NCBI RefSeq assembly: GCF_000317515.1
Contig: NC_019738.1
Location: forward strand, 3,808,001-3,872,000
Length of the DNA stretch: 64,000 nucleotides
Direction of reading: 5' to 3'
From: Allocoleopsis franciscana PCC 7113
GTDB lineage: Bacteria; Cyanobacteriota; Cyanobacteriia; Cyanobacteriales; Coleofasciculaceae
Under the pieces are notes generated by a model that saw only the letters and a list, made by a program, of their open reading frames with translations, was not told the origin of the DNA and made no database searches. Shown piece after piece: positions 1-64,000 of the stretch (position 1 is the stretch's first letter; each line of letters starts with the position of its first letter). The position numbers were made by a program, and so were the translations under genes.

Positions 1-1750
1 GGCTCAAGGGAAGAGGATATCGGCTCAGAAATTGAGCGTAGGAAGCACTTAAGTAAACTTGGTAATCTGGATTATTGGCAATGTAAGTTTGAAAAAATGC
101 CAAACTCAAAGCTTTCATATAATTCTGTGCCACTGTGGGATCAGAACCAATCACTTGAGGAGGTAGGGGTATTGCTCCCTCTGATTGCCCTAAAGTAGAA
201 AAGTGCGTTCCTCCTTTGAGCAAAACCAGGTATTTGCTTGGGGTTGTCAGCCAGGTAAAGGGTCGAATTTGTTCGGGCAAAGCTGGAGCTACGTTATCAT
301 CACTACTTGCCACTAACATCAGTGGGACTTGAATCTGACTGTATTGGGATTTTCCAAAAATTGTACTCCCCACGGGATTGATGGCAATCCCGGCTTTGAT
401 TCGCTCATCGGAGAGTTGATAGTCCTTGGATAGCAACTCTAGGGCGCGACACTGAAGGAGAAGGGATAAGTTTAAAGAGTCATTTGAGGGGTCGCACTCT
501 TTGTTTAATACCTCAAAATCAATCTTGGCACCCGTCAGTGCTAAAACCGTGTAGCCTCCGAAGGATTGACCTAAGACGCCGACTTGTTGCAGATTAATAC
601 GTTCCCCAAATGATCGCTTGAGTTCATTGAGGAGAAACTTAATATCTAATGGTCGGTCGATTAACTCGGCTGGGGGAGTTACCTCACTGGCAAGACCATT
701 GATTAAAGCCTGTAATTGATCCGCGTTACTTCCTGGATGTTCAGGGACAGCCACCGCAAAGCCATAAGAAGCCAAATGGTTGGCTAAATAGGCAAAGGTT
801 GTACGGTCTGAGCCTAAACCATGAGAAATCACAATTAAAGGTGCTGGACGTTGACTTTGTTGAGGGAGGTAAAGATCGACGGGAAACTGTCTCTGACGAC
901 TAGAGTCATAGAGGGTCAGGGTTTGCTTGGAATATTGAGTTTCTCCAGGTTGCCGCAGGTCGGGTAACGTAGAGAAATAATTCGATTCTCGGCCTAATCC
1001 TTTCGGTAATGTGTGTCCTGAAGAGAGTGTAGACGGTGGTGCTGATTCCCGTTCGGATGCCTGTGCGGATGCTTCTGTAACAGCCTGTTGCTCTACTGCG
1101 GCGATCGCTAATTGGGTTTGCTGAATCAAGCTTGAGAGCTCTTCAATGACCTGAAAGCCACGCACCGAGTTAATCCGGATGCCGTAGGTGGGAAACTTCT
1201 CCAGGACATTCAACAGAGTCAATCCGTCTGGCGCACCCGCCGCTTGGATTAGCGCCGCCCGAATCGCGTAGAAACCGGGTTGACCGGCTTTGGTTTGGAT
1301 AATCTGACCGACTCGATCTAAGATAATTTTCCCTTGAGACGAATAGAGAAATTGCGCGATCGCTAGCGGCTTGATATCGATTCGAGTCTGTAAAATTGTC
1401 CGCAACTGCTCCAGTTGCTGCGGATTAAGACGGTCTGTATAAGCGGCTAATTCTCGATCAATTTTGCCATCTCTTGCATAAGTAGCAAGAGATTTGACCG
1501 ACAAAGATACTTCTAAAGGGCCATAAGTTAGATAAATTCGTTCAGCCCCCTGTGCGGGAGTGGACACAACCACTGGAGCGATCAATAATCCTAGATTGAC
1601 CAGAACGATTCCTAGTCCAGCCGATCGTTTTCCCTTCTTGGCTGATCGATCAAGTCCACTCGCCTTGATCAAAATTCTGAACCAATCTCCGTCTTGCTCA
1701 CGAAGCGTTGGGTTCGGATTGCGCTGACGTACTCCGACATTAATGTTCAT
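1..1750 (-). CDS. DUF1400 alpha/beta hydrolase, C-terminus cut by window edge
   Basis: The reading frame starts at an ATG at 1750 and stays open to base 1, giving about 583 residues without a stop, so the C-terminus lies outside the window. An N-terminal hydrophobic segment (about residues 45-68, ending TPAQGA) looks like a signal peptide after a basic leader. It is followed by the cyanobacterial DUF1400 region (starting RIYLTYGPLEVSL) and then an alpha/beta hydrolase domain of the PAF-acetylhydrolase-like type. The oxyanion-hole region reads ISHGLGSDR and the nucleophile elbow GQSFGG; a later GTHFS segment fits the catalytic His. It is probably an exported or envelope esterase or lipase; the substrate cannot be told. 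No operon partner is visible. Confidence 0.85.
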   Translation of the reverse strand, partial: MNINVGVRQRNPNPTLREQDGDWFRILIKASGLDRSAKKGKRSAGLGIVLVNLGLLIAPVVVSTPAQGAERIYLTYGPLEVSLSVKSLATYARDGKIDRELAAYTDRLNPQQLEQLRTILQTRIDIKPLAIAQFLYSSQGKIILDRVGQIIQTKAGQPGFYAIRAALIQAAGAPDGLTLLNVLEKFPTYGIRINSVRGFQVIEELSSLIQQTQLAIAAVEQQAVTEASAQASERESAPPSTLSSGHTLPKGLGRESNYFSTLPDLRQPGETQYSKQTLTLYDSSRQRQFPVDLYLPQQSQRPAPLIVISHGLGSDRTTFAYLANHLASYGFAVAVPEHPGSNADQLQALINGLASEVTPPAELIDRPLDIKFLLNELKRSFGERINLQQVGVLGQSFGGYTVLALTGAKIDFEVLNKECDPSNDSLNLSLLLQCRALELLSKDYQLSDERIKAGIAINPVGSTIFGKSQYSQIQVPLMLVASSDDNVAPALPEQIRPFTWLTTPSKYLVLLKGGTHFSTLGQSEGAIPLPPQVIGSDPTVAQNYMKALSLAFFQTYIANNPDYQVYLSASYAQFLSRYPLPLS

Positions 1751-2465
1751 TTAGCTAGCCGTCCTTCCTCACTCATCACCAAACATGCAAAAACGTCTCC
1801 ACCTTCCCAAGGTTTGAAAATCATCCCCTTCCCTTGCTGTTCCTGCTCAGAAAATTTCTGAACGCACTTGTAGGTCAAGTGAGTAACTTTATCATTGGGA
1901 TTTTTCTATCAGACGTCTCAAGAAATTTGATACTCTTATGTCAATTTTATCCATTACTCTAGAGCAATGGCTACCTTAAATTTAATGCAGTTTATTCTAT
2001 TTAGTTCTATACTATTTATCGAAACGGATAGAAAATCTCTAAAATTAATAAAACGTATTTTATCATTCAAGCTATCAATTGAATGATAGACTTATAGTCT
2101 ATCGTTTTTCAATAAAATTGCAAAAAAACATAGGTTATGGATTTAATGAAGTTTTCCCTTCTATTCTAGAAGAGATATTTTTTGACTTACTTTTACCGCT
2201 AAAATTTTAACTTCAAGAGATTTGGCATAAAAAATGAAGGAGCTGAGTTCTAGGAAAAAACTCATAAATATGTTTTAAAGGATACTGAAAATTTTGTCCT
2301 GAATTTCCCCTAGAAAAGCTGGTTTAATTTGATAAAAATCTGATAGGTTCTTAAGACAGTGCGAATGAGAAGGCTAAGGTCTGGGAAAAAACGCACTTTG
2401 TTATGTTGCAAGAGCCTATAGTGTTCTGGCGAAAGCCGATTAATTTAACTCATCGGGGGAAAAAT
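1751..2465. promoter_or_regulatory. AT-rich intergenic region between divergent hydrolase and argF
   Basis: This stretch of about 700 bases separates two divergently transcribed genes, so it should hold promoters for both. It is strongly AT-rich around 1900-2340 and contains an imperfect palindrome near 2065-2100 (ATCATTCAAGC / GAATGAT). No coding frame, RNA gene or recognised operator was found. A purine-rich GGGGGA just before 2466 is the likely argF ribosome binding site. Confidence 0.45.
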
Positions 2466-3386
2466 ATGGAGGCATTAAAAGGACGAGATTTACTTGGTGT
2501 GGCAGATCTCAGTACCGATGAAATACAGGAGCTGTTGCAAATTGCGGCTCAGTTGAAAGCAGGACAGCTAAACCTGCGATGTCATAAGGTATTGGGGCTA
2601 TTATTTTCCAAGGCTTCAACACGAACGCGAGTCAGCTTTTCGGTAGCCATGTACCAACTAGGGGGGCAAGTCATTGACTTGAATCCGAATGTTACCCAGG
2701 TGGGTAGGGGGGAACCGATCGTTGATACCGCACGGGTTTTGGATCGATATTTGGATATCTTGGCCATTCGTACCTTTGATCAGAAGGAACTGGAAACCTT
2801 TGCCCAATATGCCCAGATTCCGATTATTAATGCTTTAACGGACTTAGAACACCCTTGTCAGGTTTTAGCGGATTTGTTAACGATTCAGGAGTGCTTTGGT
2901 TCGCTGGCGGGGATGACGTTGACTTATTTGGGAGATGGCAATAATGTAGCGCATTCTCTGATGTTGGGCTGCGCTTTGATGGGAATGAATGTCCGAGTGG
3001 CGACTCCTTTGGCTTATCAACCGAACCCAGATATTGTAGGGAAGGCACAGCAGATTTCGGGTGGTAAAACGGAAGTCCTGCTCACGGATGATCCCTGGCT
3101 CGCGGCTAAGGGTGCTCACGTTATTTACACTGATGTATGGGCGAGTATGGGGCAGGAGGCATCAGCGGATAGTAGAATTCCTGTTTTTCAGCCTTATCAG
3201 GTGAATGAGCAACTGCTAATGAGCGCTGATTCAGAGGCGATTGTGTTGCATTGCTTACCCGCACATCGGGGAGAAGAAATTACGGATGAGGTGATGGAAG
3301 GCAAGCGATCGCGGATTTGGGATCAGGCAGAAAACCGGATGCACGCTCAAAAAGCCTTACTGGTTAGCCTTTTAGGAGCAAATTAA
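2466..3386 (+). CDS. argF: Ornithine carbamoyltransferase
   Basis: Catalyses carbamoyl phosphate plus ornithine to citrulline in arginine biosynthesis, in the cytoplasm. The carbamoyl-phosphate loop STRTR is at about residues 51-55, HPCQ at 129-132, and the ornithine/catalytic HCLP at 262-265; a TDVWASMG segment lies near 222. I use the ATG at 2466 (306 aa) rather than an in-frame ATG at 2403, because the family begins with a sequence like MEALKGRDLL and a GGGGGA motif lies just upstream of 2466; the extra 21 residues look non-conserved. It is monocistronic by spacing: the next gene, lexA, begins about 240 bases on. Confidence 0.95.
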   Translation: MEALKGRDLLGVADLSTDEIQELLQIAAQLKAGQLNLRCHKVLGLLFSKASTRTRVSFSVAMYQLGGQVIDLNPNVTQVGRGEPIVDTARVLDRYLDILAIRTFDQKELETFAQYAQIPIINALTDLEHPCQVLADLLTIQECFGSLAGMTLTYLGDGNNVAHSLMLGCALMGMNVRVATPLAYQPNPDIVGKAQQISGGKTEVLLTDDPWLAAKGAHVIYTDVWASMGQEASADSRIPVFQPYQVNEQLLMSADSEAIVLHCLPAHRGEEITDEVMEGKRSRIWDQAENRMHAQKALLVSLLGAN

Positions 3387-3445
3387 AATACAGAGTTGGA
3401 TAGAGAATAAATCTGATCCCTACTGGACAGAATGGGGGTTTTAGT

Positions 3446-3459
3446 AGTACGAATGTTCT
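3446..3459 (+). promoter_or_regulatory. Predicted LexA (SOS) box upstream of lexA
   Basis: The sequence AGTACGAATGTTCT matches the published cyanobacterial LexA consensus RGTACNNNDGTWCB at every position. It lies about 170 bases before the lexA start codon, in keeping with autoregulation. By my estimate about one chance match would be expected in a window this size, so position is the main support. Confidence 0.65.
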
Positions 3460-3627
3460 ATAGATGGTAACAATCATCACCTAAAAGTGATGAGTGATGA
3501 ATCATGGTCATTCAAACCTCAAGATTGGGCGAAGTATTCGTGTCAAAACTAGGTTTTAACTCTAAGTTTTCCACACCAAGGCTTTGCCCCCATACTTCAA
3601 AACGATTCTTTACCCCATTGTCGCCTT

Positions 3628-4242
3628 ATGGAACCCCTGACTGACGCTCAACAACAACTATACAATTGGCTGATTGAGTATATTCGCACCTCACAACATG
3701 CGCCTTCAATTCGGCAAATGATGAGAGCGATGAATTTGCGATCGCCAGCACCCGTTCAGAGTCGCCTGGAGCATTTACGAGCGAAAGGCTACATTGACTG
3801 GACAGAAGGGAAAGCTCGCACCATTCGGATTCTGGCTCATGCTAACACGGGCGTACCTGTCTTAGGTGCGATCGCGGCGGGTGGGTTGGTAGAACCCTTT
3901 ACCGACACGGATGAGCAACTCGATGTGTCACCCCTATTGCGCCAACCGGGTAATTTTGCCCTACGGGTGATTGGAGACAGCATGATTGAAGACCTAATTG
4001 CTGAAGGGGATTTCGTGATTATGCGACCTGTCCCCGACCCAGAGCAACTCAAAAATGGTCTAATTGTTGCAGCACGAGTGGATGGACATGGCACCACCTT
4101 GAAACGTTTTTACCGTCAGGAAGATCGCGTCACGCTCAAACCCGCTAATCCTAAGTACGAACCCATTGAGGTGATGGCAACAAGTGTACAGGTGCAGGGG
4201 GTTCTAGTCGGTGTCTGGCGAAACTACGAGGCAGCAAGCTAA
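3628..4242 (+). CDS. lexA: LexA repressor (S24 peptidase family)
   Basis: A 204-residue DNA-binding repressor. The N-terminal winged helix (residues 1-70) contains the APSIRQMM...PAPVQSRLEHL helix-turn-helix. The C-terminal S24 self-cleavage domain keeps all classical elements: the scissile Ala-Gly at 84-85 (AIAAGG), nucleophile Ser118 (GDSM) and general base Lys159 (TTLKRF). The protein should therefore be cleavage-competent, unlike some cyanobacterial LexA proteins that have lost these residues. A matching LexA box lies upstream. It is flanked by argF and a permease with clear gaps, so it is probably transcribed alone. Confidence 0.95.
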   Translation: MEPLTDAQQQLYNWLIEYIRTSQHAPSIRQMMRAMNLRSPAPVQSRLEHLRAKGYIDWTEGKARTIRILAHANTGVPVLGAIAAGGLVEPFTDTDEQLDVSPLLRQPGNFALRVIGDSMIEDLIAEGDFVIMRPVPDPEQLKNGLIVAARVDGHGTTLKRFYRQEDRVTLKPANPKYEPIEVMATSVQVQGVLVGVWRNYEAAS

Positions 4243-4372
4243 TGGGTAGCCGCAAGGGTTTCACTAAAAGGATGAACGATGAAGGATAAAAAAACTTTTC
4301 ATACTTCACACTTCATACTTTTTGGTGAGTAGGGTCATCTCAAAACATCTAACTCTGGGATGATGGCTTAAA

Positions 4373-5659
4373 TTGAAATATAATCTATGGTCATCATCCC
4401 AATTGCCCGTGAAAGCAACGAAATCTGTCCTACAAGTTTTTCAAAGCCGCAAGATGGCGGCGCTAGTATTATTGGGCTTTTCGTCAGGGTTACCCCTGTT
4501 CTTGACGAGTAAGACATTACAAGCCTGGATGACCGTAGAAGGAGTAAATCTGCGTTCAATTGGGTTGTTTAGCCTAGTAGGTTTACCCTACTCCTTGAAA
4601 TTTCTTTGGTCGCCTTTGCTGGATCGGTTTGTACCGCCGTTTTTAGGGCGTAGGCGGGGTTGGCTTGCTCTGACACAAGGGGCATTACTGTTGGCGATCG
4701 CAGCAATGGCTTTACAACAACCTCGTCAAGCCTTGCAGTTCCTTGCCATTAATGCCCTATTCATTGCTTTCTTCAGTGCAACTCAAGATATTGCAGCTGA
4801 TGCCTACCGCACCGACGTACTCGAACAACGGGAAATGGGAGCCGGTGCAGCAGTTTTTGTTTTAGGGTATCGCGTCGCTCTGTTGGTTACAGGTGCTTTG
4901 GCACTCATTCTGGCTGACCAAATGCCCTGGTCAACAGTTTACCTGTTGATGTCCTTGCTCATGGTGGTGGGATTGGTAAGTTCATTTTGGGCACCAGAAC
5001 CGAGAGAACAAGAACGCCCCCCTGAATCCTTATCAGAAGCCGTAATTCTCCCCTTTGCGGAATTTTTTCAGCGATCGGGTGTCATCCGGGCTGTCTTAAT
5101 TTTGGTGTTTATTGTCCTCTACAAACTGGGTGACGCTTTAGTTAACAACATGTCCACGCCCTTTTTGCTCAAGACGGGCTTTACCCAAACGGATATCGGA
5201 GCCATTCAAGGCGGTATGGGGTTATTAGCCACCATTGTCGGTACTCTTGCAGGTGGGGCAATTCTCAGCAAACTCGGCATCAATCGATCGCTGTGGGTCT
5301 TTGGTGGGCTGCAAGCGGTGAGTAATTTAGCTTACTTCGTCCTAGCACAACTTGGCAAAAACTATTCGTTTTTAGTGATTACGATCAACATTGAAAACTT
5401 TTGTGCTGGATTAGGAACTGCTGCTTTTGTTGCCTTTTTAATGAGTCTTTGTAACCAGCGCTTCTCCGCAACCCAGTATGCTTTACTTTCCAGTTTGATG
5501 GCTGTTAGCCGAGATATCTTAGTGGCACCAGCAGGCGGATTGGCAGAAGCGACGGGTTGGCCCTTGTTTTTCCTGGTGAGTATCGTCGCTGCTGTACCCG
5601 GATTACTACTACTACCAGTATTTGCTCCGTGGAACTCTCAGCCTGCCCCAACGCCTTGA
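4373..5659 (+). CDS. AmpG-family MFS permease
   Basis: A polytopic inner-membrane protein of the major facilitator superfamily, about 12 hydrophobic segments. The N-terminal part (LLGFSSGLPLFL, LQAWMTVEGV, LKFLWSPLLDRF, RRRGW) matches the AmpG/PAT branch, whose enterobacterial member imports anhydromuropeptides during wall recycling; the substrate in cyanobacteria is not established. The start is uncertain: the longest frame begins with TTG at 4373, while GTG at 4409 or ATG at 4457 (MAALVLLGF) are alternatives, and 4457 leaves the first membrane helix intact. The next gene, a sodium symporter, begins about 120 bases after the stop in the same direction. Confidence 0.85.
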   Translation: MKYNLWSSSQLPVKATKSVLQVFQSRKMAALVLLGFSSGLPLFLTSKTLQAWMTVEGVNLRSIGLFSLVGLPYSLKFLWSPLLDRFVPPFLGRRRGWLALTQGALLLAIAAMALQQPRQALQFLAINALFIAFFSATQDIAADAYRTDVLEQREMGAGAAVFVLGYRVALLVTGALALILADQMPWSTVYLLMSLLMVVGLVSSFWAPEPREQERPPESLSEAVILPFAEFFQRSGVIRAVLILVFIVLYKLGDALVNNMSTPFLLKTGFTQTDIGAIQGGMGLLATIVGTLAGGAILSKLGINRSLWVFGGLQAVSNLAYFVLAQLGKNYSFLVITINIENFCAGLGTAAFVAFLMSLCNQRFSATQYALLSSLMAVSRDILVAPAGGLAEATGWPLFFLVSIVAAVPGLLLLPVFAPWNSQPAPTP

Positions 5660-5778
5660 CAGTCACCTGGAAAACCCTAAACCTTCTAACCCTCTCAACC
5701 CTCACCATCAGCCTCTCCAGAATATTAAGTCTTGATGTGGCATGATTTCTAAATCCCTCACAAGTCACTCGGGGATTT

Positions 5779-7563
5779 ATGCAACTGGTTGATTGGCTGA
5801 TTGTACTGCTCTACCTCATCTTCTCGATGGGCTTAGGGCTGTACCTGTCCCGCAAGGCGTCGGGAAGTTTGGTAGATTTTTTCGTATCGGGGCGATCGCT
5901 CCCTTGGTGGTTAGCTGGAACCAGTATGGCAGCAACCACGTTTTCCATTGACACCCCCCTCTACATTGCCGGAGTTGTCGGCAATCGAGGGATTGCTGGT
6001 AACTGGGAGTGGTGGAGTTTTGGCATTTCCCACTTAATCATGGTCTACATCTTTGCGCGGATGTGGCGGCGTTCAGAGGTGGTTACCGATGCCGAATTCA
6101 CCGAACTTCGCTATGGCGGGAAGATGGCGGCGGTGCTGCGGGGGGTGAAAGCGTTCCTGTTTGCCGTGCCAATCAACTGTATTGGGATTGGCTACGCCAT
6201 GCTAGCGATGATAAAAGTCGTGGATGCCCTGGAAATTTGGCAAAATCTAGGCATTACTCCCGGAGAAAACCTGAAATTCTGGAGTGTTGTCGGTGTCAGT
6301 ATCTTGGTACTCATCTACGCGGGTTTTGCTGGGTTGTGGGGCGTCGTCACCACTGATTTCTTTCAGTTTGTCCTGGCAATGTTAGGTGCGGTTGTCGTTG
6401 CTGTGTTTGCTGTCAACCATGTCGGCGGCATTCATGTCCTCATTCCTAAAGTGCAGCAAGCCACCCAACAAGATGTATTGTCTTTTTTACCCTTAAGCTT
6501 TGGGTCAGGAGGAATTCAATGGAGTGATGCAGCCGGCATTACAGGGAGTACCTTTGCCGCTTATATGTTGGTTCAATGGTGGTCGTGGCGTCGTAGTGAT
6601 GGTGGTGGCGAATTCATTCAGCGCCTGATTGCCGCCAAAGATGAAGCCGAGGCAGAAAAGTCGGCTTGGTTATTTAATATTCTCAACTACGTGGTTCGCA
6701 CTTGGCCTTGGATCGTTGTCGGTTTAGTGGCGATTGTCGTCTATCCCGATTTACAAGACCGAGAATTAGGCTACCCCAAACTGATGTTAGATTTCTTGCC
6801 ACCAGCCGTATTGGGCTTAGTGGTAGCTTCTTTGCTAGCCGCTTTTATGAGTACGGTTTCCACCTCAATTAACTGGGGTGCCTCTTTCGTTACTAATGAC
6901 CTTTATCTGCGGTTTATCAAGCCTAGTGCTACCCAGGAAGAGTTGGTTTTTATGGGACGAATTGCCTCTGTTTTAGTCACAGCGTTTGGTGCAGTAGCAG
7001 CATTTTATGCTAAGGATGTGGCGACTGTCTTCCGATTAGTGATTGCGATCGGAACCGGTTCTGGGTTGGTGTTAATCCTGCGTTGGTTCTGGTGGCGGAT
7101 TAATGCGGCGGCTGAACTAACCGCAATTCTCGGTGGTTTTGTCGTAGGTTTGACGACAAGTGTGGTGCCAGGGTTACAGATTACAGACTTTGGTTGGCGC
7201 TTAATGTTCATTACCATGAGTGTTGGGGTCCTGTGGATAGCCGTCATGTTTTTGACCCAACCGGAATCGAATGAAACCCTGGATGAATTTTACCGGAAGG
7301 TGCGTCCTAGTGGGCCAGGTTGGCAGCGTCAACGCGATCGCTTAGGTTTGGAACCTCTTCAAGATTTAGGAACGGATATACAACGGGTTCTAGCCTCGAT
7401 TTTGCTGATGTTCGGGACAATGTTCACCGTTGGAGGATTTTTGCTCCTTCAGCCCCTGACGGGATGGGTGTCGTTGATCATCGCTGTGGTTGGAGGAATG
7501 TGGTTGCGTCAGCTAAATAAGATTAAATCATTACCAATGCCCAGACCTGGACTGGATGACTAG
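5779..7563 (+). CDS. Sodium:solute symporter (SSS family)
   Basis: A 594-residue membrane transporter with about 13-14 hydrophobic segments. The N-terminus (LIVLLYLIFSMGLGLYLSRK, then SGRSLPWWLAGTSMAATTFS) is the classic SSS helix 1-2 region that forms part of the sodium site, and MSTVSTSINWGASFVTND in the middle matches the conserved helix 8 region. Subfamily members use the sodium gradient to import solutes such as proline, sugars or monocarboxylates; the substrate cannot be assigned. It is followed after 8 bases by a small membrane protein, so the two are very likely cotranscribed. Confidence 0.88.
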   Translation: MQLVDWLIVLLYLIFSMGLGLYLSRKASGSLVDFFVSGRSLPWWLAGTSMAATTFSIDTPLYIAGVVGNRGIAGNWEWWSFGISHLIMVYIFARMWRRSEVVTDAEFTELRYGGKMAAVLRGVKAFLFAVPINCIGIGYAMLAMIKVVDALEIWQNLGITPGENLKFWSVVGVSILVLIYAGFAGLWGVVTTDFFQFVLAMLGAVVVAVFAVNHVGGIHVLIPKVQQATQQDVLSFLPLSFGSGGIQWSDAAGITGSTFAAYMLVQWWSWRRSDGGGEFIQRLIAAKDEAEAEKSAWLFNILNYVVRTWPWIVVGLVAIVVYPDLQDRELGYPKLMLDFLPPAVLGLVVASLLAAFMSTVSTSINWGASFVTNDLYLRFIKPSATQEELVFMGRIASVLVTAFGAVAAFYAKDVATVFRLVIAIGTGSGLVLILRWFWWRINAAAELTAILGGFVVGLTTSVVPGLQITDFGWRLMFITMSVGVLWIAVMFLTQPESNETLDEFYRKVRPSGPGWQRQRDRLGLEPLQDLGTDIQRVLASILLMFGTMFTVGGFLLLQPLTGWVSLIIAVVGGMWLRQLNKIKSLPMPRPGLDD

Positions 7564-7571
7564 GAAGAAAA

Positions 7572-8048
7572 ATGATGAGCTTTAATCAATTAATCTTGAT
7601 CGGAGTACTGATTCTATTTGTCGCTATTGTCGCGGCTGGTTTACTGGGTTACCTTCTATCCCAGTTCATCCAAAGATTTTTGCCTGTTGACGCTTTCACT
7701 TTTTTGATTACTCTGTTTCTAGTGGTGGCAATTGCCCTGCTGATTTACGGACTGTTCCTTTTAATTAAAAGACAACGCACACAACCGTCGTCACCGTCGC
7801 GAAACGTTCCACCCGAACCCCTCGAACTTCCCGTTGAGGCACCCTTTATCCGCCGACGCAGAACAAAATCCCAACTCAGTCAGAGTTCAGTTGATCGTGA
7901 ACTTCAATACAGACTGATCCATCTGTTGGCGGGTGATGAGGCTGCCGCCAAACGGTTAGTCAATCGAATCAGGCAGAATCATCCTGGGATGCCGGAAAAT
8001 TGGTATTGGCAGAGAGCGATCGAGGATGTGGAACGCGATCGCTTATAG
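7572..8048 (+). CDS. Small conserved membrane protein, unknown function
   Basis: A 158-residue protein with two N-terminal hydrophobic helices (about residues 6-32 and 42-64), a basic proline-rich linker, and a soluble C-terminal part with the segment RLIHLLAGDEAAAKRLVNRI and a PENWYWQRAIEDVERDR end. The tail is well formed and looks conserved, but I do not recognise a named family. It starts 8 bases after the sodium symporter stop, suggesting an operon and possibly an accessory role. Confidence 0.7.
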   Translation: MMSFNQLILIGVLILFVAIVAAGLLGYLLSQFIQRFLPVDAFTFLITLFLVVAIALLIYGLFLLIKRQRTQPSSPSRNVPPEPLELPVEAPFIRRRRTKSQLSQSSVDRELQYRLIHLLAGDEAAAKRLVNRIRQNHPGMPENWYWQRAIEDVERDRL

Positions 8049-8150
8049 CTTCTATGCCTCAATTCGGCTGGCAAATCGTTAAACTAAACAGCGAGGGATT
8101 TACAAATCTTCGCTCAGTTCTCACACAGTTCTGCTCTTACAGTTCTAAAT

Positions 8151-8372
8151 ATGGCTATTTTTCGTCAGTACATTGCTCCGTTCCTGATCGTGCTAGTGTT
8201 TTTAGTGGCGCTCCTATCTGTAAGCGCTCGGATTTTTTTGCCCTCAGATATGGCAGGACCTGCACCCATTGAGGATGTTGAGTCTGTTAGCAGCCGCACT
8301 CCCGATACAACACCCCCCCTGGAAACCCTAGATGCCCCAATTTTACCGACATCTGCTGGGTCACTCAACTAG
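8151..8372 (+). CDS. Small single-pass membrane or exported protein
   Basis: A 73-residue frame with a hydrophobic stretch at about residues 8-30 (APFLIVLVFLVALLSVSARI) followed by a hydrophilic Pro/Thr/Ser-rich tail. It could be an anchored peptide or an exported one. It fits the gap between two same-strand genes and has an ATG; no family is recognised. Confidence 0.5.
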   Translation: MAIFRQYIAPFLIVLVFLVALLSVSARIFLPSDMAGPAPIEDVESVSSRTPDTTPPLETLDAPILPTSAGSLN

Positions 8373-8386
8373 ACTCCAGCGCACGA

Positions 8387-8884
8387 GTGTCTGAGCAAAT
8401 ACTACCTGGTTACTGGCTGCGCGTTGGGTCAGGATATGAACGGTCAATGTTAATGAAGTTCATCCAACTGGCTTATCGAGAACTTTTCCCACAGCAGGAA
8501 GATTTTTCCCATCTCGCCCAAACGGTGAATCAGTACTTGTCTAAGGAAACACCTCTGTGGTGGGTTGATAACGAGCCGGTAGAGGTACCTGGAAACTCAT
8601 CCATTGGGCGTCAGCCAGTGGGTTGTATCTGGCTAGGGAATGCGATCGATCAGGTGCGGGGCGATCGCCATGCTCATATTTTTTTACTTTACGTGATGCC
8701 CGAACATCGGCGTCGGGGCATTGGTTCGCAGTTAATGCGTCACGCCGAAGACTGGGCTATAGTAAGGGGCGATCGCCAGATTGGTCTCCAAGTCTTTCAA
8801 TCCAACCAACCTGCGCTGGCACTCTACCATCAATTGGGCTACCAAACTCAATCCTTATGGATGGTCAAGCCTCTCTCTCCCTAG
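8387..8884 (+). CDS. GNAT-family N-acetyltransferase
   Basis: A 165-residue acetyltransferase fold. The acetyl-CoA binding region is clear: a beta-4 strand HIFLLYVMPEHRRRGIGSQL containing the R/Q-x-x-G-x-G/A loop (RRGIGS), then NQPALALYHQLGYQ as the terminal alpha-4/beta-6 region. The start codon is GTG at 8387, 14 bases after the preceding stop. Substrate unknown; the fold resembles ribosomal-protein or small-molecule acetyltransferases. Confidence 0.82.
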   Translation: MSEQILPGYWLRVGSGYERSMLMKFIQLAYRELFPQQEDFSHLAQTVNQYLSKETPLWWVDNEPVEVPGNSSIGRQPVGCIWLGNAIDQVRGDRHAHIFLLYVMPEHRRRGIGSQLMRHAEDWAIVRGDRQIGLQVFQSNQPALALYHQLGYQTQSLWMVKPLSP

Positions 8885-8972
8885 CTCCTCCTCACCCCAG
8901 CACCCCCGCACCTCAGCTCCTCAGCACCCCTGATCCCCAGCACCCAGCACCCCCGCACCCCCGCTCGCCGTG
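8885..8972. repeat. C-rich low-complexity repeat tract
   Basis: A run of imperfect short repeats built on CAGCACCCC and CACCCCCGCACC follows the acetyltransferase stop. Such CCCCAGCACC tracts recur between genes in filamentous cyanobacteria. I see no gene in it. Confidence 0.6.
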
Positions 8973-9102
8973 ATTAAATTAGAAATATCAGCCGACTCAA
9001 TCTAATTTTAATTAACATAATGTAATCTTTGGCTATTTTCAGTTGTAAAAAGTCGCGAGAAGAGACTGGTGAAATTGGGTGGGATAGGATAATTTATCAA
9101 CT

Positions 9103-9861
9103 ATGTACAATGATGATGACGATCTGAGCGTACTCGATGCGGTTGATCTAGAAGACCCTCTAGATGCAATAGAGCCGATTGATAGCGAGTCAGAAGCTCA
9201 CAAGCCTGACCCAGAAGCCATGTTGGCACTGTTAACGGCACGGGAAACGCCGCAACGGATGCTGGCAGCACGGGCATTTTGTGAAATTCAAGATGAGAGA
9301 GCTATTCCTCATCTCATTAACCTTTTGAAAGATGTGTGCCCCTTGGTACGAGTGAGTGCAGCCTATGCCCTCGGACGCAATCCGAGTCCAACAGCGGTAG
9401 AGCCATTAATTGAACAGTTGAATCACGATTGGAATGGTTATGTGCGTAAAGGTGCGGTTTGGGCATTGGGCAACTGCCGCGATCGCCGCGCTTTACCTTC
9501 TCTGACTGACGCCCTGAAAAATGAGATTTCAGCCGTGCGGTTGTGGGCGGCTAGTGCTTTAGCGCAAATGTCTCAGTTGCAGTATGGAGACATTGTCGCC
9601 TGCATTCCACCCCTAATTACAGCCTTGAAACAAGACCCAGTGGCAGCGGTGCGGAGTAATTGTGCCTGGTCAATCGGACAGCTATGCCGGGAACTCCCCT
9701 CCAATGCCATCTACGGAGGGGCGATTGATGGCTTGCTGGAAGCCTTTGCCGAAGATGAAGACCTAGGGGTTCAAGAAGACGCTAAAGCTGCACTCTTGAG
9801 AGTGGGTGACCCTCGGGGTCTTCAGCTAATTGAAGCGATCGAGATTGAAGGATTAATCTAG
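9103..9861 (+). CDS. HEAT-repeat (PBS lyase-like) protein
   Basis: A 252-residue soluble protein. After an acidic N-terminus (MYNDDDDLSVLDAVDLED) it consists of about five HEAT-like alpha-helical repeats with the signature ERAIPHLINLLKD-VRVSAAYALG, then VRKGAVWALGNC, VRLWAASALAQM and VRSNCAWSIGQL. This repeat type occurs in cyanobacterial phycobilin lyases (CpcE/PecE-like) and in unrelated scaffolding proteins. With no phycobilisome genes nearby, a lyase role is not supported; a protein-binding role is the safer reading. Confidence 0.82.
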   Translation: MYNDDDDLSVLDAVDLEDPLDAIEPIDSESEAHKPDPEAMLALLTARETPQRMLAARAFCEIQDERAIPHLINLLKDVCPLVRVSAAYALGRNPSPTAVEPLIEQLNHDWNGYVRKGAVWALGNCRDRRALPSLTDALKNEISAVRLWAASALAQMSQLQYGDIVACIPPLITALKQDPVAAVRSNCAWSIGQLCRELPSNAIYGGAIDGLLEAFAEDEDLGVQEDAKAALLRVGDPRGLQLIEAIEIEGLI

Positions 9862-9922
9862 TACTCTCCCGGCTATTTGGTAAGGTTTTTAAAGAAAGTT
9901 TACAAAACAACTTACCCGCCCA

Positions 9923-10447
9923 ATGAGCATAGAGACCCAAAAATCATCGCCTTTTCGGTCAGTCTTGATTATCACCATATCCTTAGTTCTCATTGCTATC
10001 TGTTGGTTGGGAGTAACACTCGCTTTTTCAGGAGGGACAATGTTTGCCGGAACACGACCTACAAATCTCGGTATCCAAGAATCTGGGCAACTAGCCGCCT
10101 GCCCTAGCAGCCCCAACTGCGTCAACAGCCAAAGCCAAGATGCTGTGCATAAAATTGAGCCTTTAACTTTTGACTCAACACCCACACAGGCCATGGCTGA
10201 CCTCAAGAAAGTCATTGAGAACATGGATAGGACAACCATTATCACAGAAACCGAGAATTACCTCTACGCAGAATTCAAAACTAAGCTTATGGGGTATGTC
10301 GATGATGTGGAATTCTTACTTGATTCCAGTTCTAAAGTCATCCACGTTCGCTCCGCCTCGCGTCTGGGACAGTCGGACTTGGGGATGAACCGTAAACGAA
10401 TTGAAACAATTCGAGCCGCACTGAGCGAACTCAAAAGCAAAGTATAG
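9923..10447 (+). CDS. DUF1499 protein with N-terminal membrane anchor
   Basis: A 174-residue protein. A hydrophobic helix at about residues 12-36 (VLIITISLVLIAICWLGVTLAF) anchors or exports it. The rest fits DUF1499: the motif ACPSSPNCVNSQ with its two cysteines, a central YLYAEFKTKLMGYVDDVEF, and IHVRSASRLGQSDLGMNRKRIE near the end. Function is unknown for the family. It is followed by hairpin-forming sequence and converges with the sulfide:quinone oxidoreductase gene. Confidence 0.85.
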   Translation: MSIETQKSSPFRSVLIITISLVLIAICWLGVTLAFSGGTMFAGTRPTNLGIQESGQLAACPSSPNCVNSQSQDAVHKIEPLTFDSTPTQAMADLKKVIENMDRTTIITETENYLYAEFKTKLMGYVDDVEFLLDSSSKVIHVRSASRLGQSDLGMNRKRIETIRAALSELKSKV

Positions 10448-10482
10448 GGGCTTTTTTATTCCCCCCCGAATTTTGGGGGGGT
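10433..10482 (+). terminator. Hairpins between convergent genes
   Basis: Two overlapping structures follow the DUF1499 gene. AAAAGC pairs with GCTTTTTT and gives a weak intrinsic-type terminator for the plus strand, and a second stem of seven C (10461-10467) pairs with seven G (10475-10481) around a GAATTTT loop. The second stem has no U-run after it on either strand. Confidence 0.5.
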
Positions 10483-10542
10483 AAAAGATGCTGGCTATTT
10501 AAAAGGGGTCTAACCCTACCTGGATTCGCCAACACTATCCTC

Positions 10543-11838
10543 TCAAGTCATCGCTGGTCTCCATCCCTTCAGCTTCAGAGCTTTTCCCTCAAACTGTTTA
10601 CCTTTGAGCATTCGATTCCAGTAGAGCCAGGGTAAAACATGACGCTTCACCAACCACATACTATAACGCTCCTCCCTGGGGTCCATGGGGAAAGTGGACA
10701 GAGGTTGGTTGGTGTAGTCAAATTCTGCCATGATCACGGTGCCGTAACCTGTAATCAGTGGACAGCAAGTGTAACCCTCGTATTTGCCAGTTAGGGAGTG
10801 AGTCTGCATCACAGCCAGTAAGTTTTCGACCAGCACCGGTGCTTGCCCTCGGATAGCCGCTGCCGTTTTGGAGATGGGAAGAGAAGAGGCATCCCCCAAA
10901 CTAAAAACATTGGGATATACGTTGTGCTGTAAGGTATCTTTATTGACATTGACCCAGCCTTTACTTGGCCCCTCTGTCCCCGCCAGTTTGCTGGTTTTGA
11001 TAAAGTCTGGAGCGCTCATGGGTGGGGTGACGTGAATCATGTCGTAGGGAATAGCGACCTCTTTCACCCCGTCATCCGTGGTGACATCAAACACCGCTTC
11101 TTTAGAGTCAGCCCGGATGGCTTTTAGATTGTGTTTAAAGTTTAGCTGAATGTCCCGACGCTTAACTACCTGCATCAGTGGTTCAGCATAGGCGGGAACC
11201 GGGAAAATGGCACCAACGGCACTGCAAAACATAACGTTTGTCTGGTTGCGAACCCCATTCTGGCGGAAGGTATCATCGGCGAGGTACATGATTTTTTGGG
11301 GAGCACCGCCGCATTTAATCGGAGTTGCCGGGTAGGTAAATAGGGCATTCCCTCCCTTAAAATTGCGGATGGTTTCCCAGGTGTAGGGAGCGCCTTCAAA
11401 GCTATAGTTACTGCATACACCATTTTTCCCCAGCGCTTCTTTCAATCCTGCGATCGCATTCCAATCAATTTGAATACCGGGACACACCACTAAGTAGTCA
11501 TAAGAGACCTGTTTTCCCTCGCGGGTTTTCACTATGTTGTTGTCGGGGTCAAATTCGGCAGCATAGTCCTTGATCCAGGTAACACCACTAGGAATACAGG
11601 AGGCTTCTGGCTTAACCGTATCTTCTGCCTTGAACTGACCTCCTCCAACCAACGTCCAGGCGGGTTGATAGTAGTGCTTGTCGGACGGTTCAATGATGGC
11701 AATGTCGAGTTTACTATTTTTGGCGAGTAACTGGGAGGCGACAGTAATGCCTGCGGCACCTCCGCCCACAATCACAATTTGGTGATGAGGGCTATTGGTG
11801 GTAGATGTGACGGCTTTCGGTTGAGTTGATGATGACAT
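10543..11838 (-). CDS. sqr: Sulfide:quinone oxidoreductase, type II-like
   Basis: A 431-residue flavoprotein that would oxidise sulfide and pass electrons to the quinone pool at the membrane surface. The FAD-binding GGGAAG is at residues 25-30. Key cysteines lie where the type II (mitochondrial SQOR-like) enzymes have them: Cys176 in PIKCGGAPQKIMYL and Cys358/359 in GYTCCPLITGYG; Cys81 is also present. A second dinucleotide region (VFSLGDASSLPISKTAAAIR, about 312-330) is the usual C-terminal FAD site. The C-terminus (MWLVKRHVLPWLYWNRML) is hydrophobic and probably binds the membrane. It lies downstream of a Crp/Fnr regulator gene in the same direction, with a gap of about 130 bases. Confidence 0.9.
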   Translation of the reverse strand: MSSSTQPKAVTSTTNSPHHQIVIVGGGAAGITVASQLLAKNSKLDIAIIEPSDKHYYQPAWTLVGGGQFKAEDTVKPEASCIPSGVTWIKDYAAEFDPDNNIVKTREGKQVSYDYLVVCPGIQIDWNAIAGLKEALGKNGVCSNYSFEGAPYTWETIRNFKGGNALFTYPATPIKCGGAPQKIMYLADDTFRQNGVRNQTNVMFCSAVGAIFPVPAYAEPLMQVVKRRDIQLNFKHNLKAIRADSKEAVFDVTTDDGVKEVAIPYDMIHVTPPMSAPDFIKTSKLAGTEGPSKGWVNVNKDTLQHNVYPNVFSLGDASSLPISKTAAAIRGQAPVLVENLLAVMQTHSLTGKYEGYTCCPLITGYGTVIMAEFDYTNQPLSTFPMDPREERYSMWLVKRHVLPWLYWNRMLKGKQFEGKALKLKGWRPAMT

Positions 11839-11969
11839 AGTTTTCTGGCACGACTCCGTACAGAGAACAAAATAGATGTTCTACTTATAGCAAGTTGCAG
11901 ACAAAAGCATAATGTGTATTGATACTAAGTTAAATTTATAATTACGCCAGCGCTATCACACCATAAGCT

Positions 11970-12686
11970 TCAGCCAAACAATCGAGTATATTCTGCTTTG
12001 ACCACCTTGTAACATTCGCAAGCGGATGCTTCCAAGCTCTTTCTATCTACAATCTGGATGCGTCCGCGTTGGTAACGAATCAAACCTTGATCCTGAAGTT
12101 GACTAGCCGCTTCGCTGACTCCAGCACGCCTTACGCCCAGCATCGTCGCGAGGAATTCCTGTGTGAGGGCAAGTTCCTCTGAACCTACACCGTCACTGCT
12201 CATAAGCAACCAGCGGCAGAGCCTTGCTCCTATATGATGAAGACGGTTGCAGGCCGCCGTTTGTGAACCGGTAACAATGGTTATATGGATGTAATGGTAG
12301 AGAATTTTTTTTAGCGCTCCATCTTTGTCGAACGCCTCTTTGATGATCTCCGCTTTGACACGCACGGCTTGACCTGGAATTTGCGTCAGCGTTTGCATTG
12401 GTGTCGTGTCCGCATCCAAAAGCACTGGCAAACCTGCCATTCCCTCACGCCCAATAGCGCCAGCTTCGACCGTTGAGCCATCCTCCATCACCGTCACTAA
12501 AGAAAGCAATGCGTTAAGCGGGAAATAGACAAATGGGATAAGCTCATCAGGCAAGATGATGGACTGCCCCAGAGAGAGTGAGATTTGCTCCAGATGAGGC
12601 TGCAATGCGGTTAGTTCATCACTCGGTAAGCTAGCAAGCAGGCGGTTTGATGAGAGCGGATGTGCCTGTTGGGGAGTGGACATCAA
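11970..12686 (-). CDS. Crp/Fnr-family transcriptional regulator
   Basis: A 238-residue regulator with a cyclic-nucleotide-binding-like beta barrel (about residues 30-130, VEAGAIGREGMAGLPVLL) and a C-terminal winged helix with LTQEFLATMLGVRRAGVSEAASQL. The barrel lacks the Arg-Ser phosphate-binding pair of true cAMP receptors, so cAMP is not expected to be its ligand. The tail carries two cysteines in ACECYK, a recurrent feature of this subfamily. It is directly upstream of the sulfide:quinone oxidoreductase gene on the same strand, so control of sulfide oxidation is a plausible but unproven role. Confidence 0.85.
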   Translation of the reverse strand: MMSTPQQAHPLSSNRLLASLPSDELTALQPHLEQISLSLGQSIILPDELIPFVYFPLNALLSLVTVMEDGSTVEAGAIGREGMAGLPVLLDADTTPMQTLTQIPGQAVRVKAEIIKEAFDKDGALKKILYHYIHITIVTGSQTAACNRLHHIGARLCRWLLMSSDGVGSEELALTQEFLATMLGVRRAGVSEAASQLQDQGLIRYQRGRIQIVDRKSLEASACECYKVVKAEYTRLFG

Positions 12687-12905
12687 ATACCTCTAAAATC
12701 TGTCACACTGGCACAGTAGCAAAAAACAACCGATGATATGATGTCCGTTGATTACCCTTAATAAAAGCCTGTTTGTCGTGAGTGCTTCATAGCGCCCACT
12801 CTTATAGGACTCGCATTCCTCACTCCAAACTCCCGCATCGTGTGATTTTATGACGGGACATGAAATGATATCAAGTCAAGCTTGATGATCGCCAAGCGCC
12901 AATCG

Positions 12906-13223
12906 CTATCCGATCAGGTCAATTCCGGGTTCTACCCCACCAGAAGCCACGGGTGCTTCTTCCTTAACTCGCCGAATCGGAAGATTAGCAATTAACGCGG
13001 TTACCCTTTGATTGCTCTCTAAGGCAATTTCCAATCCCTCGGTTTCAATTTCAACGTAACGAGAGACAACTTCCAATATTTCATTCCGCATCTTCTCTAT
13101 CATCTGCGGAGTCAGGTCAGCGCGATCATGGGCAATAACCAGTTGCAGGCGGCGTTTAACTTCCGCCCGACTGTTGCTGGCACTCGTCCAGGGAAAGAGT
13201 CGTTCTAGAAGGTCGCTAATCAT
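12906..13223 (-). CDS. minE: Cell division topological specificity factor MinE
   Basis: A 105-residue MinE. The N-terminal part ([11 protein letters not shown]) is the membrane/MinD-contact region, and [21 protein letters not shown] is the conserved MinD-activating segment; [18 protein letters not shown] begins the dimerisation domain. It stimulates MinD ATPase and so positions the MinC inhibitor away from midcell. It is last in a minC-minD-minE series, with a 140-base gap after minD containing a GGCGTTACC palindrome. Confidence 0.93.
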
Positions 13224-13363
13224 GGGGCTTGTCGGGGGGGTGAATCTGCATTATAGAGGTGATGAATAGACGCGGTCACGGATCAGGGGTTGTATATTGA
13301 GTTGTTTTAAATTTCAAGACTCAGGGCGGGTAATGGTAACGCCGCCCCTACCAGGCTAAAACA

Positions 13364-14161
13364 TTAACCGCGAAATAAGCGGCGGATACGGTTGATCAGG
13401 CTATCGTGTTCTGCCATCAGGTCAAGGAAGGGAATCTTCTCCCCTTCTAGGCGTCTGGCAATGTTATTCATGGCAATTCCAGGCAGAGAAACATGTTCGG
13501 CTAACACTAAGGGTTCGCCTCGGTTGCTGGAAATGATCACCCGTTCATCGTCGGGGATGATGCCGATTAAGGGGATAGCCAGAATTTCTTGTACATCCTG
13601 CACTGACATCATCTGATCGGCTTGCACCATTGTGGGTTTGAGGCGATTGACAATCAGGTGAATTTTCTTAATGCCTTGGGCTTCTAGTAAGCCGACAACG
13701 CGGTCAGCATCCCGCACAGCGGCAATTTCTGGTGTTGTGACAATTAAGGCTTCTTGGGCTGCGGCGATCGCATTTTGAAAACCCGATTCAATCCCCGCCG
13801 GACAGTCTACTAAAATGTATTCAAACTTCTGGGCTAACACGCTCAAAAGCTTTTTCATTTGAGCCGGCGTCACGGATTCCTGCATCCGGCTTTGAGCGGC
13901 CGGTAGCAGAACCACGCCATCCTGCCGCTTGTCCTTGACTAACGCTTGTTCTAAGCGGCATTGACCGGCGAGAACGTCAATGGCGGTATAAACGACCCGA
14001 TTTTCCAGCCCTAAGAGCAAATCTAAGTTTCGTAGTCCAAAATCCGCATCGACCAATACCACTTGACGACCGCAACGTGCGATCGCCATCCCTAAGTTAG
14101 CAGTAACAGTAGTTTTACCCACCCCTCCTTTGCCGGAGGTGATGACAATAATACGACTCAT
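13364..14161 (-). CDS. minD: Septum-site determining ATPase MinD
   Basis: A 265-residue ParA/MinD-type ATPase. The deviant Walker A GKGGVGKTT is at residues 10-18, the switch region VDADFGLRNLD near 40, and YILVDCPAGIE near 115. The amphipathic C-terminus LINRIRRLFRG is the membrane targeting sequence. It recruits MinC to the membrane and is cycled by MinE. Its start overlaps the minC stop by four bases (ATGA arrangement), indicating translational coupling. Confidence 0.96.
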   Translation of the reverse strand: MSRIIVITSGKGGVGKTTVTANLGMAIARCGRQVVLVDADFGLRNLDLLLGLENRVVYTAIDVLAGQCRLEQALVKDKRQDGVVLLPAAQSRMQESVTPAQMKKLLSVLAQKFEYILVDCPAGIESGFQNAIAAAQEALIVTTPEIAAVRDADRVVGLLEAQGIKKIHLIVNRLKPTMVQADQMMSVQDVQEILAIPLIGIIPDDERVIISSNRGEPLVLAEHVSLPGIAMNNIARRLEGEKIPFLDLMAEHDSLINRIRRLFRG

Positions 14162-15009
14162 GAATTCAACAACAAGTGGGTCTTAGCAAAATCAGTTGCT
14201 CTGGCTATGCGAATTCCTTCTGAGGTCACATAAGCGACTTCCGGATAAAACTGTTCCGGTAGCGTCCCTGGTGCCCTTGCGACAGCATCCGCAATTCGTA
14301 GTTGGGTCGGTTCCATCTGGAGTGCCATGATCCGGCACGCTCGATTGCCATTGGCACCAGCATGAGCCACTCCTCGAAGACGCCCCCAAATGAAGATATC
14401 TCCTGCTGCAATGACTGCGCCGCCCGGATTGAGGTCTCCTAATATAACAATAGTGCCTGGATGACGAATCTCAACACCCGATCGCACTGTTAGTTGCAAG
14501 TATAGGGGTTCTGTGATGAACTCGGTCGGTTCTTCTCTCTGTGTCTGAAGAGAATAAGTAGGCGGCTGTTGCTCCACTGAGTAACCACCGGTAGCCGCCG
14601 CTACAGCGGTTTGTCGCCGCGTCGTGTAAACTCGCTGAAGTTGGAGCTGGATTTCCAACAGAGCATCGGCGATCGCTTGTAGTTTCATGGCATCCAACAA
14701 GTGGTCTTGAGCCATTAAATGCACCGGAGTATTAGCCTGCCAAAAGCGTTCACCGCCATTCAGGCGCTGCTTGAGTTGCTGCCATAGATCAGACCAACCG
14801 GCAGAGCTGGGCATGTCTGTTTCCGGGGGCAAGATTAACTGGAGTTGTTCCCCCTCCCGTTTCAAGCGGACTTGGGAGTCGCAATCCACGACGGGGTTAC
14901 TTTCGGAAACGTCAGATATCACGGAGTCGCTTTCGGCAACGTCGGACATCACGGAATCGCTCTCGGAAACGGTAGATAGAGATGATTGTTGAGCCGAATC
15001 AGAAGTCAT
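14158..15009 (-). CDS. minC: Septum-site determining protein MinC
   Basis: A 283-residue inhibitor of FtsZ assembly. The C-terminal part (about 165-270) is the beta-helical MinC domain: VRSGVEIRHPGTIVILGDLNPG, then GDIFIWGRLRGVAHAGANGN. The N-terminal FtsZ-interacting part is weakly conserved, as usual in cyanobacteria. The first 45 residues are odd: they contain an acidic Ser-rich tandem repeat (SESDSV-SDVAESDSV-SDVSESNPV) encoded by a 30-base DNA repeat at about 14900-14989. It is the first gene of minC-minD-minE. Confidence 0.93.
   Translation of the reverse strand: MTSDSAQQSSLSTVSESDSVMSDVAESDSVISDVSESNPVVDCDSQVRLKREGEQLQLILPPETDMPSSAGWSDLWQQLKQRLNGGERFWQANTPVHLMAQDHLLDAMKLQAIADALLEIQLQLQRVYTTRRQTAVAAATGGYSVEQQPPTYSLQTQREEPTEFITEPLYLQLTVRSGVEIRHPGTIVILGDLNPGGAVIAAGDIFIWGRLRGVAHAGANGNRACRIMALQMEPTQLRIADAVARAPGTLPEQFYPEVAYVTSEGIRIARATDFAKTHLLLNS
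14900..14989 (-). repeat. 30-base tandem repeat inside the minC 5' end
   Basis: Two good copies and one degenerate copy of a 30-base unit (beginning CTTTCGG on the plus strand) encode the repeated acidic decapeptide near the MinC N-terminus. The reading frame is preserved. Confidence 0.7.
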
Positions 15010-15123
15010 GCAACAACAGGGTCTTACGTCGGATGAGTCCGACTAAACTAAACGACATCGTACCTCAAGTGCAGGCTGCGGTCGAGAACCTAGTCAGTTT
15101 AAGTTAAGCGAGTCGGGAATGGG

Positions 15124-15627
15124 TTAGGATTGTGCTCGTGCGTAGGGAGAAATCACGCGATTGGAAGGTTGACTGGTTAACAGAATTGAACCGTCGGGTA
15201 AGATTGCCCCACCTAAGTCCGCATCCGTTAAATCAGCTCCTCTCAAATCTGCCCCACTTAAATCAGCCCCCCGTAGGTTCGCCTCTCGCAGGTTCGCCTT
15301 CATTAGGTTCGCCTCATTCAACTCAGCTCCTCGCAAATTGGCTCCCCGTAAATTTGCCCTCGATAAATTTGTCCGGGTTAGGTTAGCGCCTTCTAACACG
15401 GTTTTATGGAGTGTTGCCTCACTCAAGTTGGCTCGGCTTAAGTCCACATCTATCAGGATTTGTTCACTCAGAATGACACCCTGAAAATCACGTTCTCCTG
15501 CCGCATACTGCTTCAGCAATTCATCGATCGGGATTTTAATCGACTTTAGTTGCTCTAACAATTGCCTCTTGGCATCAGAGGTGAGTCGTTGGGGTTTGTA
15601 ATCAGTCGTGCGTTTAGATAATTTCAT
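15124..15627 (-). CDS. Pentapeptide-repeat protein
   Basis: A soluble protein of about 167 residues if started at the ATG at 15627 (MKLSKRTTDYKPQ); a TTG at 15666 would add 13 residues. An N-terminal helical part (SDAKRQLLEQLKSIKIPIDELLKQYAAGERDF) is followed by about 15 A(D/N)LXX pentapeptides forming a right-handed quadrilateral beta-helix (SRANLSEATLHKT...ADLRGADLTDADLGGA). Such proteins usually act by protein-protein contact; no specific role can be given. A perfect CRP-type operator lies about 150 bases upstream. Confidence 0.88.
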   Translation of the reverse strand: MKLSKRTTDYKPQRLTSDAKRQLLEQLKSIKIPIDELLKQYAAGERDFQGVILSEQILIDVDLSRANLSEATLHKTVLEGANLTRTNLSRANLRGANLRGAELNEANLMKANLREANLRGADLSGADLRGADLTDADLGGAILPDGSILLTSQPSNRVISPYARAQS

Positions 15628-16078
15628 ATCTTTGTATTCCCAATAATTTACAGATTTAATGCTCAAACTTTTCTTGGCGTTCTATGTTGAGGAAAATCAT
15701 CAATAGAGATTGAACTATATCCGTTTAAAACGTGATATAGTACTCAAGAATTTGTGATTGAATCAATTTCTAAATGTGATGCATATCACAGTCTCGAACT
15801 GCTCCCTACAGTCCGCTAAACCCAATCAATTCAAGCGCCCAAATTGAAATATACCCTTCCCGATAGTCTGAATATCGGCAATCGAAGGGGATGAGGGCGT
15901 CGGTTTTGGAGACTGAGAATTAATGTACAATAGGCAATCTCTGAGTGGAAAAAAGTAAGTATAGCACAATTACTTTTTGGGGCACGATTTATTCATGCCC
16001 CCTACCTTCTAGTATAGATAAACCTCGAATCCGATAACCTCTGTCTTTTTGCCGGAAACGATGGACGATTACACTCCG
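15628..16078. other. Intergenic region with CRP-type site
   Basis: About 450 bases between the pentapeptide-repeat gene and the sugar-acid kinase gene. Apart from the CRP-type palindrome and AT-rich sequence around 15700-15780 that probably holds the promoter, I see no gene or RNA. Confidence 0.4.
15775..15790. promoter_or_regulatory. Predicted CRP/SyCRP1-type operator
   Basis: TGTGATGCATATCACA is an exact match to TGTGA-N6-TCACA, the consensus shared by E. coli CRP and cyanobacterial SyCRP1. A further TGTGA half-like motif lies near 15763. It is between two minus-strand genes and so most likely serves the pentapeptide-repeat gene. Ten fixed bases make a chance match in this window unlikely (well under one expected). 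Confidence 0.65.
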
Positions 16079-17416
16079 CTAGGGTGAATTTGTTTCTACC
16101 TGACTCAACCGTTGGTAAGTTGTCGCTAAGGCGTTAGCATCCCCTACATTTCCGGGGAATAGTACTACGGGTAAGTTGGGAAATTGAGGATGGTCAATCG
16201 GTGTGCGTACAACTGAACATCCTGGGATAATTTGACCGAGTAGTCGTGCTGACCTTAAAGCCAAACCTGTACTCAAGACATCGTTGGAGGTAATGCCTCC
16301 CTTACTAATTAAAAAGCCGATATCCGCTGGCAATCCGCGCACGATATCCATTAATAAGGCTGAAACCGCTACTCCAAACTCTAGCCTTGTTTGCACATCC
16401 TTAAAAGTGAGTTCTTGGCGACTGGTGTAAACCACCGGCGTCTTTCCGGCAGAGTGAATTTCTTGGATGCGATCGCAAATACTGGCTAAAAGTTCACCCC
16501 GTTGCGTTGGGGACTCATCCAATAAGTGCGATACATCCACCTCTACACCCACCACTCCCGACGCTTGCAGGAGTTGCTCTAATTGCTGGGTTGTCTTTTT
16601 GACATGAGAACCCACTATCACAGCACCAGGTTTCCCCTGGCGCACATATTGAGCCATATCAGCAGCAGCGACTGGCTGTGGTTGAAGACTTGCCAGCGAG
16701 GTTAAGATGCTGGCAGCACTGCGAAATAGGAAGCGTTTACCCTGTGCAGCAGCGATTAGAATATCGGCTGCAAACTGGTCTAAATCGGTTTGAGTCTCCC
16801 CATCGACAACACAACATTGATTGGAACTGAGAATCTGGAGGCGCTCTAAACACCCCTTGCGGATATCTTCTAGCAAAAATCGCTCAACAGCCTCAGCCTT
16901 AATACGACCTTTAGTTTTCTCTTCTACATAATCGGGCAAATAGCTGTGGTGATAGCCAAAAACGGAATCTTTAGCAAATTCGGTTTCGTGTACGGGGGTG
17001 GGAACGCCATCAATGATCAGGTAATGGATGCTTTCGCAGGTGACTCGTCCCCCCTCAAAGAAGGCAGGGACTAAGAAATGGGCGTCAAATGGCCCAACTT
17101 CTTCGGCAATCACATCAGTTTCTACGGGATAATGTCCGCGTAGGGTGGAGTCAGAGCGACTGACAACAAGGAAATCTTCTATTCCTTCTGCTTCTAGGGC
17201 GATTTTCAGGTTATAGCAAACTTCTCTGGTGACATCTGCTGCTTGTTCTGGGGTGAGTGCTCTGGTGTTGGTGAGGACAAAAAAAATAGGTGAGTCATCC
17301 CGGAGTCCGAGTTGTAAGGTTTCGACATCCCAGCGCATCAGCAGCAGGCAACTGTGGACGGTTTGGGAACCGGTGGGGTCATCATCCAGAACAATAATTT
17401 TAGGGTTGGTGGTCAT
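16079..17416 (-). CDS. Four-carbon acid sugar kinase family protein (DUF1537/OtnK-like)
   Basis: A 445-residue protein. The N-terminus KIIVLDDDPTGSQTVH is the diagnostic DDxTGS-type motif; SRSDSTLRGHYPVE follows near residue 107, and the C-terminal nucleotide-binding half contains ISKGGITSNDV and VLFPGNVGD. Characterised relatives phosphorylate four-carbon sugar acids such as threonate or erythronate, or 2-oxo-tetronate. No dehydrogenase or aldolase partner is present nearby, so the substrate remains open. Confidence 0.85.
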   Translation of the reverse strand: MTTNPKIIVLDDDPTGSQTVHSCLLLMRWDVETLQLGLRDDSPIFFVLTNTRALTPEQAADVTREVCYNLKIALEAEGIEDFLVVSRSDSTLRGHYPVETDVIAEEVGPFDAHFLVPAFFEGGRVTCESIHYLIIDGVPTPVHETEFAKDSVFGYHHSYLPDYVEEKTKGRIKAEAVERFLLEDIRKGCLERLQILSSNQCCVVDGETQTDLDQFAADILIAAAQGKRFLFRSAASILTSLASLQPQPVAAADMAQYVRQGKPGAVIVGSHVKKTTQQLEQLLQASGVVGVEVDVSHLLDESPTQRGELLASICDRIQEIHSAGKTPVVYTSRQELTFKDVQTRLEFGVAVSALLMDIVRGLPADIGFLISKGGITSNDVLSTGLALRSARLLGQIIPGCSVVRTPIDHPQFPNLPVVLFPGNVGDANALATTYQRLSQVETNSP

Positions 17417-17469
17417 TTTTTATAGAAGAGTGAGTAAGCATTTCAGTCCATATTGAGTTTTACCTGGAA

Positions 17470-17546
17470 GATCCCCCTAAATCCCCCTTAAAAAGGGGGA
17501 CTTTAAAAGTCTTCTCCCCCCTTTTCAAGGGGGGCTGGGGGGGATC
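17470..17546. repeat. G/C-run palindromic repeat with GATCCCCC ends
   Basis: A 77-base element beginning GATCCCCC and ending GGGGGATC, with internal stems CCCCCTTAAAAAGGGGG and CCCCCCTTTTCAAGGGGGG. A longer copy lies at 31758-31868 and a partial one near 35834-35880. It is a non-coding dispersed repeat of the kind frequent in cyanobacterial genomes. Confidence 0.75.
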
Positions 17547-17702
17547 AAAGGGTGTGAACACACACCCTAGGGGGGTAAAAAATACGGGTGAATTGGGTGG
17601 GCTTAAACCCTGATTGATTCCCCTGTCGGTTGACAGTTTATCAGTTCACTGACAGCTAAGAGAAAATCCTAACAAGTAGTAAAAATTACTTGCATATAAT
17701 TA

Positions 17703-17785
17703 ATTACTTTGATAAAGTAATATTGTTGCAACGCGCAACAAAGTCAGAAGCCAGCCTGGAACCCCGAAAAAGTCACTGGCTGGCT
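17703..17785 (+). promoter_or_regulatory. Three consecutive inverted repeats before a 60-aa gene
   Basis: Within 83 bases there are three stems: ATTACTTT/AAAGTAAT (17703-17721), TTGTTGC/GCAACAA (17723-17741) and AGCCAGCC/GGCTGGCT (17749-17785). They end 34 bases before the ATG at 17820, with an AGGAG between. The first two could be operators around a promoter and the third a leader hairpin. Confidence 0.55.
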
Positions 17786-17819
17786 CTGGCTCCCAACTAT
17801 TCAGGAGACAAATTTAATT

Positions 17820-18002
17820 ATGACGTACAAAGAATGCCTTAAGCCTTGGGTCGTGGCTCGTTTACTGCCAACGGGGAAGTGGGCGATGATTGGGCGATAT
17901 TCTAAGAACTCAGATGCGGATGGACATCTGCGGCTGTTGCGTCAGCGAGTGCCAAGTATGCAGTTTAAAGTCGTGTTTGACGTGACAGAACGCGGACAGT
18001 AG
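17820..18002 (+). CDS. Conserved 60-residue cyanobacterial protein, unknown function
   Basis: A small soluble protein beginning MTYKECLKPWVVARLLP, with a central GRYSKNSDADGHLRLLRQRVP and a hydrophobic beta-like end FKVVFDV. The pattern KPW-(I/V)-R-LP ... DA-HL--LR ... VVFD is one I associate with short hypothetical proteins of filamentous cyanobacteria, but I do not know a function. An AGGAG lies about 14 bases before the ATG, and a strongly structured region precedes it. It stands alone. Confidence 0.65.
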   Translation: MTYKECLKPWVVARLLPTGKWAMIGRYSKNSDADGHLRLLRQRVPSMQFKVVFDVTERGQ

Positions 18003-18409
18003 ACCTCTTGTAAAAATACAAAGCACCCCACCCCCAACCCCTCCCCTTATTAAGGGGAGGGGAGCCAGACTATGATCGTGCCCTTACCCTGTGGCGTACT
18101 TATCAATGAAATTGCAGGTAAAAAGATGCGATCGCACCTTTCACCCTTTCCCACGCGATCGCTAAACTTACCCGAAACCCTTCATCTTTACCTACCGCTT
18201 AAAAAAATCTAGAGAAATCTAGGAGAAGCTTTCGTGCAGATATTGCGGACTCGGTGAGGGGCGAGGAACACCAATTTTTTTTGTAGGGGCACGGCATTGC
18301 TGTGCCCTCATCCTGTGGATGAACTCGTTGTTGTGCTATAGAGCATCTATCTTAAGAGTTAATACTAACCATCGATTAATCTCTCCGTTCCCCCGCCCTG
18401 CCCCGAATC
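18003..18409. other. Intergenic region with two palindromic repeats
   Basis: About 400 bases without a supported gene. It holds the 25-base palindrome at 18038-18062 and a second stem at 18286-18307 (GGGGCACGGC / GCTGTGCCC), both of dispersed-repeat type. The promoter for the HEAT-NACHT gene must lie in it or upstream. Confidence 0.45.
18038..18062. repeat. Perfect 25-base palindrome
   Basis: Twelve-base arms CCCCTCCCCTTA and TAAGGGGAGGGG around a single T. It lies 35 bases after the small gene and could fold as a hairpin in either transcript, but it belongs to a type of dispersed G/C-run repeat common in this window. Confidence 0.6.
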
Positions 18410-21400
18410 GTGCTCTATCGTGCACTCATGCTCAACACTCCTCGCACAACCCGAAAGCCTTCTCCCTTTTACCTTTTCCCTTTTACCTTGTTGCTGACTC
18501 TCCTCCTGTGCCTCCCTTGGGTGAATGCCCAAAAACCCGCCAACCCGCAGCCGCAACCTTGGCACATAAACGGTATCGTGGCTGCCCTTGACGACAGCCA
18601 GGACAAAGTCAAGGGATATGCTTTCGACAAATTAGCGCAGTACAAGCCCCAAGACTTAAAATCGGCACTTAAGAAACCGGAGGATATCGCTGGGAAAACT
18701 GCCAATATCCTGAAGAATAAAAATGTGAACGTTTCTGTTCGTAGCAGTGCAGCCCTTGCCTTGGGCAACCTGGGAGCATCAGCTCAACCTTACATCAAAG
18801 ATATCCTCAACTTTCTCAAAGATGAACAGGTAAACGTCTATGTTCGAGGCAGTGCCGCAGTCGCCTTGGGCAACCTGGGAGCATCGGCTCAACCTTACAT
18901 TAGAGATATCCTCAACTTCCTCAAAGATGAACAGGTGAACGTCTATGTTCGGGGCAGTGCGGCAGTCGCCTTGGGCAACCTGGGAGAGACGGCTCAACCC
19001 TACCACAAAGACATCGCCGACATCCTCAAGGATAAACAAGCGGATGTTTATGTTCGCGCTAGTGCAGCCGTTGCCTTAGGCAAACTGGGAAAGGCAACTC
19101 AACCCTACCTCAAAGACATCCTCGACTTCCTCAAAGATGAAGACGTGGACGTATACTTTCGGGGCTTTGCGGCACAAGCCTTGGGCAACTTGGGAAAAAC
19201 CACTCCATCCTACCTCCAAGATGTTGCCGACATCCTCAAGGATGAAAAGGTGAACGCTGAAGTTCGCGCCTTTGTGGCACAAGCCTTGGGTAACCTGGGA
19301 GAAGCGGCTCAACCTTATCTCAAAGATATCCTCAACTTCCTTAAGGATAGGAACGTGGACACCGGGATTCGGGGCTTTGCGGCAGAATCCTTGGGCAATC
19401 TGGGAGCATCGGCTCAACTTTACCTCAAAGACATCCTCGACTTTCTCAAGGATGAAAGTGTGAAAAGCTATGTTCGTCGTTTTGCCGCATCCGCTTTAGA
19501 GAATTTGGGAGAGGCGGCGCAACCTTACCTGCAAGATATTCTTAACTTCCTCCGGGATGAACGGGTTGAGGCAGATATTCGGGGCAGTGCAGCCATTGCC
19601 TTGAGTAACCTGGGAGAAGCGGCTCAACCTTATATCAGTGATATCCTCAACTTTCTCAAGGATGAGCAGGTGAAGCCATCCATTCGGGGTAATGCGGCAG
19701 AAGCCTTCAACAATTTGGGAGCATCGGCTCAACCTTGCCTGAAAAATATTCTCAACTTCCTGAAGGATGAAAATATTGAGCCATCCGTGCGGGGCAGTGC
19801 CGCACCGATTTTGGGCAATTTGGGGCAGGTGACTCAACCCGACTTCAAAGATATCCTTGACTTTCTCAAAGATGAACAGGTGAAGCCATCTGTGCGGAGC
19901 TCTGCGGCAGAATCGTTGGGCAACTTGGGAGCATCGGCTCAACCTTATATCAAAGATATCCTTAACGTTCTCAAAGATGAACAGGTGAAGCCATCCGTGC
20001 GGAGCTCTGCGGCAGAAGCGTTGGGCAATCTCAAGGAAGCGGCTACACCTTACCTTAAAGACATCGCCGATATCATCCAAGATGAAAAGGTAGACGCAGG
20101 AGTTCGTAGCAGTAGCGCCCAAGCCTTGGGTAATCTTAGAAAATTACAGGTATACGAGGTTGTTGTCATCCTGAATTCTGTTTACGAACCCAATCACCAA
20201 AACGTTAACTTTGAAACTTGGCGGTTTTTGGCTTATTTCTTCGGGGGTGGCACGAATGATGTGAAAACGCTGCTCAAATGGCTTGGTAATCCTCAATCCC
20301 TTCCGACTCAATTCAATTACGAAGACAGCAAGAAAACACTGAAAGTGTTGCGCGATGCCTGGATAGGAAGTCAGGGGTTGGAACGATTACAACAAGACTT
20401 AGCAACCAAAATAGCTAGGGTTGCCCGCAGGGCGTCTTGGAAACCCCAGGACATTCCCTTGCTGCAAAATCACTACAACAACCTGAAAAAAGGCGGGTAC
20501 AACCAAGCCGATACGGTGCACTCAGCCATCCATGATGTGGTAATTGGGAGATGGCTTTCCCTTGCCCAAAACATCATCCTGATTCATGCTGCCTTTTGGC
20601 TTGCCCTAATTTTCGCCTACCCTAAATTTCCCCACACCCTAGCTGTCTTTTTCTGGAACCCCTGGATCAGGAAGATTCTCGGTGTCGGCTATGTGGGCTT
20701 TCTCCTTACCTGGGTTCCGTATTTCCGCCGCCAACTTTTTGAACCCTTCAAACCATCCTTACTCGCCGATGCAGAATTAGAGCATTTCGATGACGACGCC
20801 TACTTCCCAGAGTCTAATGTCATCATTCCAGATTCAAAAGAAATCAAAGCGCTTACCCAGGCACTCCCCAAGATTCAGGGGCAAATCATCTTAGAAGGTG
20901 ATTCCGGTTTGGGCAAATCGATGTTTCTACGCCATGTAGTGGCAAACTCCAAGCGTATTTTTGTCTACCTCCCCGCCCAAAAGTGCGACAAGGGTGTAAT
21001 TAAAGCCATCCAAAACAAGATGCACGGGCAAGCCCAAGATGCCGGATTCCTGAAAAACCTCATCTATAGTGGTGCGATTGATATCTGTATTGACGGACTC
21101 AACGAAGTCAGCACCGACACACGGGCAAAAATCACCGATTTTGTCGATCGCTCTTTCCGGGGTAATATCATCATGACGACCCAACCCTTGGAGTGGATAC
21201 CCCCCTCAACCACCAAGACGTATTACTTACAACCCCTAGAATCCCACCAAATTGATTTGTTTTTGGTTTCCCGCCAGCCCAAACTGCTCAAAGATGCCAA
21301 AATTCAGGGGAAATATTACAAAAATGCCTGCATTCGATACTTAGCCAATGCCCTCAACCTCCAGCAACCGCCCGAAGAGTTAGAGGCGGCACAACGAATT

Positions 21401-21895
21401 CTTTCCAACCCTATGGATTTGACTCTTGTCGCCCTGATGCTCTCCCAAGGCAACACCCCTGACTTGTTCCGCTTGCAAGAACAGCAATATAACCAGATGG
21501 CAGAGGAATTTTGGTACAAATGGAAGTACGAATTTCCTCTGGAAAGATTCTCCCAAGCCGTTTACCAAATGCGGCTTAATGATGAAAACACTCTCCCGGC
21601 GGGGCAATTCCCCCAAGAATTACAGGCTTTGGCAGATAAGAAATACAAAATGGTCGTCCGCCGTCAGTCGTGGGATAGGGAGGGGAAAGCCCAGAAAGAA
21701 TGGTATTTCCGTCACGACAAAATTATGGACTTCTTTTTGATGCAAAACTTCCTGGGTGAGAGTACTGAAGCAGAAACACGGTTAATTGACCACATGGGCG
21801 ACCCCAGATTTCGAGGGGTTTATACTAAATCTGGGTTGACTCTCCCCTTTCTTAAACGAACCACAGAGGCGCAGAGTTCGCACAGGAGAGAGTGA
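18410..21895 (+). CDS. HEAT-repeat NACHT-like STAND membrane protein
   Basis: An 1161-residue protein with four parts. A hydrophobic N-terminus (YLFPFTLLLTLLLCLPWVNAQ, about residues 21-41) looks like a signal peptide; an ATG at residue 8 is an alternative start. Residues 110-564 are 13 HEAT-type repeats of exactly 35 residues, plus one decayed copy. Two hydrophobic segments follow (about 720-738 and 756-772). The C-terminal region is a STAND/NACHT-like ATPase: Walker A GDSGLGKS at 830-837 and Walker B ICIDGLNE at about 892-899, with ITTQPLEW-like MTTQPLEW as sensor. STAND proteins act as ligand-triggered switches in signalling, defence or cell death. Here the repeats are N-terminal and the ATPase C-terminal, the reverse of typical STAND order. 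The last residues (RTTEAQSSHRRE) read through an AACCACAGAGGCGCAGAG-type repeat, so the native end may be lost. Confidence 0.85.
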   Translation: MLYRALMLNTPRTTRKPSPFYLFPFTLLLTLLLCLPWVNAQKPANPQPQPWHINGIVAALDDSQDKVKGYAFDKLAQYKPQDLKSALKKPEDIAGKTANILKNKNVNVSVRSSAALALGNLGASAQPYIKDILNFLKDEQVNVYVRGSAAVALGNLGASAQPYIRDILNFLKDEQVNVYVRGSAAVALGNLGETAQPYHKDIADILKDKQADVYVRASAAVALGKLGKATQPYLKDILDFLKDEDVDVYFRGFAAQALGNLGKTTPSYLQDVADILKDEKVNAEVRAFVAQALGNLGEAAQPYLKDILNFLKDRNVDTGIRGFAAESLGNLGASAQLYLKDILDFLKDESVKSYVRRFAASALENLGEAAQPYLQDILNFLRDERVEADIRGSAAIALSNLGEAAQPYISDILNFLKDEQVKPSIRGNAAEAFNNLGASAQPCLKNILNFLKDENIEPSVRGSAAPILGNLGQVTQPDFKDILDFLKDEQVKPSVRSSAAESLGNLGASAQPYIKDILNVLKDEQVKPSVRSSAAEALGNLKEAATPYLKDIADIIQDEKVDAGVRSSSAQALGNLRKLQVYEVVVILNSVYEPNHQNVNFETWRFLAYFFGGGTNDVKTLLKWLGNPQSLPTQFNYEDSKKTLKVLRDAWIGSQGLERLQQDLATKIARVARRASWKPQDIPLLQNHYNNLKKGGYNQADTVHSAIHDVVIGRWLSLAQNIILIHAAFWLALIFAYPKFPHTLAVFFWNPWIRKILGVGYVGFLLTWVPYFRRQLFEPFKPSLLADAELEHFDDDAYFPESNVIIPDSKEIKALTQALPKIQGQIILEGDSGLGKSMFLRHVVANSKRIFVYLPAQKCDKGVIKAIQNKMHGQAQDAGFLKNLIYSGAIDICIDGLNEVSTDTRAKITDFVDRSFRGNIIMTTQPLEWIPPSTTKTYYLQPLESHQIDLFLVSRQPKLLKDAKIQGKYYKNACIRYLANALNLQQPPEELEAAQRILSNPMDLTLVALMLSQGNTPDLFRLQEQQYNQMAEEFWYKWKYEFPLERFSQAVYQMRLNDENTLPAGQFPQELQALADKKYKMVVRRQSWDREGKAQKEWYFRHDKIMDFFLMQNFLGESTEAETRLIDHMGDPRFRGVYTKSGLTLPFLKRTTEAQSSHRRE
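18737..20101 (+). repeat. Thirteen in-phase 105-base tandem repeats
   Basis: Thirteen 105-base units encode 35-residue HEAT repeats with consensus VRGSAAxALGNLGASAQPY followed by a KDILNFLKDEQV-type second helix. Several neighbours are nearly identical at DNA level, notably units 1-2 and 11-13, while units 5-8 have diverged. No unit carries an insertion or deletion. Confidence 0.9.
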
Positions 21896-22167
21896 AGAGA
21901 GAGAAAAGTGAGAGATGGGGATTTTGGATTACTTTTTGGTCGATAACTTCCGGAACTCAAAAAGCTTCCGGCACGAGTGCGATCGCTCTAAATAATGTAT
22001 CTTCTTCAGTCAACCTTTCGAGTGGTTTGCACCCATGATGCGAACTTTTATCTATATGCGGACATATTTTTCCACTATAAAAAAATAGTACGAAAAAAAA
22101 ATGAATAAGTCAAGCGATCGTCCCCTCATGGCACAGCCGATTAGTAAGAAAGAACAAAATCAAAGCT

Positions 22168-22857
22168 TCAACGTTTATTCTGTAATTTCGCCATCTCTTC
22201 TTGAACACCAGTCGCAATCTGCAACGCTTCATTGAGCAGACGCCCATACTCACTGGCTAGGTCATTCACTTGCAGAGTTTGCACCGTTCTTAAATTCGTT
22301 GTCAACAGTTCAGGGTTACTCATCAGAAAATTCCGATTTTCTCGCAGAATCTTCTCCGCTCTCAACGCTCTCACCAAATCTTCTTTCACTAGCGTCAGCG
22401 CTTCAATGACTTTGTGGCGTTCACTTAAAATTTCGGTTGTTCCAGCCGCCTCTAACTGGTCGTTAATATGTATGGCTTTAATCACAGTATTGTATCGATC
22501 CACTTCATCCAACAAAGAGCATAAAGTCATCGAACTGTTGCGTTTTAACCAAAACCACCGCACTCCTACAATCACAATTGGCACGACAATCAAAGTAATC
22601 AGAGTGGCAATGAGTGAAGAACCGATGAAAGGCAGAATCACAAACACATGCAGCAAACCAACGATAATTGGCATTAAAGCAAGACTCAGCAAAACTTCTT
22701 GAAATAAGAAATGCAATCGCTGTTTTGAATTATGGAGGATTGTGGGTCTAAATACCTCCGTTGGGTCAACACCCGTCAGGTGTCTGAGTTCTCCGGGCGA
22801 AATTTCCAATCCCTGCAAATCCGGTTGCACAGAACGCGCTACTCCTTTTAGAGCCAA
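22168..22857 (-). CDS. Two-helix membrane protein, paralogue A, unknown function
   Basis: A 229-residue protein. The N-terminal motif LQGLEISPGELRHLTGV...VFRPTIL is shared with the next gene upstream. Two hydrophobic segments follow (about residues 55-77 and 81-102), then a long helical, probably coiled-coil cytoplasmic part with VIKAIHINDQLEAAG, ALTLVKEDLVRALRAEKILRENRNF and a NEALQIATGVQEEMAKLQ end. No known domain is recognised. It lies 18 bases after paralogue B on the same strand and converges with the HEAT-NACHT gene. Confidence 0.75.
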   Translation of the reverse strand: MALKGVARSVQPDLQGLEISPGELRHLTGVDPTEVFRPTILHNSKQRLHFLFQEVLLSLALMPIIVGLLHVFVILPFIGSSLIATLITLIVVPIVIVGVRWFWLKRNSSMTLCSLLDEVDRYNTVIKAIHINDQLEAAGTTEILSERHKVIEALTLVKEDLVRALRAEKILRENRNFLMSNPELLTTNLRTVQTLQVNDLASEYGRLLNEALQIATGVQEEMAKLQNKR

Positions 22858-22875
22858 TCAATACAGTTGTATCCT

Positions 22876-23520
22876 CTAAAAGTGATGATCTTGTAATTTT
22901 TTCATTTCTTCTCGGACATCCACAACAATTTGTAAGGCTTCATTCAAAAAGTGTCCATACTCACCTGCTTGACCATTGACTTGCAAGGAGGTTAATGCCG
23001 TTAGGTTCGTTTCAAACAGCTCATAATTCAATTGAATAAATTTTTGGTTTTCCCGGAGAATTCGTTCTGTTTTTAAGGCGCGAAGGATATCTTCTCTCGC
23101 TAGCCTCAGTGCGTGAATCACCTTCTCTCGGTTTTGCAAGCCTACACCCAGATTGCCGACGGCTTCTATTTGGTCATTGAGGTCAATCGCTTTAATCACA
23201 GAATTAAATCGTTTGACATCTTCAAACATCCTGGCAAGATTTCGGTTTTTATAACTGAAACGAATCTTTCTCAAATCATCTAAGACTAAGACAACAGACG
23301 CAATAAGATCAATGGCAATGAGCGAAAGCATCTGATCCGGAAAAAACACACTGAGAACTAAACCACTCAAACAAATCAAAAGAATTACGAGGGAAGTTTT
23401 GCCCAGCTCAGAGATAAATTTTCTGAGCGTCGGGGGTCTAAACACAGCATCAAGGCTGACACCGCTACAGTGTTTAATCTCTCCCTTGGTAATTTCCAAT
23501 CCTTGTAAATCAGTTTGCAT
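22876..23520 (-). CDS. Two-helix membrane protein, paralogue B, unknown function
   Basis: A 214-residue relative of the neighbouring gene, sharing LQGLEITKGEIKHCSGV...VFRPPTL at the N-terminus, VIKAIDLNDQIEAVG and ALRLAREDILRALKTERILRENQKF in the middle, and NEALQIVVDVREEMKKLQ at the end. Two hydrophobic segments lie at about 36-57 and 62-82. Shared motifs over the whole length show a tandem duplication. It is the first gene of the pair, which should be cotranscribed. The function is unknown; hetero-oligomerisation of the two products is possible. Confidence 0.75.
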   Translation of the reverse strand: MQTDLQGLEITKGEIKHCSGVSLDAVFRPPTLRKFISELGKTSLVILLICLSGLVLSVFFPDQMLSLIAIDLIASVVLVLDDLRKIRFSYKNRNLARMFEDVKRFNSVIKAIDLNDQIEAVGNLGVGLQNREKVIHALRLAREDILRALKTERILRENQKFIQLNYELFETNLTALTSLQVNGQAGEYGHFLNEALQIVVDVREEMKKLQDHHF

Positions 23521-23879
23521 TGGGGGCGGTGCGATCGCGACAACTCGGTTAGGAAAACGGGTTCGTGTTCTTTGCAGTAGAATCCCCTGCGTGGACAGTC
23601 TGCAATCATGAGCTTATCGCTCTAGCGGCGTCGTGAGTCTTATCGTTGTCACAAGGTCTAGGAGCTATAGGGGCATCACTTTTACCCTGTTGGTGACTTC
23701 TTCACTCGCTGTTGCTGAACACTGTAGCCTCTTCATTCCCTTAAACTAAGGTTAGACCCCTTGAGAAATGAACTACCCATCAGCGTAAATGCAATAAACG
23801 ACTTGTTGAGCATTGTCACCCTTGAGATGGATGTAAACCAGACAGACTGATCATATCCAGCTTAACTAATCCTCAACCT

Positions 23880-23918
23880 AGGTGTTTGACCAACACCTGC
23901 GATCGCTATTTTTTTTAT
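23880..23918 (+). terminator. Intrinsic-type terminator without an obvious upstream gene
   Basis: Stem GGTGTT/AACACC (23881-23897) around TGACC, then TGCGATCGCTA and a run of eight T. The T-run follows the stem only on the plus strand. Confidence 0.5.
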
Positions 23919-24066
23919 AAACTAAAAATCTATCGATAAACCAGAATCTTCTAATTTGAAGATTTGCTCGAACAAGAATCGTAGATGTTAGCGTTGGTAT
24001 AAGTCTTTTCAATTGTTGGGATAGTTGGCTGGCGGCGTGCCTCGACAAGACGCCGCCGCTTTTTTT
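23919..24066 (+). ncRNA. Candidate small RNA ending at a strong terminator
   Basis: Between two plus-strand terminators lies about 150 bases with a perfect seven-base stem (AATCTTC/GAAGATT, 23945-23964), a TATAAG near 23998 that could be a -10 box, and a terminal eight-base stem GGCGGCGT/ACGCCGCC (24031-24057) followed by GC and seven T. The product would be either about 60 or about 140 nt. I do not recognise a known RNA family and expression is unproven. Confidence 0.35.
24031..24066 (+). terminator. Strong intrinsic terminator
   Basis: A GC-rich stem GGCGGCGT/ACGCCGCC with an 11-base loop is followed by GCTTTTTTT. Strength and orientation are typical of a factor-independent terminator on the plus strand. 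The neighbouring regulator gene reads the other way. Confidence 0.65.
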
Positions 24067-24171
24067 GTGGGGACGGGAGAGCGGGGGATCTGGGCCGGAG
24101 TTCATACGAGGACGGGGGACGAAAAACCCCACTCGGAAGTAACATTGACCCTTAGAGGATGTCACAGACAC

Positions 24172-24771
24172 TCAAATTTCATAGTGCCAGAACGGCTGCT
24201 TTTCTTGGAGAACAATCCGTTTACGAGAGAGGCGCTCAATCATCCCCTGCTTTTCAAAGTCATTGAGGAGCCGTGTTACTGTAACTCTGGTTGTCCCAAT
24301 GATTTCCGAAATTTCTTGATGAGTTAAGTGCAGATCGATCAGTTGTCCTTGCTCAACTTGTTGACCAAACTTTCTCGCGAGCCAATTCAACAATCGAAGC
24401 AGCGAAACATCAATCGAACGATAATGAAGAATTTCTAAAAATTCGTGATATTGCTGAATATGCTGAATCAGGACTTCATTGACGAGGTACCACTGATCGA
24501 GAGGGAGGCGAATGACCTCTACAGGCGTGAGACATTCCATTTGAAACGGGTCTGCCTTTGATAGCACTCGACCCACCACATCCCCTTTGCCCCATACTCC
24601 CAGCGTGACTGTTGTTCCGTCTTCAAGCAGGGTCAAGGTGCGAACCGCGCCGGTTTCAATTTGCCACAAAGAATCTCGGCTGGAGGGAAGTACAGCTCGA
24701 CGTTCAAATTGACTTCGTTTGATGTCAACAGAGTCAGTTGATAACAGCGAAAAAGCAGCCATTTCACTCAT
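24172..24771 (-). CDS. Crp/Fnr-family regulator with NtcA-like recognition helix
   Basis: About 199 residues from the ATG at 24771 (MSEMAAFSLL); a TTG at 24819 would extend it by 16 residues. The cNMP-type barrel holds LWQIETGAVRTLTLLEDGTTVTLGVWGKGDVVG, without the cAMP-binding Arg-Ser pair. The C-terminal winged helix reads LTHQEISEIIGTTRVTVTRL, in which TRVTVTRLL is the same as the DNA-recognition helix of NtcA. The rest of the protein differs from NtcA, so it is a separate regulator that may read similar GTA/TAC half-sites. It is divergent from the PhnD-like gene, a likely target. Confidence 0.85.
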   Translation of the reverse strand: MSEMAAFSLLSTDSVDIKRSQFERRAVLPSSRDSLWQIETGAVRTLTLLEDGTTVTLGVWGKGDVVGRVLSKADPFQMECLTPVEVIRLPLDQWYLVNEVLIQHIQQYHEFLEILHYRSIDVSLLRLLNWLARKFGQQVEQGQLIDLHLTHQEISEIIGTTRVTVTRLLNDFEKQGMIERLSRKRIVLQEKQPFWHYEI

Positions 24772-24971
24772 CCTGATTGTGAAACATCTTTGACCGCATC
24801 TAGTGCCTACGGTTACCAAAGAGGGGGTAAAAGGAATTTTAACAGGAAACCTCTATATCCCGATAGATAAACTGTGGTTTTTGCCTAAAGACAACTAAAC
24901 CGAGCTGGAATATTGGCTACTACCTCAATTTCACAGTTTAGGATGGGAAGACATTAATCGTTCATTTCCCA

Positions 24972-25784
24972 ATGAGCCAACCCAACCCACTCCAATTAGT
25001 CTCTTACCTCGCTCCCAATATGTTTGGGTTCTATGAGGCTGTTGGGGCATCCTTGAGCCAGGTATTAGGGATAGAAACACAAGTGGTGCAGAGTCAGTAT
25101 GACCCCCTAGAAGACCCGATGATGCTAGAGGATCGGCTGGATATGGCTTTTATTTGTGGCTTGCCCTTCGCACGGCGTCATCGAGTCATTTCCAGTCAAC
25201 TCCAAGCGTTAGTTGCGCCAGTGATGCAAGCGAGTCGCTATGAAAATCGCCCGATCTACTTCTCGGATATCATTGTCAACACCCAAAGCAACCTTCAAAG
25301 CTTTGCTGACTTAGCGGGTAAAACTTGGTGCTATAATGATCCCGGCTCGAACAGTGGTTACAACCTGGTGCGACAACGGCTGATTCAGGGGGGTTACCCC
25401 AGTCACTTTTTCCGTCAGGTGATGCAATCCGGCTCCCATCAGCGTTCTATCCGATGGGTCATTGAGGGACAGGCGGATTGTTCGGCGATTGATAGCACGG
25501 TGCTAGAGCAAGAATTGCGGGATTTTCCGGAATTTTCGCCCTATTTACGGGTGATTGAGTCCCTTGGCTCCTGCCCGATGCCCCCCGTAGTGGCTGCACA
25601 ACGGCTGGGTTCAAGTTTGATTAACGCCTTACGTTCGGCGCTGTGTGAACCGGATGCAGAACTGCAAGCGGCAATGACGCGATCGCACATTCAGAAATAC
25701 GTTCCTGTGCAGTGTGAAGATTACGAGGAACTGGCAATAATGTACGACGCGGCGGTAGAAGCAGGATATGAAGCGATCGCTTAA
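24972..25784 (+). CDS. PhnD-like ABC substrate-binding protein without signal peptide
   Basis: A 270-residue protein of the phosphate/phosphonate-binding (PhnD, type 2 periplasmic binding) fold: LQLVSYLAPNMFGFYEAVG at the start, LDMAFICGLPF near residue 55, SDIIVNTQSNLQSFADLAGK near 100 and QADCSAIDSTVLEQ near 170. It begins directly at MSQPNPLQL with no hydrophobic leader, so it is predicted to stay in the cytoplasm and may be a ligand sensor or enzyme rather than a transport component. No permease or ATPase is adjacent. It converges with a TPR gene, with only five bases between stops. Confidence 0.8.
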   Translation: MSQPNPLQLVSYLAPNMFGFYEAVGASLSQVLGIETQVVQSQYDPLEDPMMLEDRLDMAFICGLPFARRHRVISSQLQALVAPVMQASRYENRPIYFSDIIVNTQSNLQSFADLAGKTWCYNDPGSNSGYNLVRQRLIQGGYPSHFFRQVMQSGSHQRSIRWVIEGQADCSAIDSTVLEQELRDFPEFSPYLRVIESLGSCPMPPVVAAQRLGSSLINALRSALCEPDAELQAAMTRSHIQKYVPVQCEDYEELAIMYDAAVEAGYEAIA

Positions 25785-25789
25785 CCGAT

Positions 25790-27274
25790 TCAAGCACTAA
25801 GATGTCCGACCACCTCAACCAGTTTGGCGTAAGTTTGAGCCAAGGCTGAACCTTTGGACTGACATAAGTCTTCAATCCATTGCGTGGCTTGATTCGGCTT
25901 AATGGTCATTCTCGACTTTGCCATCAGCTTCCCCGTGGGATATTGGATTAGTCCCTGAGCTTGGGGACTGGATGTTACAGTCGGTTCATTCTGAAGCAAA
26001 GGAATGTAACGACGGGAGGCAAAACGCTTTTCTAACAACTTAATCGCTTCATGGTTTTGATTGGCACGCAACCAAGCATCCAGATAAATTTGTTCAAATA
26101 AATCGTGTTGGGCATGGCTACCCCCAATGGTGTGTAGGCGACCCAGGATTGGGCCAAGTTCAGCAATCGCTCTTTCCCATTTTCCTTGAGCATGAGCTGC
26201 CATTCCTCGTGCGGCGGGTACAGCAACCTCATTCCATGCCCGTTGTACAGAAGAGTCAGCGGTTTTGGCATACGCTTGCATACTCAACAGCATCTCAGTC
26301 ACTTGCTGCGCGTGACCGGCCTTTGATAGAGCGTAAATGTAATGCAAATCTTGGAAGGGTAGGGCGTGTTCGTGAATTCGTGCGGTGAGATAAGGGGCGA
26401 GTTCTTGCCATCTATTACCCACATCGACCCCTCTTAATTCCAAGCGCAACAGCAGGGAAATCGCTCCAATTGGGTCTTTGGATGAGTCTTTCCCAGCCCG
26501 ACCCCAGACGTGAGTGTCATAGAGCGATAGAACTTTCTGAAACTGTTGCTTCTCTAAATAATAGAGAGCGATGTGCCACCAATTATGGGTGTAGAGCATG
26601 GAATTGCAGTTTTCCCAGGTATCACAGAGGCTTTCCATCCACAGAATGCCCTCTTCCAGTCTCCCCTGCATTTCCAGCACATGAGCAACTGCATGGTGTG
26701 CCCAAGGGTCATTTCGGTTCATTTCGGTTGCTAGTTGTCCCATGCCTTCCGCCTCGTCGAAGCGGTGGCACTGCTCTAAACCGAAGGCAATCATGCCGTA
26801 TAGGTAGTGATTTTCGCGGTTAGCGGGTAAAACTTTTTCGGCAATTGAGAGGAGTGCTTCTGGATTCCCCTGATAGAAGTAGTGGTATTGACCCATTTGT
26901 ACTGCCACAATATCACGGGGAAACTTTTGGGTAAGGACTTCGAGGTAGGCGATGGATTTATCAATCGCACCGGCTGCCCAAGCTTCAACCGCTGAAATGT
27001 AAAGCTGTTCCCGCTCCGTGGCTTTATTTTTATACTGTTTAGCGGCTTGGAGATAAGGCAAGGCTTGACGACGTGACTCCGCTGTTTCGTGGGAGAGGTA
27101 TAACGCGGCGGCATGGGCGTTGGCGATCGCACATTCGGGATCGGACTCTATTCCTTTAAAAATAGCCACGGCGTCCTTACCATAGGCAAGTGCCTGGTCA
27201 GTATAGCGATTAATAGCCGCAATGGTTTCCGGCGAATCTGTAGTAACGTCTAATCCTTGAGAATCTTGTAACAT
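25790..27274 (-). CDS. TPR protein, TTC38-like
   Basis: A 494-residue soluble protein of tetratricopeptide-like helices. Segments NDPWAHHAVAHVLEMQGR (about residue 188) and HNWWHIALYYLEKQQ (about 230) match the TTC38-like family found in bacteria and animals, whose biochemical role is not established. The His/Trp-rich motifs are conserved in position and could bind a ligand or metal. The N-terminus places residues such as ALAYGKDAVAIFKGIESDPECAIANAHAA in the first repeats. It is monocistronic by spacing. Confidence 0.78.
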   Translation of the reverse strand: MLQDSQGLDVTTDSPETIAAINRYTDQALAYGKDAVAIFKGIESDPECAIANAHAAALYLSHETAESRRQALPYLQAAKQYKNKATEREQLYISAVEAWAAGAIDKSIAYLEVLTQKFPRDIVAVQMGQYHYFYQGNPEALLSIAEKVLPANRENHYLYGMIAFGLEQCHRFDEAEGMGQLATEMNRNDPWAHHAVAHVLEMQGRLEEGILWMESLCDTWENCNSMLYTHNWWHIALYYLEKQQFQKVLSLYDTHVWGRAGKDSSKDPIGAISLLLRLELRGVDVGNRWQELAPYLTARIHEHALPFQDLHYIYALSKAGHAQQVTEMLLSMQAYAKTADSSVQRAWNEVAVPAARGMAAHAQGKWERAIAELGPILGRLHTIGGSHAQHDLFEQIYLDAWLRANQNHEAIKLLEKRFASRRYIPLLQNEPTVTSSPQAQGLIQYPTGKLMAKSRMTIKPNQATQWIEDLCQSKGSALAQTYAKLVEVVGHLSA

Positions 27275-27661
27275 TTGTGTGCCCCAAAATGGCCTTTTTT
27301 ATACCCCACCGATTCCACCGAGGTCGCCCCTGTCACAATCTACGATAAATCGGTCGGAATACCGTAATTAAGAGAGTATCGCATAGCGATCAGTAGACTG
27401 CAAGAGATGGCTATTGGAGAAAAACCGATATCTGAACGAAGGTGTAAGTGGCTCAGAAACCTACGTTCGAGCATCGCCTCAAATTGGGTTTGATAGCCTG
27501 ACCATATCTGCCTTTTATGCTGACCTAATCAGGCATCGATGTGTTGATTAGTGGGATGACTTTACTAACTCTTATATTCTCTACATGTATAGTTTGTGAC
27601 AGCTTCAACTCTGGTGACAGCTCTGTTAGGAGCCATTATCTGCCTAAGTCCTGATTGGAAC
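27275..27661. other. Intergenic region, nothing recognised
   Basis: About 390 bases between the TPR gene start and the NB-ARC gene stop. It should contain the TPR promoter; a short direct repeat GTGACAGCT occurs twice near 27597-27622. I see no gene or RNA. Confidence 0.4.
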
Positions 27662-30600
27662 TCAACTCCTGTCATCCACAGCCCCTAGCATTTTCAGTGT
27701 GGATTTTTGAGCGGCTGTCAAACCCTTGATATCCGTGATATTCATCCCCTCGTAGGGTCTAGGAATCCGCAGGGTTTTGATTCGTGCACTGAAACCGCCT
27801 TGAGAATTTTGAGTTTGTCTTCTGTTGATTGTCCCTTTGCCCGGTGTCAACCCAAGCTGATACTCACCCCCTGTGGGAGTCATCCCCAGAGTTGTCTTTC
27901 CCGAAGAGATAGACGTACTCATCCAAGTGGTGTCGTACTCTCTAGACCTAACCAACGTTGAAGAGTGAGACAAGGATATCGGAAAACCGTCCGGCTTAAC
28001 TTGCCATAATTTAATTGTTTCATCTTGACTACAGCTTGCCAGAATTTGACCATCAGGGCTATATGCAAGGAACCGCACCCATTTATCATGCCCGTGCAAA
28101 ATTTGGCAGCTTGGCAAAGACGAGATATTCCAGAGTTTTACAAACCCATCCGCACCGCTACTGGCAAAGGTTTGCTCATCGGGGTCAAAGGCAACGGACA
28201 ATACTGGCCCTGCGTGTGCCTGCAATGTTTGGTAACATTCTCCCGTATTGATCCGCCATAGCTTAATCGTGCCATCTGCACTACCACTGACCAGAATTTG
28301 CTGGTTGGGACTAATAGCACAAGCGCGTATCCAACTCCGATGCCCTGGCAGGGTTTTAATACAGCAACCGGTGTCAACATCCCACAGCTTGAGCGTTTGG
28401 TCTTGGCTACCACTGGCGAGAAGTTTCCCATCCGAACTCAAGCTAATTGACCAGATGCCACCGCTATGCCCTTGCCAGGTTTGGCGGCATTCACCTGTAA
28501 GAATATCCCAAAGTTTGATCGTGCCGTCGAGACTCCCACTGAATAGGGTTTGCCCATTAGGACTAAAGAGGAGAGAAAAGACAGCATCCTTATGTCCTGT
28601 CAGGGTTTTTAGATGTTGCTCACCCAGGATATCCCATAATTTAATCGTTCGGTCTTCACTGCCACTGGCAAGGATGTGACGATTGGGACTAAATGTTACA
28701 GACCAAATCCAACTGCTGTGTGCTGGGAATTCTCTGATACTTTTCCCTGTCTTGCTATGCCAAAACCGAATTACACCATCTTGACTCCCACTTGCCAGAG
28801 TCGTCCCTTGAGAATTGAACGCGACCGACCAAACTCCATTACTATGTCCTTGGATGGTTTTCAGACAGAGGTTGGTGCGTGTCTCCCAAACCCTTACAGA
28901 TTGGTCTTCACTGCCACTGGCTAATAAAGAATCCGAAGCACCTAAAGTCGCTACCGCTTTGCTAACAGGACTAAAGGCAATAGACGAAATCCAACTCGTG
29001 TGCCCTTGAAGAATTCTCAGGCATTCACCCGTATGCTGATTCCAGAGACGGACACAATGGTCATCACTACCACTAGCGAGGGTTTTTCCATCCGGACTAA
29101 AGGCAACAGTTCGGATTTGCTGGGTGTGTCCCCATAAAGATTTGAGGCATTTCCCACTGCTAGCCTCCCACAATTTTACGGTGCGATCGCTGCTGCTACT
29201 GGCGAGGATTTTCCCATCTGGACTGAAGGCAACTGACCAAACTCGGTCGGTGTGTTCCTCTAGAATGCTTAAACATTCGCCCTGATTAATATCCCACAAT
29301 CGCACCGTACCGTCATAACTACCACTGGCAAGGAGATATTCCGAGGATAAGGGAGTAGGGTTAATGGGTAATAGGTGTTCTCTAAATCCTGAATTTTTCT
29401 GTGTTCTTCTTGCAGAATATTGGGGAGCAAAGGCGACAGAGCGAACTTCGTTAGTGTGTCCTGATAAAATCTTGAACAGTTGACCGGTTCTGACATCCCA
29501 AACTCGCACGCAACGGTCTTCGCTGCCAGTAGCGAGGAGACGACCATCAGGACTAAAAGCTAGGGAAAATATGCGATCGCTATATCCTTGAAACTGCTTA
29601 ATGCATTCCCCTGTTTGCACATCCCAGAGATTCACAATTCGGTTGGCACTGCTAGCCAGAAAACGGCCATCAGGACTAAACGCAACAGACCAAATCCAGC
29701 CTTCATCGATTTTGCAAGTTAACAGTTGTTTGCCCGTCTCAACTTGCCAAACATGAATTTCATGATTCACATCCCCAGTAGCTAATAGCTGACCATCGGG
29801 ACTAAAAGCAACCGATAAGATTTGACTTAGTGTATCTGTAAAAACTGACTTTGCTAGATTCGCGTGAGCAAAATTAACCTGATGGAGATTAACTCGCTCC
29901 AGGTACGCTTGCCAAACCGTAAGATCGGAAAAATCCCAACCGCTTAGATCGGATGAAAGTTGGCAAAGAAGGTTCAAAATATTTCCGCCAATATAGCCTG
30001 TTCCCTGAGATGATTTGCCCCTCAATTTTGAAATAATTTTTCTTAAATGGTTTTCTAGTTGTTCCTTACTATTAGCGTGGAGTAACGTCTCTGCAACGGG
30101 TTTGAGAATGAGGCGAATTTGAGTTTCTCGAATATAATCTTTGGTTTGAGCTTTGAGCAGAGCATGAGTCTTGAACAGACGAAATCCCGACTCATTCATC
30201 GCCCCAACAGATCTACTAAGTTCTGAACAAACTCGTGCGATCAATCGGTCAGTCATATACTCCATGACGACAGGTTGTAAGGTGAACAGAGTTCGATTCT
30301 GCTCAATTAGCGTAGGTGTAGCTTTATCGAGCAGACATCGCCTTTCTAAAGACGTTAAGGCTTCCAGTAAATCAGCAAGGGATACCTGGGGAACAAAGTC
30401 TGTTCGTAATTCGGATAACGTTACAGGTTCTCGATTAATTGCCAGCCAATACATCACCTGCTGTTCTAAATCCGATAAGCGATCGATTTGGTGAGCTAAT
30501 AAATCTCGAACATCTCCAAAAACTAAAGTCCCCTGTTGCAAACATTCGAGAAAATTGGCGAGACTACCCTCAAAGAAATCTTTGATCGCACAAGCGACCA

Positions 30601-31633
30601 TTTTTAAAGCCAGAGGGTTACCTGCATAATGTTCAACTAACACCCTCCATTCCTCTGCTGAACCAGCAAAATCGCCCTTAACGCTGAAAATATTCTGTAC
30701 GGCACTCTTGCACAACCCAGTTAATCGCATTGAGCGAATGGGTAAAGAATTCCCTTCGATCGCAGCAATTTCTTTGGGTTTTTCTCGACTGGTCAGCATG
30801 ATAGTACTTTGATGGTCAGTTTCCCCCAAACATTTCAATAACTGACCATAGTTTTCATAGCCAACTAGATAACTGCCAATGCGATCGCCAGGTTGCATGA
30901 TCGTCTCGACATTATCGAAAACAACCAAGCAACGATGTTGACGTAAGCAGTCCAACAGTTTTAAGATGCGACCATTTAGAGTATCGGGTAGTGTTGCATT
31001 CTGTTGAATGGCTAAGAATTGAATTAAATCTGCTAGGAGTTCCTGAAGGGGTGGCGCATTGCGAAGACTACGCCAAATGACACACTCAAACTCATCCTGA
31101 ATTTGTTTGGCTAAGTTCACCGATAAAGAGGTTTTGCCAATACCACCCATACCAAACAAACCAATCAGTCGGCAACCATCCTGAACTATCCACCGTTCCA
31201 GAGTTACCAATTCTTCATTCCGTCCGTAAAACAGGGATGAATCTGGAGCATCTCCCCAATCCCTGCGATTTTGAATTTTAGATTTTGGATTTTGGATTAG
31301 GTGGTGTTGGTTTTTGGTGATTCTTAACTCCTGTAAGAGCGAGTCATGACTCGCCTCTACGACTCCTAACTCCTGACTTTTTTCCTTCGCTTTTCGCTGC
31401 AAAACCAGTTGAAGATTACTTTTAGTAACCTTTTCTCCGAAGGCTTTGGAGAGTAACTGCCATAACTGGGAACCCGTCTGCTTGACATAACCCAACTCAT
31501 ACCCAGAGGTTTTTGCGATCGCTTGATACGACTGTTCTTCCCAAGCATGACGAAATACCGTCACTTGCAGCTTGCTTAAACGGTTTTCACTTAAAGCTTG
31601 CTCAACAATGGTCAGTGCTTCTTCAGGGTTCAT
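27662..31633 (-). CDS. NB-ARC ATPase with 14 WD40 repeats (STAND protein)
   Basis: A 1323-residue signalling ATPase. An N-terminal helical region of about 85 residues with a helix-turn-helix-like pattern (SYQAIAKTSGYELGYVKQTG) leads to a variable linker, then SLFYGRNEEL and an NB-ARC domain with Walker A GMGGIGKTS at 161-169, Walker B CLVVFDNVE near 240 and GNPLALKMVA. Pentapeptide-like residues (DLSGWDFSDLTVWQAYLERVNLHQVNFAHANLAKS) precede 14 WD40 repeats from about 605 to 1215, enough for two seven-bladed propellers. A C-terminal basic tail ends MLGAVDDRS. STAND proteins of this layout are thought to oligomerise on ligand binding. The linker encodes IQNPKSKIQN from a TTTTGAATTTTAGATTTTGG repeat, and repeat 4 holds a 25-residue insertion. 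Confidence 0.92.
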   Translation of the reverse strand: MNPEEALTIVEQALSENRLSKLQVTVFRHAWEEQSYQAIAKTSGYELGYVKQTGSQLWQLLSKAFGEKVTKSNLQLVLQRKAKEKSQELGVVEASHDSLLQELRITKNQHHLIQNPKSKIQNRRDWGDAPDSSLFYGRNEELVTLERWIVQDGCRLIGLFGMGGIGKTSLSVNLAKQIQDEFECVIWRSLRNAPPLQELLADLIQFLAIQQNATLPDTLNGRILKLLDCLRQHRCLVVFDNVETIMQPGDRIGSYLVGYENYGQLLKCLGETDHQSTIMLTSREKPKEIAAIEGNSLPIRSMRLTGLCKSAVQNIFSVKGDFAGSAEEWRVLVEHYAGNPLALKMVACAIKDFFEGSLANFLECLQQGTLVFGDVRDLLAHQIDRLSDLEQQVMYWLAINREPVTLSELRTDFVPQVSLADLLEALTSLERRCLLDKATPTLIEQNRTLFTLQPVVMEYMTDRLIARVCSELSRSVGAMNESGFRLFKTHALLKAQTKDYIRETQIRLILKPVAETLLHANSKEQLENHLRKIISKLRGKSSQGTGYIGGNILNLLCQLSSDLSGWDFSDLTVWQAYLERVNLHQVNFAHANLAKSVFTDTLSQILSVAFSPDGQLLATGDVNHEIHVWQVETGKQLLTCKIDEGWIWSVAFSPDGRFLASSANRIVNLWDVQTGECIKQFQGYSDRIFSLAFSPDGRLLATGSEDRCVRVWDVRTGQLFKILSGHTNEVRSVAFAPQYSARRTQKNSGFREHLLPINPTPLSSEYLLASGSYDGTVRLWDINQGECLSILEEHTDRVWSVAFSPDGKILASSSSDRTVKLWEASSGKCLKSLWGHTQQIRTVAFSPDGKTLASGSDDHCVRLWNQHTGECLRILQGHTSWISSIAFSPVSKAVATLGASDSLLASGSEDQSVRVWETRTNLCLKTIQGHSNGVWSVAFNSQGTTLASGSQDGVIRFWHSKTGKSIREFPAHSSWIWSVTFSPNRHILASGSEDRTIKLWDILGEQHLKTLTGHKDAVFSLLFSPNGQTLFSGSLDGTIKLWDILTGECRQTWQGHSGGIWSISLSSDGKLLASGSQDQTLKLWDVDTGCCIKTLPGHRSWIRACAISPNQQILVSGSADGTIKLWRINTGECYQTLQAHAGPVLSVAFDPDEQTFASSGADGFVKLWNISSLPSCQILHGHDKWVRFLAYSPDGQILASCSQDETIKLWQVKPDGFPISLSHSSTLVRSREYDTTWMSTSISSGKTTLGMTPTGGEYQLGLTPGKGTINRRQTQNSQGGFSARIKTLRIPRPYEGMNITDIKGLTAAQKSTLKMLGAVDDRS

Positions 31634-31718
31634 GGCTCATAAAAGCCCAGTTAAATGATCGGACGACGGATACAAAAAGTACGCTTGCAATTCACTTCCT
31701 CACTCCCCAACCTAAGAC

Positions 31719-31897
31719 GATGTCTGAAAAGTCATAATCAAAACGCTTAAACGGTCAGATCCTCCTAAATCTCCTCACTAAAGCTCTGGCTTAAAAAGGG
31801 GGACTTTGATCAGATTCTCCCCCCTCGTTTCTAACGTCCCCCCTTTTTAAGGGGGGCTAGGGGGGATCTAAGCAACTGTTGACACTTTTCAGACATC
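31719..31897. mobile_element. MITE-like element with 14-base perfect terminal inverted repeats
   Basis: The ends GATGTCTGAAAAGT (31719-31732) and ACTTTTCAGACATC (31884-31897) are exact inverted repeats. Between them is a 111-base copy of the GATCCCCC...GGGGGATC palindrome (31758-31868). It has no coding capacity. No clear target-site duplication is visible. It lies between the divergent NB-ARC gene and the ureide-type cluster. Confidence 0.6.
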
Positions 31898-31952
31898 CTC
31901 TAAACACCCACCTACGAGGAAAACCCAATACTGACAAGGGTTTCCGTACTTC

Positions 31953-31966
31953 GTAGAAATGCATAC
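31953..31966. promoter_or_regulatory. NtcA-type site (GTA-N8-TAC) upstream of the ABC/amidohydrolase cluster
   Basis: GTAGAAATGCATAC fits the NtcA core. It lies about 215 bases before the binding-protein start. No good TAN3T box is seen at the usual 22-base distance, and the six-base core occurs by chance about 15 times in a window this size, so the nitrogen-related genes downstream are the main support. Confidence 0.35.
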
Positions 31967-32182
31967 TACAGTTTTTTGAATTTGTCCACTGTCAATTTAG
32001 TGACATTCTGCGAACTTTCCTCGCACCTTTTTCGCACCTTTTAGAACCCTAGAACGGCATTCATCCTGTTAATCTCTGCTTAACGCAAGAACTGACCGAA
32101 ACCACAGTCAAGCGTTAGTGGGGAGGGTTCAACGGCGATGCCGCTACACCTCTACATCGTTTCGCAAGGGGAGTCATAACGA

Positions 32183-33364
32183 GTGAGTACTAGTAGGCCT
32201 TTTCACCTATCCCGTCGTCAAGTCGTTCGTGGACTTTTAGCCACCACAGCCTTTGGGGTGACATCAAAATTTGGAACGGGTTGCAGTTCATCAACCGGAA
32301 ATCAATCCAGTTCGGATGGCACAGATAAGCCCATTGTGATGGGCTTTATTTACGTTGGCCCCAAAGATGACTATGGTTATAACCAAGCCCATGCTGAGGG
32401 AAAAGCAGGAGTTTCTAAATTAACCTGGGTCAAAAGCGTAGAGCAAGCCAACGTTCCGGAAACAACGGACGTACAGGAAGCCATGCGGAACATGATCGAG
32501 CAGGATGGAGCTACGGTAATATTCCCTACCTCCTTCGGTTACTTTGACCCCCATGTCCTCAAATTGGCTCAAGAATACCCAGAAGTTCAATTTGTCCACT
32601 GCGGTGGACTGTATCAAGAAGGAAAACACCCGAAAAACGTTGGCAGTTACTTTGGATTTATCGATGAGGCTGAGTATCTAGCCGGTATTGTTGCCGCGAA
32701 GGCTACCAAGACGAACAAAGTAGGGTTCATTGCTGCCAAACCGATTCCCCAAGTACTCCGTAATATCAATAGCTTCACCTTGGGAGCACGCAGCGTTAAT
32801 CCCAACATTTCCACTCAAGTCATCTTCACCGGCGATTGGTCTTTACCTGTTAAAGAGGCAGAGGCAACTAACAGTATGGTTGACCAGAGAATTGATGTCA
32901 TCACCTGTCACGTAGACAGCCCCAAAGTAATTGTAGAAACCGCTGAAAAACGTGGCATTTTTACAACCGGCTTCCACGCCAATCAAGCTGTGCTAGCGCC
33001 CAAAGGATATCTGACCGGTGCAGAGTGGGATTGGACGAACGTCTACTCCAAATATGCGGAAATGATTCGCGCTGGCAAAACCTTAATGAATGGAGGTATT
33101 CCACATTTAGTGCGTGGGGGTTTTAAGGAAGGATTTTTGAAATTGTCGCCCTACGGACCAGCCGTCAATGATGAGGCGAAAAAGCTGGCTGATGCAGCAA
33201 AAGCCAAGTTTATAGACGGCAGCATGGTGGTTTATAAAGGGGGACTGCAAGATAATACAGGTAAAATCGTCATTCCAGCGGGTAAGGATCTAAAACAGCA
33301 GGACAGCGAACTGGAAAAGATGAATTGGCTCGTTGCAGGCGTGGTCGGCAAAGTGGGCAGTTAA
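32183..33364 (+). CDS. BMP-family ABC substrate-binding lipoprotein
   Basis: A 393-residue binding protein of the basic membrane protein (BMP/PnrA) family, which usually binds nucleosides or related heterocycles. The start is GTG at 32183 behind AAGGGGAG. The N-terminus has a twin-arginine pattern (LSRRQVVRGLL) and a lipobox-like GTGC at about residues 32-35, so it is probably a Tat-exported lipoprotein. Family motifs are VMGFIYVGPKDDYGYNQAH near 49, TVIFPTSFGYFDP, and GFIDEAEYLAGIVAAKATKTNKVGFI. It feeds the two permeases and ATPase encoded downstream. The neighbouring amidohydrolases suggest a nitrogen-rich ligand. Confidence 0.92.
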   Translation: MSTSRPFHLSRRQVVRGLLATTAFGVTSKFGTGCSSSTGNQSSSDGTDKPIVMGFIYVGPKDDYGYNQAHAEGKAGVSKLTWVKSVEQANVPETTDVQEAMRNMIEQDGATVIFPTSFGYFDPHVLKLAQEYPEVQFVHCGGLYQEGKHPKNVGSYFGFIDEAEYLAGIVAAKATKTNKVGFIAAKPIPQVLRNINSFTLGARSVNPNISTQVIFTGDWSLPVKEAEATNSMVDQRIDVITCHVDSPKVIVETAEKRGIFTTGFHANQAVLAPKGYLTGAEWDWTNVYSKYAEMIRAGKTLMNGGIPHLVRGGFKEGFLKLSPYGPAVNDEAKKLADAAKAKFIDGSMVVYKGGLQDNTGKIVIPAGKDLKQQDSELEKMNWLVAGVVGKVGS

Positions 33365-33454
33365 TCCCTATTCATTCAGCCATTAATTCCTCATGACCAA
33401 TGAATAGAGCCTATCTGCAAACCTCCATAGAAGCCAAAAAAAAACTCATCTCCT

Positions 33455-33515
33455 CTAACTCCTCAGCGACCCTCTGCGACACCCTCAGCGTTCCTCTGCG
33501 TTAAAAAAACACATT
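33455..33515. repeat. CTCTGCG-type interspersed repeat, copy 1
   Basis: The sequence has repeated CTCAGCGA/CTCTGCG units ending GCGTTAAAAAAAC. Related copies lie at about 36402-36452 and, inverted, 37280-37332, all between genes of the same cluster. Confidence 0.65.
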
Positions 33516-33574
33516 CTAGTAATACTCACAAAAACAATCCCTCCGGGGAGCAATAATCAAGTCAACCGTTAATT

Positions 33575-34660
33575 ATGCTCAATCATTCTCGGTGGCGTAC
33601 AACACTAGAAGCGATCTGCCTTCCGATCGCAGCTCTGCTTTTTTCCTTACTACTCTTTGGCATTTTCTGCGCCTTGGCAGGGGCAAATCCCTTTGCCGTT
33701 TACGCTTCGATTTATAAAGCCGCCTTTGGGAATTGGCGATCATTTCAAAACACGCTGATTCGAGCAGCCCCCTTAATGTTGACCTCTCTATGTACAGCAC
33801 TCCCTGCCCGTTTAGGTTTGATCATCATTGGCAATGAGGGCGCACTGGTGATGGGTGGCATTGGGGCAGTGGCAACCGGGCTAGCTCTCAAAGGCGCACC
33901 TCCCACCGTCGTACAAATCGGGATGGCACTGGCAGGAATCATTTGTGGGGGTTTGTGGATAGGCTCAGTCGGAGCGTTACGTCACTACCGAGGCGTGAAT
34001 GAAACCATTAGTAGTTTGTTGCTCAATTATATTGCGATCGCACTGCTCAACCATCTGGTGAGCGGGCCAATGAAAGACCCGACGTCTCTCAATAAGCCCT
34101 CCACCTACCCCATTCCTGATGTTGATATGCTGGGGAAAATTCCCGGTACCCGCGTTCACTATGGCTTGATTTATGGGTTGATTGCCTGTGTGATTGCCTA
34201 CTTCTTGATTCAGCGCACAACCTTTGGCTTCGCCGCACGTACCGCCGGGGGCAATATTCGAGCTGCTCGGATTGCCGGACTCCCAGTCGGTAAGCTAACG
34301 ATGGCAATTTGTTTCCTGGCTGGCTCTTGTGCGGGGTTAGCAGGCATGGTGGAAGTTGCTGCCGTACAGGGTCGAGCCAATGAATCTCTCAACGCTAACT
34401 ATGGCTACAGCGGCATTTTAGTTGCGTTTATTGCCCGACATAACCCCTTGGCTGCCACCTTAGTTGCAGTTTTAGTCGGCGGTATCCTTGCCAGTGGCGG
34501 TATCTTGCAGCGGACACATAATCTGCCGGATGCCACTGTTCTAGTGTTTCAAGGGTTGGTTTTCTTAGTCGTTATGTACAGTGAATCGCTCTACGGACGC
34601 CTGCCAATCTTCAAAGAGCGATCGCAAGTCAGCGGCAGTCCAGCAGCAGCAACCGTCTAA
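33575..34660 (+). CDS. ABC transporter permease, nucleoside/BMP type (first)
   Basis: A 361-residue inner-membrane permease of the BPD_transp_2 type, about 8-10 helices. Typical segments are ALAGANPFAVYASIYKAAFG, LIIIGNEGALVMGGIGA, VNETISSLLLNYIA and TAGGNIRAARIAGLP, which resemble the larger permease of nucleoside BMP importers (NupB/YufP-like). It pairs with the second permease downstream. About 210 bases separate it from the binding-protein gene, part of which is a CTCTGCG repeat. Confidence 0.92.
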   Translation: MLNHSRWRTTLEAICLPIAALLFSLLLFGIFCALAGANPFAVYASIYKAAFGNWRSFQNTLIRAAPLMLTSLCTALPARLGLIIIGNEGALVMGGIGAVATGLALKGAPPTVVQIGMALAGIICGGLWIGSVGALRHYRGVNETISSLLLNYIAIALLNHLVSGPMKDPTSLNKPSTYPIPDVDMLGKIPGTRVHYGLIYGLIACVIAYFLIQRTTFGFAARTAGGNIRAARIAGLPVGKLTMAICFLAGSCAGLAGMVEVAAVQGRANESLNANYGYSGILVAFIARHNPLAATLVAVLVGGILASGGILQRTHNLPDATVLVFQGLVFLVVMYSESLYGRLPIFKERSQVSGSPAAATV

Positions 34661-34724
34661 ATGGGTTGAAACTTGAAAAGTTCTAAGCCGTAACCAGTAA
34701 CTTGCTAACTTTCAACCTGCCAGC

Positions 34725-35687
34725 TTGCAACTATATTCACAAACAAAAAGGAGGAAATTAATGGCAACAGAAGCCTTAGGGTGGTTGGGAGTTCCGTTAG
34801 CGATCGCAGCAGGAACTATGCGGGGAGGTACGCCGTTTCTGTTTGTCAGCTTGGGGGAATGCCTGACGGAAAAAAGTGGCAAAATCAACCTGGGATTGGA
34901 AGGCACATTACTCATGGGAGCAATGACGGCCTATGGGGTTTCTTATCTGACTGGATCGCCTTGGTTGGGGGTGGTCGCGGCTGGTTTATCTGGGATGGTT
35001 TTGGGTTTCATTCATGCTTGGCTCACTCAGCAACCCAGAGTGAATGATGTTGCTGTTGGGATTGCCATGATTATATTTGGGAGTGGTCTGGCTTTCTTCT
35101 TAGGTAAGCCTTTTATTCAGCCTAAAGCGCCACCATTACCCACCTTCGATTTAGGAAATTGGAGCAGTATCCCTGCACTACAATCCGCTTTGAAAATTAG
35201 CCCACTTTTTCTCCTCGGTGTTGCCCTTGCCCCGCTCATGATGTGGTTTTTTAAATCAACTCGTTGGGGTTTATTTATCCGTGCGGTTGGTGATAGTCCC
35301 GATGCGGCTAGGGCAATGGGAGTTTCTATCAAAAAAGTGCGGATGCTGTGCATTATTGGCGGCAGCTTTTTAGCAGGAATTGGTGGTGCTTCTCTCTCTC
35401 TTTACTATCCTGGTATCTGGAGCGAACGCATCTCTAGTGGACAGGGACTGATGGCAGTTGCGTTAGTCATTTTCGCCCGATGGCAACCGATGCAATGTCT
35501 GTATGCCTCCTTATTATTTGGTGGAGCACAATCACTCGGCCCAGCCTTGCAATCTATTGGTGTCACTCAGGGTTATTACTTATTCAATTGTGCACCCTAT
35601 GTCTTAACACTTTTAATCATGATTCTTACCTGCTCTCCTAAGCGCACTGTAAGTGGTGCACCAGGGGCTTTGGGGGCGAGTAATTAG
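34725..35687 (+). CDS. ABC transporter permease, nucleoside/BMP type (second)
   Basis: A 320-residue permease (NupC/YufQ-like). The diagnostic SGKINLGLEGTLLMGAM segment is at about residues 50-66, with VNDVAVGIAMIIFGSGLAFFLG and RAVGDSPDAARAMGVSI further on. The plus-strand frame at 34725 starts at ATG? No: the in-frame ATG at 34761 (MATEALGWLG), behind AAAAGGAGGAAAT, is the more likely start and gives 308 residues. It forms the membrane channel with the first permease. Confidence 0.9.
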   Translation: MQLYSQTKRRKLMATEALGWLGVPLAIAAGTMRGGTPFLFVSLGECLTEKSGKINLGLEGTLLMGAMTAYGVSYLTGSPWLGVVAAGLSGMVLGFIHAWLTQQPRVNDVAVGIAMIIFGSGLAFFLGKPFIQPKAPPLPTFDLGNWSSIPALQSALKISPLFLLGVALAPLMMWFFKSTRWGLFIRAVGDSPDAARAMGVSIKKVRMLCIIGGSFLAGIGGASLSLYYPGIWSERISSGQGLMAVALVIFARWQPMQCLYASLLFGGAQSLGPALQSIGVTQGYYLFNCAPYVLTLLIMILTCSPKRTVSGAPGALGASN

Positions 35688-35833
35688 ATTCAAAATTCAA
35701 AAACATGACTTACAATGCTTCCTCCCCTCGCTAACCGGAGCTAAGCGTGAGGAGAGGGCTGGGGAGGGGTAAAAGAGTGTGTTGCAAAATCTGAATATAT
35801 ACAGCGATTTCCAATTCAACGAGGTACATTTTG

Positions 35834-35880
35834 ACCCCCCTAACCTCCTTACTAAAGCTCCGGCTTATTAAGGGGGGGAC
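35834..35880. repeat. Partial G/C-run palindromic repeat
   Basis: This segment has CCCCCCTAACCTCCTTACTA and then GGCTTATTAAGGGGGGG. It resembles one half of the 31758-31868 repeat, including the ACTAAAGCTC-GGCTT core. Confidence 0.55.
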
Positions 35881-35977
35881 TAGATCACACCGACTCGCAA
35901 AGTGCTGTAAATAGTTTAAATCTTGCCTTTTGGCTTTTGAATTCCCAGTGGTGCACTACTAAAAATTAACAATTTCG

Positions 35978-36397
35978 ATGTCAAAAACTTTAAAGCTTGC
36001 AGTGAATGGGACGTTGATGCGGGGCTTGGAACTCAACAGTAATCTCTTAACAGTTGGAGCAATGTTTGTGCGAGAAACAACAACAGAACCCGCCTATCGG
36101 TTGTGGTCGATTAATGACCAATATCCGGCAATGCTGCGAGTGCGAGAAGGAGGAGTTGCGATCGCCGTTGAAGTGTGGGCCGTCCCTACCGAGAGTCTAG
36201 CCACAATTTTGCTACAAGAACCACCGGGATTGTGCATCGGTAAAGTCCGTCTCAGTGATGGTGAAATCGTTCTGGGAGTCTTAGGGGAACCCATTGGCTG
36301 CGAAAACCAACAAGAAATTACTCAATGGGGCAGTTGGCGTACCTACATTGAAACACTAAGCCTATCTCCAACAATACCCAGCATCACAATTAACTGA
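35978..36397 (+). CDS. Stand-alone allophanate-hydrolase C-domain-like protein
   Basis: A 139-residue protein matching the C-terminal domain of allophanate hydrolase (AtzF/DUR1 type): LAVNGTLMRGLELNSNLLTVGA, then TTTEPAYRLWSI, GVAIAVEVWAVP and a GSWRTYIETL end near residue 125. In the full enzymes the amidase domain deaminates allophanate and this C-domain decarboxylates the product. Here it exists without an amidase domain, directly before a biuret-hydrolase-like gene, supporting a ureide-degradation role. The partner amidase must be elsewhere if it is needed. Confidence 0.8.
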   Translation: MSKTLKLAVNGTLMRGLELNSNLLTVGAMFVRETTTEPAYRLWSINDQYPAMLRVREGGVAIAVEVWAVPTESLATILLQEPPGLCIGKVRLSDGEIVLGVLGEPIGCENQQEITQWGSWRTYIETLSLSPTIPSITIN

Positions 36398-36401
36398 CAT
36401 T

Positions 36402-36452
36402 TCACTCCAAAAACTCTGCGGCCCTCTGCGCCATCCTCTGCGTTAAAAAAAC
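36402..36452. repeat. CTCTGCG-type interspersed repeat, copy 2
   Basis: The sequence AAAACTCTGCGGCCCTCTGC and further CTCTGCG units, ending GCGTTAAAAAAACC, is related to the copy at 33455-33515. Confidence 0.65.
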
Positions 36453-36506
36453 CGAGTATTCCAATGCCAAACCCGATCACCTATCAAATACTTACGGAGG
36501 TTAAAC

Positions 36507-37244
36507 ATGGGACGTTTTGTTGACGCTGACCCCTATCCCTATCCTTATAACGGGGATTTGCGTCCAGAAAACACAGTACTGCTGATTATCGATATGCAAA
36601 TTGATTTTTGTGGTATTGGTGGTTATGTAGATAAGATGGGTTACGACCTATCTTTAACTCGTGCTCCCATTGAACCCATTCGCCAAGTTTTGGCAGTAGC
36701 ACGGGAGAAGGGATTCCATGTGATGCACACCCGCGAAGGACATCGCCCCGATTTATCGGACTTACCCGAAAATAAACGATGGCGATCGCGTCAGCTTGGT
36801 GCTGGTATTGGTGACCCCGGCCCTTGTGGCAAGATTTTGGTACGAGGTGAGCCAGGGTGGGAAATTATCCCCGAACTTGCCCCCCTGCCTGGAGAAGCCA
36901 TTATCGATAAGCCTGGAAAAGGGTCTTTCTATGCGACAGATCTTGATTTGTTACTCAAACGCAAGGGTATTCAGAACATCATCCTGACTGGGGTGACTAC
37001 GGATGTCTGCGTTCATACGACCATGCGGGATGCGAATGACCGAGGGTATGAGTGTTTGATGCTATCTGATTGCACGGCGGCAACGGATTATGGCAATTAC
37101 TTGGCGGCATTGAAGATGATCAAAATGCAAGGGGGCGTTTTTGGCGCTGTTGCTGATTCGATGGCATTTATTGAAGCGATTCAAGGGGAAAATGCAGCCG
37201 CCGACCTTCAAAGGACAAAGTATTCTGTTGTGCAAAGTAACTGA
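36507..37244 (+). CDS. biuH: Biuret-hydrolase-like cysteine hydrolase (isochorismatase fold)
   Basis: A 245-residue amidohydrolase. Its N-terminus ([33 protein letters not shown]) and [20 protein letters not shown] agree closely with the rhizobial biuret amidohydrolase BiuH as I remember it. The Asp-Lys-Cys triad of the fold is present: Asp in LIIDMQ, Lys in DKPGKGSF and Cys in TTDVCVHTT. It would convert biuret to allophanate plus ammonia. The start follows GGAGG at a proper distance. It sits between the C-domain protein and the importer ATPase, which favours biuret or a related ureide as substrate; ureidoacrylate and related compounds are alternatives. Confidence 0.82.
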
Positions 37245-37279
37245 TTTTGGTAGGTTGCACAATTTTACAGGAAATGCAA

Positions 37280-37332
37280 TTTTTTTTAACGCAAAGGAAC
37301 GCTGAGGGTTACGCAGAGGAACGCAAAGTTTT
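37280..37332. repeat. CTCTGCG-type interspersed repeat, copy 3 (inverted)
   Basis: TTTTTTTTAACGCAAAGGAA and CGCTGAGGGTTACGCAGAGG form an inverted copy of the repeats at 33455 and 36402. Confidence 0.6.
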
Positions 37333-37364
37333 TGAGTTAACTAATGATTAGTGGGTTTTAGTTT

Positions 37365-38912
37365 ATGAGTACTGCAACAGCAAGAACGACTATTGAGTTA
37401 ATGAAGCCACCAGAGCTTGAGGTGGTGAAGATGACTAAGCAATTTGGTACTTTTACGGCTCTGGATGATGTTTCACTGCATCTAAAACCGGGAACGTTTC
37501 ATGCTTTGTTGGGTGAAAATGGGGCGGGTAAAAGTACTCTGGTTAAGTGCATTATGGGGTTTCACACTCCTACCTCTGGCGAAGTGTTGATTGATAAGCA
37601 AAGCCGTACTATTGATAGTCCCCGTGATGCTCATAAGTACGGTATTGGCATGGTCTATCAGCATTTTACGTCTGTGCCTGCCATGACTGTTGCTGAAAAT
37701 CTTGTTCTTTCCCGCTTCGATAGTCCTAATTTAATTAACTGGAAAGAGGAGTATGTTCGTCTTGAGGCATTCATGCAAACGGCTCCTTTTCAAGTTCCAC
37801 TGGATATCCCCATCGCTCAATTAGCGGCTGGACAGAAGCAAAAGCTGGAAATTCTTAAACAGATTTATCTCCAAGTCCGTATCTTGATTTTGGATGAACC
37901 CACGTCCGTGCTAACGCCTCAAGAAGCAGATGAAGTCTTAGGATTACTGCGCGAGGAAGTGACGGCTGGAAAGTTGAGCGTATTAATTATTAGCCACAAA
38001 TTCCGGGAAGTGATGGCATTTTGTGATGAAATTACTGTATTGCGTAAGGGCAAGTTTGCAGGTCACGGATTGGTCAAAAATCTCACTGTCTCAGATATGG
38101 CTGAGATGATGATGGGTGAGAGGCGGGAACCGCAACGGGTGGAAAAAACAGTACTGCTTAACCCCAAACCAGTGCTTCAGGTACAGAACCTTCACGCTGA
38201 TAAAGAGAATGGCGTTGAAGCCATTAAGGATATAAATTTGACGGTAAACAGTGGCGAAATTGTTGGGATTGCTGGGATTTCTGGCAATGGGCAGAGGGAA
38301 TTGGTGGAAGTCTTAGCCGGACAACGTCCTGCTACGTCTGGGCAAGTGTTGGTTAATGGAGAGGTTTATACCGCAACACGAGCCGAGATGTATCGGCATC
38401 AAGTTTTTTCGCTACCGGAAGAACCCCTCCGCAATGCTTGCGTACCTCACATGAGTGTTGCAGAAAACCTTGCCTTGCGAACATTTGACCGTTCTCCCCA
38501 AGCTAAAGGGGGTATGTTACTTGTATTTAAGGCGATTCGACAGATGGCTCAAGGGTTAATTAACACGTTCAAGGTTAAAACGCCCTCACCCGACACACCC
38601 ATCGGCAATCTTTCTGGAGGAAATGTGCAGCGTGCAGTACTAGCGCGAGAATTATCGGGCGATCGCATTAATCTGCTCATCGCGGCGAATCCCTGCTTTG
38701 GGTTGGATTTTGCGGCTGTGGAGTATATTCATGGGTCTATTGTTGAGTCACGAAACCGAGGTGTAGCGGTGCTGCTGGTGAGTGAAGATTTGGATGAACT
38801 TCTGAAGTTGGCTGACCGGATTTTGGTGATTAGTGAAGGGCAGTTTGTTTACGAAAGTACGACTAGAGATGCCGACTTTGCCACCATTGGTCAACGCATG
38901 GCAGGACACTAA
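37365..38912 (+). CDS. Double-domain ABC ATPase, nucleoside/BMP type
   Basis: A 515-residue protein with two ABC domains (NupA/YufO-like). Domain 1 is intact: Walker A GENGAGKST near residue 51, a signature-like LAAGQKQKLE near 157, Walker B ILILDEPTS near 177. Domain 2 is degenerate, as usual for this class: GISGNGQREL replaces Walker A, LSGGNVQRAV is the signature, and LLIAANPCFGLDF replaces Walker B. It energises the importer whose binding protein and permeases lie 2-5 kb upstream. Its stop overlaps the next start by one base. Confidence 0.93.
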   Translation: MSTATARTTIELMKPPELEVVKMTKQFGTFTALDDVSLHLKPGTFHALLGENGAGKSTLVKCIMGFHTPTSGEVLIDKQSRTIDSPRDAHKYGIGMVYQHFTSVPAMTVAENLVLSRFDSPNLINWKEEYVRLEAFMQTAPFQVPLDIPIAQLAAGQKQKLEILKQIYLQVRILILDEPTSVLTPQEADEVLGLLREEVTAGKLSVLIISHKFREVMAFCDEITVLRKGKFAGHGLVKNLTVSDMAEMMMGERREPQRVEKTVLLNPKPVLQVQNLHADKENGVEAIKDINLTVNSGEIVGIAGISGNGQRELVEVLAGQRPATSGQVLVNGEVYTATRAEMYRHQVFSLPEEPLRNACVPHMSVAENLALRTFDRSPQAKGGMLLVFKAIRQMAQGLINTFKVKTPSPDTPIGNLSGGNVQRAVLARELSGDRINLLIAANPCFGLDFAAVEYIHGSIVESRNRGVAVLLVSEDLDELLKLADRILVISEGQFVYESTTRDADFATIGQRMAGH

Positions 38913-39268
38913 TGCAGCGAGTTTTAATCCTCAAAGAATTATTCGATATCGCTGCACACCAGGATGAGTTGTCTTGGGAACCGTTTCATCCTGGAGTTGA
39001 TATCTACCGACTTTATAAGGATAGTGAAAGCGGGGCAGCCGCAGCACTCCTTCGCTACAAGCCGGGGGCAAGTGTTCCAATGCATGTTCATACGGGTTTT
39101 GAACACATCTTTGTCCTGTCAGGTTCACAAACCGATGAAAATGGCGAACACCAAACTGGAACTCTTGTCATCAACTCACCTGACACTCACCATAGTGTGA
39201 TGAGTCAAGCCGGTTGCATTGTTCTTGCCATTTGGGAAAAACCGGTCTTGCTGTGTCAGGAAAGTTGA
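38912..39268 (+). CDS. Cupin-domain protein
   Basis: A 118-residue single cupin. Metal-binding motif 1 is PMHVHTGFEHIFVLSG (His, His, Glu) and motif 2 is INSPDTHHSV, which supplies the last His. It resembles ChrR/anti-sigma-type cupins. The ATG overlaps the ATPase stop by one base, indicating translational coupling. A role as a metal enzyme acting on the imported compound, or as a sensor, is possible but unknown. Confidence 0.85.
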   Translation: MQRVLILKELFDIAAHQDELSWEPFHPGVDIYRLYKDSESGAAAALLRYKPGASVPMHVHTGFEHIFVLSGSQTDENGEHQTGTLVINSPDTHHSVMSQAGCIVLAIWEKPVLLCQES

Positions 39269-39369
39269 AGGTTAGAAGGTTGAAAGGTTGAATATTCGCG
39301 CCCGATAACCTGCAACCGATTAATCTGCAATCTACTAACTTCAATCTTTTAAAACCTTCAACACTTCTT

Positions 39370-40047
39370 ATGGTTTCTATCTCTGCTCAACCTTACGATT
39401 ACGAACTTCCTGCTCATGGAGGTTTAGCGCTGCTAATTATCGATATGCAGCGAGACTTTTTAGAAGAAGGAGGTTTTGGTGATGCATTGGGTAATGATGT
39501 GACGCGACTCAGAGCAATTGTCCCAACTCTCAAGGAGTTGTTAGCAGCCTTTCGTGCTTACAAACTCCCGATTTTTCACACCATTGAAGGTCATCAACCC
39601 GATCTATCCGATTGTCCACCATCGAAGCGGCATCGGGGACGGGGTGAGTTGAAAATTGGTGATGTCGGCCCGATGGGACGGATTTTAGTCCTCGGTGAAT
39701 CGGGAAATGGGATTATTCCTGAACTGCAACCCCTCCCTGGTGAGACAGTCATTACCAAACCCGGAAAGGGTGCATTTTACAACACCCATTTAGAATCCCT
39801 CTTGCACGAACAGGGAATTACCCATTTGTTGATCACGGGGGTAACGACTGAAGTTTGCGTTCAAACCACTATGCGAGAGGCAAATGACCGAGGATTTGAA
39901 TGTCTATTAGTTGAAGATGCCACCGAAAGCTACTTTCCAGCATTTAAGCAATCCACTCTGGACATGATTGTTGCTCAAGGTGGCATTGTGGGTTGGACGG
40001 CGTCAGCCGCAAACGTTCTCCAATCCCTAGCCAAGTGGAAGTCTTAG
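39370..40047 (+). CDS. Second isochorismatase-fold amidohydrolase (possible triuret hydrolase)
   Basis: A 225-residue relative of the biuret-hydrolase-like gene 3 kb upstream. It has the Asp ([10 protein letters not shown]), Lys ([10 protein letters not shown]) and Cys ([17 protein letters not shown]) triad and the [21 protein letters not shown] segment paralleling [10 protein letters not shown], but lacks the N-terminal [11 protein letters not shown] region. A triuret hydrolase (TrtA) of this fold is known to feed biuret to BiuH; its presence here beside a BiuH-like enzyme makes that a reasonable guess. Ureidoacrylate or other amides remain possible. Confidence 0.78.
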
Positions 40048-40201
40048 GCTTTATCCCAAAGGTTTGCTCTTAGAACTTGTCATCATCTAATGACAAGAAG
40101 ACTAGTGATCTGATAACTAGTGTCTAACATGACATCTACCTTAAGGCAGATTTGTTAGACTCCTGTCTTTGTGTTTCAAAAAATAGGTGTGAGGAAGAAT
40201 A

Positions 40202-42355
40202 ATGAAGGATGCAAATACCCAGAAGGCTTGGCTTTCTGGTTCAGCAAGGTTCTGGATGTCTTTGTTGGTTTCGAGTGTGATGGTTTACGGTTTACCCTTG
40301 CAGGCGACGGCTAATCAGGTTCCCAGCAAGGAAGCGATCGCAAAAGTACCCCCGTCCCCACTTTCATTAGAGGCTCCCGCTGATGTTCCCTCCTTGGCTA
40401 TAACTGACCAAACCCCCTCTGAAGTTAAGTTCCAGGATAATAGCTCAAGTCCTCTTGGGTGGACTGGAATCGATTTAGAGTCAGCATTGAGTCCTCTTGA
40501 GAGGACTTGCTATATGAGCCAGAGAATTAATTCTCTGGCTGATGAACCGCTAAATGCAGAATGTGAGGTTAATAAAGTCACCTCTATCGCTGAGTTGACA
40601 TCGCACACCAGAGAAATTAATCCGAATCCAGTTCAAGACACCGTCTCAATACCTCCTCCAATAATATCTCAGACCAATCCTGTCGAATCATTCGCTGAGA
40701 TACCCACGTTAGAGGTTCCCTCTGTAGCAGAACTCTCTTCCGGGGATGGAGACAGCGATTCCATGTCACAAGTCACCAACGTGACGCAACTCAGGGATGT
40801 TTCTCCCGGAGATTGGGCGTTTGAGGCGTTGCGATCACTGGTTGAACGTTACGGTTGTATTGCCGGATATCCGGATGGCACTTATCGGGGTAATCGCGCC
40901 ACCACCCGTTATGAATTTGCCGCAGGTTTAAACGCCTGCCTGCAACAAATTGAACGCATGATGAAAACGGGTGGAGATGGGTTTGTGACTCGCCAGGATT
41001 TAGAAACCTTGCAGCGACTGACAGAGGATTTTAAAACCGAACTAGCTAGCTTGGGGACACGGGTTGATCAGGTAGAAGGGCGGGTTGCCTATCTAGAAGA
41101 CCATCAGTTTTCTACTACAACTAAGCTGAGTGGTCTAGCGTGGTTTAACATGACTGGAGCCAATGCGGGTCGTAATGTCAAAGTGGAGGCAATTAATGCC
41201 GCCTCTCCTGATGTTAGATTTGCTGGGCGAGGAGCAGATGGTAGACCCCTAGTTCAGGAGGTGGGTAACCCAAACATTACCATGAGTGGTCTGACTTGGT
41301 TAACTTTCAATACCTCCTTTACGGGCAAAGACCTTTTGGTAACTCAGTTAGCAGCGGGTAATGCTTTATCTCCCGCTAACCAGTTCGCTTCGGCAGGGCT
41401 TTTCAATACCTTTGGCACTCCGTTTCTCGATCAGACGGCAGGACCCAATAACGGGTTTGCTGAGGTGGTGATTCATGACTTATTTTACCAATTTCCTGTT
41501 AGTAATAAGATTCAGTTGGTTGTTGGTCCCCGCGTGAACTGGCATCGTTATTTTGATAACAACGCCTTTACCTTCTTTCTCACAGGGGGTAGCACTTTCA
41601 ACTCTAATGGCACTACTGTTCATGACCCGATTGATCGCGGTTCTGGAGTGGTTGCCCTAATTAATCTCAGCAAGCAGTTTGATTTGCACGTCGGTTACTT
41701 GGGTGAGAATAATGAATTTTTACCGGCTGCCTTTGGATTTAACACTTCATCTAACCCAAGCAAGGGGTTGTTTAGTGGCACCAACACGATTACGGCTGAG
41801 TTAACTTACAAACCAACTCCAACAGCAAATATCAGACTGATCTATTCTCATAACACCCTGGATAATAATGGAGGTGTGGTGAGTGCAGAACCGATTTATG
41901 GGGTGGCGGATGATGGTCAAGGGGGACGAATTAAACCTGCCACCGTCAATGCTTTTGGAGTCAATTTTGACTGGCTGCTTACTTCCAAATTTGGGATTTT
42001 TGGGCGTTATTCCTATGCCAGCACAGAGATCGATCCATCTACACCTGGGCGATCGGGAGGTAACATTAATTCTCAAGCGTTCCAATTTGGGCTAGGCTTT
42101 CCTGATTTAGGTAAACCGGGAGCACTGGCAACTCTCTCATTTCTAGTGCCTTTTGATGTATTAAGTGGTCGTCGGTTCTTGGTTGCTGGCGGTGGGGATG
42201 GCGGGACTCAATACGAATTTGAAGCCACCTATCACTATCCAATCACTAATAATATTGCGATCGTTCCAGCCTTTTATTGGATTGGGAATGCAAACAACTT
42301 CGACAGCAATCCGGCAATTTACGTGGGGAATTTACGCGCTCAATTTAGTTTTTGA
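40202..42355 (+). CDS. SLH-domain outer membrane porin (OprB-like, iron-uptake porin type)
   Basis: A 717-residue porin. A signal peptide (about residues 18-38, ending ATAN) is followed by a long low-complexity linker, then an S-layer homology domain (about 198-255: DVSPGDWAFEALRSLVERYG, GYPDGTYRGNRATTRYEFAAGL), a coiled coil, and a C-terminal beta-barrel ending in QFSF. The SLH domain anchors the barrel to peptidoglycan, as in cyanobacterial SomA/OprB porins, which pass small solutes or iron. A GAGGAAG ribosome site precedes the ATG. Residues about 82-114 read through a hairpin-type genomic repeat (40447-40541) kept in frame. It follows the ureide cluster but a link is unproven. Confidence 0.9.
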   Translation: MKDANTQKAWLSGSARFWMSLLVSSVMVYGLPLQATANQVPSKEAIAKVPPSPLSLEAPADVPSLAITDQTPSEVKFQDNSSSPLGWTGIDLESALSPLERTCYMSQRINSLADEPLNAECEVNKVTSIAELTSHTREINPNPVQDTVSIPPPIISQTNPVESFAEIPTLEVPSVAELSSGDGDSDSMSQVTNVTQLRDVSPGDWAFEALRSLVERYGCIAGYPDGTYRGNRATTRYEFAAGLNACLQQIERMMKTGGDGFVTRQDLETLQRLTEDFKTELASLGTRVDQVEGRVAYLEDHQFSTTTKLSGLAWFNMTGANAGRNVKVEAINAASPDVRFAGRGADGRPLVQEVGNPNITMSGLTWLTFNTSFTGKDLLVTQLAAGNALSPANQFASAGLFNTFGTPFLDQTAGPNNGFAEVVIHDLFYQFPVSNKIQLVVGPRVNWHRYFDNNAFTFFLTGGSTFNSNGTTVHDPIDRGSGVVALINLSKQFDLHVGYLGENNEFLPAAFGFNTSSNPSKGLFSGTNTITAELTYKPTPTANIRLIYSHNTLDNNGGVVSAEPIYGVADDGQGGRIKPATVNAFGVNFDWLLTSKFGIFGRYSYASTEIDPSTPGRSGGNINSQAFQFGLGFPDLGKPGALATLSFLVPFDVLSGRRFLVAGGGDGGTQYEFEATYHYPITNNIAIVPAFYWIGNANNFDSNPAIYVGNLRAQFSF
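40447..40541 (+). repeat. Multi-hairpin repeat inside the porin gene
   Basis: AGTCCTCTTGGGTGGACT, then AGTCCTCTTGAGAGGACT and TATATGAGCCAGAGAATTAA with its TTCTCTGG arm match the order of stems in the repeats at 51306-51420, 54209-54321 and 54980-55105. Here the sequence is translated in the porin linker. Confidence 0.75.
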
Positions 42356-42427
42356 TGGCTCCTCTATGGGTTAATAGGTTCTATCGGAAAGAGGTGCTAA
42401 AGTCTGTCAAAAAATTAACTAAAAATC

Positions 42428-42943
42428 TCAAACTTCGTCAAAATAGGAGGGATATCGCACAATACCACTAACGCCCATTAACGCATCAGGTTGGAGTTCC
42501 AATACCATAAAGGCTTCATCGGGAACTGAAAAGGGTGCCTGTACGCCAAATAGACTGGCTTTTTGGAACCCAAAGCTTGAATAATAGTCTGAGTGACCCA
42601 AAACCACAACGATCTTATGGCCTAACTCACGGCATTTGGATAAACCAACCTGTACTAATTGACGACCAATTCCTTCACGCTGACGCGCAGGCGTCACGGC
42701 TAGCGGTGCCAGTGCTAGGGCGGGAACACTCTCTGGTTGTGTTTCAATAACGATGGGACTAAACAGAATGTGACCTAGCACTGTCCCTTTTTCTACTGCC
42801 ACGATGGAGAGTTCGGGGATAAAATCTGGGGAGTGGCGAATCGCCTCTATCAGGTTGGCTTCGCTGGGTTGACCGAACGCCGCTGTCACTACTTCGCGAA
42901 TTCCTGTTGTAGTATTTTCGGTTTCACTCGCAAAAGACAACAT
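42428..42943 (-). CDS. GNAT-family N-acetyltransferase, YhbS-like
   Basis: A 171-residue acetyltransferase. VLGHILFSPIVI (strand 3), ALALAPLAVTPARQREGIGR with the acetyl-CoA loop, and LGHSDYYSSFGFQKAS match the YhbS-like branch. Substrate unknown. It converges with the porin gene and diverges from DUF3531 across a 160-base region. Confidence 0.85.
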   Translation of the reverse strand: MLSFASETENTTTGIREVVTAAFGQPSEANLIEAIRHSPDFIPELSIVAVEKGTVLGHILFSPIVIETQPESVPALALAPLAVTPARQREGIGRQLVQVGLSKCRELGHKIVVVLGHSDYYSSFGFQKASLFGVQAPFSVPDEAFMVLELQPDALMGVSGIVRYPSYFDEV

Positions 42944-43105
42944 AACAGAATTGTAGTTTTGAGGAAATTGCAGATATAGGCTGAGATTCTTGAGAAAAAT
43001 CGTATTTTTGATTAAGACTCAAGAGGCTCTGGAGTGCTGTTCGTTACAATGATAGCGAAGCGCTGCTGTTTACAGCAGGTCGCGATTAAGTAACGCCTTA
43101 AAGTA

Positions 43106-43561
43106 ATGCAGGTACAGTTCCGCGAGTTTAACCCCTTCGATTTGTGGATTTGGTTGGAGTTCAGCACTGTTCCCTCCCAAATGGAAAAAGAATATGTAGA
43201 AGAAGTTTTCAATTCCTGGTTTTTATTAGGTAAATTGGGAGGATTTGATGCCGAAAATCTTCAAGTCCAGGATGTTGGTTTAGATATCAGTTATATGGAC
43301 TATGACGAGCAGATAGCAGACAATAGCATGATGGCACTCATGCATAATAAGAGTGAGTTTGACTATCAAGGAACTTGGGGTCGTTGCTGGTTTGATTTGG
43401 GGACGAGTGATGCGATCGCAATCGATGTGTTGATTAATGCCCTGAGGCAACTGGCTAAGGAATATGTGGCGATTGAACGATTGGTGATTGGTGGCGAAAA
43501 TGAAGATTGGTCTATAGGCAGGGATAGTCGCTCCTTGTTCTATGAGGCTAATCAAAACTAA
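43106..43561 (+). CDS. DUF3531 protein
   Basis: A 151-residue protein conserved in cyanobacteria and plastid-bearing eukaryotes. Family features are the N-terminal MQVQFREFNPFDLWIWLEF, LDISYMDYDEQIADNSMMA and FDYQGTWGRCWFDLGTSDA. Its function is not known to me. It is soluble, probably cytoplasmic, and stands alone. Confidence 0.85.
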   Translation: MQVQFREFNPFDLWIWLEFSTVPSQMEKEYVEEVFNSWFLLGKLGGFDAENLQVQDVGLDISYMDYDEQIADNSMMALMHNKSEFDYQGTWGRCWFDLGTSDAIAIDVLINALRQLAKEYVAIERLVIGGENEDWSIGRDSRSLFYEANQN

Positions 43562-43578
43562 AGTTTATTCCCCATCCT

Positions 43579-43602
43579 AGGGTGCGTCCCGACGCACCCT
43601 AC
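43579..43602. repeat. GGGTGCGTC palindromic repeat
   Basis: GGGTGCGTC and GACGCACCC form a nine-base stem around a CC loop, just upstream of the Nudix gene. A frame that begins at the GTG inside it would translate the repeat, which argues for the later start. Confidence 0.6.
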
Positions 43603-43647
43603 ATTGAGTTAATAGCAATCACAGATAGATCAAATTTCTCCCCTAAA

Positions 43648-44100
43648 ATGCAGCCTAATAAAATTCGCCTCAAGGTATTGGGTTTAATTCGGGATGACGA
43701 TAGGGCTAGCCAACAAAACCGTCCCATTCGTACTTTACTGGCACAAGGTTACGACCCAGTCAAGCAACAAACGTTTTATCGGGCGTTGGGGGGTAGTGTT
43801 GACTTTGGTGAAACCAGTTACGATGCCTTGAAACGAGAGTTCAACGAAGAACTTCATGCCGAATTAATTCATATCAAGTATTTGGGTTGTATCGAAAACT
43901 TATTTACCTTCAATGGTCAACCCGGTCACGAAATTATTCAATTGTATCAGTGTGATTTTGCTGACCCCAAATTTTATCAATGCGACCAGCTCGAATTTAC
44001 GGAAGGAGAGGATAAACACACGGCCTTTTGGCTGGATATCCCAGAATGCAAATCTGGTAATTTACGTATCGTACCTGAGGAATTCTTAGACTATCTGTAG
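43648..44100 (+). CDS. Nudix hydrolase
   Basis: A 150-residue pyrophosphohydrolase from the ATG at 43648 (MQPNKIRLKVLGLI); an upstream in-frame start at 43582 lies in a palindromic repeat and is disfavoured. The Nudix box reads GSVDFGETSYDALKREFNEE, with the REFNEEL core that binds magnesium; the usual final Gly is replaced by His. The substrate, a nucleoside diphosphate derivative, cannot be told. Confidence 0.85.
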   Translation: MQPNKIRLKVLGLIRDDDRASQQNRPIRTLLAQGYDPVKQQTFYRALGGSVDFGETSYDALKREFNEELHAELIHIKYLGCIENLFTFNGQPGHEIIQLYQCDFADPKFYQCDQLEFTEGEDKHTAFWLDIPECKSGNLRIVPEEFLDYL

Positions 44101-44160
44101 TCCGATAGGATGGGGAATTGAGAATTAACATGGGTAAAAAAATACCAATTACCCATTACC

Positions 44161-46389
44161 CTATCGCAATTTTTGCTTCACAACCTTCACCGCCGCATCT
44201 GCATTTACCAATCCACTGCCAAAGAAATATTGCTGTTGAGAAATGGAGCGAGGAATCCCTTTTTCTGCGAGTTGCGATCGATATAACTTAGCATCGTCCT
44301 CATTGACAGCCAGTCCGTTATAACTAGCCGTTTGCTTCAGGATAGTAACAAGCTGCTCGCGAGTCAGACGGCGAGTTGAGTCTTCTCCTTTCATTAAGGC
44401 GATCGCTCCCGCTACCGCAGGCGATGAAAACGACGTTCCTTGTGTCCAGCGATATTTCCCTTTCGTGTCTTGGTTTGGCCCCCAATTACCCGGCGTAGGC
44501 AGATCTTGCCAGAATTCATCTAACCAAGTCCCTCCGGTTGTGAGAATGCCGCCAATCAACCCAGGCGAAGACATATCTCCTCCGGGGGCTACCAGGGTAA
44601 CTCCTTGCCCCAAAGGATGGGTGGCTCCATAGTTGCTATAAGGAGCACGATTGCCTGCGAGGTTGGTTGCGCCAACGGCAACGACACCCGGAAAGGCAGC
44701 AGGGAAGCCAATTTCATTCAAATTTTCATTGCCTGCTGAAGCCACTATGACTAACTTAGGATTGGCTTGCAGAACTTCAGAAATCAGTTCAGCTTCACCT
44801 TGGGTTGGGACACGCCCACCTAAACTAATATTGATCACATCTGCACCCCTAGAAGCGGCGTAGCCCATTCCTTCTAAGTAGGCGGTGACCGAAAAACTAC
44901 CATTTAAACCCAACACCCGCACCGGCAAAAGCTTGGCTTTGGGTGCCACACCAACCACCCCTGACTCTTCTTGGGGACGTGCGGTGACAACTCCAGCCAC
45001 CATAGTGCCGTGAAACTCACCGGCGACTTCACTATTCAACAGCCTATAACGAACCCTGTTGGCGATTTCTTCCACCGACTGTTCTGGATTTTCCTGTTCC
45101 GCCTCTTGGAAGGTATCGGGATACTTCTGACGTAACTCATCAGCGGTGGCTAGAAATGCATCTTGAAATTTGCCTTTGAGAATCGTTAGCTCATTTTTGC
45201 TCATCCGAGTGTCGGGGTCATTTTCAACAAAATCCCAGCCGCTGACTTCACCCGGTAATCGATCCGGAATATCGCCAACGTTGTGGAGATTTCCGGCTAA
45301 GTCAGGGTGGTTCCACTGAATTAAGGTGTCGATGACAGCGACAACTACATTATTCCCTTGATTACTATTTTTCCAGGCATCGATAACGCGCATATCGGTG
45401 CGGGGTAGGGAAGTTTTCGCGGCTTGAAGCGTGCGGTTATTAAAGCACGTTGTTAAATATTCCATCAAGCCTTTCTTGTCTTCCCGACGCTGATTTAAGC
45501 ACGTTGATAAAGGGGTGCTATTGAGATGCCATTGAACCGGAAGTAGGGCCGTTTTGATGGGTGAGTTATCGGCTTTTAAAAGACTGAGCAAGGGATTTTT
45601 TAATTTCCAACTGGCATGAGGTGGTTTTAATGTAGCCCCTGGAATTGAAGCGGATGAATAACTTTGATTGGTGAGAGATTGAATAAAATTAGGGGTCGCG
45701 GATTGCACTTTAGCTTGGCTATTGAGCCGATTAGCGACTCCGAGAACAGCGGTTCCGGTAACCGTTTTTGAGCGGACTAAGTAGCGATTTTGACTAAACC
45801 GCAGGGGTCGAATCATCTCTAGACTGTTCGCCGCAAGGATGGATTGTTTCTCGCTTTCAGATACTCCCGGCTTAAAGTTGACCAAGATTTCATTCGGCAA
45901 GACAATTAATTGAGGGCGTTTGTGCGGTGATGGAGAAGGAGTAGCAGGGCGACTGAGAACGGGAAGCGTGGTTTCTACATAGGGTTGCTGCTGAATTTGC
46001 TGTTGAACGGCGGTTGGGGAACTGCGAGTTCCTGAGGGCAAATTGACTAGTGCATAGTTTTCTCCCAGGGGACTCACTTCTACTTTGAGTGTTCCAGCAC
46101 GGGTACTTCCACGAGTGCCAGCACCTTTTTGTAAGTCTTGCTGTAATTGTAAATGTAGGGGTTGATTACTTCGGGTTCCTCGCGTTCTACCGACCGGTTT
46201 GAAGGCGACGGCGATCGCATCTGAGCGCAGAGTCAGAGGAATTTTTTGCTCAAAATAGGTGTAATATAGCTCATCCGAGGCTTGGGCTTGGGCTGAGCTA
46301 GGAGCGGATAACACTAATGGGGAGGCACTGCCGACTCCCAAGATATAGCCTGTTAATAAGATTCTTGAAAAAAAGCGCTTATTAATCAT
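44161..46389 (-). CDS. Subtilisin-like serine protease (S8), secreted
   Basis: A 742-residue protease. A signal peptide (about residues 8-38, ending AQA) leads to a roughly 300-residue N-terminal region with an inhibitor-like propeptide (ILVNFKPGVSESEKQSIL near 170). The catalytic triad is Asp354 (VAVIDTLIQWNHPDL), His460 (FHGTMVAG) and Ser653 (GTSFSSPAVAG); the oxyanion Asn lies in ASAGNEN. It ends soon after the catalytic domain. It would be active in the periplasm or outside the cell. No processing partner is adjacent. Confidence 0.93.
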   Translation of the reverse strand: MINKRFFSRILLTGYILGVGSASPLVLSAPSSAQAQASDELYYTYFEQKIPLTLRSDAIAVAFKPVGRTRGTRSNQPLHLQLQQDLQKGAGTRGSTRAGTLKVEVSPLGENYALVNLPSGTRSSPTAVQQQIQQQPYVETTLPVLSRPATPSPSPHKRPQLIVLPNEILVNFKPGVSESEKQSILAANSLEMIRPLRFSQNRYLVRSKTVTGTAVLGVANRLNSQAKVQSATPNFIQSLTNQSYSSASIPGATLKPPHASWKLKNPLLSLLKADNSPIKTALLPVQWHLNSTPLSTCLNQRREDKKGLMEYLTTCFNNRTLQAAKTSLPRTDMRVIDAWKNSNQGNNVVVAVIDTLIQWNHPDLAGNLHNVGDIPDRLPGEVSGWDFVENDPDTRMSKNELTILKGKFQDAFLATADELRQKYPDTFQEAEQENPEQSVEEIANRVRYRLLNSEVAGEFHGTMVAGVVTARPQEESGVVGVAPKAKLLPVRVLGLNGSFSVTAYLEGMGYAASRGADVINISLGGRVPTQGEAELISEVLQANPKLVIVASAGNENLNEIGFPAAFPGVVAVGATNLAGNRAPYSNYGATHPLGQGVTLVAPGGDMSSPGLIGGILTTGGTWLDEFWQDLPTPGNWGPNQDTKGKYRWTQGTSFSSPAVAGAIALMKGEDSTRRLTREQLVTILKQTASYNGLAVNEDDAKLYRSQLAEKGIPRSISQQQYFFGSGLVNADAAVKVVKQKLR

Positions 46390-46538
46390 TGGATCTCCGG
46401 CAAACGTTAATTTGGGCGACTACAGTCCTGATTCGCAATGGCTGAGAACCTCCACCACGCTGCACTAATCTTTATCTCTCAGAACTCTGTCCCTTATGCA
46501 AGAAATCTATATCTTGAGTTGTCTAAGAAGTCGCGCCG

Positions 46539-46895
46539 TTAACGTGTTCTGGTGATGTCAATCGTAATTTTACCGCCAAAGTCGGGGATAGGGGCGGCAG
46601 GTTTGGTTAACTGCACTCGAACTTGCTGCACTGGCTCTAATTCTAAAAGGGCAGTGGCGATCGCGCTTGCCAACTTTTCCACCAATGCAAACTTCGCGGT
46701 TTTCACGAGCTGCTTGACTGTCTCAATGGCTTGGCGGTAGTCCAGTGTATCGGTAATGTCGTCACTCTCTCCAGCCGGTGCTAAATCTATCCATAACGTT
46801 AAGTCCACCTCAAACCATTGTCCCAGTACCTGCTCCTCTGCTAAGTAGCCTGTGTACCCGTAGCAACGAATCCCAGTTAATTGAATGCAGTCCAT
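46539..46895 (-). CDS. folB: Dihydroneopterin aldolase
   Basis: A 118-residue enzyme of tetrahydrofolate biosynthesis that splits dihydroneopterin into hydroxymethyl-dihydropterin and glycolaldehyde. Motifs are GIRCYGYTGYLAEEQVLGQWFEVD at the N-terminus with the conserved Tyr and Glu, DDITDTLDYRQAIE near 41, and VEKLASAIATALL near 74. Length is normal. It is divergent from the HlyD-type gene over a 550-base region. Confidence 0.92.
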   Translation of the reverse strand: MDCIQLTGIRCYGYTGYLAEEQVLGQWFEVDLTLWIDLAPAGESDDITDTLDYRQAIETVKQLVKTAKFALVEKLASAIATALLELEPVQQVRVQLTKPAAPIPDFGGKITIDITRTR

Positions 46896-47442
46896 TAAGT
46901 GACAAAATACAGCTAATTAATTTATATTAGGTTAACATTTTTTGAATGCTTCTACAACATCACTTCTCCTGAAGGCTCAAAGAGCAAAAGTCAAAAAGTC
47001 AGTATTTTTTTTGCTACGACGATAGAAATTTATTGATGTGAATGAATTCACATCAATAAGAAGGGTGTAGCTTCACAAAAACTTCATAATTTTGCGAAAT
47101 ATTATCACCGTCTCCTCAATAACAATTCCTTAAACCTCGCTAATTTACTGACTTCAGACAATGTTTCGTTTTGTTAAGCTCTCTTCTTGATGAAATACTT
47201 AAAGTCATCGATAAAGATTTTGTAAAGCAATATACATTTGTCCGGAAAATCAGTACGATTAAAAATCATATCCAAGCCAGACTGAATTTAACCAGCTAAA
47301 TCATGGCATTAACCAGGGGTTATTTTATCGGTTCAGTACCCGCTATTTGACTTGAAAATATCATTTTTTATCAAATTTATTTTGTGAAATAAAACCCAAT
47401 TTTTCCTGAATTAAAACATCAAACTCGTACAAAATAATTGAC
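46896..47442. other. AT-rich divergent intergenic region with CRP-type palindrome
   Basis: About 550 bases between folB and the HlyD-type gene. The core is strongly AT-rich. Apart from the palindrome at 47032-47057, no gene, RNA or terminator was recognised; the promoters of both flanking genes should lie here. Confidence 0.45.
47032..47057. promoter_or_regulatory. Predicted CRP/SyCRP1-type operator, extended palindrome
   Basis: The inner TGTGA-N6-TCACA core (47037-47052) is exact, and symmetry continues to 12-base arms ATTGATGTGAAT and ATTCACATCAAT with two bases between. It lies about 390 bases before the HlyD-type gene and about 140 bases before folB in the other direction. Confidence 0.65.
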
Positions 47443-48675
47443 ATGCAGGGACAACCCACCTCGCCTCTGACGGATGACCTAGTAGCACCGCGCTCGCTGA
47501 TAGCCAACTTACTCATTTTTTTTGTAAGTGCAGGATTAATTGCTTTATCGGCTCGTTTACTTCACACGCGAATCACTTCTGTCATTAGCCGAGATGCCGT
47601 GATTAATGGCACATTAATTAATATCAATGCACCGGAAGAGGGAACTGTCACTGATCTACCGTTAAAAACAGGAGAGGCTCTGACTAAAGATAAGACCATT
47701 GTTACCCTAAAAAATGACCGTGTTAGCCAACTTCAAGTGCAAGGCATTCAGAGTCGGATTAATGAGCAACAGGCTCAACTGGATCGAGCTAAAGCTCAGT
47801 TAGATCGACAAAAAGCTCTCCTGCAAACCTTATTAGAAGATCAGCAAAATCAATACCGCCTGGAAATCAGTGAAGCGCAAGATTCTGTGGCACAGGTAGA
47901 ATCGCAACTTAAGGCGGCACAAGCACGTTATCGGATTGCACAAAGCAGCTACAATCGCTCGAATTTCTTGAGGAAAGAAGGAGCGTTGGCTCAAACTCAA
48001 TTAGATACAGCCACTCGCGAATTAGAGGAAAGTAAACAAGATGTAGCAACGCTTGAATCTCGCCTCAAAGCCATCCGTACTAGTCAAAATGCGACTCAAT
48101 TAGGACTTTCTCTGTCGAGAAGTCGCACGAACTACGACCCTAAAATACGCCTGCAAGAACTGCAACTCCAGATAGCCGATCAACGTAAAGCGATCGCAAC
48201 TTTGGAACAAAATATCAAAGATGCAAAGGCTGAACTCATTCAAGCCAAAACCGATACCCAACGGCAAGAAAAAGTACTGGTTAAAGTTCCTACCTCTGGA
48301 GTTGTCTGGCGTTTATCGGCTCAAATTGGGCAATACGTACAACAAGGAGCCACATTAGGGCAAGTTCTGGATTGTAGCAGACGTTGGGTGGATGTCTTTG
48401 TCGATGAACAAGCGGTGCGCTCTATCCAACCCGGAACACTCGCCACCATTAAACTTTATGGTTCCGATTCTGAAGTTTTGCAGGGACGGGTTAGCATGAT
48501 TCGTTCTGGCTTAGGACGATTAGCAGCAGGCGAAGATGTTGCCGTACCCATTACCCCCAATATGCCTCGAAATAGCCAGGTACGTGTCGATCTCGAATCG
48601 GGTTCCGCTCAAGGTGAGTCAAATTTGATGTGCTACGTCGGGTATACCGGTCGAGTCACGTTTAAAGTCCAGTGA
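47443..48675 (+). CDS. HlyD-family membrane fusion protein next to cellulose-synthase-like gene
   Basis: A 410-residue adaptor. A short N-terminus and one membrane helix (about residues 20-40) are followed by a lipoyl-type half (ISRDAVINGTLININAPEEGTVTDLPLKTGE), a long coiled coil (about 95-275) and the second lipoyl/beta-barrel half (VLVKVPTSGVVWRLSAQIGQYVQQG). It would span the periplasm and connect a synthase or exporter to an outer-membrane channel. In thermophilic cyanobacteria an HlyD-like protein works with an XcsA-type cellulose synthase, the same pairing as here. Only about 250 bases separate the two genes. Confidence 0.87.
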   Translation: MQGQPTSPLTDDLVAPRSLIANLLIFFVSAGLIALSARLLHTRITSVISRDAVINGTLININAPEEGTVTDLPLKTGEALTKDKTIVTLKNDRVSQLQVQGIQSRINEQQAQLDRAKAQLDRQKALLQTLLEDQQNQYRLEISEAQDSVAQVESQLKAAQARYRIAQSSYNRSNFLRKEGALAQTQLDTATRELEESKQDVATLESRLKAIRTSQNATQLGLSLSRSRTNYDPKIRLQELQLQIADQRKAIATLEQNIKDAKAELIQAKTDTQRQEKVLVKVPTSGVVWRLSAQIGQYVQQGATLGQVLDCSRRWVDVFVDEQAVRSIQPGTLATIKLYGSDSEVLQGRVSMIRSGLGRLAAGEDVAVPITPNMPRNSQVRVDLESGSAQGESNLMCYVGYTGRVTFKVQ

Positions 48676-48922
48676 AAAGGAACAAATAGTTTTACTCCTA
48701 AGAAACACAAGGCAGAAGGCAGAGGGTCGAAGGCAAGAGAGAAGTATTTATGAGGAGTTTATCAGTTTACTTTTTATACCGAGTTTGGTTCAGACGTAGT
48801 ACTTTTTCTCCCCCTTGTCTTCCTTGTCCTCCTTGTCCCCTTATCTACTATCTTTGACTGCAACTTCATATCACTACCCCCTTCAGGGCAAACGATTAAG
48901 CACGAATCACGATCTAATACTT

Positions 48923-51238
48923 ATGCGCGTCAGTCCAGCTTCCAGAAAAGTATCCCAACCCAAACACAAACCTCTCCCTAAAACCCAGACTAAAAATCTA
49001 GTTCCGCCTTGGATTTGGGCTATCTTTATCGCTAGCTTACTTTTCTTTGTCGGTACGGTTTATTTCACCAGTTGGACGAGTACTGGCCCAACTTTTCTTC
49101 CAAGTGAATTGTCGAGTCCGTCGTCTGTCTTTATCAGTCCATTTATTACGCCTTTAACTCCTCCCGGTGTGCGTTACTTGCCTGAATTTCTACACTTACC
49201 GGAAAATTCTGTGGAAATTCTCTGGCCTGTTGCGGGTGCGGCTTTACTTTCAGTATTAACCTGTATTGTTCCCTCGACTAACTGGACTCGCCTGATTGTC
49301 AAAGTCATCTTAATTGTGCTGGCAACTCGCTACATGATTTGGCGGACGGTGGGCGATACGATGAACTTTTCAACTTGGTTCAGTAGTGCTCTGAGTTTAT
49401 GGTTATATGCTGTTGAAGTCTTCGGTTTTGTTGGGCTAGTTTTGACCAGTTTGCAAACGATTTGGTCAAATGCCCGTTTGCGAAGCGCTCAAGCCGATCG
49501 CTACTATCAAGATATCCAATCGGGTCAATATTTACCCTCTGTTGATGTGTTCGTTCCGACTTACAGTGAACAGGATTTTATTGTCCGGCGGACAGTGGTG
49601 GGTTGTCAGGCAATGGATTATCCCAACAAGAAAGTTTATATCCTGGATGACTCAATTCGTCCTCAAATGAAAGCACTGGCTGAGGAATTGGGATGTGGAT
49701 ATGTGACTCGTAAACCGGGCACTATTAACAAGCACGCCAAAGCAGGAAACTTGAATAATGCACTTCCTCAAACCGATGGGGAACTGATTACGGTGATGGA
49801 TGCGGATTTTGTGCCTTTCAAGCATTTCCTGACTCGCACCGTAGGATTCTTTCAGCAACGGGATGTAGCGATTGTCCAGACGCCGCAGAATTTTTATAAT
49901 CCCGATCATCACACCCGTAACTTGGGAATCGATCATCTGTTTCCTAATGATTTGGCACAGTTTTTTGAGCATGATCAATCCACACGGGATGTGGCGAATG
50001 CGGCAATGTGCTGCGGCACTTCTTATGTGATTCGGCGTAAGGCGTTGGAGTCGATTGGAGGATATTTTACTCGTTGCGTGTCGGAAGATTCTTCGAGTTC
50101 TACTTTGCTTCTGACTCGTGGATGGCGTGTGGTTTATTTGAATGAAACACTCAGTATGGGAGAGTCTACTCGCAATTACAGAGACTTTCTCAAGCAACGG
50201 ATGCGCTGGTTGCAAGGTAATCTCCAGATTTTTTATTGTGCCAAGGAGGTTCCAATTTGGTCGAAGATGAATTGGATTCAGAAAAGTTATATGGTCACTC
50301 ACTTAACGGGATGCTTTCAACCTTTGGTGCGGGTGACGTTTTTGCTTTCTCCTTTGGTTAGTCTTTATTTGGGGGTTTCGTCCTATATTTCAACGTTGCC
50401 GGAATTCCTCTACTACTGTGCGCCTTTTTTGCTGTTGTTAGTGGGTACGTTTAGCTGGGCTTCTAATTATTGCAACTCTTACTTTTATAGTGAGGTTCAT
50501 CAAACAATTCTTTGTTTTCCGGGTTTAATCCGTCTTTTTTCTACCCTGAAAAGTCCTTTTGGAAAAGGGTTTGCTGTAACGCCTAAAGGGGTGACGGTTG
50601 GTAAGAAGAATTATAATTTTCGTTCTACTTGGCCTCTGTTGTTGGTGATGGCACTGACATTTATAATTATTGGTTTGCAGTTAATGGGATACCGCATGGG
50701 ACTGTGGCAGGTTCTCTCTAATCCTGAGTTTGGCTTGGTATTTTATTGGTTAATTTACAACTGTATTATCATGGGGTTGTCGGTATTGGCGGCGATCGAT
50801 CAGCCTGAAAAACGATTGATGGATCGTTTTCCGTTACGTACTGCTTGTAAGTTAACTTGTGGTAACCGTCATTATTGGGGTCATACGGATGATGTTTCTG
50901 AAGGTGGCGCTGGTATGACGTTGATTACTGAGGAGGTTATTCAGAGGCATTCTTCTGTAGTGTTGGAGTTTTTAGAAGGTGGTGTTTCTCTGGAAGCTGA
51001 AGTTGTTAAGTCTAGGCGGAAACATCACTCTACTAGTGTTTCGGTGAGGTTTACAAATCTTACGCCGGAACAAAATCGGCATATTATCGAGATTCTCTAT
51101 ACTGAGAAGAATTGGTGGAAGCGGAGTAAGCGCATTGGGGGGTTGGATTCTTTTTTGGCAATTCTGTCAGCTTTCCTGCGGTTTAGACCGGTGATGACGG
51201 TTTATGATGGTCAATCTTCTGGGCAGAATAAAATATAG
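48923..51238 (+). CDS. Cellulose-synthase-like glycosyltransferase with PilZ domain
   Basis: A 771-residue family 2 glycosyltransferase from the ATG at 48923 (MRVSPASRKV); an in-frame start at 48815 adds 36 residues of non-conserved look. Catalytic motifs are DD (ILDDS) near 240, DADF near 293, TPQNF near 319 and QRMRW near 425. There are about eight membrane helices. The C-terminal PilZ domain has RFPLR near 635 and DVSEGG near 655, the c-di-GMP-binding residues, so activation by c-di-GMP is expected. It probably makes cellulose or a similar beta-glucan and acts with the HlyD-type protein upstream. A CRP-type operator lies before the pair. Confidence 0.92.
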   Translation: MRVSPASRKVSQPKHKPLPKTQTKNLVPPWIWAIFIASLLFFVGTVYFTSWTSTGPTFLPSELSSPSSVFISPFITPLTPPGVRYLPEFLHLPENSVEILWPVAGAALLSVLTCIVPSTNWTRLIVKVILIVLATRYMIWRTVGDTMNFSTWFSSALSLWLYAVEVFGFVGLVLTSLQTIWSNARLRSAQADRYYQDIQSGQYLPSVDVFVPTYSEQDFIVRRTVVGCQAMDYPNKKVYILDDSIRPQMKALAEELGCGYVTRKPGTINKHAKAGNLNNALPQTDGELITVMDADFVPFKHFLTRTVGFFQQRDVAIVQTPQNFYNPDHHTRNLGIDHLFPNDLAQFFEHDQSTRDVANAAMCCGTSYVIRRKALESIGGYFTRCVSEDSSSSTLLLTRGWRVVYLNETLSMGESTRNYRDFLKQRMRWLQGNLQIFYCAKEVPIWSKMNWIQKSYMVTHLTGCFQPLVRVTFLLSPLVSLYLGVSSYISTLPEFLYYCAPFLLLLVGTFSWASNYCNSYFYSEVHQTILCFPGLIRLFSTLKSPFGKGFAVTPKGVTVGKKNYNFRSTWPLLLVMALTFIIIGLQLMGYRMGLWQVLSNPEFGLVFYWLIYNCIIMGLSVLAAIDQPEKRLMDRFPLRTACKLTCGNRHYWGHTDDVSEGGAGMTLITEEVIQRHSSVVLEFLEGGVSLEAEVVKSRRKHHSTSVSVRFTNLTPEQNRHIIEILYTEKNWWKRSKRIGGLDSFLAILSAFLRFRPVMTVYDGQSSGQNKI

Positions 51239-51305
51239 GGTTAATGTTTTTTACTAAATGAGTGAGTTTTGATCTTGCTCCATTCTTTAGTAAGCCCGAT
51301 AGTCT

Positions 51306-51420
51306 GCCGTGAACTTAAGTTCACGGCTCATAGTTTAAGTCCACTGAAGTGGACTACAATACTCATTCAGTCGTCTTTAGACGACTTTTGCTATTAGACA
51401 GTGGTTTTAACCACTGGCGG
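51306..51420. repeat. Four-hairpin repeat beside the CRISPR trailer
   Basis: Four successive stems are CCGTGAAC/GTTCACGG, AGTCCACT/AGTGGACT, GTCGTCT/AGACGAC and AGTGGTT/AACCACT. The same order, with sequence variation, occurs at 54209-54321 and 54980-55105. It lies just past the array end opposite the leader. Confidence 0.75.
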
Positions 51421-51457
51421 TTGTTGCAATTAGTACAACATTTTGTCAGTTTAAAAT

Positions 51458-52565
51458 GTTTCAATCCCTGATAGGGATTAAGTGGAATTTAAACAAAGGA
51501 AAGCATCATGATTACCAAGCAGAAAAGAGTTTCAATCCCTGATAGGGATTAAGTGGAATTTAAACGGGAAGGCGTTCGTTCATCTTGAATTTCAAACGGT
51601 TTCAATCCCTGATAGGGATTAAGTGGAATTTAAACTTCATGTGAGAGCGGATAAACGCCTCGATTTGTTTCAATCCCTGATAGGGATTAAGTGGAATTTA
51701 AACGACTTGCAGTCTACAAGCCATCTACCTCGATTGAGTTTCAATCCCTGATAGGGATTAAGTGGAATTTAAACACCAGTTGATGAGCCGTCTTGTAGTG
51801 GAAGTCCTTGCGTTTCAATCCCTGATAGGGATTAAGTCGAATTTAAACGAGGAGCGGGAGAAAGGGGCACGAATCATTTTCACGGTTTCAATCCCTGATA
51901 GGGATTAAGTGGAATTTAAACGTTCCTCGTTCGGAAAGGCTCTTTGGCCCAAGCCAGTTTCAATCCCTGATAGGGATTAAGTGGAATTTAAACACACCAC
52001 TAAAGCCGTTTGCCTAATTGGCGCTCAAGTTTCAATCCCTGATAGGGATTAAGTGGAATTTAAACCCCAAGACTCGTATTCAGAGGCTTGATCGATCGCC
52101 GCGTTTCAATCCCTGATAGGGATTAAGTGGAATTTAAACAGCAAATGGCAAGATGAAATCTTAATCGCTGTCGTTTCAATCCCTGATAGGGATTAAGTGG
52201 AATTTAAACCGATCGCCCTTGGACTTGATAGAGGTGAAGTTCTTGTTTCAATCCCTGATAGGGATTAAGTGGAATTTAAACTAACGTTTCCCGTGACATT
52301 AAGAACCAAGTGTCTGTTTCAATCCCTGATAGGGATTAAGTGGAATTTAAACTTTTAAGGCTATTCGTGGCGAAAAATGACCGGGCTGTTTCAATCCCTG
52401 ATAGGGATTAAGTGGAATTTAAACCCCATTCTCTCACCGGTGAAACGCAGGATATCAGTTTCAATCCCTGATAGGGATTAAGTGGAATTTAAACACAATC
52501 CTGGAGGAATTTCTCTAGTTTGGCTCTGGTTTCAATCCCTGATAGGGATTAAGTGGAATTTAAAC
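51458..52565 (-). CRISPR. CRISPR array, 16 repeats of 37 bases, type I-D associated
   Basis: Sixteen 37-base repeats and 15 spacers of 31-37 bases (31, 33, 34, 35, 36 and 37 occur). On the plus strand the repeat begins GTTTCAATCCCTGATAGGGA and ends GGAATTTAAAC. The reverse complement ends ATTGAAAC, the usual eight-base 5' handle of type I-D crRNAs, so I read the array on the minus strand, with the leader at the 52566-52815 side next to cas2. The stem AATCCCT/AGGGATT is inside the repeat. All repeats agree except number 6 from the left (51812-51848), which has one G-to-C change. Confidence 0.97.
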
Positions 52566-52815
52566 CGCAGGCATCCAGAACCCTTACTATATTTAGTTTT
52601 CAAGGTACGTTGGTGACGGACACCTCTTATAGTAGCATACCAGAGCCAAAGGATGATAAGAGGAAAATAAAAAATCCGCTGAAATCTAGTCATATCAAAG
52701 GTTTCAGGAGCGGTGACACACTCATTGAAACAGCAAAGGCTGCAAACCCTTGTGGAATAAGGAATGCAGCCCCAAAAATAGATTACCCTCAGAAAACACC
52801 TACCGACCGTCACCA
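52566..52815 (-). promoter_or_regulatory. CRISPR leader between cas2 and the array
   Basis: About 250 bases of AT-rich DNA lie between the cas2 stop and the first repeat on the minus strand. A TATAGT at about 52583-52588 could be the -10 box of the array promoter; no clear -35 was found. It contains no supported gene. Confidence 0.6.
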
Positions 52816-53088
52816 TCAAGCAAAAAAAATCGAATTATCTCGCAGTTGCTCACCGCCGATTCGCTCCACCTTACCCTGACAGCAAGCACAAAGCCCGTAG
52901 AAGCGGATACTGTCTTCATCAGGTTTGATAACCTTACCCAAGCGCGATCGCAACTTAGCATACTGCGTCTCGGTCAGCTCACACTCAAACACACTATACT
53001 GCATCCACTGCCCATAAGACTTCAGAATCGAGTGAATTTTCGTGCGGCGCTTATCTTCTGGAATGTCATAAGAAATAACTACATACAT
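52816..53088 (-). CDS. cas2: CRISPR-associated endonuclease Cas2
   Basis: A 90-residue protein with the Cas2 start MYVVISYDIPEDKRRTKIH, in which the Asp is a catalytic or structural metal ligand, and QYSVFECELTETQYAKL as the ferredoxin-like core. It bridges two Cas1 dimers in spacer capture. It begins 2 bases after the cas1 stop and precedes the array leader. Confidence 0.95.
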   Translation of the reverse strand: MYVVISYDIPEDKRRTKIHSILKSYGQWMQYSVFECELTETQYAKLRSRLGKVIKPDEDSIRFYGLCACCQGKVERIGGEQLRDNSIFFA

Positions 53089-53090
53089 GG

Positions 53091-54095
53091 TTATCGCAAA
53101 AACAAAGGTGGATACTTGTCAATTTCGCCCATCAAATACTTTGCCAACAGCCGCGCCTGAATCTCAAACGCCTCTTGATACGTGCATTTGCGTCCCAACA
53201 CCGGATGCTTAAACTCCGATTGTTTCTTCATTTCATACTGCCGCAAAAACTCACGCCGTCCTTCAGGAGACAGAAACACCGCATTACTCAACGGCTCACT
53301 GGTAAAATCAGAAGGCTTGAGAATACCATGATTAATCGCATTCAAAACCATCGAATCCACCACCAACGGACGAAACTCTTCCATCAAATCCAGTGCCAAA
53401 CCTGGACGACCATAATGTTCAAAGTGGAGATATCCTAAATAAGGGTCAAACCCCACAATATTCACCGCACTTTGGACATCGTGACGCAATAAAGAATAGC
53501 CAAAACTCAACAATGCATTCACCGGATCAGTCGGTGGGCGACGGCGTCTGGCGGCAAAACTAAACCCCTCAACCCGAATTAACTGATTAAACGCCCCAAA
53601 ATACGCCGCACTTCCTGCCCCCTCCAAACCTCGCAGAGAATTAATCGAATTTGTTTTATCAATGGGTGCGATCGCATTTTGCACCCGATCAATTGCAGCT
53701 TGCCAATCCAGTTCAGAATATTTACGCTGATTTCGATTCAGAATTGAACGATAATTCTTCAACTTCCCTCGCACAAAACCCCGCACCACATGCACCGATT
53801 GTTCCGTTTCCCCAGCCGCTTGCCACTGTGCCTTTCTCACAAAAATATTCTTCGTCATTTCCGGTTCTAACCTCCCCAAATATTTACCCGTTCCCATCAT
53901 GAAACTCAACGGAATCTTCCGTTCCATTAATTCCGAAACAACAGCCGGAGAAACCGTAGCCCGTCCCAAGACAACCACCCCTTCCACTTTAATGAAGGGT
54001 ACATCGAGAATATTTTTCTTGTCTGCTTTAACAATGAGACGTTCGTCGGTTTTCCCGATAAATGAATCTTCTTGAGTAATGTAAACAGTTCCCAT
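53091..54095 (-). CDS. cas1: CRISPR-associated integrase Cas1 (type I-D)
   Basis: A 334-residue integrase. I use the ATG at 54095 (MGTVYITQEDSFIGKTDERL) because AAGGAGAAATC lies directly upstream; a longer frame to 54209 lacks family similarity. Metal-binding residues are Glu in LRGLEGAGSAAYFG (about 182), His in FEHYGRPGLALDL (about 245) and Glu in LMEEFRPLVVD. It inserts new spacers with Cas2, and Cas4 helps to select PAM-correct ends. A four-hairpin repeat separates it from cas4. Confidence 0.96.
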   Translation of the reverse strand: MGTVYITQEDSFIGKTDERLIVKADKKNILDVPFIKVEGVVVLGRATVSPAVVSELMERKIPLSFMMGTGKYLGRLEPEMTKNIFVRKAQWQAAGETEQSVHVVRGFVRGKLKNYRSILNRNQRKYSELDWQAAIDRVQNAIAPIDKTNSINSLRGLEGAGSAAYFGAFNQLIRVEGFSFAARRRRPPTDPVNALLSFGYSLLRHDVQSAVNIVGFDPYLGYLHFEHYGRPGLALDLMEEFRPLVVDSMVLNAINHGILKPSDFTSEPLSNAVFLSPEGRREFLRQYEMKKQSEFKHPVLGRKCTYQEAFEIQARLLAKYLMGEIDKYPPLFLR

Positions 54096-54208
54096 GATTT
54101 CTCCTTTTTTGATGATGAATTGGAAACTTTGGATTACCACTTTCTGAGGAAACCTTGATTTCAACTCTTGAACATTCCAGCAACCCGATCGGAATTTCCA
54201 GTACCCCA

Positions 54209-54321
54209 CCCGGAAATTAATTTCCGGGCTAATAGATCAAGTCCACTTAAGTGGACTGAAATCTTTATTTAATCCTCTAAAGAGGACTTTCTCTATGAGC
54301 CAGGGATTTAAATCCATAGCG
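54209..54321. repeat. Four-hairpin repeat between cas4 and cas1
   Basis: Stems CCCGGAAATTAATTTCCGGG, AGTCCACTTAAGTGGACT, TCCTCTAAAGAGGA and GGGATTTAAATCC occur in the same order and spacing as the repeats at 51306 and 54980. Confidence 0.8.
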
Positions 54322-54361
54322 GACTATGCCTGTTAAACCGAAATTTAACTAAATCTAAAAA

Positions 54362-54955
54362 TTAATCCGCTTCTTGATAGCGTCCCACCTTATTAACAAC
54401 CTGGGGCAAACATTGAGCAGAAAGACTGCATCCAGAACAACGTTTGCTGTAAATGGGTTGAGGCATAATACCTGTTTGCAATAAAGTTGTAACCGATTGA
54501 ATTGTTGCGATCGCGTCTTCTCGGAGTTGGGCAGAAATCTCTACTGGTTGGCGTTGGTGAGAGTGGGCATAGTAAACATAACCCGTTGTTACCGATTGCC
54601 CCGTCATTTCTTCAAGACATAAGGCTTGAGCACAAACTTGCAACTCATCATTATCCCATTCGCCCTTGCGTCCCCGCTTGTACTCAATCGGATAAAGTTG
54701 ACCAGAATCTGATTCGATTAAGTCTGATTTTCCAATCAGTTTGTACTGTTCTGATTTCAGCCAAATCGCTCGAATCTGCCAGGTTTCTTCGCGATTACTT
54801 TCTCCGAGGGTATGGACGCGATCGTGTAAACTTGTCCCTTCAATTGTGTATTGATTATCGGTAAATTCCCCCGCACAAAACATCCGCCAGCAGCGATGGG
54901 GACAGTAGGCATATTGGTTGAGTGATGCGATGGGGATGTAATCAATTTCGTTCAT
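54362..54955 (-). CDS. cas4: CRISPR-associated exonuclease Cas4
   Basis: A 197-residue RecB-like nuclease from the ATG at 54955 (MNEIDYIPIASLNQYAYCPH); a TTG at 54985 is possible. Iron-sulfur cysteines are Cys18 or Cys22 near the N-terminus and CSGCSLSAQC near residue 175. The nuclease motif is GKSDLIES (Asp) with PIEYKRGRKG (Glu and Lys), and ELQVCAQALCLEEM is the QxxxY-like helix. It trims prespacers before integration. Confidence 0.94.
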   Translation of the reverse strand: MNEIDYIPIASLNQYAYCPHRCWRMFCAGEFTDNQYTIEGTSLHDRVHTLGESNREETWQIRAIWLKSEQYKLIGKSDLIESDSGQLYPIEYKRGRKGEWDNDELQVCAQALCLEEMTGQSVTTGYVYYAHSHQRQPVEISAQLREDAIATIQSVTTLLQTGIMPQPIYSKRCSGCSLSAQCLPQVVNKVGRYQEAD

Positions 54956-54979
54956 AGATTTCGAGTAAGGTAGCTTCAC

Positions 54980-55105
54980 CCGCAAGGGACTTAATTCCCT
55001 TGCTAATACATCAAGTCCACTAAAGTGGACTAAAGATTATTGATTAATTCCTAGTCCTCTTTAGAGGACTTGATCTATGAGACAGGGACTTAAGTCCCTG
55101 GCGGG
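54980..55105. repeat. Four-hairpin repeat between cas6 and cas4
   Basis: Stems AAGGGACTTAATTCCCTT, AGTCCACTAAAGTGGACT, AGTCCTCTTTAGAGGACT and CAGGGACTTAAGTCCCTG follow one another, as at 54209-54321. It starts just before the cas4 frame. Confidence 0.82.
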
Positions 55106-55130
55106 GCAGTAGATAGGTACAGAATTTCAG

Positions 55131-55976
55131 TTATTGATTATTCAATCGCCGTACCATTCCCATTCCCATCGTCGTTTTCCTCCCAACACCGCTATAAAGA
55201 GCAAAATTTGATAATGCATTAATTTGCTTAATTGTCAAGGGTTCAACCTCTCCTAAAAGGCGAAAACTCATCGCCCCAACACAACCAATAAACTTACTGC
55301 GAGAGTCGGCAACCATTTCCGTGTGAATATCGAAAAAACTGGGAAAGATTGGCTCAATTAATGTTTTGGGCAGTTCAATACCGCTGTATTGATTCCAACG
55401 CTTAATTAGACTATTAAACACCAAGTCTCGTGTGGGTAAGGCGCAGTCATAATTGCTTTGTCGGAAGGCGGTGGGCGTACAAAAAGCTAACTCAATTTGG
55501 CGATTACTCTCTGAAGATTCCTCGTAAAGTTGAGTATAGCTAATCGCATTCGCCCAAGGTTGAGTGGATTGGGGAGTACCAAGGATACTAGTAATGTGCA
55601 AGTCGGCAGGGCCGAGATGCCAGGGATGATTAGGGTTGAGGTTGAGCCAGAGTTGGGTAAGTTTGCTGAATAGGGTGTCATCGAGTAGGGAGATGCGCCA
55701 CCAGCAAGGAGTACCCGCAGCAATAGCTTTTGTGTGTTCCCATTGCAGAGTGTAGCGATTCCTCCCTTGCCCCCCCTTAATCAGAGGGGAGTGAATCAGT
55801 TGCAATGGACTGAGAGTAAAGGGTTTGTCAGCTTTGGATTCGTGGAGGTAGTCACCCAATTTGCGATCGACGGAACTAACAAGGGTGAGGAAGAGGGCGT
55901 GTAGATGCCGTCCAGTCAGGAATTGCGGGGGAATGGGCGACTGGGGCAGGAGGTTGAGGATGAGGCTGTGGGGCAT
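55131..55976 (-). CDS. cas6: CRISPR RNA endoribonuclease Cas6
   Basis: A 281-residue RAMP protein from the ATG at 55976 (MPHSLILNLLPQSPIPP); a TTG at 56018 would add 14 residues. The C-terminal glycine-rich loop GVGRKTTMGMGMVRR near 262 is typical, and the N-terminal LTGRHLHALFLTLVS supplies a likely catalytic His. It cuts pre-crRNA within the repeat, leaving the ATTGAAAC handle. The segment SPLIKGGQGR near residue 78 is encoded by a CCCCCCCTTAATCAGAGGGG repeat (about 55763-55794) that keeps the frame. Confidence 0.9.
   Translation of the reverse strand: MPHSLILNLLPQSPIPPQFLTGRHLHALFLTLVSSVDRKLGDYLHESKADKPFTLSPLQLIHSPLIKGGQGRNRYTLQWEHTKAIAAGTPCWWRISLLDDTLFSKLTQLWLNLNPNHPWHLGPADLHITSILGTPQSTQPWANAISYTQLYEESSESNRQIELAFCTPTAFRQSNYDCALPTRDLVFNSLIKRWNQYSGIELPKTLIEPIFPSFFDIHTEMVADSRSKFIGCVGAMSFRLLGEVEPLTIKQINALSNFALYSGVGRKTTMGMGMVRRLNNQ
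55763..55794. repeat. G/C-run palindrome inside cas6
   Basis: Plus-strand GCCCCCCCTTAATCAGAGGGG with flanking CTCCCTT and AGTGA resembles the dispersed G/C-run repeats. Translated on the minus strand it gives SPLIKGGQG, a peptide often seen where such repeats invade reading frames. Confidence 0.65.
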
Positions 55977-56010
55977 TGAATTTGGGTTTAAATAAATGAA
56001 GATTAAGTGT

Positions 56011-56619
56011 CTATACAACCAAAGATTGAACCAGTATTCGCATCAGTGGCTCTAAATCATCTGGAACTCGATAGCTATCCAAGCCTTGTTCAATGTGTTT
56101 TGTTGCGCGATTGAGCCGTCCAAACTGCCATATTTTTCCAGTAGTTACTGCACCAAGCAAAACTGATTGTTCAGGAGTTCTCTCCCACTGATCTAGAGCG
56201 ATCATTTCTGCTACAAGCTGTGTAAAACCGTAGTCTAAATCCTCACGCTTCGCTTCAATTACTAGCAACTCTGTTTGACTTCTCAGCAGGTAATCTAAGT
56301 AACCTTGTAGTTGTTCTGTAACTTTGATGGGATACTCAATTCTCAATTGAGCTTTAGTGTATTGAACTACCTGCAAAAGTACCTGTGAAATCAAAACTTC
56401 ACGTCGAGAGGTCTCACTTGCTAAATCAACGTAAGGAAGCACGGCTTCAATGCTGGTTTTGAGGTATTCCAAATGCTCCAATTCTGGCTGATATTGGGGC
56501 AACTGTAACCGCTTGCGAATCAAGTTATATCCAAACTCATTTGCTAATTCATCGGGAAGAATCCTTAATTCAAAGATTTTACTAAATGTATAGGATTGAT
56601 TCGGATTTAAAAGTCGCAT
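56011..56619 (-). CDS. PD-(D/E)XK nuclease-like protein in the cas operon
   Basis: A 202-residue protein that I do not recognise as a standard Cas protein. A likely PD-(D/E)XK core is GYLDYLL (Asp109), LLVIEAKRED (Glu122, Lys124) and a following Gln134, with a helical N-terminus. Similar stand-alone proteins resemble the N-terminal nuclease part of type I restriction R subunits. It lies between cas3' and cas6 on the same strand, with a 54-base gap to cas3', and its stop is 35 bases before the cas6 ATG. Its role in the CRISPR system is unknown; it may be a cargo or ancillary nuclease. Confidence 0.72.
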   Translation of the reverse strand: MRLLNPNQSYTFSKIFELRILPDELANEFGYNLIRKRLQLPQYQPELEHLEYLKTSIEAVLPYVDLASETSRREVLISQVLLQVVQYTKAQLRIEYPIKVTEQLQGYLDYLLRSQTELLVIEAKREDLDYGFTQLVAEMIALDQWERTPEQSVLLGAVTTGKIWQFGRLNRATKHIEQGLDSYRVPDDLEPLMRILVQSLVV

Positions 56620-56673
56620 ATTGTAACATCCCTTACCTTATTAGGTTCTAAATTAATCGCTAGGTGGCAGAGT

Positions 56674-58962
56674 TTAAATTACCCAAAAGTCTTCTTCATC
56701 AGGACATTTTAATGCAACTCCAGCAGAGGCGATCGCTAGAATCCCAGATAAACTTGGAAAGAATGTGTATTGCTTCGGTGAGGGACAATCGTAGGAGGAC
56801 ACGTAAATGGGGTAACACTCTAATCCCTGCTTTCTCAAACGCACGATCGCCCAGCGATTCTTCGCCGTTTCAGAAACAATTACACCTGGAATAAGCTGTT
56901 TCTCAATGATTGATGGTGTGGGTCGTACAACATCGCCATGCATTCGCTTGATACTGCAATTTTCAAAGGCATAAAGCTTGCACAAGAGTGTGTTTTTGAA
57001 GTCTTGTAGGTCGCTAACTTGCAGCGAGAAGGCTAGATTGTACGGCTCATCAACCCGTGCTGTGACTTCTATGCGATCGCCATCACTCTCAAATTCATAA
57101 AAACGCAGCAAATGAATTGGGTCAAGATTAGTTTCTCCTACCTCATCCAAAAGCAGATTATGTGGATCATAAATTTTGACATTGCCAAATAAGCTATCTC
57201 GGAACCGAAATAGAGGAGCATAGCTTGCTTTGAGAATTACAGCGTACTTTTGTATATCTTTAGCAAGCTCTTGCTCTTTCTTAATCATCTCTTCGATTGT
57301 TTTAAAAGAAGCGCGTCCAGTTTTAATTTCTTCATAATCTTCTGGACAGTAAGCTCTCAGATAGCTCATGACAAAGCTTTGACCACCTTTGACATATTTC
57401 CAATCCTTTTGAATCTCTTTAACAGTCTTCCTCGCAATATCCTCCGCTCCTTTCAAGACTTTCATCCGCTTTTGATAATCTTCCCATTTTCGCTTTCCTT
57501 TGAGAACCTCTTGGAGTGTTTGATAGAGCTTAATTACTAAATGATCGTCAGGTAGTTCTTCTAGAAAAGTTTCAAGTTCAAGCAAAGGTTTAGCTATCTC
57601 TAGAAATGCTTCCGATCGCCAGTAAATATCCAAAAACGGACGCTTCATGCAGTCTAAGCTTTCTAACATTTCCTTGAGGGCTTCCCGTCCACCAGAACAG
57701 TCTAGATTCTCTATTCCTTGTTCCCAAGCTTGCTCAGGTAAATAGGCGATCGCTTCTGAGGGAATATCGGTTTGCTTCTTACCCAGCACCCGCCCAACTC
57801 TGCCAAGGCGCTGCCAGAAAGAAAAGCGATCGCGTGTTGAGAAAATCAGCCAATCAAGGTTTTGTCGCTCCGGCTCAACTTCACGCTCAAAATTAAACCC
57901 AACATCTACTGTACTCGTAGCGAGAATGACTTGCTTTTGTGCTGCCTTTTGTCGCTGAGCGATGGGTGTACTACCCGTGATACGCCCACAAATATCTTCT
58001 AAACCTCGCGCTCTTAAATTGTCAGACAAACGGTTAAGTATATCTTTAGAGTCAAGAATCACTGCACCGTTGTGCTCAGGATAGTTTTGCAGCCTTTGAA
58101 CGACTTCATTCGCGATGTCGTTAATCAGTGCATCTCTGTCTAACTGCTTGCGAATCTCCAGATTTACTGCTGTCTGAGAAGGAGTGAGATGATCTGTTTG
58201 TGATTCTCCATTAATTGAGGAAGAAATTCTTACTCCAGATTTTTTAAGAACTTCTAAAGCTGCTTCACAAGCTGGCTCTGGTGTTGCTGTTAGAAGAACA
58301 ACTTTGCGATTGTACTGAAAGTAATTGAAAATCTTTGAAAGAGCTAGGTAAAAGAACAAGCTGACAAGCTGTTTGGCATCGTACAGGTGAAACTCATCAA
58401 AGATGACTGTTGAGAAACTGTTGTAGAATTCACTAGCAATATTGCCGCGATCTAGCTTGTTGTAGGCAAAAAACGTTGCGTAATAGAAAATATCTGGGTT
58501 GGTAACGAGCAAAATTGGTCTACCGCCGCCACATTCCGGGAAAATCGTTGCAGGTTCACGTAGCACATTGTAAAGCTTTTCCCCAGAACGATTGCCAACC
58601 AGATCATCTCGCCAACTCTTAATATGTCTTGCAGATGCAGCTTTGACGATATGTGGTAAACCTGCATCCCGCACAAATTTTTCTGCTGCTTCAGTTTGTT
58701 GTTCGATCAGTGCATTGGTGGGTGCAATGTAGACTGCATTGCGATCGCGGTTATGATGCAGCACACTTAACCCAGCTTTGGTTTTTCCAGTTCCCGTTGG
58801 TGCAAGGTCAAGGATGATATCATTCGTTTCTGCTGCCTTATAGACATCAACTTGGTGCTGAAGTGTCTGGTTCATAAATGCTTGCGCCAAGCCTGAGGGT
58901 AAGTCAGGATTGGGACAGAGGGCAATGCTACGGGGTTCGAGGTTGATTTTCAGATTACTCAT
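56674..58962 (-). CDS. cas3': Type I-D Cas3' helicase
   Basis: A 762-residue superfamily 2 helicase from the ATG at 58962 (MSNLKINLEPRS); GTG at 58977 is an alternative. Motifs are Walker A APTGTGKT (about 54-61), DEFH (189-192), LLTATPEP, ATSTVDVGFNFE and QRLGRVGR. It has no HD nuclease domain, which in type I-D is carried by Cas10d. It unwinds target DNA after Cascade binding. Its start overlaps the csc1 stop. It comes after csc1 here, whereas in the Synechocystis type I-D locus cas3' precedes cas10d. Confidence 0.94.
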   Translation of the reverse strand: MSNLKINLEPRSIALCPNPDLPSGLAQAFMNQTLQHQVDVYKAAETNDIILDLAPTGTGKTKAGLSVLHHNRDRNAVYIAPTNALIEQQTEAAEKFVRDAGLPHIVKAASARHIKSWRDDLVGNRSGEKLYNVLREPATIFPECGGGRPILLVTNPDIFYYATFFAYNKLDRGNIASEFYNSFSTVIFDEFHLYDAKQLVSLFFYLALSKIFNYFQYNRKVVLLTATPEPACEAALEVLKKSGVRISSSINGESQTDHLTPSQTAVNLEIRKQLDRDALINDIANEVVQRLQNYPEHNGAVILDSKDILNRLSDNLRARGLEDICGRITGSTPIAQRQKAAQKQVILATSTVDVGFNFEREVEPERQNLDWLIFSTRDRFSFWQRLGRVGRVLGKKQTDIPSEAIAYLPEQAWEQGIENLDCSGGREALKEMLESLDCMKRPFLDIYWRSEAFLEIAKPLLELETFLEELPDDHLVIKLYQTLQEVLKGKRKWEDYQKRMKVLKGAEDIARKTVKEIQKDWKYVKGGQSFVMSYLRAYCPEDYEEIKTGRASFKTIEEMIKKEQELAKDIQKYAVILKASYAPLFRFRDSLFGNVKIYDPHNLLLDEVGETNLDPIHLLRFYEFESDGDRIEVTARVDEPYNLAFSLQVSDLQDFKNTLLCKLYAFENCSIKRMHGDVVRPTPSIIEKQLIPGVIVSETAKNRWAIVRLRKQGLECYPIYVSSYDCPSPKQYTFFPSLSGILAIASAGVALKCPDEEDFWVI

Positions 58963-59746
58963 CGGTGCGTCCACCACAAAATTTTAGATTTGCAGGTAAG
59001 GTAAAATCGCCAACCTTCCAAGCTGCTCCATGAAACCGCAAGTTTTTCAGTAGGGAAACGGGAGGAATGGAGATTAGGTCAAAGGTAAATAGTTCCAGGT
59101 TGTTAGGTATATCAGCAGCACTGAGATAGACATTGCAGCAATAATCAGCAACAGGAAGCAGTGTTATCGTCAGTTCTCGCACGACATCGATACGCACTTT
59201 GCTGGTGAATTTGCCAATCCGGATGTATTCGGGTAGTTCTCTATTCCCAAATACCAATGTTTGAAAGCGACTGCCCCGCTCAATGACTCGCAAACGTCCA
59301 GTTTGGGGAAAGTTACTGGGGCGAAAGGTATTTGGCTTTTTCCCCGTTCGCTTAAGCGGTAAGTCTTCCCGCGCAGTTGCCACACGGTTATTGGTCATGG
59401 CATACCAGTAAGAATCAGACAGAGCATTGAATCGCTCGAACCGGAATGATATTCCCCCCTCGACTGGGTAAGCAGGAAGGATGTAGCACTGCTCTGCTAG
59501 TGGGGTTAGGTCTTCAAGATATCTGGGTCGTCCGGTGTCTTTCCCGGTTAGGCGGTAAGGCGATCGCGCCCATCCCAACGCATAGGCTAAAGCGTAGTTT
59601 CCGATCGCACCTTCGGTGTAGTAAGTATCTGATAATTCCCGCGAAGCAAAAAAGACAGGTTCGGCACACCACAACTCGATTAGACGAGCAGTTTGAAACG
59701 GAAGATTAGCATCGGAGGAAGTCGGCGAAATTTCTAATTGTGGCAT
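58955..59746 (-). CDS. csc1: Type I-D Cascade subunit Csc1 (Cas5d)
   Basis: A 263-residue RAMP protein of the Cas5 group that caps the crRNA 5' handle. Features are LIELWCAEPVFFASRELSDTYYTEGAIGNYALAYALG near the N-terminus, KRTGKKPNTFRPSNFPQ in the middle and a C-terminal LKNLRFHGAAWKVGDF. It starts 4 bases after the csc2 stop and overlaps the cas3' start. Confidence 0.93.
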   Translation of the reverse strand: MPQLEISPTSSDANLPFQTARLIELWCAEPVFFASRELSDTYYTEGAIGNYALAYALGWARSPYRLTGKDTGRPRYLEDLTPLAEQCYILPAYPVEGGISFRFERFNALSDSYWYAMTNNRVATAREDLPLKRTGKKPNTFRPSNFPQTGRLRVIERGSRFQTLVFGNRELPEYIRIGKFTSKVRIDVVRELTITLLPVADYCCNVYLSAADIPNNLELFTFDLISIPPVSLLKNLRFHGAAWKVGDFTLPANLKFCGGRTDE

Positions 59747-59749
59747 GGC

Positions 59750-60763
59750 TTACTCTTCCTGTTTTTCACCTCGTCCCTTTTTCTTCCCTTCACTTTTCAC
59801 TTTGCGGAGTGGTGCATAGGACTGATCGAGACGCTTGAGAAATGTTTCCTGTTCGGTCAAATCCCAATGGCGATCAACATCAGCAATGAGTGCATCCAGT
59901 TCGTCAGCAGACAGTTGCACCGAGATTCCCCGTTTGTTTGTCCAGTTAGCAATTACAGATTGAGTCACCGAAACTAGAGCTTCAGTATTAAACGGATGTT
60001 CGAGAGCTTTCCCATCCCCAATGAGCTTGTCGTAAACCCCCTGCACTAATTCAAGAGAACTTGGCAGTTCAGCAATACCGCCAAAGATGCCGAGAATCTG
60101 ATTTTCCATCCGTCCAATGCGACTCGAAACGGCTCCATAACGGCTTGTTAGCAGAATGTTGCCGAGGGCATAGCGCAACTCGTCAGCTGTTACATCTTTG
60201 AGCGTGACAATATCAAGGAAGTGAACACCTGGTTTAATGTATTCGCTAGTGTTTAGAGCTGTTGAGGCATTACCCTTTTCGTCACGCATTGTTCCAGTTT
60301 CAAAGATGGCGTTGATAGTGCGATCGCCAATCAATTCCGTTGAAGGCAAAACACTAAAAGCATCTTCTGTCCAAACACGGCTTTTTTGTGCGCCTTCACC
60401 TCCAGCCGCAAAACCGTAGAGGAAACAGTCAATACACATTTCGCAAGGTGCATTAGTATTGAGGGCACAAATAGAGTCGCTCTTTGGTGCAGAGTAGAGG
60501 AGTTCGTGCGATCTTAAGAATTCCCGTCCTCGCCGCCGTTCGGGTGCAACCTGCTTACGCTTGGTCATCACTAGCCGAGGAATTGACTCGGTATGCTCGA
60601 TTCCAGCCTGAACATACTCGCTGCACATTGGTTCCCCTGTACCTTCAGTGCGAAAGATAGTTTCAGATTGCGTCGTGCGAAGTACAACAACTCCAATCGT
60701 GCGTCCTTTGGGAAAGTTTTCGTAGCTGGATGCGAGAAATGGTTGCAGTTTTTCAATGGACAT
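59750..60763 (-). CDS. csc2: Type I-D Cascade subunit Csc2 (Cas7d)
   Basis: A 337-residue RAMP protein that forms the crRNA-binding backbone. Typical features are ILR-like VVVLRTTQSETIFRTEGTG, a Cys-rich segment NTNAPCEMCIDCFLYGFAAGG, and SRIGRMENQILGI. The C-terminus (KSEGKKKGRGEKQEE) is highly charged. It follows cas10d after 11 bases. Confidence 0.95.
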   Translation of the reverse strand: MSIEKLQPFLASSYENFPKGRTIGVVVLRTTQSETIFRTEGTGEPMCSEYVQAGIEHTESIPRLVMTKRKQVAPERRRGREFLRSHELLYSAPKSDSICALNTNAPCEMCIDCFLYGFAAGGEGAQKSRVWTEDAFSVLPSTELIGDRTINAIFETGTMRDEKGNASTALNTSEYIKPGVHFLDIVTLKDVTADELRYALGNILLTSRYGAVSSRIGRMENQILGIFGGIAELPSSLELVQGVYDKLIGDGKALEHPFNTEALVSVTQSVIANWTNKRGISVQLSADELDALIADVDRHWDLTEQETFLKRLDQSYAPLRKVKSEGKKKGRGEKQEE

Positions 60764-60774
60764 GATGATTACTC

Positions 60775-61197
60775 CTATTTGGCTTCAGTTACTTGTTTGG
60801 TTTGGGCTTTTAGTTCTTGACGGGCTTCTTGTAGAAAGAACAGATAAGCGGCTTCCAGAGTTTTGCTATCAGTTAAAAGCCGTTCTGGACGTGAATGGTA
60901 AACTTCCTCAAACAGTTCTTTTAAGACTTGATAAAACTGTTTAACTTGCTCATATTTCGTTGCACCAACACCGTGCTCTCGAATGCGATCGAGGCGAGTG
61001 TGATAGTCCTGAACCAGCGCGGCAAAAATCGTTTCCCAATCCATGTGAGACTTGCGCGATCGCACTGCCTTAATGAATTCAGAAAAGGGTTCAGCTTGAG
61101 CGGTACGACGAAATGAACTGCCTCGTAGTTTTCCTACTTCAGCAATATGAGCTGCTTTTTTGAGATACTGGGAAACGCGATCGTGTTCTTCTGACAT
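60775..61197 (-). CDS. cas11d: Possible internally translated Cas11d small subunit
   Basis: An in-frame ATG at 61197 (residue 764 of Cas10d, MSEEHDRVSQYLKKAAH) follows GAAGAG by about seven bases. Translation from it would give 140 residues of helical C-terminal domain. In type I-D systems a small subunit is known to be made from an internal start within cas10d; this one is my prediction. Confidence 0.4.
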   Translation of the reverse strand: MSEEHDRVSQYLKKAAHIAEVGKLRGSSFRRTAQAEPFSEFIKAVRSRKSHMDWETIFAALVQDYHTRLDRIREHGVGATKYEQVKQFYQVLKELFEEVYHSRPERLLTDSKTLEAAYLFFLQEARQELKAQTKQVTEAK

Positions 61198-63486
61198 AAG
61201 ACTCTTCAATAGTGTGGCTAGAGGTTCACAAATGCGAGTCCAGATTGCTTCCAGATTTGGATCATCTTGTTCTCGTAAAACCCATCGCAATAGGATGTGA
61301 TAGAGATCGAGCGGTCGTTGGGCTGCGCGTGCTAAGTCGTAGAGGCAATCGTCTTTTTTCTGGAGGCTGGCAACGCTAATAACTAGTTTTCCAATACACT
61401 CCAATCGCTGCCTTACCTCTTCAGCAGTCAAAGCAAACTGTTGCTCTTGTCGAGATAAATGACCTTGACGTTGATAAATTCCCGATCCGAGTAACGGTTG
61501 GAGTGCAGAAGCAATGCCCTCAACTCTTCCAAAGACATCCCACTCTGGTTCAACTTCTAAATTGGCACTGAGAATGAAAGGCAACCCAAAATCAGGAGCA
61601 AGCGACAGTTCTAATGCCAAACGCAACGACTTGAGCAAAGCAACTGAATTATTGGCATCACCCCAAACCACCGGAATCGTGACAGTGGAGTAGGTGAACT
61701 CTGGACGCTTTGGCAGTGCAAACCCGACAACCTTATTCGCTTTGAACGCGATCAGGTTATCTCGATACAACTGCAATTCGTCGATTGTTACCGTTCCTCC
61801 TTCTGCGTTCGTTGCTGCTGTATCGTGAAGCCACTTTCGCCAAATGGCTTGTAATTGAGGACTTGACCCTTTAGGTAGGGCAAAGTGTAAGTACAGTGGG
61901 TCTTGCTTGCTGGCTTTCGGAAAGTTAGCACCCACCGTCATTAGCTGGTAAGCCAGGGATGCCAGGGTATCTGCCCGCCGCTTGGGTTCTGCACTCATGC
62001 CACCCGGAAGACGGTTTGAGAAAGCTTGTACCTTTGTTCCCGGTGGCATTTTGTTAGAAATCAATTCATCGACCTGAGCAGAAGTTGCTCCCAAAGAACA
62101 ACGCTGGCGCGGATTTGCCTCAACATAAGCAGTCAGTTCTGCAAACCTTTTCCAATCTGTTACACTAGAAAAATTTAGTAATCGCCTAACCGCTATTATC
62201 AAATCCTCTGAAACATCAACGTCTTCAGTTTGTCGGAGTTGAAACGAATCTTGTAAAGTGGCGCGAACGCTCTCTATTCCACGCGCCACAGCTTTAACCG
62301 CAAACAAACTACGCCCGTATTGAGCGTTGAATGGTTCCAAAGCAGTACGTTGTTCAGGAGAAAGTCCAACATGGGTAGCAATGTGATCCCAGGCAGCTTT
62401 AGGACTGAGTTCGGCTTCTCGATAGCTGAGATACGCCGCTTTCATTCCTTCCGAAAGCGCAAACTCATCAGCCGTTGCCACAGGAGTTAATCCAACTGAT
62501 TGAGCAGCAGCGATCGCGTCTTCTCCCGCATCTCTACCATACTTCTCAATGTCTTGTGCGACTTTATCAGATTTGTAGCCGCTTAGCTTTCTGGTCAGTA
62601 GGATTTCGACTTGCTCAAGCGCAGCTTCTGGATTCTGTTGAATCGCTTGCGGATCGACTTTAATTCCATCTTTAGTGGCTTTAACGAGTTGCTCAACGTT
62701 TCCGCTAAAAACGCGATCAATCCGTTTCTGCCATTGTCTTGCAATCTCGACGGTTAAATCTTCTTCAGGAAATGCTTCACCTTCAAAAATTTGCCCATCG
62801 GGGTCAATGGCAAGAGTATGCAAGCTGCGCTTATGCAAGACTTCTTCACAGGCAGATAGTAACAGTGAAGTCAGATAACCCCGCTCTTCTGACAGCGTTA
62901 CCTTAAACAGCCGACTAGCGCGACTGAAGACAACCGTTAATTCATTTTCTACTTTACGAATACGCTTTTCTTCTTCAATTCCCAAATCAAACAAATCGCC
63001 ACCAATGAGCATTGCCGCCCATCGTTTGATTTGATCTTTAATTTTGGGATCTTCCGCAACAAAACGCATTCCATCGGTATTACCGTGACCAGAATGGCTT
63101 TCAATCAGACGGCGAATCAGTTCAAGATCGGCATCTGTTTTGATCAGTGTACTTACACCAGCACCCTCAAGTTGTTCTGTTAGAAAGTTGCGATCGCGTG
63201 CTAGGGTTTTGACATTGCGCCCATCTTCTGTCAGTTTGTTCAAATCGTGAACAGCAGTTGCAGCAAGAATGCAAGCTCGCTTATCTTCAGGGACTTCAGC
63301 AATTTTGCTAACAGTGAGAACAAATTGACAGGCTGAGTCGAGGTGTTCAGCGAGAGTCCGTCCTTTGCGGGAGCCATGCTGTCCATGAGTTGCATGTAAC
63401 TCGTACAGTCTGGGGCGAATCTCCTTAAAATAATGCTCGTCTAAACTTTCCGGCTCACCGTTTAGAAGCCAACGGCGTTTTGACAT
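60775..63486 (-). CDS. cas10d: Type I-D Cas10d (Csc3) with N-terminal HD nuclease
   Basis: A 903-residue large subunit. The N-terminal HD domain has H48 (LAEHLDSA), His80-Asp81 (AVHDLNKL) and His131/His134 (ESHSGHG) as metal ligands for target-DNA cutting. A palm-like middle follows; there is no GGDD cyclase motif. In the region where Cas10 proteins often hold a zinc finger, only one Cys (463, RCSLGATS) remains. The C-terminal part (about 745-903) is the small-subunit-like helical bundle. A GAGAGGAAAGC ribosome site precedes the start. It opens the cas operon. Confidence 0.94.
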   Translation of the reverse strand: MSKRRWLLNGEPESLDEHYFKEIRPRLYELHATHGQHGSRKGRTLAEHLDSACQFVLTVSKIAEVPEDKRACILAATAVHDLNKLTEDGRNVKTLARDRNFLTEQLEGAGVSTLIKTDADLELIRRLIESHSGHGNTDGMRFVAEDPKIKDQIKRWAAMLIGGDLFDLGIEEEKRIRKVENELTVVFSRASRLFKVTLSEERGYLTSLLLSACEEVLHKRSLHTLAIDPDGQIFEGEAFPEEDLTVEIARQWQKRIDRVFSGNVEQLVKATKDGIKVDPQAIQQNPEAALEQVEILLTRKLSGYKSDKVAQDIEKYGRDAGEDAIAAAQSVGLTPVATADEFALSEGMKAAYLSYREAELSPKAAWDHIATHVGLSPEQRTALEPFNAQYGRSLFAVKAVARGIESVRATLQDSFQLRQTEDVDVSEDLIIAVRRLLNFSSVTDWKRFAELTAYVEANPRQRCSLGATSAQVDELISNKMPPGTKVQAFSNRLPGGMSAEPKRRADTLASLAYQLMTVGANFPKASKQDPLYLHFALPKGSSPQLQAIWRKWLHDTAATNAEGGTVTIDELQLYRDNLIAFKANKVVGFALPKRPEFTYSTVTIPVVWGDANNSVALLKSLRLALELSLAPDFGLPFILSANLEVEPEWDVFGRVEGIASALQPLLGSGIYQRQGHLSRQEQQFALTAEEVRQRLECIGKLVISVASLQKKDDCLYDLARAAQRPLDLYHILLRWVLREQDDPNLEAIWTRICEPLATLLKSLMSEEHDRVSQYLKKAAHIAEVGKLRGSSFRRTAQAEPFSEFIKAVRSRKSHMDWETIFAALVQDYHTRLDRIREHGVGATKYEQVKQFYQVLKELFEEVYHSRPERLLTDSKTLEAAYLFFLQEARQELKAQTKQVTEAK

Positions 63487-63674
63487 CTTGCTTTCCTCTC
63501 ATTTTGGAGTAGGTATAAACAGTGTGCCCAATACGACGCAAAATTGAACACCGTCAAGATTTGCGACAGCACCCACACTTAAACTTTATGGTTAGGTAGT
63601 AGAATGTAATTACAAAAAATAGAATGGCATAAATAAAAAAATAGTGCAAGTACATTTCTGTCTCTATTCCTAGA
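63487..63674. promoter_or_regulatory. Divergent promoter region of cas operon and WYL-type gene
   Basis: About 190 AT-rich bases separate divergent starts. It has a perfect palindrome TGTAATTACA (63605-63614), and the heptamer TAGAATG occurs at about 63600, 63620 and 63672, the last covering the plus-strand start codon. These could be operator repeats for the WYL-type regulator. Confidence 0.45.
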
Positions 63675-64000
63675 ATGCCCAGAAAAAAGGAAACCCTAAC
63701 ACTGTCTGTTCCGCCAGGAACCAAGGAGCAGCTAGAAGCGATCGCACGTCGCCTGAATATCTTTTGGGGAAAAAGCCCTAGCCCATCGGGATTGATAGCT
63801 GCGATCGCTCAAGCCAAACTAGAAATCGGAAAGTCCTTCACCTTAGCACCCGATCAAGTGAAAGCCCTCCAACAAGCCACCAAAATCCTCTATGATTCAG
63901 GGCAGATTACAGAAGCTCAAACCCTCATAGGTTTGTTGTTAGAGCGAGGAAACCTAGAGGTTAGCCAGCGTCAAGCCCTCTTGCAACAGGCTAGTCAACT
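63675..64000 (+). CDS. N-terminus of predicted WYL-type regulator of the type I-D locus (cut by window edge)
   Basis: The frame starts at the ATG at 63675 (MPRKKETLTLSVPPGTKEQL) and is open to the window end, 108 full codons. The N-terminal TLSVPPGTKEQLEAIARRLN and SPSGLIAAIAQ resemble the putative WYL-domain regulator (Sll7009) beside the Synechocystis type I-D locus, as I recall it; the WYL domain itself would lie beyond the window. It is divergent from cas10d, the usual position for such a regulator. Confidence 0.7.
   Translation, partial: MPRKKETLTLSVPPGTKEQLEAIARRLNIFWGKSPSPSGLIAAIAQAKLEIGKSFTLAPDQVKALQQATKILYDSGQITEAQTLIGLLLERGNLEVSQRQALLQQASQ

Follow-up and report, generated by a model that had tools for sequence, protein, structure and literature searches.

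A probable triuret and biuret utilization cluster in the cyanobacterium Allocoleopsis franciscana PCC 7113, in which a free-standing AH_C protein and urease may take the place of AtzF

How could a cyanobacterium complete the degradation of biuret if it lacks the amidase expected at the last step? The question is raised by a block of genes in a 64-kb stretch of Allocoleopsis franciscana PCC 7113 DNA (NC_019738.1), referred to here as the window. A sequence-only reading had described an 8-kb block, running in one direction, with a BMP-type importer, two hydrolases of the same fold, an AH_C protein and a cupin, and this description is accurate: all genes are intact and have clear family matches. 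Eight open reading frames occupy positions 32183–40047 on the plus strand. The host genome is 7.97 Mb in size, and the closest relatives of its biuret hydrolase (BiuH) are cyanobacterial. The explanation that we favor, and regard as fairly probable as a whole, is that of a nitrogen-scavenging triuret and biuret cluster whose pathway is finished by AH_C and urease. A porin and a BMP-type ABC importer would bring ureides into the cell. The triuret hydrolase TrtA would convert triuret to carboxybiuret and ammonia, carboxybiuret would lose CO2 to give biuret, and BiuH would hydrolyze biuret to allophanate and ammonia. The free AH_C protein, a relative of the second half of AtzF, would then remove CO2 from allophanate to give urea, which the chromosomal urease would split into ammonia and CO2. 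The imported ligand, all of the activities in PCC 7113 and, above all, the AH_C reaction are parts of this scheme that we infer.

The first gene of the block encodes an AtzT-like BMP-family substrate-binding protein (Bmp PF02608; 32183–33364), recognized by family match and alignment, and the next two encode the permeases of an ABC importer (BPD_transp_2 family matches; 33575–34660 and 34725–35687). They are followed by the free-standing AH_C protein, a proposed decarboxylase of 139 amino acids in which PF21986 is the only full domain (35978–36397), and by BiuH, which has the isochorismatase fold (36507–37244). The importer ATPase, with two ABC domains (37365–38912), and a small ChrR-like cupin (38912–39268), which is present in the cluster in several phyla, were both assigned by family match, and the block ends with TrtA, the second enzyme of the isochorismatase fold (39370–40047). 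Downstream and in the same direction lies a gene matching the SLH/OprB porin family, SomB type (40202–42355, plus strand), the product of which is a probable route of entry through the outer membrane. Such a porin is also found at the cluster flank in two other loci (L007 and L014), so it may belong to the cluster, and its membership is considered likely.

Regulatory signals around the block are less distinct. GTAN8TAC is the NtcA type of box, associated with cyanobacterial nitrogen control, and such boxes are frequent by chance. A candidate site of this type (31953–31966, plus strand) precedes the first gene by about 216 bp and coincides with the start given for the block in the sequence-only reading; it is only suggestive, since the window contains 10 GTAN8TAC sites compared with 6.6 expected by chance. 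A search for RNA families between 31000 and 43000 gave no convincing match, and hence there is no guanidine riboswitch in this interval.

The substrates of the cluster are indicated by its two hydrolases. The first scores 414.4 bits against NF050097, above the BiuH equivalog cut-off of 370, and is 75% identical to the BiuH of R. leguminosarum. The second falls under this cut-off, and its best match is the TrtA of Herbaspirillum (63% identity). Published work on TrtA lists which residues are catalytic and which of the second shell distinguish TrtA from BiuH (PMC7948467), and 14 diagnostic positions were taken from it. The first hydrolase carries the catalytic D, K, and C together with second-shell Y, Y, S, D, T, and V, and is of the BiuH type at 14 of 14 positions; the second carries the catalytic triad together with F, N, A, E, Y, and I, and is of the TrtA type at all 14. 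This split is near-exceptionless in 58 BiuH-like and 41 TrtA-like sequences from other loci. In a phylogenetic tree, some inner forks of which are weak and the outgroup branches of which are long, the window BiuH groups with characterized BiuH, apart from TrtA and RutB, and the window TrtA groups with Herbaspirillum TrtA (25-row clade, SH-aLRT 98; inner 18-row clade, 96). A RutB (ureidoacrylate) identity is ruled out for either enzyme by 29% identity and the wrong signature. The earlier biuret and triuret hypothesis is therefore supported by the phylogeny, in which both enzymes fall with BiuH and TrtA rather than with RutB, and by the presence of every published signature residue, and the assignment of the cluster to triuret and biuret appears highly probable. 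Paralogues that score 333–353 bits against the BiuH model, between BiuH and TrtA, occur in genomes G180, G077, G099, G118, G089, G152, and G020, and possibly represent a third specificity.

BiuH relatives are common. Fifty-six loci extend 5 kb or more to either side of BiuH; in 37 of them a complete importer of four transporter genes is collinear with BiuH, and in 37 a TrtA-like gene lies within about 4.5 kb of it. These frequencies mean that the cluster is not a chance arrangement. As to BiuH, TrtA and the importer, it is a cluster of a known kind; it is new in the last step. In ammonia oxidizers, biuH, trtA, atzF, and bmpA-nupABC are co-located (PMC12625717). The clusters of ammonia-oxidizing bacteria and comammox Nitrospira thus share the combination of BMP importer, BiuH and TrtA with the window, but they carry atzF, and those of comammox also allFGHK, whereas the window genome is without AtzF. 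The TrtA-BiuH-AtzF pathway of Herbaspirillum and R. leguminosarum (PMC7948467) likewise has orthologues of BiuH and TrtA clustered together, and their diagnostic residues are the same as in the window; the window genome differs from it in having neither AtzF nor TrtB/AtzH, and in having an AH_C-only protein of another clade. Neither the paper on the ammonia-oxidizer clusters (PMC12625717) nor that on TrtA (PMC7948467) mentions cyanobacteria, and biuret is absent from a review of urea catabolism across 308 cyanobacterial genomes.

Further relatives of the cluster show the order BMP-permease-permease-(formamidase)-BiuH-(AtzD)-ATPase-TrtA. In Rhizobium brockwellii the order is BMP, permease, permease, formamidase, BiuH, AtzD, ATPase, TrtA-like hydrolase, and a cupin as in the window, and in an Enterobacter plasmid cluster AtzF stands in front and AtzD is lacking. 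The formamidase of both, the AtzD of Rhizobium, and the fused AtzF of Enterobacter are all absent from the window genome, as is CgdAB. The absence of AtzD rules out cyanuric acid as a source in PCC 7113, and that of CgdAB rules out guanidine via the carboxylase route. The nitrilase-like gene of the sister clusters was considered as the lost allophanate amidase and rejected: it is a formamidase by equivalog match (579 bits, cut-off 406), in Enterobacter it occurs together with AtzF, and the window genome does not have it. This formamidase, which has the nitrilase fold (for example, L009:8937-9953), is found in 46 of 76 genomes with BiuH versus 2 of 118 without, and its gene frequently comes immediately before that for BiuH. 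The Enterobacter cluster (L095; Enterobacter cloacae plasmid pENT-784, CP009856) is a complete AtzF-BMP-BiuH-TrtA set flanked by transposases; its plasmid is small and came from a sink drain, and Klebsiella and Citrobacter plasmids have BMP genes similar to its own. A DUF1688 protein is encoded directly downstream of AH_C in the biuret cluster of L125 (L125:5472-6728), and in genomes G002, G027, and G056 a TrtA-like gene directly adjoins a gene of the AtzD/TrzD family.

The importer of the window can be compared with AtzT, the nearest solved match of its BMP protein. AtzT belongs to the AtzSTUVW set beside atzDGEHF in Pseudomonas sp. ADP, likewise a BMP-type importer adjoining ureide-degrading genes; it prefers guanine, and its polar pocket residues are unlike those of the window BMP (PMC6834077). 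The window protein has an apparent Tat signal (SRRQVVRG) and a lipobox at its N-terminus, and a Tat signal has also been reported for AtzT (PMC6834077). In the AtzT pocket, guanine is bound with an affinity of 110 nM between Tyr45 and Trp194, with polar contacts to Ser97, Glu165, Asn218, and Asn220 (PMC6834077). At positions 45, 97, 98, 139, 165, 169, 194, 218, and 220, all aligned BMP proteins of BiuH clusters read Y S F E/Q Q N W H D, compared with Y S F T E N W N N in AtzT and W S F R E G W H D in 3s99, another relative with a solved structure. The aromatic sandwich of Tyr45 and Trp194 is retained in the window BMP and the other BiuH-cluster BMPs, and the guanine contacts E165, N218, and N220 are changed to Q, H, and D in the window BMP and in every BiuH-cluster BMP aligned. 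Retention of the sandwich, together with a uniform change in the polar set, makes it likely that the importers of BiuH clusters share one dedicated planar ligand other than guanine, for which biuret or triuret would be the natural guess.

It could be reasoned instead that the importer serves for purines or nucleobases and that the hydrolases process ureides of intracellular origin, derived for instance from oxidized urate. The binding of guanine by AtzT fits this possibility, and so does the proposal that triuret is a product of oxidative purine or urate metabolism (PMC7948467); in verrucomicrobial clusters, moreover, the slot is taken by a membrane protein that looks like a nucleobase permease but matched no family. 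Nevertheless, the three guanine-contact side chains are changed in all BiuH-cluster BMPs from cyanobacteria to rhizobia, and the order importer-BiuH-ATPase-TrtA is retained without purine genes, and uptake of purines is considered unlikely. The initial suggestion of a dedicated BMP importer holds insofar as the importer stays linked to BiuH in different phyla and has a specialized pocket. Its supposed novelty does not hold, since biuH-trtA-bmpA-nupABC has been published (PMC12625717) and AtzSTUVW is known (PMC6834077).

There remains the fate of allophanate. The window genome encodes three amidase-family proteins, namely GatA, an AtzE-family enzyme, and one other, and a genome search for an AtzF-type amidase found none. 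The missing amidase had been supposed to be either elsewhere or replaced, and this search points to the latter. Judged by the domains of AtzF, the window protein has the AH_C domain and lacks the amidase domain. It matches PF21986 with 140.5 bits and is the sole AH_C in the genome, which also has a urease. In a tree it falls in a free-standing clade (SH-aLRT 100), separate from every AtzF C-domain, those of split cyanobacterial AtzF among them, and is therefore not a recent AtzF fragment. It nonetheless has in common with the allophanate hydrolase domain of AtzF and urea amidolyase 23 invariant residues, including N20, E65, R121, and Y123, and their conservation in both clades makes shared chemistry likely. 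The decarboxylation chemistry of the C-domain reportedly goes back to Fan et al. 2013. The N and C domains of allophanate hydrolase act in sequence (PMC5770610). A literature search for "allophanate decarboxylase" gave no match.

A non-catalytic role, in which free AH_C is a leftover or a structural partner of another amidase, would suit a protein that is small and often unlinked to pathway genes. The conservation of the 23 residues argues against it, as does the span of the AH_C clade from E. coli to cyanobacteria, and we consider such a role quite improbable. A different objection concerns the need for an enzyme. AtzF takes allophanate to ammonia without a need of urease. In solution, allophanate breaks down to CO2 and urea, and a strain unable to degrade urea can go no further (PMC6219798), unlike one that has urease; since allophanate decarboxylates spontaneously, an enzyme may not be needed, and this counts against the AH_C step. 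In the R. leguminosarum pathway the fate of allophanate has been stated as unknown (PMC6219798). The sequence itself shows which protein families and signature residues are present, that the linkage is conserved, that AtzF is missing, and that urease is encoded, and we put the chance that AH_C plus urease replaces AtzF in the window genome at about even.

The distribution of free AH_C bears on this step. The survey covered 194 genomes of the cyanobacterial class, in which related genomes are not independent counts; the free type was taken as a score of 125–143 bits to PF21986, a working range borne out by the tree for the members sampled. It is present in 79 of the 194 genomes: in 67 of 76 with BiuH versus 12 of 118 without (Fisher 2e-29), an association that persists when stratified over eight main families (p 7e-8). 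AtzF, fused or as two genes, is found in five of the nine BiuH genomes that lack AH_C, and an AtzF-type amidase accompanies AH_C in only 3 of the 79 AH_C genomes. Urease is found in 78 of 79 AH_C genomes versus 13 of 22 AtzF genomes; a point on the other side is that urease is common in the class, at 166 of 194. BiuH and AH_C occur together without AtzE, AtzF, or AtzH in 21 genomes. It also speaks against the proposed step that in 50 of the 79 genomes AH_C is near none of the marker genes; many assemblies are fragmented. A second, lower-scoring free AH_C type adjoins AtzD/TrzD-family genes on the opposite strand in genomes G076, G130, G158, and G144.

Some of these data could equally reflect a split allophanate hydrolase, in which the AtzE-family amidase (at 2.77 Mb) hydrolyzes allophanate or carboxybiuret and free AH_C decarboxylates the product. 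The AtzE-family amidase of the window genome is a clear one (733 bits, cut-off 461), and AH_C adjoins AtzE in 11 surveyed genomes, which fits an amidase plus a decarboxylase equally well; in one that was inspected, L107, AtzG lies between them (L107:3286-5220). Real split AtzF pairs also exist, in G192, G015, G098, and G021. However, 25 of the 79 AH_C genomes have neither an AtzE nor an AtzF amidase, 21 of these with BiuH, and AtzE is also present in many genomes without AH_C or BiuH. The known substrate of AtzE is 1-carboxybiuret (PMC6219798), and no AtzG was found adjoining the AtzE of the window genome. A split enzyme seems to us an unlikely explanation here.

It must likewise be weighed whether free AH_C has the TrtB role, decarboxylating carboxybiuret for the TrtA step alone, while allophanate passes to urea unaided. 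The window genome has no AtzH/TrtB-type protein (AtzH-like domain PF11533), AH_C directly adjoins TrtA in L109, L110, L122, L123, and L125, and the two co-occur in the survey, where the TrtA counts are lower bounds (at least as many as found). Against this, loci L010, L023, and L037 have BiuH and AH_C with no TrtA within the stretch examined, and AtzH is also present in 34 of the 79 AH_C genomes. Furthermore, AH_C replaces AtzF in Nitrospira: in two sister clusters of the same order, including allFGHK, free AH_C comes after TrtA in L074, and L081 has a fused AtzF at that point. AH_C also occurs with guanidine-type genes in G062 and with a carboxylase in G061, in both with no BiuH at the cut-off and no TrtA among the matches listed. 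These two alternatives each explain part of the data; the TrtB role, too, has a low probability in our judgment.

The guanidine-type setting is instructive for the reading with AH_C and urease. In G062 the order is DUF1989-DUF1989-biotin carboxylase-AH_C, with no BiuH, AtzE, or AtzF at the cut-off, and we read this set as a putative guanidine operon with AH_C in the slot of AtzF. Its carboxylase, which may be of the guanidine or the urea type, is broken into two open reading frames, so that the set may be decayed or misassembled. In G061 the end of a carboxylase gene is followed by AH_C. The DUF1989 (CgdAB) pair is present in 31 genomes: 16 have AtzF, and 7 of these 16 have urease, whereas of the 15 without AtzF, 14 have AH_C and all 15 have urease.

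The main difficulty for the reading with AH_C and urease is E. coli. In strain CFT073 (NC_004431; L090:24439-30403), c4763 (PDB 5c5z) is of the same free-standing AH_C clade and adjoins a TrtA-type hydrolase, which has 14 of 14 TrtA signature positions. The set also has allFGHK-type genes and a cytosine permease, and is without BiuH and without a BMP importer in the stretch seen. A urease search of the control E. coli genome gave no match, which makes it probable that AH_C can serve a purpose independent of urease; possibly the carbamoyl-transfer route of AllFGHK stands in for urease there. The gene set suggests that this uropathogen may use triuret or a similar ureide, and triuret has been found in human urine (PMC7948467).

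The biuret and triuret, guanidine-carboxylase, and AtzEG routes all converge on allophanate. It can tentatively be proposed, at somewhat less than even probability, that the free AH_C family is an allophanate decarboxylase that works with urease and replaces AtzF in all of these routes, and that the importer pocket is dedicated to ureides. The conserved pocket makes a dedicated biuret or triuret transporter directly testable. If the proposal is true, a one-domain protein together with urease would close the pathway, which would account for a possible use of biuret and triuret, and perhaps of guanidine, by many cyanobacteria, and a function would be given to a family annotated only as "allophanate hydrolase-related", c4763 of E. 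coli included.

Follow-up and report, generated by a model that had tools for sequence, protein, structure and literature searches.

Type I-D CRISPR operons are known to replace their effectors while keeping their adaptation genes, and in the passages that describe this (PMC5704561, PMC10212523) cas6 is retained along with the adaptation genes, as in the loci analyzed here. Those passages describe no nuclease gene at the joint, which is where such a gene sits in our loci; in the part of PMC5704561 drawn on here, other PD-DExK families are mentioned near CRISPR loci without detail. PADLOC already lists a CRISPR-associated PD_DExK profile, PDLC01472, that fits the present gene (gene X) and its relatives, yet its label is generic across CRISPR types and silent on the mobility of the family, its slots within type I-D operons and the many matching copies outside CRISPR loci.

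Several described nucleases resemble X in part. The HsdR N-terminal domain, BpuSI and DrdV have a nuclease fold in common with it (structural Z 9.3-10.9), with weak sequence likeness to HsdR; unlike HsdR and type IIG enzymes, X is a protein of 202 residues without motor, methylase or specificity domain. Uma2 (DUF820, PF05685) is likewise a solo PD-(D/E)XK nuclease, abundant in cyanobacteria and found inside or beside type I-D operons, but no Pfam sequence match to X is reported and the structural Z is only 6.7. Cas4 (TIGR00372, PF01930) has both the PD-(D/E)XK superfamily and the CRISPR neighborhood in common with X. The identification of X as Cas4 nevertheless fails: the profile match of 15.5 bits is far under the cut-off of 65, X has none of the four cysteines needed, and a true cas4 lies in the same operon. 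The homing endonuclease I-Ssp6803I also belongs to the PD-(D/E)XK enzymes; a phmmer search of X against PDB sequences found nothing at E values of 10 or below. Among the papers listed by literature searches on type I-D CRISPR and on PD-(D/E)XK families, none dealt with X in type I-D operons.

Here, we follow up X in the window, a stretch of 64,000 nucleotides from the cyanobacterium Allocoleopsis franciscana PCC 7113. We consider it rather probable that X belongs to a mobile family that spreads as a bare open reading frame (ORF), that module exchange makes the gene order seen in the window, and that X is an optional DNA nuclease accessory to type I-D systems.

The gene and its operon

In the window, the minus strand carries a complete type I-D operon with the gene order cas10d, csc2, csc1, cas3', X, cas6, cas4, cas1d, cas2 and array (Table 1). 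The first-pass annotation had pointed to a PD-(D/E)XK nuclease-like ORF between cas3' and cas6 on the same strand, and it is indeed there, with an ATG start, no internal stops and a gap of 54 bp after the end of cas3' at 56674. The stop codon of X occupies 56011-56013, 34 bp from the likely ATG of cas6; the longest, TTG-started cas6 ORF overlaps X by 8 bp. Homologues, the PADLOC profile, dN/dS and the structural model confirm, far beyond chance, that X is a real gene. The genome of the window itself contains 17 matches to X at E up to 1, X included, of which five are close (43-56% identity) and the others weaker. The further copies are found at other chromosomal sites or on contig C3, and comparison of the copies' flanks for repeats gave only two short matches. 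As a separate observation, one of the 16 repeats of the adjoining array carries a single-base change.

Table 1 Features of the type I-D locus in the window
Feature	Coordinates	Strand	Evidence
Gene X, 202-aa stand-alone PD-(D/E)XK nuclease-like protein	56011..56619	-	ORF, profile, alignment, model
cas3', type I-D helicase, TIGR03158	56674..58977	-	316.6 bits, cut-off 69.1
csc1 / cas5d	58955..59746	-	profile match
csc2 / cas7d	59750..60763	-	profile match
csc3 / cas10d, HD dyad intact	60775..63486	-	profile match and residue check
cas6, longest ORF with TTG start; likely ATG start at 55976	55131..56018	-	
cas4	54362..54985	-	profile match
cas1d	53091..54209	-	TIGR04093, above cut-off
cas2	52816..53088	-	profile match
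CRISPR array adjoining cas2	51456..52591	.	16 repeats, ~37 nt, spacings 68-74

Fold and active site

The structural prediction that the first-pass annotation had proposed yields a confident nuclease-type fold (AlphaFold pLDDT 94.4, pTM 0.91). The top nucleases in a VIA-align comparison are BpuSI (Z 10.9), DrdV (10.6) and an HsdR fragment (9.3), and because of this model and these matches, the fold of X is predicted to be that of restriction nuclease domains. The proteins of the family stand alone: their fold is akin to the nuclease domains of HsdR (type I) and type IIG restriction enzymes, and they lack any helicase, methylase or target-recognition domain. Foldseek with the same model returned no match at E 0.001 or better. 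Above the nucleases, VIA-align placed chains 5 and s of the large subunit of the mammalian mitochondrial ribosome (Z 14.8, 194 residues), which we take to be mL37 and mL65; a literature search found no papers naming both of these proteins together with "nuclease".

At the sequence level, PDLC01472 matches the window X at 3.1e-28 over residues 68-196 and also matches 39 of 39 relatives, so that X, with both a profile match and cas genes nearby, falls within the PD_DExK group of PADLOC. The HSDR_N_2 profile (PF13588) reaches 16.9 bits on X, under the Pfam cut-off of 25, which leaves X outside that family; it matches 16 of the 39 relatives at E 0.1, and one relative carries the annotation HsdR N-terminal domain protein. 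Five residues, E74, D109, E122, K124 and Q134, are invariant in all 39 aligned relatives, and they include the three (Asp109, Glu122 and Lys124) that had been named earlier. Of the 45 CRISPR-linked copies, 42 retain the full site, as do 59 of the 60 other copies, with a single K124R outside CRISPR loci.

Distribution in type I-D loci

The TIGR03158 cas3' is present in 126 of the 388 genomes of the class, and the window X was searched in these as two sets of 63, with matches at 1e-10 in 40 and 48 genomes, respectively; over all 388 genomes, 125 have a match at 1e-50. From 140 fetched regions, whose gene order was resolved by iterated profiles, two layouts emerge: layout A, the window type, runs cas10d-csc2-csc1-cas3'-cas6 and onwards, and layout B runs cas3'-cas10d-csc2-csc1-cas6 and onwards. 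X homologues do occur in other type I-D operons, where the first-pass annotation had suggested to look for them: 30 of 107 cyanobacterial loci holding cas10d, csc2, csc1 and cas6 contain X or a fragment of it, or, as a less biased count, 27 of 104 without the three contigs that were fetched because of X (L086, L087, L090). Since it is absent from 72% of these core-complete loci, X is an optional and not a core type I-D gene, which agrees with its initial description as a non-standard one.

X or a fragment of it is found in 6 of 22 layout A loci and 22 of 83 layout B loci; the two other loci are a hybrid and one of unclear layout. It lies between cas10d and csc2 in 18 loci, between cas3' and cas6 in five layout A loci and between csc1 and cas6 in three; other arrangements occur in one locus each, and two loci have paired or split X ORFs. 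The suggestion that X was inserted together with cas3' as a unit can be set aside, as 16 of the 22 layout A operons have cas3' in place without X, and the layout B slot is mostly that between cas10d and csc2. When 41 of the best 50 matches over the 388 genomes (229 bits or more) were inspected by hand, 28 adjoined cas genes and 13 had none within the fetched DNA, which for several spanned only 1.5 kb. The first-pass annotation had regarded unlinked homologues outside CRISPR loci as an argument against its reading; most family members do lie outside, but the closest subfamily is strongly cas-linked.

The family is a cyanobacterial one with multiple copies. When one genome per species was scanned, 59 X loci were obtained, 58 with cyanobacterial titles, and the remaining one is a MAG titled Gammaproteobacteria that carries a layout B type I-D operon. 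Searches of 50,697 phage records returned no match and none was confirmed in viral contigs, PHROGs gave a single weak family match with a function-less label (1.9e-5), and 13 plasmid records, all cyanobacterial, contain X; the two examined, one of them pPg_01 of Pseudanabaena galeata, carry type I-D operons with X.

The same operons contain other insertions. An IS200-type ORF lies in the cas10d-csc2 gap of L108 and, by sequence likeness, also of L129 and L169, and in many type I-D loci the gap between csc1 or cas3' and cas6 hosts Uma2, a HepT/nucleotidyltransferase pair, a 2OG-Fe(II) oxygenase or uncharacterized ORFs. In a Prochloron type I-D operon (L257, 7500-12663), X occurs three times, along with the tail of a fourth copy; intervening and 3'-end bases are 94-100% alike and ORF-length matches only 73-80% identical.

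Integration into the operon

Among 26 distinct loci with X between cas10d and csc2, eight (one of them the truncated L291) have a 4-base overlap between the X start and the cas10d stop, and because of this overlap X is probably read as part of the cas operon in some operons. Aligned pairs indicate that the final cas10d codons of X-bearing loci are unlike those of X-less relatives, and several X-bearing loci have a GGAGG-like stretch at the end of cas10d, directly before the X start, that would be the ribosome site of X. Distances between X sequences correlate with those of cas6 (Spearman 0.43) and csc2 (0.31), which compares with 0.24 for csc2 against cas6 and 0.38 for csc2 against csc1, so X tracks cas6 and csc2 about as well as cas genes track one another. 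No such correlation is seen with cas10d (0.08, to which split ORFs add noise) or cas1 (0.06). A role of X as a substitute for a lost Cas10d nuclease is ruled out, as 27 of 27 X-bearing loci retain the HD dyad; so do 86 of 87 loci without X, the remaining one being a gap.

Spread as a bare open reading frame

The nearest relative of the window X (L237, 87%) lies outside CRISPR loci in Symploca sp. SIO2E6, with a Uma2 gene and a GTPase gene, presumably mnmE, as neighbors, and DNA homology between the two copies covers the ORF and 7 bp upstream. This pattern is general among pairs with at least 82% DNA identity that passed our filter, which left out same-locus pairs, short contig flanks and matches not placing X on X: all 38 non-CRISPR pairs and all six mixed pairs have only the ORF in common, although the qualifying pairs are drawn from a few clusters of copies and are not independent. 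In these pairs, homology reaches from -10 to +57 bp upstream and from -10 to +32 bp downstream. Among 14 CRISPR-CRISPR pairs, seven have the ORF alone in common, four one flank and three both flanks. Flank likeness at 1e-5 follows the same division, with 229 CRISPR-CRISPR, no CRISPR-other and three other-other pairs upstream, and 246, one and two such pairs downstream.

Decay of formerly common flanks explains these data poorly, because same-slot CRISPR pairs retain flanks over 700 bp or more at a synonymous divergence comparable to that of some non-CRISPR pairs (only 0.16-0.6). Since the qualifying non-CRISPR pairs have the ORF and at most about 60 bp in common, X moves among genomes and sites as a bare ORF, accompanied upstream by no more than some dozens of bases. 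Near-identical copies whose surroundings are unrelated, as in these pairs, are what one expects of a mobile gene. The flank comparisons revealed no common flanking ends, and the ends of the ORF hold no conserved DNA signals, synonymous conservation not being raised there. Non-CRISPR copies have no systematic neighbor: among 132 neighbor proteins, DegT aminotransferases and Uma2 are the most frequent with four each, and the 25 commonest PADLOC families among them include no Cas family, which leaves room for single Cas neighbors.

Tree, selection and decay

On a tree of all 105 X sequences, 45 of them CRISPR-linked, the CRISPR label needs at least 18 changes. A tree of 97 sequences, from which eight long, truncated or recombinant rows were removed by hand, needs 16, of which 13 are forced by well-supported branches. 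Shuffled labels need about 31-34 changes, so the CRISPR label is clustered, yet far from a single origin, and a single CRISPR-bound clade is ruled out by its appearance in 0% of 200 bootstrap trees. Copies within and outside type I-D operons are thus intermingled, with at least 13 well-supported switches. With the root placed outside CRISPR, the 16 changes fit either 15 entries and one exit or four entries and 12 exits.

Selection on X is purifying both inside and outside operons, given dN/dS of 0.043-0.254 (around 0.1) in the 21 of 23 pairs that yielded a value. Damaged copies also exist: X is split in two in L065, reduced to an 80-aa piece in L067 and a short piece in L068, and truncated in L291, and the full-length copies in the type I-D operons L066, L069 and L070 have lost catalytic residues, with E122F common to L066 and L069. 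The L069 and L080 proteins are near-identical in their last quarter and not before, and because the likeness is confined to this part, it suggests exchange between X copies.

Origin of the cas3'-X-cas6 order

Comparison of L058 (layout A) with L060 (layout B), both of which we take to be Nostocales, offers a model for how the window order may have formed. The two loci are alike in X and 26 bp upstream (90.8%) and have cas6-cas4-cas1-cas2 at 86-91% identity, the csc2-csc1 of L060 is missing between X and cas6 in L058, and L058 retains the last bases of a cas10d gene upstream of X. L203, too, keeps such sequence upstream of X, about 47 bp with homology to L060; a csc1 remnant and cas6 follow X, and a different Cas3 type precedes it. 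In L203, L058 and L240 alike, X stays beside cas6 (and cas4-cas1-cas2 where present) while the effector differs. In the hybrid L077 / L253, which has two csc2-csc1 sets, an A module precedes a cas10d tail of 115 aa, followed by X and then by the B-type csc2-csc1.

Because of these patterns in L058/L060, L203 and L077, we infer that X remained at the joint when effector modules were exchanged. Such a history would start from a type I-D operon with X between cas10d and csc2, in which a new effector module, cas10d-csc2-csc1-cas3', would replace the older cas3'-cas10d part; loss of the old csc2-csc1 would put X at the point where the module meets cas6-cas4-cas1-cas2. No cas10d remnant is visible upstream of X in the window, and for this reason the same history may be extended to the window order only by analogy with L058 and L203.

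Accessory nuclease or passenger

Somewhat less surely, X may act as an accessory DNA nuclease in type I-D immunity. Within the operon it would be an optional DNA endonuclease made together with the type I-D complex, cutting invader DNA alongside the HD nuclease of Cas10d and not replacing it. Copies that are optional, repeatedly acquired, catalytically conserved and read with the cas operon fit this role. Against it stand the many loci without X, the broken or catalytically altered copies, the nearest relative outside CRISPR and X distances that do not track those of cas10d or cas1.

A close rival, and one that we regard as quite conceivable though not as the better bet, is that X is a passenger, selfish or neutral, similar to Uma2: a mobile nuclease gene that settles in permissive operon gaps, has no CRISPR role and is conserved through its own spread. 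The solitary copies, the patchy presence and the other mobile genes fit such a passenger almost as well: non-CRISPR copies are equally conserved beside unrelated housekeeping genes, X is missing from most type I-D loci and decays in some, and the same gaps elsewhere host Uma2, HepT/nucleotidyltransferase, oxygenase and IS200 genes. What argues against it is that landing in type I-D operons is far too frequent for chance (28 of the 41 best matches examined, for an operon that makes up about 0.2% of the genome), that the cas10d-csc2 gap otherwise hosts only opposite-strand IS200-type ORFs, and that the start/stop overlap with cas10d occurs in several clades. Because of this excess in type I-D operons and the coupling to cas10d, the accessory role is rated slightly above the passenger.

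It is improbable, in our view, that X is a toxic guard, harmless while the type I-D system works and freed upon its disabling to cause abortive infection. The comparable solo PD-(D/E)XK family Uma2 has been proposed as a solo toxin in the portion of PMC2701414 consulted, and toxin-antitoxin genes occupy the same gap of other type I-D loci, but no partner or antitoxin gene accompanies X, its non-CRISPR copies are solitary, and most otherwise complete-looking type I-D operons do without it. Least probable of all is that X trims spacer precursors with Cas4-Cas1-Cas2, the genes it stays with on effector exchange: its position beside cas6 in L058, L203 and L240 despite differing effectors and its weak resemblance to Cas4 profiles agree with this, but Cas4 is already encoded in the operon, the main X slot lies among effector genes, X distances do not follow those of cas1, and X has no cysteines for an iron-sulphur cluster.

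The accessory role and the mobility of the family can be joined in a more specific and distinctly tentative picture. In it, X would be a one-ORF mobile element of cyanobacteria without recognizable ends, with a block of homology that reaches from no more than about 60 bases before its start to its stop codon, which homes preferentially into type I-D operons, couples to cas10d, is kept as an active accessory with few dead lineages and comes to sit at effector-exchange joints.

Significance

The nuclease gene described here enters one type of CRISPR operon time and again, and about a quarter of the loci retain it under purifying selection. Its spread as a bare ORF, with homology that stops near the stop codon in all 38 qualifying non-CRISPR pairs, raises the question of how one gene can move when it has no visible ends. 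X also makes it possible to ask directly whether type I-D defense gains from optional nucleases, and the several type I-D loci without X would serve as natural controls.
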